28,548 bases of DNA, taken from positions 1 through 28,548 of the IMG/VR virus record IMGVR_UViG_3300036819_000213. The stretch is one strand, 5' to 3'. Below, piece after piece: positions 1 to 28,548 of the stretch (positions within the stretch are counted from its first letter, which is position 1; every line of letters begins with the position of its first letter). Below the pieces are notes generated by a model, which did not search any database, was not told where the DNA came from, and saw nothing but the letters and a program-made list of their open reading frames with translations. Source of the DNA: a virus. The position numbers and the translations under genes are program-made.

Positions 1-74
1 CCCGCTTTCATATCGACACGGATCTGATCGACCCGTTGATGGATCTCTCGCGTCAGAGTGGGGAACCGTCATCA
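1..74 (-). other. Window-edge stretch, possible start of a further minus-strand gene
   Basis: Just below the stop codon of the neighbouring minus-strand gene there is a tandem ATG ATG, and its reading frame stays open to the left edge. A second minus-strand frame is also open to the edge, contains charged helix-like residues and has an ATG at position 11. Too little is present to choose between them or to assign a product. I see no RNA gene or repeat here. Confidence 0.25.
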
Positions 75-356
75 TCAATCAGATTGTTCGGGCATACCTT
101 CGCCAGCGCTCTCAGCTTTCAGCGCCGGCTCCCGGCCGTGCGGGTCCGGATCGTGTTCGTGTTCGACCCTTATCCGCACGTCGATGGGCGCGTTGGCGAA
201 CCGCACCGAAACGGAGGCGAGCGACAGCGGCCGGTGCTTCTGTTCCTCCAGCCGCCGAATCAGCAACGCGGCAAATCTGAGCATGAGCGCCGGATCCTCC
301 TCGAGCGCGTCGAAGCTTACGTTGCGGCCAGGGTTCGGCACATCCAGCGAGGGCAT
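75..356 (-). CDS. Small hypothetical protein
   Basis: This 93-residue protein is not recognised. Residues 15-60 look like an amphipathic helix (ALMLRFAALLIRRLEEQK) followed by a beta-rich stretch (SVSVRFANAPIDVRIRVEHEHD) and a charged tail. That composition is more protein-like than the serine/arginine-rich translations of the other frames. The ATG at 356 is preceded by a weak AGG-containing site. It runs divergently from the HNH gene starting at 401, leaving only 44 bases between the two start codons, so the two promoters would overlap. It may belong to a group of small genes continuing beyond the left edge. The function is unknown, and the call rests on composition and context only. Confidence 0.5.
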   Translation of the reverse strand: MPSLDVPNPGRNVSFDALEEDPALMLRFAALLIRRLEEQKHRPLSLASVSVRFANAPIDVRIRVEHEHDPDPHGREPALKAESAGEGMPEQSD

Positions 357-400
357 ACGCCTATCATGCCCGATCGCAAATCGCTTACCCTCGGAATGAA

Positions 401-754
401 ATGCCGATCCGGCCTGAGCTCCGCAAATACTACGGCCCGGCCTGGCGAGCTTACCGGCTCGTCCTCATCGAAGCCCTCGGCCCGAACTGCTCAGTCTGCG
501 GCCGCGCGGTCCCGAAGTATCTGAACTTCGCGCACCTGACGCACGATCCCCGGCAATCCGCGCGCGTCGCCCCGATGTGTCCCTCGTGTCATTCCCGCTA
601 CGATACCCGCCAACGTGTGGCCATGACGCGACGAACCCGCGCCCGCCGTTACGGCCAGCTCTGGCTCTCGGTGGAACTGGAATTCGCACCGTATCCGGAA
701 AGCTTCTGGCCGCGGCGCGCGATCGCGGCGAGACAATTGATGCTGTTTGCGTAA
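401..754 (+). CDS. HNH-type zinc endonuclease-like protein
   Basis: This 117-aa protein carries the zinc-bound HNH arrangement: C30-x2-C33, then a NFAHLTHD segment (H45, H48), then C60-x2-C63-H64. The two CxxC pairs would hold a structural zinc, and the central histidines would coordinate the catalytic metal. The family cuts or nicks DNA. In phages such small HNH proteins are often found near packaging genes, or act as homing or restriction-like nucleases. Nothing here shows which role applies. The remaining residues are basic (MTRRTRARRYGQLW), which fits nucleic-acid contact. The gene is on the plus strand, opposite to the virion block, and is followed after 11 bases by another plus-strand gene, so the two probably form a two-gene unit. 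The match is to motif spacing only. Confidence 0.72.
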   Translation: MPIRPELRKYYGPAWRAYRLVLIEALGPNCSVCGRAVPKYLNFAHLTHDPRQSARVAPMCPSCHSRYDTRQRVAMTRRTRARRYGQLWLSVELEFAPYPESFWPRRAIAARQLMLFA

Positions 755-765
755 AACTGGGAACG

Positions 766-1503
766 ATGAACAGCCGGGAGGAGAAGATCGAAGCCGTCCA
801 GCGGGAAATAGCCGAAAAGATGGGCGTTCCATGGGAACGGTATGCCACGCGCGCACAGCAGGGCGTCGCGGTCGCGGGCTCCCTTCTTCGACTGCCGCGC
901 CGGCGTTGGTATCTGGGCTTCGCGTGGCGCCCTCGTGTCCAGCCCGAACCGTGGGCCGGGAACTCCCCTCAATGGGAATTGGATAAACAGGAAGAGGCGA
1001 CACAGCGGGATCTTGCGCACAACCGGTCGATCCTCGCTTCGATTCCGAAGGTAGAGACGCCCTCTCCGGATGGCTTGTCGGATTTCGTGGCCAGGTACCA
1101 GCGCGAAGCAAACCCGGTGCGCTTCCTTTCCAGACGGGGAGTCGAGGTTCTCGGAATGCGCGGCTACCGGCCAGTCTTTGGCCCGGACGGGCGACCGGTT
1201 ATGTTTGGCACCCTTCTCATGTGCGAGACACCGCAGGGAAAAGCCGGCGACGCCGCCATGCTTTTTGCGAATGGAGCGGACGAGGCGGATGAGGATGAGC
1301 CGAAAGCGAGCGGTCGGGGCGGCCATGGCGACGGCGACATATTTCGAATCACGTGGGACATCTGGATCTGGCGCGGCATCTTCGCGCTTTACCGGTACAC
1401 TCCACGCGGGGGCGGCTCACTCCGGCGCGGGCTGGAGCTGGTTACCGAGCGGCGCGGAGGAGATCCGAAGTCGGTGCGGCTCGCGTTTTACCCGCGACCG
1501 TGA
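766..1503 (+). CDS. Protein combining scaffold C-terminal motif and capsid-operon core domain
   Basis: This 245-aa protein starts at the ATG 11 bases after the HNH gene. Residues 3-38 (MGVPWERYATRAQQGVAVAG is the core) align without gaps to the extreme C-terminus of the scaffold-like protein at 24266-25024 (MGISHEAYAKRAKAGVAMGG), about 16 identities in 33. Residues around 104-152 (VLGMRGY, GxPV, FGTLLM) align to the core of the 307-aa protein at 23342-24265 (VLGMRGY, GDPV, VGTLIM), about 22 identities in 37. The two segments are in the same order as the two adjacent capsid-operon genes but joined in one frame. The C-terminal 90 residues are acidic, then basic and aromatic, and match nothing I recognise. 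It may be a capsid-interacting accessory protein or a fused, decaying duplicate. Function is unassigned. The reading frame is supported by both matches. Confidence 0.68.
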   Translation: MNSREEKIEAVQREIAEKMGVPWERYATRAQQGVAVAGSLLRLPRRRWYLGFAWRPRVQPEPWAGNSPQWELDKQEEATQRDLAHNRSILASIPKVETPSPDGLSDFVARYQREANPVRFLSRRGVEVLGMRGYRPVFGPDGRPVMFGTLLMCETPQGKAGDAAMLFANGADEADEDEPKASGRGGHGDGDIFRITWDIWIWRGIFALYRYTPRGGGSLRRGLELVTERRGGDPKSVRLAFYPRP

Positions 1504-1544
1504 CCCGCGCAGTGCAGTGAACCAGCGCAACTGCGCATCCTTGC

Positions 1545-1568
1545 GATACTGTACATCCGTTCAGTATC
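1545..1568. terminator. Inverted repeat between convergent genes, possible terminator
   Basis: GATACTG and CAGTATC form a perfect 7-bp stem with a 10-base loop. It lies where the plus-strand cassette and the minus-strand virion block converge and touches the stop codon of the large virion gene. A second, weaker pair (GCGCAGT at 1507, ACTGCGC at 1530) lies nearby. There is no T-run on either side, so a classic intrinsic terminator is not shown. Confidence 0.3.
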
Positions 1569-4500
1569 ACCGGCTCGACCGGCGCCGGTAAACCTCTCCG
1601 GTTTCCATCTGGTCGAGGACCGAATTCTCCCCGCGCGGAGTGTTTGGCCGAAGCACGCCGTCCAGCATGTGGGTTCCGGCCGGCGCGACGTGCGAAGGGG
1701 GATTGCCCGCGAACATCGTAGCGAGTCTCTCCGGCCAGGTATACTTATGAGCCTCAGGACCCCACAGCATATCGATCTGGTTCGTCAGGCTTAACGGCAC
1801 CGGCAGCAGCGACTTCGCGGCTGCGTACGCCGTGCGGGCGGAGCTGGCCAGCGGATTCATTCCCTTCGGTGCGATCTCATGCCCCAGGTAATCGCGATTG
1901 CCGATAATCTGAATCACGGTTCGGACCACCGGCGCGCCCTTGCCCGCAATCGAGCGCGCGATGCCCTGCAGCCCGTAATCGTATATGTTGGTGACCAGAT
2001 TCGTTGCATCGCCCGCCGGGCCTTTGAAAAAGACGTTCTGAAAGATATCCTCACCGTTCGAATCTTTGCCCATGTAAACCATCGTGGGCCGCTTTGACAA
2101 CTTACCCGACAGCATCAGGCTCATCGCCTGGGTTGCGACGGCCCCGCCGACCAGTGTGCGGGCCCAGAACATTCGAGCCATCTGTCCGGCTGGCCCCTTC
2201 TCAAACGCATACTTCACGTTGAAGACGTTCGAGAGTGTCCAGTCCGGAGCCAGGAACACCGCGCGGGCGATCTCGACCGTAGCTTTATTGAGCCCGATGT
2301 TTTCCCAATGCAGCCCGCCGTAAATGGCATTAACCTCTTTCGCGATGCCCTGCTTCGCGATCCTTACATCGCGGCCGTAGGCGTCGGGATTCTTTGCCAG
2401 CCACGCGGCCGTGTGCAGCTGGTAGTCGGTGACCTTGAACTTCCGCTGCAGATTCGCAAACGTGAAATCGCTGATGGCGTGCGCCGCCTGGTCCATGATC
2501 TTGACCGCGGCGTTTTGCCGCCAGATGTCGCCATACGTCGGGATGGAACCCGGCTGCATTGCGCGATACGCTTCGACTGTGTTGCCCTGGATCGAGGTTG
2601 TTCCCCCGTGCGCGATCATGTCCCGCTCGGCCGCCAGAAACCGGGGCGAGTCCCGATCCGCGGCCAGTGCCTTGGCCCAGCCTTTCGGCCCCATGTTCGC
2701 CAACGCCATGTAATTCTCAGTCGTCGCATGGAAGAAGGACAATCCCAGTTGCGCCGCTTTTGTCGCCGCCTGCGTGATACGCAGCGCATGCACAGCCACA
2801 ATTTCCGTCGTGAAATCGGGAGAGGTGATCGGCCTCAAAGCCTCTTCGATGAACTTCTTGACGAAAAGGCGTTTTTCTGTGACATCGGTCACCGGCTGGC
2901 CTTCTTCGTCGATTGCCCCGGTCGGGTAGGAAGACAACTGGCGGAATTCGTTCGACTGCGGGGCGATCTTCACCCATCCCTCCGGCGCCTGCCCCTGCAC
3001 GGTATATTTGCCGATATCAGACGCTTTCAGCTGGTCCTCGAGGAGCCGCGTCGCCCGCGATCGCGCGAAGTGGTCCTGCTGAATCGTGAACGCGTCGTGA
3101 ATGTTCATCGTCTTCGGGATCACGTCATTCATCACCGCGTCAAGCAGCGTCGGATAACTGCGCTCGTTCGAGAACCCGAAATACTTTCCGATCCGGCCGC
3201 CCATCGCCTGCCCGACGGCCTTCCGCGGCTGAGCGACTGTTCCCTCACCCTTGGGGTTAAGGACGTGCGGAACGTACGTTTCCGGATTCCAGTTCGTATC
3301 GAGGTTTCCGACCCGCTTTCCTTCCGCGCCGGTCGTCTCCGCCATGTTCGTGTAGAACTGGTCGACCGCCTTCATCCTGTCATCCATCGGGGCGAGCGCC
3401 CGTTCGATCGCCGGCCGCAGCGCCTGAATCCGCTTCATCACGCGGTCATAAATCGCGGGATCCTCGATCCTGACCAGATCCGGATGATAACCGCCCAGGA
3501 CAGATTTGAGCTCATCCGGCCGTCCCTTGTACTCGCGTGCGATCGCAATCGCCTCTGCCAGTTGGTCGACACCCGTTCGCCGGTTGCGCGATGGAAATGT
3601 AAGCTTGCGAACTTTCGCAATTCCCTGATTCGCGCGGGCTGCCCAGAGATCGCGCTCGCCGGTGAAGTAATGCCGGACCTGCTCGCCCCAGCGTTGCTCA
3701 CCCGGCGTGATCTTCGATCGCTCGAGTTCCTCGATCGCCGCGTCGCGCTTGGCTTTGAGCGCCCGCATGTCTTCGATCGACTCGCGCAGAAACGGCTCGA
3801 ACGCCCCGAACCCCGAGGCCATGTACGTGGTTCCGTTATCCTTGGAATCAGGACCACCCGGCGGAGGAGCTTGTCGTTCTGTCGCGTGAGTGCCGGGGAC
3901 GTCAATCATCCCCCCGGCAGATGGCCCGGTATCCTCTCCCGCCTTCCCGAATGCGGTCAGCAGCCAGGTCTTCGGGTCGTCCATCCAGTTGCGCCTGACA
4001 ATTGCGCTGTAGCCTTCTCCCCGCAATTGAATGGTGTTCTCGTTCCGCGAGGTCTCACGCAACCGGTCGAGCACTCCCTGCAGATCGGGAATAACTTCCG
4101 GATGGCGCTCCGATATCTTTGCCAGACCATAGCCTCTCGGGCCTGCCTTCCCCCAGACCAGATCGATATCACCCACCTGCGGATGATGGAGCGCGCCGAT
4201 CGCTTCGCCGTCCCGGCGGTGGCTGAGCTCCGCTATCGCCCCGAGTGCATTGTGATGGAAATTTCGCAGCACCGGTCCGTGCGGTCCGGTTTCCGGTTCC
4301 CCGGCCGCCGCAGGAGAAACAGCGGCCGGGACCTCGGAACCTCCTCCCGTCTCACGTGCACCACGGGAGGAAAGATCGGTGGGAGGCGCGGGCGGTTTCT
4401 CCGCTCCGAACGCATCCCGAAAAGCTTCCGCCGGCGTCGATTCGCCGAACATTGTCGGCTCTTTCGAATTCACATATTTCCGGAACGCCGAGACGACATC

Positions 4501-6585
4501 GTTAGGTTTGCCATCGCGCAGCAGCTCGGCCAGCCGTACGGCGCCGTCCGACCACTGGGGCGCTTCACCGAACATTCCTGCCTGCGCGACAACGTCGCCC
4601 ATGTTTTTGATCCCGTGCGCGGCGGCGAACTCCGTCAGGTCGATCGCTTCCCGCACGTCCGGCGTAATATCCCATTCCGGATTGCCCGCCACTTTCGAGA
4701 GCGGCGCCGCAACGCGCTCCAGCTTATTCCTGATCGATGCCGGCGTTCTCGAAATCTGATCCGAATCGCGGAAGAACTTCCCGAGCAGCGCTTTTGAAAT
4801 GCGGTCCTTCGCCGATTGCGTCAGGACGCCGGTCTTGCCGTCCATCAGCCCGGGCCGTTCCTGTTCGCTGAAGAAGCCCTCCGCGATCAGCCGGTTCACG
4901 ATCGCGGTACCGGACTTGCCGGTGAGCGCATCGTTCAGCGTGGCGTCGGGCCCGGCGTCCTCGATCGCGCCCGCAATGTGAGCCATCATCTCCGGTGACA
5001 TCTGGCCGGCGTCGGCCGCGGCGCGTTCGGAAGCGCTGAGCGCCGCGGTGCCGGTGATATTGGTCTTTCGCACAGCCCACTTGGATCCGCCCGGCAGCGC
5101 CGCGAGGCCTTCGGGTGTCGCGACCCTCACCAGCACCGGCTGCCGCATGGCCCGCACGGCTTCCGGACCGATCCCGAACTTCGCAGCCCTGCTCTCGAGC
5201 AGGGCGCGGTATTCCGCGGCCTTCTGGCCGTCGCGGCCGTAGACGCGCTGCAGGTGCATGGTCCGTGAATTACCGCCGAGGGCATTGCCGCGCTCATCGA
5301 TGAGCGGAGGCCCGTTCCCCATATCCGGGTTGTCGGTGATGTGATAGCGGGGCTCGAACCGTTCCTCGCTCGATTGTTCGACGACGCGTTGCTGATTCTC
5401 GGGCTTCGAGTAATCGCGCTCGTTGCGGCCTTCGTATTTCGGATTGGCGGAAAAAGTCTGACCGTTGTGCGACGACTGGATGTCGCTTAACTCGCGGACT
5501 TCGTATCGGGCCGGGATGGATCGCTCTTCGCCGGGGACGAGGACGTCCGTTCCCTCTCCAACATGCGGTCGCGAGCCTGGCGCAGGTTCTCCATGTACCG
5601 CGCGCCCTTCTCCAGCTGTTCCGGTGTCCAGCGGGCTAGCTGCCCGGGCGTCCACTGCTGCTGTTGGTTGTCCATCGTTCGCTCCTGCCGGTTGTTCAAG
5701 TTTACCCTGTGGCTCAGGCGTCGACGACACCACGTTCCAGCCGCCGTCCGCAGCCGGTGCAGCGACGGGCTGCGACGGCTGCGCTGGTTTCGTTGTCGGC
5801 CTGTACGGTTCGGCGCCAGTCGAATTTGCGGATGGCTCGGGAGCGGAGATTTTTGCTTTCTGAAACCGTGCCTTGAGGATCGGCTCGTACTTCGTGCGCA
5901 ACGCCACGACCGTCTTCGGAGTTTTCGCCGCGGCGAATAAACCAACCAGGTCGCCGGCGACCGCCGCGTATTCCTCCGGGATTCCGATCTTCTTCAGCAC
6001 CGCCTCGGCGCCCGTTTGCGCGGCTGCTCCGGTAGCGAGAGTGGCTGCGGTGGCAACGGGGGCAGTGGCGCCCGCCGCCACCATCAGCGGAGTGGCGGCT
6101 TCAAGACCTCCGCCGATAAGTTTGTGGAGGCCCCCGGCTTTGTTGCGCATGCCGGGCTCCGCCATCTGCGAGACGCCTTCACCGGCATGCACCACACCGG
6201 TGTACGGAGTGTCGAGTACGCTGAGCGGGCCGGCCTCTTTGCCGGGCTCCTGCCTGACGTACCTGCGCCCGGTGCGCGGGTTCTGATAAGTCGGCCCGTC
6301 GGGAGCGGAGAGTTTCTGCTGATCGGTCTGCAGGCCATACGGGAGCGCCACCGCCGGTACCGGAGGCGGATTCATCTCCATCTGCGATCGCGCATGAAGG
6401 ATGCCGGCGAGAGTAGCCGCGTGAGCGGTGGTCTGCTGATCGACCAGTTCGGGGCTCGGCAGCCCCGGCGCGCGTCCCAGCTCCGGGGCTGCGTCCGGCT
6501 GGGAGCCGACGACATCCCATCCTCCGGCAGCCGGAGCCGGCCTGTCCGGAATCGACGATACGACGTTCCAGCCCTGATCGCCCAT
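1567..6585 (-). CDS. Large polyvalent internal virion protein with DdrB/ParB-like and PBECR nuclease-like domains
   Basis: This 1672-aa protein is the largest in the window. Three copies of a GW(N/D)VV(S/G)S-type motif occur near residues 4, 22 and 284. An alanine-rich hydrophobic stretch lies near 155-190. Residues ~357-540 resemble the DdrB-like ParB-superfamily domain of phage polyvalent proteins, with the GPPLIDERGNALGGNSRTM signature. Residues ~770-880 resemble the phage Barnase-EndoU-ColicinE5/D-RelE-like nuclease domain: DIDLVWG, GLAKISERHPEVI and KTWLLTAF supply the usual His, Arg and Thr positions. The remaining ~800 residues are helical, with a hydrophobic segment near 1468-1492. 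The last gene of the virion block, it probably enters the cell with DNA, as T7 gp16 does; that is inference. I chose ATG 6585, 11 bases after the preceding stop, over an upstream start inside the preceding gene. No lytic transglycosylase motif was seen. Confidence 0.78.
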   Translation of the reverse strand: MGDQGWNVVSSIPDRPAPAAGGWDVVGSQPDAAPELGRAPGLPSPELVDQQTTAHAATLAGILHARSQMEMNPPPVPAVALPYGLQTDQQKLSAPDGPTYQNPRTGRRYVRQEPGKEAGPLSVLDTPYTGVVHAGEGVSQMAEPGMRNKAGGLHKLIGGGLEAATPLMVAAGATAPVATAATLATGAAAQTGAEAVLKKIGIPEEYAAVAGDLVGLFAAAKTPKTVVALRTKYEPILKARFQKAKISAPEPSANSTGAEPYRPTTKPAQPSQPVAAPAADGGWNVVSSTPEPQGKLEQPAGANDGQPTAAVDARAASPLDTGTAGEGRAVHGEPAPGSRPHVGEGTDVLVPGEERSIPARYEVRELSDIQSSHNGQTFSANPKYEGRNERDYSKPENQQRVVEQSSEERFEPRYHITDNPDMGNGPPLIDERGNALGGNSRTMHLQRVYGRDGQKAAEYRALLESRAAKFGIGPEAVRAMRQPVLVRVATPEGLAALPGGSKWAVRKTNITGTAALSASERAAADAGQMSPEMMAHIAGAIEDAGPDATLNDALTGKSGTAIVNRLIAEGFFSEQERPGLMDGKTGVLTQSAKDRISKALLGKFFRDSDQISRTPASIRNKLERVAAPLSKVAGNPEWDITPDVREAIDLTEFAAAHGIKNMGDVVAQAGMFGEAPQWSDGAVRLAELLRDGKPNDVVSAFRKYVNSKEPTMFGESTPAEAFRDAFGAEKPPAPPTDLSSRGARETGGGSEVPAAVSPAAAGEPETGPHGPVLRNFHHNALGAIAELSHRRDGEAIGALHHPQVGDIDLVWGKAGPRGYGLAKISERHPEVIPDLQGVLDRLRETSRNENTIQLRGEGYSAIVRRNWMDDPKTWLLTAFGKAGEDTGPSAGGMIDVPGTHATERQAPPPGGPDSKDNGTTYMASGFGAFEPFLRESIEDMRALKAKRDAAIEELERSKITPGEQRWGEQVRHYFTGERDLWAARANQGIAKVRKLTFPSRNRRTGVDQLAEAIAIAREYKGRPDELKSVLGGYHPDLVRIEDPAIYDRVMKRIQALRPAIERALAPMDDRMKAVDQFYTNMAETTGAEGKRVGNLDTNWNPETYVPHVLNPKGEGTVAQPRKAVGQAMGGRIGKYFGFSNERSYPTLLDAVMNDVIPKTMNIHDAFTIQQDHFARSRATRLLEDQLKASDIGKYTVQGQAPEGWVKIAPQSNEFRQLSSYPTGAIDEEGQPVTDVTEKRLFVKKFIEEALRPITSPDFTTEIVAVHALRITQAATKAAQLGLSFFHATTENYMALANMGPKGWAKALAADRDSPRFLAAERDMIAHGGTTSIQGNTVEAYRAMQPGSIPTYGDIWRQNAAVKIMDQAAHAISDFTFANLQRKFKVTDYQLHTAAWLAKNPDAYGRDVRIAKQGIAKEVNAIYGGLHWENIGLNKATVEIARAVFLAPDWTLSNVFNVKYAFEKGPAGQMARMFWARTLVGGAVATQAMSLMLSGKLSKRPTMVYMGKDSNGEDIFQNVFFKGPAGDATNLVTNIYDYGLQGIARSIAGKGAPVVRTVIQIIGNRDYLGHEIAPKGMNPLASSARTAYAAAKSLLPVPLSLTNQIDMLWGPEAHKYTWPERLATMFAGNPPSHVAPAGTHMLDGVLRPNTPRGENSVLDQMETGEVYRRRSSR

Positions 6586-6596
6586 CGTGTTCTCTG

Positions 6597-8099
6597 CTAC
6601 TGAGCGCCGCCGCTCACGTAAGTCATCGACCCGTCGGCCGCCTTGCGCCACGTCTGGCCATTGCCGAACTTGTGCAGCCCCGGCGCGAGGCTTTTCGTCA
6701 CCGATGCCGGCGGCGCGGGACGGTTCTGCTGTGCAGCCGGTGCTGCGGTGGGCTGCGCTGGTTGCTGCCGTAGTTGCCGGGGTGGCTGTGCAGGTGTTGT
6801 TTTCGGAGCGAATTCACCCCAGCCCATTGACTTCCGCACAGCCCTGGCCTTCGTCTGCAGGTCGAGAGCTTTCCGCTGAGCCTGAGCGGAGTTGTCGAGA
6901 AAACTGGCGCGGAGGGCCGCTGTCATGGTTCGCGGAGACCCATCCGTGATCTCTCCCGTTTTCGAGTTGTAGCTCGGCAGAAAGACAGTGCTGTTGTCAG
7001 GGTTCTTCGTCGGATCCGCCAGTGTCGCATACCGCTGATGCAAGTCCCACTGGTCTTTTTCCCTGCCCTGCAGATCGTCGTGCTTCGCGGCCACAGCCCC
7101 CTGGCTCTTCATCTGGGCATCGAGGCGCTTTCGACTCGCATCTTCCGCCTTGTCCTGTTCCCGCTCTTTGGCGCGAGCCGCAATGTTTGCCTGTGCGTCG
7201 GTTGCGGGCCGCATTTGTCTCTGCAGACTGAGAGCGGCATTTGCCCGGGCCACTTCCTGCGGGTCCGATGTCGGATCGGTTGCGATCCGGATCCAGTCGT
7301 TCTCATCCTCTTTGCGCGGCTGCTTTTCCGCCTTCTCCGAGGGCGCGAAATTGAGTCCCCGCCCAACCTGTGCTGCGCCGGGTTGCACAGGTTGCTGCGC
7401 TGCCTGCTGCAATGGCTGTCCGGGCTGGCCGGGATCGTCGGAGGAATCGAACGGACCGCCTGGCGCTCCGCCGTTCGACTGCGAGCCGCCGCCCAGATTC
7501 AGCATCGTCACGGTCTTCGTCTTTTTGCCGATCGCCACCGGAACCGGGTTCCCCTGCGCGTCGCGGAATTTTCCGGAGACGTCGATGTCGTACGGCTCGT
7601 CCTTCGGCTGCGCTTCGTTCAGCGCCATCATGAGCGAATGCGAAGCCTCCTGGGTAATCGGTGTCTTGCCGTCCCACGCTCCGCCGTTCTTCAGCGCTTC
7701 GGCGAGGCCTCCGGTCGGCACAAATGTCTTTCCTGACTGCGCGTCCCGCTCGGTCTGTGTCGGCACGTAATACCGTTTGCCGCTAGCCGGTTCCGTTATT
7801 GTTTCGCCGGCGCCCTGCGCGGCCGTTTGAGTGCGATCGATGAAGTGCGCTCCGGTGGACGTCGTCGACGGTTTCTCGACATCGACCGGAACGGCGCCGC
7901 GGTTGATCAGGTCCATGTGGTCGACAAATGCCTGATGATCGAGCGCCTGCTGGTTCAACTGCTGCTGCCGCTGCAGCTGCGCCTGCTGATTTGCGGCCGC
8001 ATTCAGGCCATTGAGCAGCGAGGACGCCGCCGAAGCATACCCGGCTGCGGCGCCCAGTGATGGATTGTTGCCGGAAGGCAGAGCAGGAAAAGAGCCCAT
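6597..8099 (-). CDS. Gln/Pro-rich internal virion protein (hypothetical)
   Basis: This 500-aa protein starts with a helical Ala/Gln-rich segment (QQAQLQRQQQLNQQALDH near residues 38-55) typical of coiled-coil ends of phage internal proteins. A mixed central region, a Gly/Pro/Gln-rich linker (residues ~210-255), a charged helical region (~265-400) and a second Pro/Gln/Ala-rich linker (~430-470) follow. It ends in a small module (LHKFGNGQTWRKAADGSMTYV). It lies between two other low-complexity virion genes, 4 bases after the upstream stop, with a strong GGAGGC ribosome site. By position it would correspond to the middle member of the T7 gp14-gp15-gp16 ejection set. No enzymatic motif is visible. 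The assignment is from composition and order, not from a recognised family. Confidence 0.62.
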   Translation of the reverse strand: MGSFPALPSGNNPSLGAAAGYASAASSLLNGLNAAANQQAQLQRQQQLNQQALDHQAFVDHMDLINRGAVPVDVEKPSTTSTGAHFIDRTQTAAQGAGETITEPASGKRYYVPTQTERDAQSGKTFVPTGGLAEALKNGGAWDGKTPITQEASHSLMMALNEAQPKDEPYDIDVSGKFRDAQGNPVPVAIGKKTKTVTMLNLGGGSQSNGGAPGGPFDSSDDPGQPGQPLQQAAQQPVQPGAAQVGRGLNFAPSEKAEKQPRKEDENDWIRIATDPTSDPQEVARANAALSLQRQMRPATDAQANIAARAKEREQDKAEDASRKRLDAQMKSQGAVAAKHDDLQGREKDQWDLHQRYATLADPTKNPDNSTVFLPSYNSKTGEITDGSPRTMTAALRASFLDNSAQAQRKALDLQTKARAVRKSMGWGEFAPKTTPAQPPRQLRQQPAQPTAAPAAQQNRPAPPASVTKSLAPGLHKFGNGQTWRKAADGSMTYVSGGAQ

Positions 8100-8103
8100 C
8101 AGA

Positions 8104-8613
8104 TCATTTGCCTCCTACTGGTGCGCCGAGGCTGGCTCCAGCCCCGACTCCCCAGCTCGATCCACTTCCGTAACTGGAGCCGCTTCCCGTCGATCCGAGG
8201 GATGTGAACGCGTAGTTCAGCGCGGCAAGCAGGTTGGTCGAGTTGAGGCTATTTTGCTGCCCCGCGAAGTTGGCCGCGTTTGTTCCCAGCTGGCTTTCCC
8301 GCCCGAGCTCGCCTTGCAGGCTTGTCTGACCGGTCTGCCCGCTCTTTCCGAACCCCCGCTGTGCGAGGAACTGGTTCACCCGGTCCGTCAGCCCGCTCGA
8401 CGTCTTGTTGATCTGGTCCGCCGCCTGGGTTTCCTCCGCCGTGGTTCCCGGCGTCAGCGTGCCCCCGCTCGCCCCGGCGAGGTCCTGCGACAGCAGACCG
8501 CCCGTCTGGTTCTGCACGGCCGTCTGTACCGGCGAGAAAGTTCCCGACGTGGTGGAACTGCCCGTCGAGCTGCTGCTCGTGCCCCCTGTCGATCCTCCGA
8601 GCGTCAGTCCCAC
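8104..8613 (-). CDS. Gly/Ser/Thr-rich small virion protein (hypothetical)
   Basis: I place the start at GTG 8613 because GGAGG sits six bases upstream, giving 169 residues beginning GLTLGGSTGG. The N-terminus is Gly/Ser/Thr-rich. The centre is helical (DQINKTSSGLTDRVNQFLAQRGFGKSGQTG), followed by a Gln/Asn/Ala helix and a Gly/Ser-rich tail. Such proteins are common next to internal virion proteins in short-tailed phages, and this one would match the gp14 position of T7. It overlaps the C-terminal 365 bases of the upstream GNAT reading frame in another frame, which is unusual. The in-frame upstream ATG at 8664 has no ribosome site and lies in conserved GNAT sequence, so I reject it. Exact function is unknown. 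Confidence 0.6.
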   Translation of the reverse strand: MGLTLGGSTGGTSSSSTGSSTTSGTFSPVQTAVQNQTGGLLSQDLAGASGGTLTPGTTAEETQAADQINKTSSGLTDRVNQFLAQRGFGKSGQTGQTSLQGELGRESQLGTNAANFAGQQNSLNSTNLLAALNYAFTSLGSTGSGSSYGSGSSWGVGAGASLGAPVGGK

Positions 8614-9109
8614 GTTTTTCCTCCATGTAAAAATCCTCTCTCGTGACCGCCAGGAGAACCGCATCGGCCGGTTTCCCGCCGCGCATGGTTGCCGCGCGAA
8701 GCGTACCCTCGACCTTCGCCCCGAGCCGTTTCGCGAGCGCGATCGCGAGCCGGTTCCAGGCCGGAACGAAGGCCTGTATCCGAATCAACCCGGTCTGTCC
8801 CTCGAACATGAGCCGCGCGGCTTCGCGCAGTTCCGCGGCCGGAATGCCCCACAGCCGTTTCGCAAGCAGAATATGGGCGGTGGCCACCACGGGCGAAGCC
8901 CGTTCGAAGATGATCACGCCTGCGATATTGCCGCCGTCTTTGCATAACCCGAATGTCCTCGCGCCGCCGAACGTCCCGCTGTAGTGTTCGACAAATGCAT
9001 CCGGCGTGCCCGGGAAGAAGTCGTCGGCCAGCTGTGCCCGGGTTCGCTCCGCCCAGCCATAAGCGAGCGGCCACGCCCAGGCAGGAAACGGCTCGATAAT
9101 TGTCAGCAT
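8249..9109 (-). CDS. GNAT-like acetyltransferase in virion block
   Basis: The first ~161 residues look like a complete GNAT N-acetyltransferase: an N-terminal strand-helix, GGNIAGVIIFERA (beta-4), the AELREAARLMFEG helix region, and a C-terminal GAKVEGTLRAATMRGGKPADAVLLAVTREDFY end. The family transfers an acetyl group from acetyl-CoA. In T7-like phages a GNAT-fold protein (gp13) lies at this position, between nozzle and internal proteins. The ATG at 9109 overlaps the stop of the spike gene by 7 bases. No stop follows the expected domain end. The frame runs on for 125 Gly/Arg/Asp-rich codons that are out of frame with the next gene and read like its shadow. Either the protein has a long tail, or a stop was lost or a base is miscalled near 8611-8626. 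Confidence 0.72.
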   Translation of the reverse strand: MLTIIEPFPAWAWPLAYGWAERTRAQLADDFFPGTPDAFVEHYSGTFGGARTFGLCKDGGNIAGVIIFERASPVVATAHILLAKRLWGIPAAELREAARLMFEGQTGLIRIQAFVPAWNRLAIALAKRLGAKVEGTLRAATMRGGKPADAVLLAVTREDFYMEEKRGTDARRIDRGHEQQLDGQFHHVGNFLAGTDGRAEPDGRSAVAGPRRGERGHADAGNHGGGNPGGGPDQQDVERADGPGEPVPRTAGVRKERADRSDKPARRARAGKPAGNKRGQLRGAAK

Positions 9110-11796
9110 GTTCCACTGACAGAGGTAAGCACGCCATTGGTGAATACCTGCGTGCCTGTGCAGGGCTGTGTAGTCGTATGCGTGACGCCGCCGCCGCTCA
9201 CCGTCACAGATCCGCCGAGAGATACCGCGCCGCCACCCGTCAGCCCGGAACCCGCGGTCACAGTCACCGAGGAATGGGCAAGCTGTGAGTTGGCGATTGC
9301 CACGGTGGACTGAAACCCTGGGCCCATCGTGAGGGTGGCGGTCAGATTGACGGCAGTAGCGCCGACTACCGGGCTCGACACCAGCGTCTGGGTCGCCCCG
9401 TTCAGCGTTCCCCATTCCGAGAAATAGAGCGTGAGAGGAGTGGGGCTCGTCGCCGTGCTGACGTGAACGTCCAGATACACGATGCCGCTGCCGTCGTATG
9501 AAAGCCGCGCCTGATCCACCACGCTGCCGAAGTTGTAGAACAGATACTGGTCCTGGTTCAAATACGACGCGGCGGACGTGTTGCCTGCATACCAGAACGC
9601 TGCATTTTCGGCGGTTCCATCGTAGGAAGGATCGAAGATCTCCAGGTGCCCGCTGATCAGGTTGGCTCCGCTGGCGACGCGATACCAGCCGATCGCCGTA
9701 GGCGTGAACGTAATCACGTCCAGCGTCGGACCTCCTGGCCCTGGCGGAGCCTGATTGCATCCCAGCAGGAAGTCTCCGGCAATGGCAGACCCGGACCCGG
9801 GCAGGGATCGGTTTCCGCAATAAGCAATCGTGGAGCTGGCGAGACCGGAGACGCCGGCGCCCCCCTGCGCCATGTTGAACCACGTCGTGTCTGTGACCGT
9901 GGAGCCGTTAAAGTAACTGCCGCCGGCAAATCCCACCAGGGGCTGCCCGAATGGCGTGGTGTTTTGGTTGCTGCAGATGCCTCCCTGGATGGATATCGGG
10001 CCGAGCGCGGTTGAACTTTGATCGGACCAGCACCCCCAGAAAAACTGCGAAGGGGAGGAAAGCGAGTATCCCGCTGCCGAAGCAGAGAGGTATGACTGAT
10101 TTCCCACGTGCATGTCCGGCTGCTGCGTCCCGCCGGACTCAATACCCCGGTAGATCTGTTGAGTGTCGGTTGCCAGGAAGCCGAAAGATCGGGCGTCCGA
10201 GTTCCCGATGATCGTATTGCCGCCGAGACTGCCCGCAGTGTTTATGTTGCCCGACATGCAGTTGGTACACCTGTTGTCTTCGAAAGTGTTGTTCCCTGCG
10301 ATGTTCAACGGGCTCGTGTAGCCCTGGCCGTGGTTCATTTGCGCGCCCCAGCCGTAGGCCGTCAGTTCGTCCGACATGAAGGCCAGCGGCTCTCCGCTGA
10401 GCGATGCTGTAGCCGCTGCAGATAACGTCCACGTGGTTCCTGCGCCCGTCACCCTCGTGTTGAGCGGAATTCCATTGGCGCTTCCGGTGTCCACTACCAC
10501 CATTCCGCTCGTTATCCCCAGGCCGGAGGAGACGGTCAGGGTCGTCATACCGCTCGTGACTGATCCTGTCGTGGTGGCCGCTGGGCCAACGAAGATATCG
10601 GAGAACCGGTTGTGGACGTATTTGTTCCGCTGCCCGCTGTACAGAATCCCGACTGCGGTCCCGTTGCAGTCGTTGCCTTCCACTGTGAAGTCATGACCGT
10701 AAACCTCTATGGCGAATGCGCCGCCTCCCGCATTGGCGTTCATCGGCAGGACATTCTCACAATGGTTCCCGGAGATCTCGCCGCCGACCAACTGGTCGTA
10801 TGGGCCGCCGTAGCCGGAACTTCCGCCAGAGAAAATGCCAGGCGTGAATGCAAGCCCATTTGCGATCAAAGTGACGTTGCGCATGAAGTAGAAGGCGATC
10901 CCGTTTCCCTGCGCCTCCATGGCGGCAACCTTACCGACCGTGGGCGAACAAGTGCTGTCGTGGTAGTTGATGGAAGCGCCATTGGCAAAGGTGTTGAGGA
11001 AAGTATTGTAGAGAACGCACTCCAGACGCGGCAGGCCGGTGGAATTTTTCACCTCAGCGGTGGCGTTATAGATCACGTGGTCATAATCGTGACCTGTGAA
11101 TACGTTGCCGTCCGACAGGAAACCATCCACTGCGGGGCTCGGCACCCAGATCACAAAATAACTGAGGCCGGACGCCGTGCTCCCTGTGAATCCCGGTGCC
11201 GCACAGGTCAGATGCGTGGCGTCGATAAAGGCCGAGACCACACAGGTCCCGAACACGCCACCAGACTCGATTCCGAAAACAGTTTTCCCCCCGGCGACCA
11301 CCATGGAGCTTGTCCATGTCGTGCCGACGCCCGTGATCGCCGTACCCCCGGAGGTGATCGATGCCGTTCCGGTTTGATACTGACTCACGGAGGTTCCGGC
11401 CATAATCCCGGTGGTGCCCGTATGCCCATTCGCGTCGAACGACATGCCTCTGACCGTGACGAAGTTCCCGAGGATGCGCATGACGTTCATGCCGTCCGCG
11501 CCGGCTTTCAGGACCGCGCCCTGCGCGCCTTGAATAGTCAGATTGGAGACGGTCGACGGCACGACGATCTCGCTTGTAGGCGTCTCCACGTACCCGGCCG
11601 GGACCTGAATCGTTGCGGTGGCCCCCGAGGGGATCGCCGCCAGCGCCTTCGCGATCGCTCCCGATCCGGACCACGACGCGATCGCGCTGGCCGAATAATG
11701 AGCATTGTCCACTACCAGCGTCACCCGGCTTATCTCCTGCGACCAGAGCGTTGCCGCCAGTGTCAGCGCCAGACAGAAGCAACGTAGCCTTCTCAC
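9103..11796 (-). CDS. Beta-helix tail spike/fibre protein with signal peptide
   Basis: This 897-aa protein shows pectate-lyase-like right-handed beta-helix sequence: repeated short hydrophobic turns such as VSNLTIQGAQGAVLKAGADG, FVTVRGMSFDANG, TVEGNDCNG and NTFEDNRCTN from residues ~80 to 560. Near the C-terminus is a GSGLTGGGAVSLGGSVTVS segment typical of phage tail fibres, then a Cys-containing tail. This is the fold of phage spikes that bind or cut cell-surface polysaccharide. I saw no clear catalytic residues. The start is GTG 11796, overlapping the previous stop as GTGA, with GGAGG nine bases upstream. It gives an Arg-rich n-region and a hydrophobic core (FCLALTLAATLW), a Sec-type signal that is surprising for a virion protein. 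The central region contains several Gly/Thr-rich insertions (for example SITSGGTAITGVGTTW). Confidence 0.75.
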   Translation of the reverse strand: MRRLRCFCLALTLAATLWSQEISRVTLVVDNAHYSASAIASWSGSGAIAKALAAIPSGATATIQVPAGYVETPTSEIVVPSTVSNLTIQGAQGAVLKAGADGMNVMRILGNFVTVRGMSFDANGHTGTTGIMAGTSVSQYQTGTASITSGGTAITGVGTTWTSSMVVAGGKTVFGIESGGVFGTCVVSAFIDATHLTCAAPGFTGSTASGLSYFVIWVPSPAVDGFLSDGNVFTGHDYDHVIYNATAEVKNSTGLPRLECVLYNTFLNTFANGASINYHDSTCSPTVGKVAAMEAQGNGIAFYFMRNVTLIANGLAFTPGIFSGGSSGYGGPYDQLVGGEISGNHCENVLPMNANAGGGAFAIEVYGHDFTVEGNDCNGTAVGILYSGQRNKYVHNRFSDIFVGPAATTTGSVTSGMTTLTVSSGLGITSGMVVVDTGSANGIPLNTRVTGAGTTWTLSAAATASLSGEPLAFMSDELTAYGWGAQMNHGQGYTSPLNIAGNNTFEDNRCTNCMSGNINTAGSLGGNTIIGNSDARSFGFLATDTQQIYRGIESGGTQQPDMHVGNQSYLSASAAGYSLSSPSQFFWGCWSDQSSTALGPISIQGGICSNQNTTPFGQPLVGFAGGSYFNGSTVTDTTWFNMAQGGAGVSGLASSTIAYCGNRSLPGSGSAIAGDFLLGCNQAPPGPGGPTLDVITFTPTAIGWYRVASGANLISGHLEIFDPSYDGTAENAAFWYAGNTSAASYLNQDQYLFYNFGSVVDQARLSYDGSGIVYLDVHVSTATSPTPLTLYFSEWGTLNGATQTLVSSPVVGATAVNLTATLTMGPGFQSTVAIANSQLAHSSVTVTAGSGLTGGGAVSLGGSVTVSGGGVTHTTTQPCTGTQVFTNGVLTSVSGTC

Positions 11797-12254
11797 AGCG
11801 CGCTTCCTCCCGACGCGCCCATGGAAAGAATCCACCGCATTGAAGCTCCCGATCCGACCGCGATGAATATAAGAATCGTGATGGATGCCGGGTTGCCGCT
11901 GAATGAGATCGGCGCGTCCTGGACTCGCAGCGCGGTGTCCGAAGCGTAGCCGCCGACGCCAGTCGCGAAAGCCGGGAGGGCTCTTCCACCGGTGGCATCC
12001 TGCATGAGAGTGACAATCTGCAGCGACCCAGGGGTTGCCAGTCCAGGCCCGAGCACGGTAAGCGGGCTGCCGGAAAGAGAATGGGCCACGAATGCCGCCG
12101 AAACGCCGGCACCTCCGGGCGACCCCGGCGCTCCGGTCTTGCCCGGCGCTCCCGTGCCGAGGGCGAGGCTGATGCGGCGTAGCCGGTCATTCACTGCCAG
12201 AACGAGTTTTTGACCCTCTATGCCCTGCGGTAATGGCGCTAGCTGTTTGCTCAC
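11793..12254 (-). CDS. Collagen-like small tail-tip/fibre protein
   Basis: This 153-residue protein begins with GTG 12254, overlapping the upstream stop as GTGA. Residues 1-31 are a helical charged segment (NDRLRRISLAL), followed by a Gly-X-Y collagen-like run at 35-50 (GAPGKTGAPGSPGGAG). A beta-rich domain ends in a hydrophobic stretch (ASITILIFIAVGSGASMRW). Collagen-like triplets are common in phage fibres, where they trimerise. Its place between the nozzle-like protein and the spike suggests an adaptor or connector for receptor-binding parts, which is inference. The C-terminal hydrophobic stretch could also be a membrane helix, so a non-virion role cannot be excluded. Confidence 0.62.
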   Translation of the reverse strand: MSKQLAPLPQGIEGQKLVLAVNDRLRRISLALGTGAPGKTGAPGSPGGAGVSAAFVAHSLSGSPLTVLGPGLATPGSLQIVTLMQDATGGRALPAFATGVGGYASDTALRVQDAPISFSGNPASITILIFIAVGSGASMRWILSMGASGGSAL

Positions 12255-15200
12255 GAGTCACTCACTTGAAAATCCAGATCGACCAGTTCCCACTTGGGCG
12301 GCGTCTCGTCGATCACGAGGCTCGACCACTTCGGAAGAACGTCCGACGTCTCGAGCGGAAAATCTTCCCATTTCCAGCCGGCCTGCGGATCGTTCAGATT
12401 ACGGGTCCAGACGCGGATCCGGTAAATCCGCGCCGCCGCGGTACTCGTGAGCAGCACGCGCATGAGCCGCCCGCGAATTCCCGGAGGCATGATCACGAGC
12501 AGCGCCGTCCGGCCGTTCGGCGTCGTCAGCGCTGTCGGCCCGTTGACCGTTGCGAGCGCAGCGCCGTCCTGGTCGGTGATGACCGACATATTGACCGTGC
12601 CGGTGGCCACCATGTCGATTTCGATCCGCTTGAACATCTTGCGCCGCTCGGACTCGAAATCGAATTCGAGCGTGTTGAACGCATCGTCATTTCCCGAGGG
12701 CGTACTGCCGGCGAGGTACCGGCCGATCCGGCTCCAGCGGGCCTGCACGGTGAAGAACCGGTAGCCCGCGGGCCCGACGCACTGCAATTGCACCGACCGG
12801 CCTTCAATGCCCGGGGGTAATGGCACGGTTACCCAGGCGCGGGCCGTCGCCGCCGTCGCAAGTACAAACGTCCCGCGCGACGAGAAGGCTTCGCCCGGCA
12901 GATCTGTGAGCATCGTCACTGAAACATCCCCGTCGGACTCCATTTCGAAACGCAGCTGGTCGAATATCTTAGAATCGGCATCGCCGAGATCGACCTGCAT
13001 CGAGTCCCACACAAACCCCGCCGCGGACTCATAGCTTTCGACTGATACCCCGATTACCCGCATGAGCAGCCGGGCCGAGTAAAGCCGGAACGGAGCGGCG
13101 CCGACAAGCGAGAGTTGCCAGAGCAGTCCCCGCGTGATCGCGAATGGATACCGCCAGATCGCCCGGCCGCCTTCGGCCACCGTGGGGCTATGCCTGGTCG
13201 AGAGAGCGTTGCCCGGCAGGTCGGAGGCTATTGTCGCCGCAACCGTTCCACCAGAGGCGTCGATATCCAGTTCGAGCTCCTTGCACTCCTTCACTTTGCC
13301 GACGCCGAGGTCTGTCGGGATCGTGGACGCGACCAGCGCCAGCCTCGCCTCCACGTAGTAATAGATGTACACGTTGTGGACGATCGCGATGCCGGTGGTC
13401 GCGGCGTCGACGAGCACGGAAATATTCCGCGCGAGAACCCCGGCTTCTTCGAGCCCGGGAAATGACGTGCCGGCAAAACCGAAACTTTGGGTTCTCCGCG
13501 CGCCTGCGGCCAGCGTGCCGACATTCCCGGCAGCGACCACGCCGTTGTTGAAACTCACATAGACGTCGGCCGCGGCGCCCGTCGCAAACTCGAAGTCGAT
13601 TGCGACCTCGAGAAACATCTTGTCGTTGTCGGGAAGGCCGCAGTCCTCGTAGTGCGACTGGCACACGCACTCGATCGGCACGTTGCCCGGGATACTGCCC
13701 GATGTGGGCTGGAACTGCTGGTCCTCGCCGAGGAAGCCGCGGAAATCGGCAATCGAGAATATCTGGGCCTTTCCCCCTCCCACGCCGGTCAGGCCGCACA
13801 TCGATGTGCCGTCAAAGAAGAACCCGAAGAAACCGCCCACGGAATATGTGCGGTTGTACGCATTGCGCTCGTAGAACCAGCGCCCCGCGCGCTGCTGCGT
13901 CAGATAGGCGTTGCGCTCCGGCTCCGGACCTTCGTCGAACACCAGCAGATTGAAGTCTCCGCCCTGCTCCGCGTAGGAGATGTACAGCCTCCCCATGGCA
14001 TGACCGAGGGCCACTGCGTATGCGGCCGTCGATGTCGAATTGAAAGCGGATCCGGGCAGCACCGAACCCGGCGGAGTGAGATTCCCCGCGTTGGTGATCG
14101 ACTGATTGAAAAGCGGCAATATGTTGCCGCTGAGGACGTGCACCTCGCTCATGTCGAACAGGCAAAGTCCGTTCGGCGCGACGAAGTAATCGATCTGTCC
14201 CGCTGGCGCGAGGGCGAACTGGCCGGCCAGCCCGAGCCCGTCATAGACCTGTTCGAGGGATCCCGTGGCGGCGTCGCCGATCAGCATCCATATCGAGCGC
14301 TCTTTGTAAACGATCAGCAGGTTCGTATGGATCGAGCACCAGACGATCTCCTCGCCGTCGAGCCCCACATCCACCCAGTCGCCCACCTGCGGATCCGTGT
14401 TCCAGTACTGCGGCGTGTCGATCGGGGTGTAGAACAGGCGGTTCACGTTCGCCGTCGTCGACCAGCCATACAGCCGCGAAAAGAATGGCCCGATCATGCC
14501 CGCGCACGCTGGCGGTGCGTCGTTCGTGGTCGGCATCGTCTGCCCGTTATTGGTGGCCTGCAGGTCAGGCATCGAGTCGGTGAAGGCGGTCGCCGGCGAT
14601 GCGGCCGTGGAGACGATTTGACCCACCCGGTAAGGCTGCCCCAGCGTCCCGCCGGTGCGGTAAATATTCACGAAGCCGATGCGGGTATCGACCGGCGCGT
14701 CAGCCGTAGGAATGGTGACCGCGATCGGCTGGGAGACGACGGACACCACGTCCGAAGCGGGGCTCGGATTCGACTCGAGCGTAAGATCCGCGCTCATGAA
14801 CGTCACGTAGTACTGGTAGCTGCCATTGGGCAGGCTGGTAACGCCTCCCGAAGCGAGATTGGCGTCTGTATTGCCATCCGACCCGCTGATCGGGATCAGC
14901 GTGTTGGTCACGATCGGGGCGACGACGACGCTGTTTCCCGACCCGCCGTAGGTCGCCGCGGCGTTGGTATCGGCGGAGCAGATTCCCGCCATGACTGCCG
15001 GGACCTGGGCATTGCTGTACCCGATGTCCGCAAAAGAATACGTGACGCCCGCGATGGTGAGCGAATGCAGGTAGCCGTACTGGCCGACCAGTATTCCCGG
15101 GCCTGTGTAGCTGTGAACAAAGACGGCGGTGAAAGTAGAGCCTGTGATGCCTGTGACCGTGACGACTTCACAATTTGCGCTGGCAGCGTCGCAGATGATC

Positions 15201-15799
15201 AGTTGCGTTCCGGCAACGATGGCCACTCCCGAGGCCAGCGTCATTGAGGCGGCCGTAACGGTGGCCGAGCCTGCCGAAATGCTCGCCGCAATCGTCGTTC
15301 CGTAGGTGCCGTAAGTGTAGGTGGCGCTCGAAACCGGCGACGGCGAAGACCCGCTGGAGGCAGTCGGGCTCGCTGGCGGTGCCGCCAGATTCCACGCCTC
15401 CCAGCCCCCGGCCGCCGAATGGCGTCCCTGGTTGCCGCGGTTCATCACGTACATGTAGCCGTTCTGCGAGGCGAACGCGATCCGGTTGCCGTCGAAGCCC
15501 GTCGCGATCGCTGTCGAGTCCCCGTCGTAGTAAACCGCCGAAGTGGGGCTTGAAATTGCTGAATTACAGCCGACGTAATACGGGGCCCCGGGGCCGCCCG
15601 CGGACCCGGCGCTGTGCGCGATTCCGGCGCCCGCGATCGAGAGTTGGCGCACGTATCCGGCTCGCGAGACCAGCCGGCCGAGGGCGTCGGAACGCCAGTT
15701 CTGCGCGAGGAGGTAATCGGTGATGGGTGTCTTGTCGACAGGCGGCAGCGCGTTGTATCCCCCGCCGAGGATCTGGATCGACTTGCGTTCGTATCCCAT
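12251..15799 (-). CDS. Tail hub/nozzle-like protein with tandem C-terminal beta repeats
   Basis: This 1182-aa protein opens with a pattern common in podovirus tail hub and nozzle proteins: NALPPVDKTPITDYLLAQNW, then SDALGRLVSRAGYV. The first ~600 residues are beta-rich and propeller-like (RIAFASQNGYMYVMNRG; LLIVYKERSIWMLIGD; IDYFVAPNGLCLFDMSEV). From ~730 the chain holds four related ~90-aa beta-sandwich-like units, near residues 730, 840, 945 and 1055. Each has a strand like IDFEF, ELDID, RFEME or EIDMV, a D/G-rich turn (SDLPG, TDLPG, TDQDG) and an IxGR...V...Y closing strand. The gene follows three adaptor genes, as T7 gp12 follows gp11. ATG 15799 overlaps the previous stop by one base (TGATG); a GTG start six codons upstream is possible. 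It is presumed to form part of the tail tube or hub. Confidence 0.68.
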   Translation of the reverse strand: MGYERKSIQILGGGYNALPPVDKTPITDYLLAQNWRSDALGRLVSRAGYVRQLSIAGAGIAHSAGSAGGPGAPYYVGCNSAISSPTSAVYYDGDSTAIATGFDGNRIAFASQNGYMYVMNRGNQGRHSAAGGWEAWNLAAPPASPTASSGSSPSPVSSATYTYGTYGTTIAASISAGSATVTAASMTLASGVAIVAGTQLIICDAASANCEVVTVTGITGSTFTAVFVHSYTGPGILVGQYGYLHSLTIAGVTYSFADIGYSNAQVPAVMAGICSADTNAAATYGGSGNSVVVAPIVTNTLIPISGSDGNTDANLASGGVTSLPNGSYQYYVTFMSADLTLESNPSPASDVVSVVSQPIAVTIPTADAPVDTRIGFVNIYRTGGTLGQPYRVGQIVSTAASPATAFTDSMPDLQATNNGQTMPTTNDAPPACAGMIGPFFSRLYGWSTTANVNRLFYTPIDTPQYWNTDPQVGDWVDVGLDGEEIVWCSIHTNLLIVYKERSIWMLIGDAATGSLEQVYDGLGLAGQFALAPAGQIDYFVAPNGLCLFDMSEVHVLSGNILPLFNQSITNAGNLTPPGSVLPGSAFNSTSTAAYAVALGHAMGRLYISYAEQGGDFNLLVFDEGPEPERNAYLTQQRAGRWFYERNAYNRTYSVGGFFGFFFDGTSMCGLTGVGGGKAQIFSIADFRGFLGEDQQFQPTSGSIPGNVPIECVCQSHYEDCGLPDNDKMFLEVAIDFEFATGAAADVYVSFNNGVVAAGNVGTLAAGARRTQSFGFAGTSFPGLEEAGVLARNISVLVDAATTGIAIVHNVYIYYYVEARLALVASTIPTDLGVGKVKECKELELDIDASGGTVAATIASDLPGNALSTRHSPTVAEGGRAIWRYPFAITRGLLWQLSLVGAAPFRLYSARLLMRVIGVSVESYESAAGFVWDSMQVDLGDADSKIFDQLRFEMESDGDVSVTMLTDLPGEAFSSRGTFVLATAATARAWVTVPLPPGIEGRSVQLQCVGPAGYRFFTVQARWSRIGRYLAGSTPSGNDDAFNTLEFDFESERRKMFKRIEIDMVATGTVNMSVITDQDGAALATVNGPTALTTPNGRTALLVIMPPGIRGRLMRVLLTSTAAARIYRIRVWTRNLNDPQAGWKWEDFPLETSDVLPKWSSLVIDETPPKWELVDLDFQVSDS

Positions 15800-16431
15800 C
15801 AGCGGCCCGCGCCCCACAAATTCCGCATCGTTGCCTCGTAGAGCTTCATGCGCTCTCTGAGGTGGGCCGCGACTTCCGGCATTGCCGAATCGCTTTCACT
15901 CGATCGCGCCCCGGCGATCATGGCATCCGAGAAGTAGTCCTGCAGCACGGCTGAAACCGGCAGAGTCGAAGAATCCGCAGTCACGGTGGCGGGTATCGCC
16001 TGCATGATCTGGGCAAGCGTGGCGTCGGAGATCGGGATCGGGTAGAGCGTTCCGGTATTCGCGGCGCCGGCGTCGAGTGAGAGCCGCGACGGATCCCCCG
16101 CGGTCGATGACCAGTTCCCATCGAGCGCGAACAGCTGCCCCACGGTCGACAGGCGCAGCAGCTGCGGAGGCAGCCCGGAATACAGCAGCCACGCGCCTTC
16201 GGTAAACACATGGCCGGTCGGCAGCGCGTAAACGGCGGTGGCCGCGATGACATCGACCGAATCGTCGTAGCTGAGAAACAGGGAGGAACTGCGCGCCAGA
16301 AACTTCGCGGCGTCATCCGCATACTGATACAGCTGTGCAGGTGTGATCGGGCCGGTAGCGGCGGCCAGATCCGCCGCGCTCAGGAAGCCGAGCCGGTACC
16401 AGACGTCCGCGATGCAGTTTACGGTGTCCAT
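15799..16431 (-). CDS. Head-tail adaptor-like protein 3
   Basis: This 210-aa protein has an N-terminal helical part (CIADVWYRLGFLSAADLAAATGPITPAQLYQYADDAAKFLARSS without its breaks), a central beta domain (DVIAATAVYALPTGHVFTEGAWLLYSG) and C-terminal helices (SDAMIAGARSSESDSAMPEVAAHLRERMKLYEATMR, given here in two parts). That helix-beta-helix layout is the one seen in tail-adaptor proteins of the P22 gp4 and T7 gp11 type. It is the third of three consecutive genes with this layout and overlaps both neighbours by one base (TGATG). Probable role: a ring between portal and tail hub. Family membership is inferred from layout and position, not from a diagnostic motif. Confidence 0.55.
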   Translation of the reverse strand: MDTVNCIADVWYRLGFLSAADLAAATGPITPAQLYQYADDAAKFLARSSSLFLSYDDSVDVIAATAVYALPTGHVFTEGAWLLYSGLPPQLLRLSTVGQLFALDGNWSSTAGDPSRLSLDAGAANTGTLYPIPISDATLAQIMQAIPATVTADSSTLPVSAVLQDYFSDAMIAGARSSESDSAMPEVAAHLRERMKLYEATMRNLWGAGR

Positions 16432-17108
16432 CAGGATTTCTTCTTCCCGCTAAGCCGGGACCGGTCGAAGAGAGCGAGCTCCGCCGGCACTGAATCGTAT
16501 CCCTGGCCGATATTCCGCGCGCGCACAAAACCGGCGTACTCGGTTGCAGCGTCGAGAAACTCGCCGAGCAGGGGCAGCACCGATGCGAGGGCTTCTCCGC
16601 CTTCCATCTGGCGAACGCGATAGATCGCGTACGGGACGTAGACCGGGTGGTATTCAGCCGGCGTCTCGGGCACGTCGCCATCATCGCTAAGCGCCAGTGG
16701 CGCACGGGCGTAAGTCAGGCTCACCGCCGTATCGACGGCCGGCTGCCGGTAGAGCGCGATCAGATCCGCTCCGATCGCGGCATATCGGTACGGAGCCCCG
16801 GGCGACTGCGGCCACTGAGAATCGAGAGCCCACAATTCGCCGAGCCGGGCCGGGCGCACCTTCGCGCCGCCGGCGAGCGTGATCCGTAGGGGCACGATCC
16901 AGTCCGTGAAGAGCGGAAGCATGTGGAAGAACGTCGTATTTGTGGTCGGGGTCCAGGAGGCGGTAGTTTCGAGCGCGAGAGTCAGGAGGCAAAAGAGGCG
17001 GTTCGCCTCGTTGATCGCCGCGATGATTTCAGCGGTCGGATAGAACACCGGCGCGGCTACTTCGTTCAGGCGCTGCGACACGAGCCCGTACATCGTTGCG
17101 AGGGTCAT
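16431..17108 (-). CDS. Head-tail adaptor-like protein 2
   Basis: This 225-aa protein starts with MTLATMYGLVSQRLNEV and a helix (AEIIAAINEANRLFCLLTLA), the usual opening of phage adaptor proteins that place residues around a portal ring. A beta domain with TWTP-like and aromatic strands follows. The end is helical (YHPVYVPYAIYRVRQMEGGE, GEFLDAATEYAGFVRARN) and very basic (RSRLSGKKKS). The layout resembles DUF6682-type phage adaptor proteins, which I recall but cannot verify here. It starts 6 bases after the previous stop and runs by one base into the next gene. It is the second of three such genes. Its role is likely head-tail joining. Confidence 0.57.
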   Translation of the reverse strand: MTLATMYGLVSQRLNEVAAPVFYPTAEIIAAINEANRLFCLLTLALETTASWTPTTNTTFFHMLPLFTDWIVPLRITLAGGAKVRPARLGELWALDSQWPQSPGAPYRYAAIGADLIALYRQPAVDTAVSLTYARAPLALSDDGDVPETPAEYHPVYVPYAIYRVRQMEGGEALASVLPLLGEFLDAATEYAGFVRARNIGQGYDSVPAELALFDRSRLSGKKKS

Positions 17109-17114
17109 ACGGGT

Positions 17115-18065
17115 TTACGGAACGTTCGTCGGCAGATTCGAAGGGCCGAAGCCGCGCCGGTATCCCCGCGCCGCCCGCGCCATCCGGTGCCGCGTGAAAC
17201 GGGGCGCCATCTTCACGGAAGCTTTCACGCGCCGCTGTGTATGCTCGACCAGCAGCAGCCGCGCGAGTTCCTGGCTGAACTCTTCCTCGTAACCTTTGGC
17301 CTTTGTGAATCTCTCCTGGTGAAGCGCGATATCGGACCGCACACCCGCCAGAAGCACCGTGCTGCTGACGAACGGCAACGGCGATCCGCTGGTGTTGCCG
17401 CCGTCGAACGCCAGCGCCGCGCGCAGGTATTCGAGCGGAAACCCGCGAGCCTGCAGCGGCGGCGGGTTGAGTTCGATCTGATGGAGCACCGGCGGCGAGG
17501 TCTCGGGGCTGTCGTCATACTCGGCCCACCCGGCCGGGTAGCCGACCCTCGCACGCGATCCGGCCGATCGGTCGAGGCCGTCCTTCGTGAAAGACTCCAT
17601 CGGCAGTCCGGTGATCGGATCGAGCACCGTGACAACCGAGCGGCAGTCGGACGGCAGCGCATAAATGTGCTGCATGAAAACGTAGGAGGAACCGGCGTAA
17701 ACGGTTCCGGTGGCCGCGGCGCCGTTCCCTTCGTAAGGCCGGTCGAGAGTGAGGGAGGTCCCGCTCACATACGTGGCCGCGTAAATCACCGTGTCGCCCG
17801 GGACGTAGAATCGTTGCCCGGTGATGGCGCTGGTCCACGCCGTGCCGGAACCGGCGACCGAGGAGGAGCCGACCGTGACCGTAACGGTATCGGTGGCCGA
17901 TTCGTATGCCGCCTGGGTCTGGAGGGTTGCATGGGCCTTGAGGCCCTGCCAATCCGTCGCTTCGAGGACCTGCTCGTACCGGGTGTTCAGCCACTCATCG
18001 AGAAGGTCGAGCGAGACGTCCGGAGCCGATGTCTGCAGTTGAAGTCTGAGTTGCCCCCAGGTCAT
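17115..18065 (-). CDS. Head-tail adaptor-like protein 1
   Basis: This 316-aa protein opens with MTWGQLRLQLQ and a helix (LDLLDEWLNTRYEQVLEATDW), the classic start of gp11/gp4-type adaptor proteins. A beta module of about 70 residues (TVTVTVGSSSVAGSGTAWTS...) follows. The second half carries YALPSDCRSVVTVLDPITG, an LNPPP turn and a helical end with many basic residues (RRVKASVKMAPRFTRHRMAR). A good GAGGATAG ribosome site lies before ATG 18065. It is the first of three adaptor-like genes and directly follows the fibre gene, so the head-tail joining cluster is interrupted on its upstream side by a receptor-binding gene. The basic C-terminal tail may contact DNA or the portal. Confidence 0.6.
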   Translation of the reverse strand: MTWGQLRLQLQTSAPDVSLDLLDEWLNTRYEQVLEATDWQGLKAHATLQTQAAYESATDTVTVTVGSSSVAGSGTAWTSAITGQRFYVPGDTVIYAATYVSGTSLTLDRPYEGNGAAATGTVYAGSSYVFMQHIYALPSDCRSVVTVLDPITGLPMESFTKDGLDRSAGSRARVGYPAGWAEYDDSPETSPPVLHQIELNPPPLQARGFPLEYLRAALAFDGGNTSGSPLPFVSSTVLLAGVRSDIALHQERFTKAKGYEEEFSQELARLLLVEHTQRRVKASVKMAPRFTRHRMARAARGYRRGFGPSNLPTNVP

Positions 18066-18074
18066 AACCTATCC

Positions 18075-19685
18075 TCAGTTTTGGTAAATGTGCCAGTAAC
18101 CGCCCTTGTAAGTCCCGCTCGCCGCAGTTACGGTGAGCTTGATCGTGTGGGCCGATGTCCAGTCGATCGCCTGGGTGGTCGTCAGGGTAGACAGCGAGTT
18201 GTTCGGGGAGCCACTGAACGCGACGGTTCCGCCCGAGTAAAACCCTACCGCCGGAGATGCGAAGGTGGTCTGGGCATTCTGGACGCCGTTATTGTTGCAA
18301 TGCACGAAGCGGCCGGAGATATCGTTCGCGCCGTTGTATGGCTCTGCGACCTGCGTCGTATCCACCATAATTTTGAAATCGCCTGCAGTTACGGAGTTTT
18401 GGCCCTCGAACTCGATCGTGTAGCACTTGCCCGCCGAAAGAGCGGGCGCCGATGTACTGAAGAGCGTGATCGCAGTGCCGCTGCTGGTTCCCGTGCTGGT
18501 CGTCGTTTGGAAGTCGGAAAATGCCGAAGAAGCAGATGCGCACCCCGTGGCGTTGCCGCTTGCCAGAATCCCTGTCGGCGCCTGACCGGTAGAGCAAAGT
18601 GTCGGCGTGGCCGCGAGCGCTGTGGCAGTGGCCGCGTTCCCCGTCGTTGACTGGTTTAGCGTGGGCACGTCCCCCGTCGCGATCACCCGTGAATGCGGGA
18701 TACCGGATGTGCTGACCGAATCCAGGAACTGATTGGACACAGCGACATAAGATTCGATCCCGCCGAGCGTCGTACCGGATGGATTCGGAAGGCGCGCAGC
18801 CGGAAGAGTTCCGCTGGTGATATTAGCCGCGTTCGTTGTGTCTGTGGTGGCCGAAGTTACGAATAAGCTGCCGGATGTCTTCGTGCACGTAATGGCCGCG
18901 CTGCCGCTCGTAGTGCAGTCGCCGCTGATCTCCGACGCCGTCATAGCCGAGGAGTTGCCGCGGACCAGCCCGCTGAGCGTGCTTGCGGTACCCGTTCCGC
19001 CCTGCGCGACCGGCAGCGCGGCCGCCAGGTGGGTCGCGGTCACCTGGTTCGATGTGTTGATATCGGTCCCGGTTTTTGCGATCGAGGTGTCGATATAGGA
19101 ACTGGTCACAGTGGCGCAGGTGAATGCGCCCGCCGTTGATAGTGCGGTGAGCGCCTGATTGGTGCATGTTTTCGAGCTCACGCCGCCCAGCGCCGAGGCT
19201 CCGGGAGGAGGGATCTCGGCCGCATTCAGTAATGTGGCCGCCGTAAGCCCCGCGTACCCGCTGGCCGCGTCTTTGTTGGCTGCGTTCTCGGCCGTGTAGC
19301 CGAGTGAATTCTGTTTCGCGTTCAAAGCGGACTGAAGATCGGTCTGAGAGGAAAGCGTGCCGGTGATGGTTCCCCACGTGCCGCCTCCGCCACTCGAGCC
19401 CGGGAGCGCATACCATTGCGCCGGGGAGGAGTCCGGCGTGTTATTCAGGTTCGGCGCGGCCAGGCTGATGTAAGGAAGCGAGGAGTATACGACCAGATCC
19501 TGCGAATTGTAGGAGACGGTCGAACTCCACGCCCCCGCGTAATGCATCTTGTTCAAATACAAATACGCAGGAGTGACGTTGATCTGGTTCGGGTTGTTCG
19601 TCGGATTGGCGGGGGTGTTGATCGCCTGCGGGAAGGCCGTCAGCGCCCCGAGGAGCGCGACGGAGAACATCCGACACAATCTCAT
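18075..19685 (-). CDS. Tail fibre protein with N-terminal signal peptide
   Basis: This 536-aa protein has tail-fibre hallmarks: ALNAKQNSLGYTAENAANKD near residue 130, and LPVAQGGTGTASTLSGL near residue 220, the GGTG-type motif found in many phage fibres. A C-terminal beta-sandwich-like domain runs from ~390 (FEGQNSVTAGDFKIMVD, GYWHIYQN). Such proteins contact the host surface. The ATG at 19685 overlaps the previous stop as ATGA. It opens with MRLCRMFSVALLGALTAFPQ, a basic start followed by a hydrophobic core, which is a Sec-like signal. The middle is Ser/Thr/Ala-rich and low in charge. Because it precedes the adaptor genes, it is not in the usual distal fibre position. It could be a decoration fibre of the head or tail. 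Confidence 0.7.
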   Translation of the reverse strand: MRLCRMFSVALLGALTAFPQAINTPANPTNNPNQINVTPAYLYLNKMHYAGAWSSTVSYNSQDLVVYSSLPYISLAAPNLNNTPDSSPAQWYALPGSSGGGGTWGTITGTLSSQTDLQSALNAKQNSLGYTAENAANKDAASGYAGLTAATLLNAAEIPPPGASALGGVSSKTCTNQALTALSTAGAFTCATVTSSYIDTSIAKTGTDINTSNQVTATHLAAALPVAQGGTGTASTLSGLVRGNSSAMTASEISGDCTTSGSAAITCTKTSGSLFVTSATTDTTNAANITSGTLPAARLPNPSGTTLGGIESYVAVSNQFLDSVSTSGIPHSRVIATGDVPTLNQSTTGNAATATALAATPTLCSTGQAPTGILASGNATGCASASSAFSDFQTTTSTGTSSGTAITLFSTSAPALSAGKCYTIEFEGQNSVTAGDFKIMVDTTQVAEPYNGANDISGRFVHCNNNGVQNAQTTFASPAVGFYSGGTVAFSGSPNNSLSTLTTTQAIDWTSAHTIKLTVTAASGTYKGGYWHIYQN

Positions 19686-20095
19686 GGCATCATTTCGGCG
19701 TCGACCGTGATAGTCGCCGCATTTCCCGCCCCCATCACGATCTGCACTGCCCATTTCATCGGCAGCTCGACGCCAGCCGCGCCCAGCAGCTTGCCGCCGG
19801 ATGCCACGCTGGCGGGGATCCACGCGCCCGGATAGAAGTCGGCCACATAGACGCCCACAGCGGACAGCATGTTCACGCCGCTGAATCCGACGATAGGAAT
19901 CGCACTTCCACCAGCCGGAGGCACCGCGCAGAGCGAAATCGCATCCGCACCGCCGCCGGCCGTCACGGCCGCCGCCGTAACGTAAAACCGGATCCCCTTG
20001 CCCCAGGTCGCGTTTTGAGTCTGCGAGGTGGTGGTGGAGGATGCGGCGCATGCCGTCGCCGGCATGACGTTACGGTGGCTGGATTTACTGTTCAT
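19682..20095 (-). CDS. Hypothetical structural protein
   Basis: This 137-aa protein has a short polar Ser/Thr-rich N-terminus. A beta-rich body follows (GIRFYVTAAAVTAGGGADAISLCAVPP, PIVGFSGVNMLSAVGVYVADFYPG), ending in PMKWAVQIVMGAGNAATITVDAE. The layout looks like a small jelly-roll or decoration protein. ATG 20095 lies 3 bases after the glycosyltransferase stop, and its end overlaps the fibre start. I do not recognise the family. Its place between glycosyltransferase and fibre suggests a capsid or fibre accessory part, but there is no direct evidence. A later in-frame Met at residue 11 is a possible alternative start. Confidence 0.5.
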   Translation of the reverse strand: MNSKSSHRNVMPATACAASSTTTSQTQNATWGKGIRFYVTAAAVTAGGGADAISLCAVPPAGGSAIPIVGFSGVNMLSAVGVYVADFYPGAWIPASVASGGKLLGAAGVELPMKWAVQIVMGAGNAATITVDAEMMP

Positions 20096-20098
20096 CGG

Positions 20099-21151
20099 TT
20101 ACCGGACAGCCCTCGTGGTGGCCGCGCTCCGGAACGGCTGAGGGGCGAGGTCGAGGAAATCGGTCCAACGATAAAAGCCGTTCTGGTTGTGACGCTCGAG
20201 CGAATCGACCGCGTCAGCGATCGCGCACGGGTCCGTGATCAGGGAACGTCCCACGCAGGCGACGTCGAGCGCATCGTCCGATTGGGCCACCCAGCGGTCG
20301 GGCACCCAGTCGATCGCGGAGGAGACGACCGAGGGAACGCCCTTCGAGATGCCGTCCGCGGTCACCATGTTGAAGCTCTCGGTATAGCTCACCTGGATCA
20401 TCAGATGCAGGGTCCCGATGAGTTCGAGAAACTCCGGCCATGCCGACCAGTTGAGGATGCGCAGCGAAACGCCGGCCTGCTGCCGGATCAGTTCCCGGAT
20501 CGCGCGCTCGATCGACCCGCCGCCGTCCGGACGGCCGCCGTTCATCCAGAACTCGACCGGTACCCTCAGCTGCTTCCCGATCGATATCGCCGCGGCGGCA
20601 GCCGTCAGGAAGTTCTTCAGCGGCCGGCAGGCGCCAAACGCGCCGATGCGCAGCGTGCCGCCGTTATAGAGTGGCCGCGAGACCGGTACCGTGGAATCGA
20701 GATTGTAGAGGTTGGGCAGGTACAAGGGGTGCGTGCTGTAAGCCGCGATCAGCCAGTCGACAAATTTCGTGCTGTTGCCGGAGACGCGGAAATTCAGCAG
20801 CTCCTTCTGCAGGTGGATGTAGCTCCCCAGCAGCTGCACGCCATTCGAATCCGCCTGCAGAAAGCCGACGTTCGAGTGGATGTTGACGGCGAACTCAACG
20901 CCAGGGTAGCGGATCACGAGCTTACCCAGATCGAGCACCGGCAGCCATGCCGCCGAAATGACCACATGGGTGGTGGCGGGATTATTCGCAAGAAATGCGT
21001 CCAGATCCACGATGGAGTTGATGGCGAAGGCCCGCACGGCGACGCCATGGCGTTTGAGAACTTTGGCCGTATTCAGCGCGGAGACGCCGAGGCCGATATG
21101 AGAGATGTTCGCGTTGGCCGCGAAGTTTTTGTAGCAAAGTACGAGGTTCAT
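20099..21151 (-). CDS. GT-B fold glycosyltransferase
   Basis: This 350-aa protein looks like a family-4-type glycosyltransferase. The N-terminal Rossmann half (GLGVSALNTAKVLKRHGVAV; THVVISAAWLPVLDLGKL) would bind the acceptor. The C-terminal half has LRIGAFGACRPLKNF and the donor-binding region YTESFNMVTADGISKGVPSVV near residues 252-275, the usual E-rich loop of GT4-like enzymes. These transfer a sugar from a nucleotide donor. The gene sits between head genes and the fibre gene, so it may glycosylate virion proteins or alter the host surface. Which one is not visible. The start at 21151 has an AGAAGGA site about 14 bases upstream, further than usual. No signal peptide or membrane helix is seen. 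Confidence 0.72.
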   Translation of the reverse strand: MNLVLCYKNFAANANISHIGLGVSALNTAKVLKRHGVAVRAFAINSIVDLDAFLANNPATTHVVISAAWLPVLDLGKLVIRYPGVEFAVNIHSNVGFLQADSNGVQLLGSYIHLQKELLNFRVSGNSTKFVDWLIAAYSTHPLYLPNLYNLDSTVPVSRPLYNGGTLRIGAFGACRPLKNFLTAAAAAISIGKQLRVPVEFWMNGGRPDGGGSIERAIRELIRQQAGVSLRILNWSAWPEFLELIGTLHLMIQVSYTESFNMVTADGISKGVPSVVSSAIDWVPDRWVAQSDDALDVACVGRSLITDPCAIADAVDSLERHNQNGFYRWTDFLDLAPQPFRSAATTRAVR

Positions 21152-21193
21152 GCCGCCCGTTTTTTCCTTCTCCCGGTCTTAAGCTTCCGGTTG

Positions 21194-21811
21194 TTAAGCG
21201 TTCTGAGGCACTACGTAATACACGAAAACTTCGATTACACCGGCGGTCAGAGGGCCGGTCGCGACAACGATCGAAATGCTGCCCGAGGCGGACATCTTTA
21301 CCGGCGCGGCAAACGTGGGAACCCCGTTGATAAGGGCATCCAGCGACAGCGTGGCTTTCGCGGTTGCCGCGAGAATCGAGGTGGAGGAAGAACCGGCCGT
21401 GGTGCCGATCCCGACCGTCGCCGATCCGGCTGCCGTAACCGCGGTGGGTACGTTCACGGTGGCGCCGATGAGGATCGCGTGGGATGGGATGACCGCGTTC
21501 AGCGCAGGCGTGCAGCTTGCGCCGCCGTCCGTCGCAAAATTGTAGACGGCATGCGCCACGCCAAGCGTGCCCAGGCCCGCCGCCGATCCGGGACCGCTCG
21601 CAATGGCTCCGGCGCTGTTGATCGAGAACAGCACGACGCCGGCGGCTGTCAGGATCTCAAACGCGTCCACCGACTGCGAAGACGGAAGGAAGATCTTTAC
21701 CGGTACCTCGCTCCCGGAGCCGACACTCGGCTCATGCCCGGCTCCGCCGGCGCCGGGGGCGACGACGTGCAGTTCTTTGACTCTGGTCGGTTTCTGCGAT
21801 GATCCGGACAT
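21194..21811 (-). CDS. Predicted virion structural protein
   Basis: This 205-aa protein has a proline/glycine-rich N-terminus (VKELHVVAPGAGGAG) and a long beta-rich domain rich in Ala, Gly, Ser and Thr (VNVPTAVTAAGSATVGIGTTAG; SISIVVATGPLTAGVIEVFVYYVVP). The alternating strands with AVTAAGSATVGIGT and LTAGVIEVFVYY resemble phage proteins often annotated as structural or decoration proteins. It lies 9 bases after the major capsid gene with a strong GAGGGAG site. That position suggests a decoration or head-completion protein. No catalytic motif is seen. The assignment is by composition and neighbourhood. Confidence 0.58.
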   Translation of the reverse strand: MSGSSQKPTRVKELHVVAPGAGGAGHEPSVGSGSEVPVKIFLPSSQSVDAFEILTAAGVVLFSINSAGAIASGPGSAAGLGTLGVAHAVYNFATDGGASCTPALNAVIPSHAILIGATVNVPTAVTAAGSATVGIGTTAGSSSTSILAATAKATLSLDALINGVPTFAAPVKMSASGSISIVVATGPLTAGVIEVFVYYVVPQNA

Positions 21812-21820
21812 AACTCCCTC

Positions 21821-22741
21821 TTAGCTCGATGGCACGCCGGCGAGGCCGTAAAAGCCGTTGAACCCGCAGGCGAACCGCATCCAGCCGGCGGTCTTCACGC
21901 TGCGCGAGTTGAAGTCGAGATCGTGGACCGTGTTGAACGGCTCACGGTCGTACCACCGCAGTTCCGTGTCTGCCACGTTCCCTTCGACGAACCACGCGTC
22001 CGGATCCGTGAGGTAGTCCCAGACCATCCACGAATCGAACGACGGCAAGCCGGAGCGCCGTTTGAACGCGTTGATCGCGCGGTTCGCCGTGTCCGGACGG
22101 TCGACGCCGCCCAGCAGCTCCGCCCCAACGAATTCAAGATTCTGCGGGAAAATGGCCTTCTTCGGAGGGATGCGGATTTTCTTTCCGCGGTGGTCGACGG
22201 TTGACCGCATGAGCGTCAGCACGAGCTGCATCGACGTCACATCCGGGTCCGTGGCATACGACAGCCGGTTTGACTGCGTGCCGCCGCCGATCAGCGGATG
22301 CGCGGTGTTGAAGAGCGAGACGCCGTCGGGCCCGGTAGACGAAGTAAAGCCGGTGTTGATCACATTCGCGGCCACAACTTCTTTGGTTTCCTTCGCGCTT
22401 CGGCCGAGCTCCGTCGCGAGCTTCTGCACAACGCCGAACTTGTCGTCATCCATCGCGACTTTCGTCACGCGGAAGCCCAGCGAATACTGGGCGTGGACGT
22501 AAGTCTTGTTGAAGCCCGGCAGCGCCTGGTCGTAGACAGTGTCTTTGCCTTCCGGGACGACGGAGAACTGCCCGAAGCCGGTGACTTCGGTTGTCTGCTC
22601 GATCGAGCGCGAGGAGCTCTCCATACGGAAGACCTCGCTGTATTCGTCCGGAAACTCCGAGTACTTCGTCATGACTACCTCGTCGATCGCGGGCAGCATG
22701 GCCTGCAGGAAGAGGTCCGGGAAAAGTGTGCGGATAAACAT
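21821..22741 (-). CDS. Probable major capsid protein
   Basis: This 306-aa protein is of the length and layout of phage major head subunits. It has an N-terminal helix (LFLQAMLPAIDEVVMTKY), the IEQTTEVTGFGQFSVVPEG segment, a long alpha helix (KFGVVQKLATELGRSAKETK) with the FTSSTGPDGVSLFNTAHPL loop, and a C-terminal beta/helix part ending in AGWMRFACGFNGFYGLAG. I recall a similar FNTAHPL loop from HK97-fold capsids of the Mu gpT-like group, but cannot run a search. The gene lies downstream of the scaffold-like gene and a decoration-like gene, the usual head order. An AGAGG ribosome site is 6 bases upstream. No protease gene is visible, so the N-terminus may be uncleaved. Confidence 0.75.
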   Translation of the reverse strand: MFIRTLFPDLFLQAMLPAIDEVVMTKYSEFPDEYSEVFRMESSSRSIEQTTEVTGFGQFSVVPEGKDTVYDQALPGFNKTYVHAQYSLGFRVTKVAMDDDKFGVVQKLATELGRSAKETKEVVAANVINTGFTSSTGPDGVSLFNTAHPLIGGGTQSNRLSYATDPDVTSMQLVLTLMRSTVDHRGKKIRIPPKKAIFPQNLEFVGAELLGGVDRPDTANRAINAFKRRSGLPSFDSWMVWDYLTDPDAWFVEGNVADTELRWYDREPFNTVHDLDFNSRSVKTAGWMRFACGFNGFYGLAGVPSS

Positions 22742-22762
22742 ATGAGCCTCTGGTTAGTGGCG

Positions 22763-23329
22763 TTACACGCCCGCGGTCTGCTGACCGAGGATGTGCTTGT
22801 TGATCGACACCTCGAGGATTGCCGAGTCGCCCTCCGCGTTCGGCGGGATCATCGAGACGCGCAGCAGCTGCAGGTCGAGGGTGGAAGTCGCCGCAATGGT
22901 CCCGCTGTCGACGGCCATGCGGCTGGATCTGGTGGTCGTCAGGCCTGCAAGGGTCAGGCTGACGTTGGCGCGCTTGCCGATGTGGGAAGCGGTCGAAATC
23001 ACAGTGCCGGTCTTGGCCTGGGCGTTCATCACCAGATCGGGCTCGTCGCAGACCGGATGCACGGAAAGCGTGCTGGCCGCCCCGTAGGCGAGAGTGGGCC
23101 CGACATAGAAGCTGGTGCCTGGCGTGCCCTGATAACCGGTCTGCACGCCGGGCAGGTTATAGGTGGGCGCCTCCGGCAATGCCACTCCGGCGGCAACTTT
23201 GTTCAGCAGGTCGAAGGCGAAGATCGCATTCGAGTCGCTCGCAGGCTTCCCGTACTCGCTGACGGAGAACGGCGCGCCGCCGGCGCGAATAATCGGACGA
23301 AAACCAAAAGGATTATTTGGATTGGCCAT
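22763..23329 (-). CDS. Capsid decoration-like protein
   Basis: This 188-aa protein starts MANPNNPFGFRPI, an opening I associate with small head-associated proteins of podovirus-like genomes (NPFGFRPVR type). The rest is beta-rich, with a VSLTLAGLTTTRSSRMAVD segment and an ILEVSINKHIL end. A strong AGAGGAGA site precedes ATG 23329, implying high expression, as expected of a major virion component. It lies between the 307-aa unknown gene and the major capsid gene. The role is most likely head stabilisation or decoration. Family membership is remembered, not proven here. Confidence 0.6.
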   Translation of the reverse strand: MANPNNPFGFRPIIRAGGAPFSVSEYGKPASDSNAIFAFDLLNKVAAGVALPEAPTYNLPGVQTGYQGTPGTSFYVGPTLAYGAASTLSVHPVCDEPDLVMNAQAKTGTVISTASHIGKRANVSLTLAGLTTTRSSRMAVDSGTIAATSTLDLQLLRVSMIPPNAEGDSAILEVSINKHILGQQTAGV

Positions 23330-23341
23330 GTAAAGTCTCCT

Positions 23342-24265
23342 CTACCTTTCGACATTGAAACCGACTTCGCGCGAACGTCCGAACGACGCGCGGTCGGCGG
23401 TGTCGGTGGCCGTTACCATCTCGCCCTGGCCGAGCACGCCCAGGCCGGGGTGATTTCCCTCCTCGCGTATCGCCCGCACCGCAACGTCCTCGAATTGCGC
23501 CTGACTGTCACGCACCTTCTCTTCGGACTCCTCGGCATAATGCCGGCGCCGCGCTTCCGCCATGCGCAGCGGAATCTCCGCCATGATGAGCGTCCCGACT
23601 TTCACCGGGTCGCCCCTCTCATCGATTACAGCCTTGTAACCTCGCATGCCGAGCACGCCCACGCAGCGATCGGATAAAAACTTCGGAGCCATTCCGGGAC
23701 TGCCGTACTTCAAAACGGCCTCCTCCATAGGCTGCGCGAAGATCATGGCGTCGGAACGGTCCGCTTCCACTTCGACGGTCCGCTGCGGGATCCGCATGAT
23801 CCGGGTGTGAAACGCCATAGCCACAGCCGCGACGCCGAACCGGGCGATCGCCGCACGCAACCCTGTCCGCATGATCGGGTCCGGAACGGCATTCTCTTCT
23901 TTCAGCCGGATGGCTTCCGCCGTCGCATTGGCGTAGCGCTCCAGCCCGATATTCTCGATCGATGCCTTCACTTCCGGGCAGTTGATCAGCAGCGGATCCG
24001 GGCCGTAAACGACCCGCGTGTACGTAGGGATCGCGTCGCCGAAAGTCTTCCTGTCCCACTCTTCAGAGAGGAACTCTACGGGGTCTTCGGTCGGCCGGTC
24101 CGGATCCGGATCGGGATCTTTGAGGTTGAGGCCGAGGTCGGTAGCCAGCGCCTTCTCGGAGTTTTTGGCGTCGATGCGATCCTGACGTTCGGCCAGAATA
24201 CGCTGGTTAGCGACGGCTGCCGGGTCCGCCACCGGCGCTCTTCGGTTATTGCGGGGAGCCGCCAT
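23342..24265 (-). CDS. Unknown capsid-operon protein with VLGMRGY core
   Basis: This 307-aa protein is not recognised. The N-terminus is basic, then acidic (LKDPDPDPDRPTEDPVEFLSEEW, with the DPDPDPD run at ~50). The centre is helical (ERYANATAEAIRLKEENA; AAIARFGVAAVAMAFHTRIM). Near residues 196-233 is the conserved core VLGMRGYKAV, GDPV, VGTLIMAEIP, repeated in the plus-strand protein at 766-1503. The tail is helical and charged. ATG 24265 abuts the TAA of the scaffold-like gene with no gap. In this position between scaffold and decoration/capsid genes it could be a head-assembly factor, but nothing proves it. Confidence 0.6.
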   Translation of the reverse strand: MAAPRNNRRAPVADPAAVANQRILAERQDRIDAKNSEKALATDLGLNLKDPDPDPDRPTEDPVEFLSEEWDRKTFGDAIPTYTRVVYGPDPLLINCPEVKASIENIGLERYANATAEAIRLKEENAVPDPIMRTGLRAAIARFGVAAVAMAFHTRIMRIPQRTVEVEADRSDAMIFAQPMEEAVLKYGSPGMAPKFLSDRCVGVLGMRGYKAVIDERGDPVKVGTLIMAEIPLRMAEARRRHYAEESEEKVRDSQAQFEDVAVRAIREEGNHPGLGVLGQGEMVTATDTADRASFGRSREVGFNVER

Positions 24266-25024
24266 TTATTTCCGGCCGCCTCCCATAGCAACTCCAGCCT
24301 TTGCCCGTTTCGCGTACGCCTCGTGCGAGATGCCCATGCGGTCCGCAATGTGTTTCTGCTCGGCCGTGAGCTCTTCGTCTTCCTCAGTCCCGCCGGCAGG
24401 ACGGCGATCGCCGCCCTCGCCCGCCTGGGCGCGGATACGAGCCAGCCGCAGCGCTTCCTTCTCTTCCTTGCCGGCTTCGCCGCCCGGAAGCTTGATTTTT
24501 CCGCCGCGAATGAAGGCGAGTTCGGTCTGCCGCGCCGCCATTTCCATCGCGATCGCCTGAGGCGTTCCGCCCTTCACCAACTCGCCGTAAGCGAGCGCGG
24601 TGGCCTTGAAGAACTCCGAATCCTTTTTCTTCAGGTCCGGATACTCGCCCATCAGTTCCTGCTCTTTGCTCAACGTCGCGGCACGGGAGTTGATGAGGCC
24701 TTCGACCTCTTCTTTTTTGATGAAGCCGCGTCTGGAAGCGAGCTCGTCGAAACCTTTCGCGCCCCGGGTCGTAATGGCTTCGAGGACGTCCGGCTCGTCT
24801 TCAGCCGGTTCGGAGGCTTTAGCCGCAGGCTTCTCTTTCGCTCTGTCGGCCCAGAACTGCGCGGTGCGTAACGCCTCCGCGCTCTGCTCTTTCAGCTCCT
24901 CGATCTGCCTCTGAAGGGCGGCGGTATCGACAGCTGCGTCTGCGGCAGCAGCGGCCGGTGGCGCACCTGCTGCTGCGGCGGGGACCGCGGGTGCACCGGT
25001 AACGATGGCAGTAGAAGGCGTCAT
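24266..25024 (-). CDS. Scaffold-like head assembly protein
   Basis: This 252-aa protein has the composition of a phage scaffold: an Ala/Pro-rich N-terminus, then a long charged helical/coiled-coil region (LQRQIEELKEQSAEALRTAQ; LINSRAATLSKEQELMGEYP). It ends with ELTAEQKHIADRMGIS and EAYAKRAKAGVAMGGGRK, a two-helix end. Many phage scaffolds and Mu-type protease-scaffolds finish with such an LT.EE....MG(I/L)...EY motif, which contacts the coat. The start overlaps the zinc-protein stop (ATGA), and the stop touches the next ATG. Absence of a protease domain suggests a pure scaffold. The 766-1503 protein repeats this C-terminal motif. Confidence 0.66.
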   Translation of the reverse strand: MTPSTAIVTGAPAVPAAAAGAPPAAAAADAAVDTAALQRQIEELKEQSAEALRTAQFWADRAKEKPAAKASEPAEDEPDVLEAITTRGAKGFDELASRRGFIKKEEVEGLINSRAATLSKEQELMGEYPDLKKKDSEFFKATALAYGELVKGGTPQAIAMEMAARQTELAFIRGGKIKLPGGEAGKEEKEALRLARIRAQAGEGGDRRPAGGTEEDEELTAEQKHIADRMGISHEAYAKRAKAGVAMGGGRK

Positions 25025-25377
25025 ATTTTCAGAGAGTCAGCTCCAAAGGCGGTGCCACGGTAGAGATCCGCTCGCTTTTCGACATACGGCCGGATGCAGC
25101 CGGCGCAGAGCAACTGATAGATCCCGTCCCGGGGAACCACATACATGCGTACTTCGACCCCGGGCGTCGAATCGCGCAGAAATTCCCACGTAGCCCCGCA
25201 TTTCTGACAGCCCGGCATCGCGCGGCCAGCCAGAAACTCGATGGCTTTGTTATGCCACTCGAAGCAGTAATCACAGATTGTCTGGGCAGCGCCGCTGAGC
25301 TGGTGGACTCGCCACGCGGGACGGAAGTGGCTGCAGTAGTGGCAGCGAACCGGAAATGCGATCGCGGCAGCGCTCAT
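25021..25377 (-). CDS. Four-CxxC zinc-binding protein
   Basis: This 118-aa protein has four CxxC knuckles: C12/C15, C35/C38, C57/C60 and C91/C94. They pair naturally into two zinc ribbons (first with second, third with fourth). The fold is that of a small treble-clef or zinc-ribbon protein, usually for nucleic-acid or protein contact. I do not recognise a named family. It overlaps both neighbours by ATGA: the exported-protein gene before it and the scaffold gene after it. The location inside the head operon is unusual for a zinc-ribbon protein. It could assist head assembly or late gene control, which is a guess. Confidence 0.6.
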   Translation of the reverse strand: MSAAAIAFPVRCHYCSHFRPAWRVHQLSGAAQTICDYCFEWHNKAIEFLAGRAMPGCQKCGATWEFLRDSTPGVEVRMYVVPRDGIYQLLCAGCIRPYVEKRADLYRGTAFGADSLKI

Positions 25378-26018
25378 CTCGAAACGGGCACGTTGATCGT
25401 GAAAGTGGCCGCCGCGGTCCCGGGAGCGGCGGCCACGGGCGCATCGAAGAGCAGCGTTCCGGTGAGGGCAGCGCCGGGCGGCAGCTGCATCAGCGGCTGG
25501 ACGCCGTCGGCGTCGTACGCCTGATAAATCTGATTGATCACCGTGCTGACGTCGGGCTGTACAGCGCTGGCAATCGCATCGACCGAGACCAGCGCCGCCC
25601 GCGCAGCCGGGCTGAAATTGACGATCTGGAGTACCGCAAGGTTCTTCACGTCCTCGATGATCTTCACGCCGAGCGGTGAGTACTTCCCCCATGCGGCCCG
25701 CAATCCGGTACCCTGGGCCTTGAGAACGATCGCGCGCGCGTCCGTCTGGCTCAGAGCGCGATAGCCATTCGCCCGTAAGACCTGCAGAACATAGCCCTGG
25801 CCGACCGTGACCGTGGTCGTCCCGAGGTTCACGCCGGTGATGGAACCCGCCACGATGCCCTTCGGCAGCCGCCGGCCATATTTCGCCTGGATGACAGTCG
25901 GGCTCATGTACTGCACCTGCAGGACGACGGGCGCGGTAGGCAGAGGGACGGCCGCAGTTTGAGCCCAGGCCGGGATGAGAGAACAGAGAAATGCAAGAGC
26001 CGCGATGACGGATCGCAT
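25374..26018 (-). CDS. Predicted exported protein in head operon
   Basis: This 214-aa protein starts MRSVIAALAFLCSLIPAWAQ, a clear Sec-type signal with a likely cut after AWA. The mature part is mixed alpha/beta (VVLQVQYMSPTVIQAKYG; GYVLQVLRANGYRALSQTDA; AIASAVQPDVSTVINQIYQAYDADG) and ends in a beta-like GTLLFDAPVAAAPGTAAATF stretch. It has no cysteine in the mature part. The family is not recognised. Its stop overlaps the start of the zinc-protein gene, so it is translated with the head genes. An exported protein here might act in the periplasm (superinfection exclusion, adsorption or lysis), or the signal may be a membrane anchor. Confidence 0.6.
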   Translation of the reverse strand: MRSVIAALAFLCSLIPAWAQTAAVPLPTAPVVLQVQYMSPTVIQAKYGRRLPKGIVAGSITGVNLGTTTVTVGQGYVLQVLRANGYRALSQTDARAIVLKAQGTGLRAAWGKYSPLGVKIIEDVKNLAVLQIVNFSPAARAALVSVDAIASAVQPDVSTVINQIYQAYDADGVQPLMQLPPGAALTGTLLFDAPVAAAPGTAAATFTINVPVSR

Positions 26019-26023
26019 GCAGC

Positions 26024-26359
26024 CTAGGACTCCCCGCGATCGGGTTCGGGGGCGGGATCGAGCGCGAAAGCTCCGGCAATCTGGCCCGTGCCAGCGGAGG
26101 GATCTCCCTCAATCGTCGCGGTTCCAGCAGCGGTCAATGGGGTTGGCTCGTTCGGACGTCGCAATGCGGCTATGTCCACGGTCCCAGCCACGGCGTTCTC
26201 GGCTAACGCTTCGCGCAGCATCTCCGCGTCAGAGCCAGGAGCAGGAATGGCGGCGGTTCCCACGTGAATCATCACGGGCTCGCGGCTTATGTCGATATGG
26301 CTAACGTGGTTCAGATTGACCGCGATGCCGCTCGCCAGGAGGAGAAAACGGTTCAGCAT
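26024..26359 (-). CDS. Small hypothetical protein
   Basis: This 111-aa protein starts at ATG 26359 as MLNRFLLLASGIAVNLNHV; a TTG 14 codons upstream is possible but less likely. The first 40 residues are beta-like (AVNLNHVSHIDISREPVMIHVG), then a short helix (SDAEMLREALAENA) and a Pro/Ala/Gly-rich tail. It is 5 bases before the exported-protein gene. No motif is recognised. The start of the chain is mildly hydrophobic but lacks a clear signal peptide. Confidence 0.5.
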   Translation of the reverse strand: MLNRFLLLASGIAVNLNHVSHIDISREPVMIHVGTAAIPAPGSDAEMLREALAENAVAGTVDIAALRRPNEPTPLTAAGTATIEGDPSAGTGQIAGAFALDPAPEPDRGES

Positions 26360-26438
26360 ATAGGCGGGTATTCGACGCGCGCGGCGGTTCAGCGCGCCCA
26401 ACCCTCAGGAGGGAACCTGCGGATCTTCCGCCGGAGTC

Positions 26439-26786
26439 TTAAAACCAGCGACTGCGCACCAGAATATTCACCACGGTCCCGATCGCCGAGATCGCCGCAA
26501 CGATCCACGCCAGCCGCCTGTTGATCGTCGCCGCCCGCTCAGCCATGGCCGCCGCGGCGCCGCTCTGTTCCAGTTTCACCTTTTCCATTGCTGCCACACG
26601 CGCCTCAATCGATTCAATTGCATTCCCGTTCAGTTCCGTCCGGTCGAGCACCGGCTCCAGCAGGCGAAGGCGATCGCGAACGTCCTTGAAGTTCGCATCG
26701 TCGCTCGTGGAATGGGACAGGTAAGACTTTTCGAGATTGTCGATCTTCGTCTCGATGCGGCCGAGCGCCCACTGGATGTCTTCCAT
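26439..26786 (-). CDS. XhlA-like coiled-coil membrane protein
   Basis: This 115-aa protein has a long coiled coil (ALGRIETKIDNLEKSYL; VRDRLRLLEPVLDRTELNG; IESIEARVAAMEKVKLEQSG) ending in one membrane helix (residues ~92-110, AWIVAAISAIGTVVNILV) and a basic end. That is the layout of XhlA-type proteins, which work with a holin in phage lysis. It starts 14 bases after the preceding stop. The 79-bp gap downstream holds no ORF I can support. No holin or endolysin partner is in the window, so the role in lysis is inference; a simple membrane-anchored coiled coil is the alternative. Confidence 0.52.
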   Translation of the reverse strand: MEDIQWALGRIETKIDNLEKSYLSHSTSDDANFKDVRDRLRLLEPVLDRTELNGNAIESIEARVAAMEKVKLEQSGAAAAMAERAATINRRLAWIVAAISAIGTVVNILVRSRWF

Positions 26787-26800
26787 ACGTCATGCAGCCC

Positions 26801-27064
26801 TCAGTCGACGCTTCGCGTCCCCGCCTTCATCTCCTGCAGAATTCTCGCCGGAAGCTCCAGCGCAACGCGGAGCGCCCGCACGGCGCCCTGCGCCTTGTAC
26901 ACCTCCCGCGGCTCCGGCTGGTTCTCGCAGTCGGTCCGGGCCCGCTCCAGTTCGCCGGCGATCCGCGCCCGCAGCAGCTGGTACGAACCCGAAGCGAGCA
27001 TCTGCTCGAACAGCTCGGTATCGATCTGATCGAGCCGGTTCGAACGTTTAACCGGCGGCTCCAT
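26801..27064 (-). CDS. Small hypothetical helical protein
   Basis: This 87-aa protein starts at ATG 27064; a TTG 11 codons upstream is possible. It is almost all helix: LDQIDTELFEQMLASGSY, RARIAGELERARTD, AQGAVRALRVALELP and ILQEMKAGT. The pattern of a short charged domain followed by an AVRALRVALELP helix recurs in small phage proteins near lysis or head genes, but I cannot name the family. It stands 4 bases after the stop of the short upstream ORF. No signal or zinc motif is seen. Confidence 0.55.
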   Translation of the reverse strand: MEPPVKRSNRLDQIDTELFEQMLASGSYQLLRARIAGELERARTDCENQPEPREVYKAQGAVRALRVALELPARILQEMKAGTRSVD

Positions 27065-27068
27065 CTGA

Positions 27069-27224
27069 TTACGCGCCGTAAGGCGGCCGGGCCGCAATCT
27101 TCTGCCCGGTTTTCGGTGCGGGCGCCTTCGGCGCAGCTGCCGGGCGGGCCTTCTTACCGCGCGCCGAAAAACCCGCGCCGCCGCGGGCTTTCACCAAGTC
27201 GTTGAAATCGGGTGTGCTCTTCAT
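27069..27224 (-). CDS. Very short basic protein (51 aa)
   Basis: This short gene begins MKSTPDFNDLVKARGGAGFS, followed by a Lys/Ala/Pro-rich tail (KKARPAAAPKAPAPKTG) and ends PPYGA. The N-terminal FNDLVKARGG pattern looks protein-like. The tail is of the type that contacts nucleic acid or other proteins. It ends 4 bases before the next gene start. It overlaps the preceding 57-aa ORF by 71 bases in another frame, so only one of the two may be made, or both. No family is recognised. Confidence 0.45.
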   Translation of the reverse strand: MKSTPDFNDLVKARGGAGFSARGKKARPAAAPKAPAPKTGQKIAARPPYGA

Positions 27225-27327
27225 GCGGCGTTATTCGACGGCACGCGCGGAGCCAGCCGACTTCGAACAATAGCGGCTCGTCCCCATCCCGATCGAGATC
27301 GAAATCGTCGAAGAGCATGCCCGTCAT
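27154..27327 (-). CDS. Very short acidic hypothetical protein (57 aa)
   Basis: This 57-aa ORF begins at an ATG that overlaps the LuxR-type stop (ATGA), as many real junctions here do. Residues 1-33 (MTGMLFDDFDLDRDGDEPLL, then FEVGWLRACRRIT) look like a real acidic small protein. The last ~25 residues are Arg-rich and read like a shadow of the overlapping 51-aa gene. It may be genuine with an overlap, or the true end may be lost. Function is unknown. Confidence 0.35.
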   Translation of the reverse strand: MTGMLFDDFDLDRDGDEPLLFEVGWLRACRRITPHEEHTRFQRLGESPRRRGFFGAR

Positions 27328-27590
27328 TTCCCGTCGTCAGGCAACTTTTCGAGACCGCCGTCCAACACCCAGAGCGCGACCTGCAGGCGGGAATCGAGCT
27401 TCAGCGCCTCCATGGTTGCCGACACGTAGACTTTAACGGTTCCGGTGGAGATGCCCATGCGGCCCGCGATCTCTTTATTTCTGCACCCTTCACTTATGAG
27501 ACGGGCAACCCGCCGCAGCCGGGGCGCTAGCCGTCCGTTTGAAACCGCGCCGGGGCGGGTGTCAGGTTTGGCGCTGTCATAGGTCACCAT
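27324..27590 (-). CDS. LuxR/GerE-type HTH transcription regulator
   Basis: This 88-aa protein is essentially a LuxR-type DNA-binding domain: RLRRVARLISEGCRNKEIAG (residues 25-44), then RMGISTGTVKVYVSATMEAL, the four-helix GerE motif with the conserved G, N-K-E-I-A and T-V-K positions. No receiver or ligand-binding domain is attached, so it is a standalone regulator. It is the first of a chain of small genes leading into the head operon and could control it. A 9-bp inverted repeat lies just upstream of its start codon (27593-27623), overlapping its ribosome site, so self-control is plausible. Confidence 0.72.
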   Translation of the reverse strand: MVTYDSAKPDTRPGAVSNGRLAPRLRRVARLISEGCRNKEIAGRMGISTGTVKVYVSATMEALKLDSRLQVALWVLDGGLEKLPDDGK

Positions 27591-27592
27591 AA

Positions 27593-27623
27593 CGTTCCGA
27601 TCCGGTATTCGACAATCGGAACG
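27593..27623. promoter_or_regulatory. Perfect 9-bp inverted repeat before LuxR-type gene
   Basis: CGTTCCGAT and ATCGGAACG are separated by 13 bases, centres 22 bases apart, about two helical turns. The repeat ends 2 bases from the ATG at 27590 and contains the only purine-rich ribosome-site candidate (CGGAAC). It may be an operator for the regulator, or an RNA hairpin that hides the ribosome site. A weak promoter candidate on the minus strand (TTTACA at 27705-27710, 17 bases, GATACA at 27682-27687) lies upstream. Confidence 0.5.
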
Positions 27624-27730
27624 AACGCCGCGAGGGCGCTCAACCCGCCGCTGTCGAGCCCAGGATCGGGAGAGGCGCCGTTGTATCGCAAGCGGCCAGC
27701 AGCGTGTAAAAGAAAAACGTAGATGCGGGT

Positions 27731-27756
27731 GCTCCAGGGAGGGACTCGAACCCTCC
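27731..27756 (-). tRNA. tRNA-like 3' half (T-arm and acceptor strand), probably remnant
   Basis: Read on the minus strand, GGAGGGTTCGAGTCCCTCC is a perfect T-arm with the universal GGTTCGANNCC box, followed by a CTGGAGC-type acceptor strand. No partner GCTCCAG acceptor strand is found at the expected distance, and the D-arm position is taken by a GGCAGA/TCTGCC repeat (27785-27798). A weak, imperfect anticodon-like stem with an ACG loop is at 27762-27778. A T-rich tract lies downstream (27708-27717). It may be a broken tRNA, or the tRNA part of an attachment site. Confidence 0.4.
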
Positions 27757-27824
27757 GCACGCTGCTACGTACGCGGCCTGCCTGGGCAGATGTCTGCCAC
27801 CTGCGGCGTCAGTTCAGTTGCGCG

Positions 27825-27851
27825 GGTAAAGTCCATGCAGTTCACTTTACC
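27825..27851 (-). terminator. Stem-loop at end of small gene, possible terminator
   Basis: GGTAAAGT and ACTTTACC form an 8-bp perfect stem with an 11-base loop across the stop codon of the preceding small gene. No T-run follows, so an intrinsic terminator is not demonstrated. It could also be an RNA-processing or stability element. Confidence 0.3.
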
Positions 27852-28077
27852 GCTCAGCGGTTTGGGCCCGAAAGGCCATCGTGGCCGATTCTCTGTGCCT
27901 GAGCGATTCGAACAGCCGCACGGCGGTCCCGCTCACCAGCGCGGCAGCCACCTCATAGTCCAGTTCGCCCGGTATCGCCAGGGCAGCGGCCCGCACCTCG
28001 TCCGAAAGGATGGAGAGCAGGACATCCGTAGCCGCGATGCGTCTGCTTGCGCGGGCAGCTCGGCGCCTACTGTTCAT
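27847..28077 (-). CDS. Small hypothetical protein
   Basis: This 76-aa protein starts at ATG 28077, inside the last codons of the portal-like gene, giving an 11-base overlap. The N-terminus is basic (MNSRRRAARASRRIAATD), then helical (VLLSILSDEVRAAALAIPGE; AAALVSGTAVRLFESLRHRE). A longer frame upstream lies within the portal-like gene and is rejected. The pattern of a basic start and two helices could fit a small DNA-binding or portal-accessory protein. No named family. Confidence 0.5.
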   Translation of the reverse strand: MNSRRRAARASRRIAATDVLLSILSDEVRAAALAIPGELDYEVAAALVSGTAVRLFESLRHRESATMAFRAQTAER

Positions 28078-28548
28078 GGCCAACTTCGGGATGACCGGAA
28101 TAGATGTTCGGTCCGACAGCGAGCGGATTCCCTGATGGTTCAGTGACGGCATCGTGCTTGCCTTTCGCGCGCCCCGCTCCGTGCCCGAAGACGCCATCCG
28201 GGAAGTTGAGCACACCGCCGGGCTGACCGGCCGGCGCGGCGCCGTTCATGGTCGCCGCAACATGCTGGACGGCCTGCTCAATAATCGCCTGCTGCAGTTT
28301 CTTCTGCTGCAGCTGGGCGATGTGCTGCATGTAGTGGGCCTCGAGGGCCTTCACGGCCTCCGGATCCCGGGCAGGATCCGTCTGAGACTCCTGATGGTCG
28401 CGCCAATGCCTGATCATGTGCAGCTGGTCGTTATCCATCGGATTGACGTGAATATCTTCACCCTGCTGCATTCGCGTCCACTCTTCGCGCGGATCGATCG
28501 AGATGTCGGGAGCGGGCGGTTCCGGTACGAGATCCGGGAAGTTGGGAT
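28067..28548 (-). CDS. Probable portal protein, C-terminal part (cut by window edge)
   Basis: The frame is open to the right edge, so the gene continues outside; 159 residues are seen. They show the C-terminal features of podovirus-type portal proteins: a Pro-rich entry (LVPEPPAPDISIDPREEW), a spaced-His helical pair (NPMDNDQLHMIRHWRDHQ, then LEAHYMQHIAQLQQKKLQQ) and a Gly-rich end with Gln/Ala helix. The D-x-x-x-H-x3-H and H-x3-H pattern recalls the C-terminal barrel/helix of such portals. Position upstream of the scaffold and head genes agrees. An internal ATG at 28471 is not the true start. Confidence 0.5.
   Translation of the reverse strand, partial: PNFPDLVPEPPAPDISIDPREEWTRMQQGEDIHVNPMDNDQLHMIRHWRDHQESQTDPARDPEAVKALEAHYMQHIAQLQQKKLQQAIIEQAVQHVAATMNGAAPAGQPGGVLNFPDGVFGHGAGRAKGKHDAVTEPSGNPLAVGPNIYSGHPEVGHEQ

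Follow-up and report, generated by a model that had tools for sequence, protein, structure and literature searches.

A candidate phage accessory protein resembling two neighbouring head proteins in one chain

The DNA analyzed here (hereafter the window) comes from a soil phage and is the whole of IMG/VR virus record IMGVR_UViG_3300036819_000213, 28,548 bp classified as linear; like most related records, it is a fragment. Its minus strand carries the same head-to-tail gene series as related contigs, in the order scaffold-like gene, the 307-aa P0003, a 188-aa protein, a Mu gpT-like major capsid gene, and tail genes down to position 1567. Relatives of the capsid protein at 67–81% identity were found in Bryobacterales and Bryobacteraceae metagenome-assembled genomes (MAGs), plus one MAG labelled Streptosporangiaceae, and the host is thus probably an acidobacterium; the nearest cultured phages reach capsid identities of only about 30–35%. 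The plus-strand gene P0001 and the features to which it was compared are as follows.

401–754, plus strand: HNH endonuclease-like gene (phrog_589, E 5.5e-5), kept in relatives.
766–1503, plus strand: P0001, the joined protein (245 aa), best-scoring coding frame in 4 of 4 segments tested.
766–891, plus strand: scaffold-tail-like motif, P0001 residues 1–42, a predicted helix-turn-helix with pLDDT of about 88–95 over residues 1–30.
1069–1245, plus strand: P0003-like core, P0001 residues 102–160, 'FLSRRGVEVLGMRGYRPV..GRPVMFGTLLMCETP'.
1321–1500, plus strand: C-terminal family-specific region, P0001 residues 186–245, common to P0001 and its homologues P0004 and P0005.
1504–1545: block conserved with the sibling phage contig L087, beginning directly past the P0001 stop; right edge of an exchangeable cassette.
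1567–6651, minus strand: large tail-region gene (1694 aa), convergent with the P0001 cassette.
21821–22741, minus strand: major capsid protein (Mu gpT-like / Phage_capsid_4).
23342–24265, minus strand: P0003, head-cassette protein, between the scaffold and major capsid genes in all relatives.
23537–23746, minus strand: P0003 core matched by P0001.
24266–25024, minus strand: scaffold-like protein P0002 (252 aa), its C-terminus weakly like that of the Mu I protein.
24272–24388, minus strand: scaffold C-terminal motif matched by the P0001 N-terminus.

Elsewhere on the minus strand, separate parts of the 1694-aa tail-region protein match separate relatives, a pattern suggestive of mosaicism or gene fusion. 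A 350-aa gene (20099–21151) has homologues, 42–79% identical, whose position varies among relatives, being upstream of the scaffold in some and downstream of the capsid in others; it is a mobile accessory gene within the late region.

The P0001 ATG lies 11 nt past the stop of the HNH gene and opens a frame of 245 codons. A first-pass annotation, made from the sequence, had described this protein as a joined and shortened copy of two adjacent head genes, and both resemblances held up. At the N-terminus, residues 2–38 align with residues 213–249 of the scaffold-like protein at 16/37 identical positions (BLASTP, E 3e-7), and profiles of the joined family and the scaffold family with no shared members also match (HHalign, prob 91, E 1.1e-6). 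When an HMM built from 22 scaffold tails only was run on all six-frame ORFs of the collected sequences, P0001, P0004, and P0005 were the top three non-scaffold ORFs (4e-7 to 7e-5), and the next non-scaffold match, a Pelagibacter phage protein at the scaffold position, scored 0.16. P0001 has no scaffold body: the motif is N-terminal and comprises only about 40 scaffold residues, an architecture unlike that of a phage scaffold.

The second resemblance is to P0003. Residues 119–196 of P0001 align with P0003 residues 195–287 at 33/93 identical positions (BLASTP, E 7e-11), the 22 identities first reported for the core being present over about 38 residues, and the joined and P0003 families again match as profiles with no shared members (HHalign, prob 98, E 9e-15). 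The region common to both proteins reads 'FLS.R..VLG.RGY..V...G.PV..GTL.M.EIP'. P0001 thus has the conserved core of about 55–65 residues that characterizes the P0003 family, without the family's location between the scaffold and decoration or capsid genes. It also differs from P0003 in having neither the N-terminal ~170 residues nor most of the long helix that follows the core, and in its C-terminus. A short relative of the P0003 family, gp38 of Pelagibacter phage HTVC023P, occupies the same gene position and gave a weak profile match (E 2e-4 for that single comparison). As initially described, the order of the two head genes is kept in P0001, on the opposite strand and ~22 kb away from them. 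Because P0001 carries segments of two neighbouring genes in the right order, it likely derives, on these alignments, from adjacent head genes.

The last ~60 residues of P0001 match neither the scaffold nor P0003, and constitute a third conserved region, beyond what the first-pass annotation could see. An AlphaFold2 model of P0001 had a pLDDT of 72 and a pTM of only 0.40. At the N-terminus it places helices at residues 2–19 and 23–41, with block means of 88–95 over residues 1–30 and lower values at the end of the second helix; in the core it predicts helix-strand-helix-strand-helix, the same element order as P0003 178–270, P0003 rows in the alignment having helped; and at the C-terminus it predicts a helix plus a beta hairpin with moderate confidence. 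Foldseek searches with P0001 (viral) and P0003 (viral and PDB) returned nothing below E 0.05, and a sequence profile search of the PDB gave no credible match, no solved structure fitting. The end of the P22 scaffold is a helix-loop-helix that binds coat, and removing its 11 C-terminal residues abolishes binding (PMC9965877). In the model, the P0001 hairpin is predicted to resemble this coat-binding tail.

Two relatives were identified in other phages. P0005, found by a DNA pattern built on 'IAE..GV.W.RY', is a full-length homologue of P0001 (28% over 226 aa, E 8e-16) in a divergent phage, IMGVR_UViG_3300001538_000005, which retains separate genes for a short P0003 (201 aa), a scaffold (304 aa), and a capsid protein. 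The layout repeats that of the window, with P0005 on the plus strand at 21.5–22.2 kb and its own head genes on the minus strand at 0.1–3.2 kb, i.e., about 19 kb apart. One gene before P0005 lies a GroES co-chaperonin gene, followed after P0005 by an integrase gene:

L132 7923–8246 (G277 20923–21249), plus strand: GroES co-chaperonin gene (Cpn10, E 2e-23), outside the head-gene region.

GroES was found beside the joined gene in the P0005 phage only, and the 12 other records searched, several of them fragments, had no GroES. In two cultured phages with related capsids, Alcaligenes phage vB_Af_QDWS535 and Pelagibacter phage HTVC023P, GroES immediately precedes the gene at the scaffold position. 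The third homologue, P0004, was found by scanning MAGs and belongs to a Bryobacteraceae (Acidobacteriota) prophage. It keeps the N-terminal motif and the C-terminal region without the P0003-like core, which is present in both P0001 and P0005; the core is therefore not indispensable, being absent from one of the three known members. By eye, positions 1–9100 of the P0004 prophage contig (L128) hold host-like genes, including one for an ScpA-like protein, which would mark an integration site in a Bryobacteraceae chromosome.

The three proteins share a private variant of the N-terminal motif, 'IAE..GV.W.RY..RA', that scores above scaffolds. In leave-one-out HMMs of the first 62 residues, the omitted member ranked first (E 7e-11 to 7e-10), above every scaffold, which indicates that the family has its own variant of the motif at the N-terminus, distinct from scaffold tails in general. 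Leave-one-out HMMs of the C-terminal region likewise ranked the omitted member first among all ORFs each time, at E 0.03–0.33, with pairwise shuffle p of 0.004–0.01, i.e., homology of modest strength. The family appears rare: an exact-pattern search of viral contigs with P0001 alone returned no relatives, none were found for P0001 in phage and plasmid collections or for a P0001–P0003 alignment in GTDB genome contigs, and a search of viral contigs with P0001 and P0003 relatives yielded 36 loci, all ordinary P0003 homologues. Among 396 genomes across the phylum, P0004 was the only member, and the joined protein is absent from the 12 nearest records despite their head genes, several of these records being 31–47 kb long. 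The count of three known members is one that pattern-based searches would underestimate.

We then considered how P0001 came to its present site. In the sibling contig L087, the convergent tail gene and an HNH gene of 80% identity are both retained, and a different small gene of about 50 codons lies where the window has P0001, with likeness resuming directly past the stop of each small gene. (A resemblance of the L087 small ORF to the P0001 linker was rejected as chance, shuffle p 0.52.) P0001 is thus a one-gene cassette between the HNH gene and the 3′ end of the tail gene. P0004 sits between a sigma-like gene and the large terminase gene, overlapping both, and in relative G001 these two genes are directly joined. 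At both sites, a single gene has been cleanly inserted or exchanged for another. Nuclease genes, HNH genes included, are frequent markers of exchange borders in phages (PMC10448857). The same comparison bears on whether P0001 could be an assembly chimera or a misjoined contig end, as its location within 1.5 kb of the end of a linear contig might suggest, together with the strand of the HNH gene, which is that of the head genes in more distant relatives but the opposite one here. However, L087 has the same convergent arrangement of HNH and tail genes, and homologues of P0001 occur in unrelated contigs, so that we regard an artefact as extremely improbable.

Substitutions between P0001 and its counterparts are concentrated at third codon positions. 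Identities at positions 1/2/3 were 0.58/0.62/0.34 for the P0001 and P0003 cores, 0.62/0.74/0.29 for P0001 and the scaffold motif, and 0.71/0.63/0.42 for P0005 and its own P0003, indicating that selection has maintained P0001. On this sequence evidence, the joined form is old, and selection has preserved it. The first-pass annotation had offered a decayed, functionless fused duplication of the head genes as the simpler account, and P0001 is indeed shorter than both parents, has a linker and a C-terminus without match to either, and is missing from the nearest records. This account is nevertheless largely refuted, and now very unlikely: the P0001 ORF is intact, each quarter of it scoring best in the annotated frame, P0005 is full-length in a divergent phage, divergence in both motif and core falls on third positions, the family-specific ends are conserved, and the cassette edges are gene edges. 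With two relatives in other phages, P0001 is better described as a conserved accessory gene than as a broken duplicate, and as such it probably acts on phage head assembly.

In a tree of 38 cores, the P0005 core was sister to the P0003 of its own phage (support 98/87). The branch of the P0001 core was very long, its closest sequences by identity being those of the window-type subfamily; a single clade of P0001 and P0005 was rejected, marginally and on 68 columns (p-AU 0.028). By similarity, P0005's own P0003 ranks best among cores and P0001's own ranks third, so that tracking of the cognate head protein is clear for P0005 alone. For the motif, the P0001 phage's own scaffold is the best fit (1/40 in similarity ranks), and that of the P0005 phage a poor one (rank 35/40). 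From the tree placement and these own-phage ranks, the core appears to have been captured, converted, or tuned separately in the two phages, and the motif not uniformly so.

These features also bear on what P0001 might do other than modify head assembly. One alternative is that it is cargo: the motif would serve as nothing more than an address tag by which P0001 enters the procapsid, and the C-terminal domain, arginine-rich in P0001 and P0004, would act within the head or after delivery into a new host cell. In phage T4, internal proteins carry a short N-terminal capsid targeting sequence that loads them into the prohead, and this literature precedent resembles P0001, by description, in the N-terminal tag only, P0001 adding the core of a second head protein. 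The placement of the motif at one end and an unrelated conserved domain at the other fits such a role, as does the retention of tag and C-terminal domain without the core in P0004. A further protein in the Bryobacteraceae prophage, encoded just downstream of the terminase gene, contains a motif faintly like the scaffold tail (scaffold-tail HMM, E 1.4), which hints that this motif may be reused as a tag:

L128 (G021:C659) 16962–17468, plus strand: protein with motif 'LTDGERRLCAQMGISEAAFALRRAEM'.

Cargo loading, however, leaves unexplained why a P0003-like core should be present at all and why that of P0005 tracks its own P0003, and we consider it unlikely.

The position of P0004 immediately upstream of the large terminase gene, a usual place for the small terminase, raises another alternative, in which the helix-turn-helix would contact DNA and not coat, making the family DNA-binding regulators or packaging factors, e.g., an accessory terminase or regulatory subunit. 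The scaffold motif region (24327–24355) and a LuxR-type helix-turn-helix gene of the window (27448–27476) also share a 29-nt stretch at 86% identity, a likeness that is probably due to chance or common helix-turn-helix composition. Yet Pfam and PHROGs gave no helix-turn-helix or TerS match for any joined-family member, the matches of motif and core are to scaffold tails and a head-cassette protein, respectively, and in relatives no P0004 separates the sigma-like gene from the terminase gene, which together make a DNA-binding role quite improbable.

A role in modifying head assembly is consistent with the predicted helix-turn-helix, the predicted order of core elements, and the tracking of its own P0003 by the P0005 core. 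The comparison first drawn to satellite capsid-remodelling proteins does not extend to the element itself: the window record is no satellite, since it encodes its own capsid, scaffold, and tail proteins as tailed phages ordinarily do. Among such proteins, SaPI CpmB is a non-scaffold protein that outcompetes the 80alpha scaffold through a coat-binding motif common to both (PMC12409344). By its described features, P0001 is similarly a non-scaffold protein with a motif of the cognate scaffold, here a putative coat-binding one, as in capsid-size redirectors of the CpmB/Rcm type. Unlike these satellite proteins, it is phage-encoded, with the motif N-terminal, and it further contains a second head protein's core as well as a C-terminal domain of its own. 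The predicted two-helix turn likens P0001 to the scaffold end of P22 gp8 and Mu I type, which the window's own scaffold tail weakly matches on the Mu side, but P0001 has the motif at its N-terminal end and lacks the scaffold body. P4 Sid and PLE TcaP are accessory external scaffolds that alter heads by binding coat (PMC10945586). P0001 may be analogous to these as an accessory protein proposed to act through the coat, although Sid and TcaP are external, satellite-encoded, and have no likeness to scaffold tails. A short literature search turned up no phage protein that mimics two head proteins within a single chain.

Taken together, we propose that P0001 was built from the coat-docking tail of the scaffold and the core of the adjoining head gene, added a C-terminal domain of its own, and was then kept by selection. 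Its N-terminal helix-turn-helix would dock on the inner coat surface in the manner of scaffold tails, its core would take the place of P0003, and its C-terminal domain would bring a new activity or block a normal contact; if so, P0001 would compete in or modify head assembly at substoichiometric levels. The consequence of docking might be competition, a change in size, interference with a relative, or the loading of cargo. The target may be the carrier phage's own heads, affecting size or timing, or the heads of a co-infecting relative; the second is made somewhat likelier by a distribution that is patchy and moron-like. We hold as about evenly balanced the overall reading that P0001 is a rare accessory protein of Acidobacteriota (Bryobacterales-type) phages that docks like a scaffold, mimics P0003, and modifies or competes in head assembly. 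A more specific version is possible, if tentative, namely a mimic whose core has been re-tuned to each carrier's head protein, by repeated capture, gene conversion, or coevolution, and which serves as a built-in brake or as a weapon against relatives.

Phage satellites, SaPIs among them, are known to use scaffold mimicry as a weapon. In the present case the conserved accessory gene belongs to a phage, and its single-chain product appears to mimic two neighbouring head proteins. If P0001 acts on the coat, it would offer a short, testable handle on scaffold–coat docking and on the 307-aa head protein, and would suggest that phages, like their satellites, use head-gene mimics.
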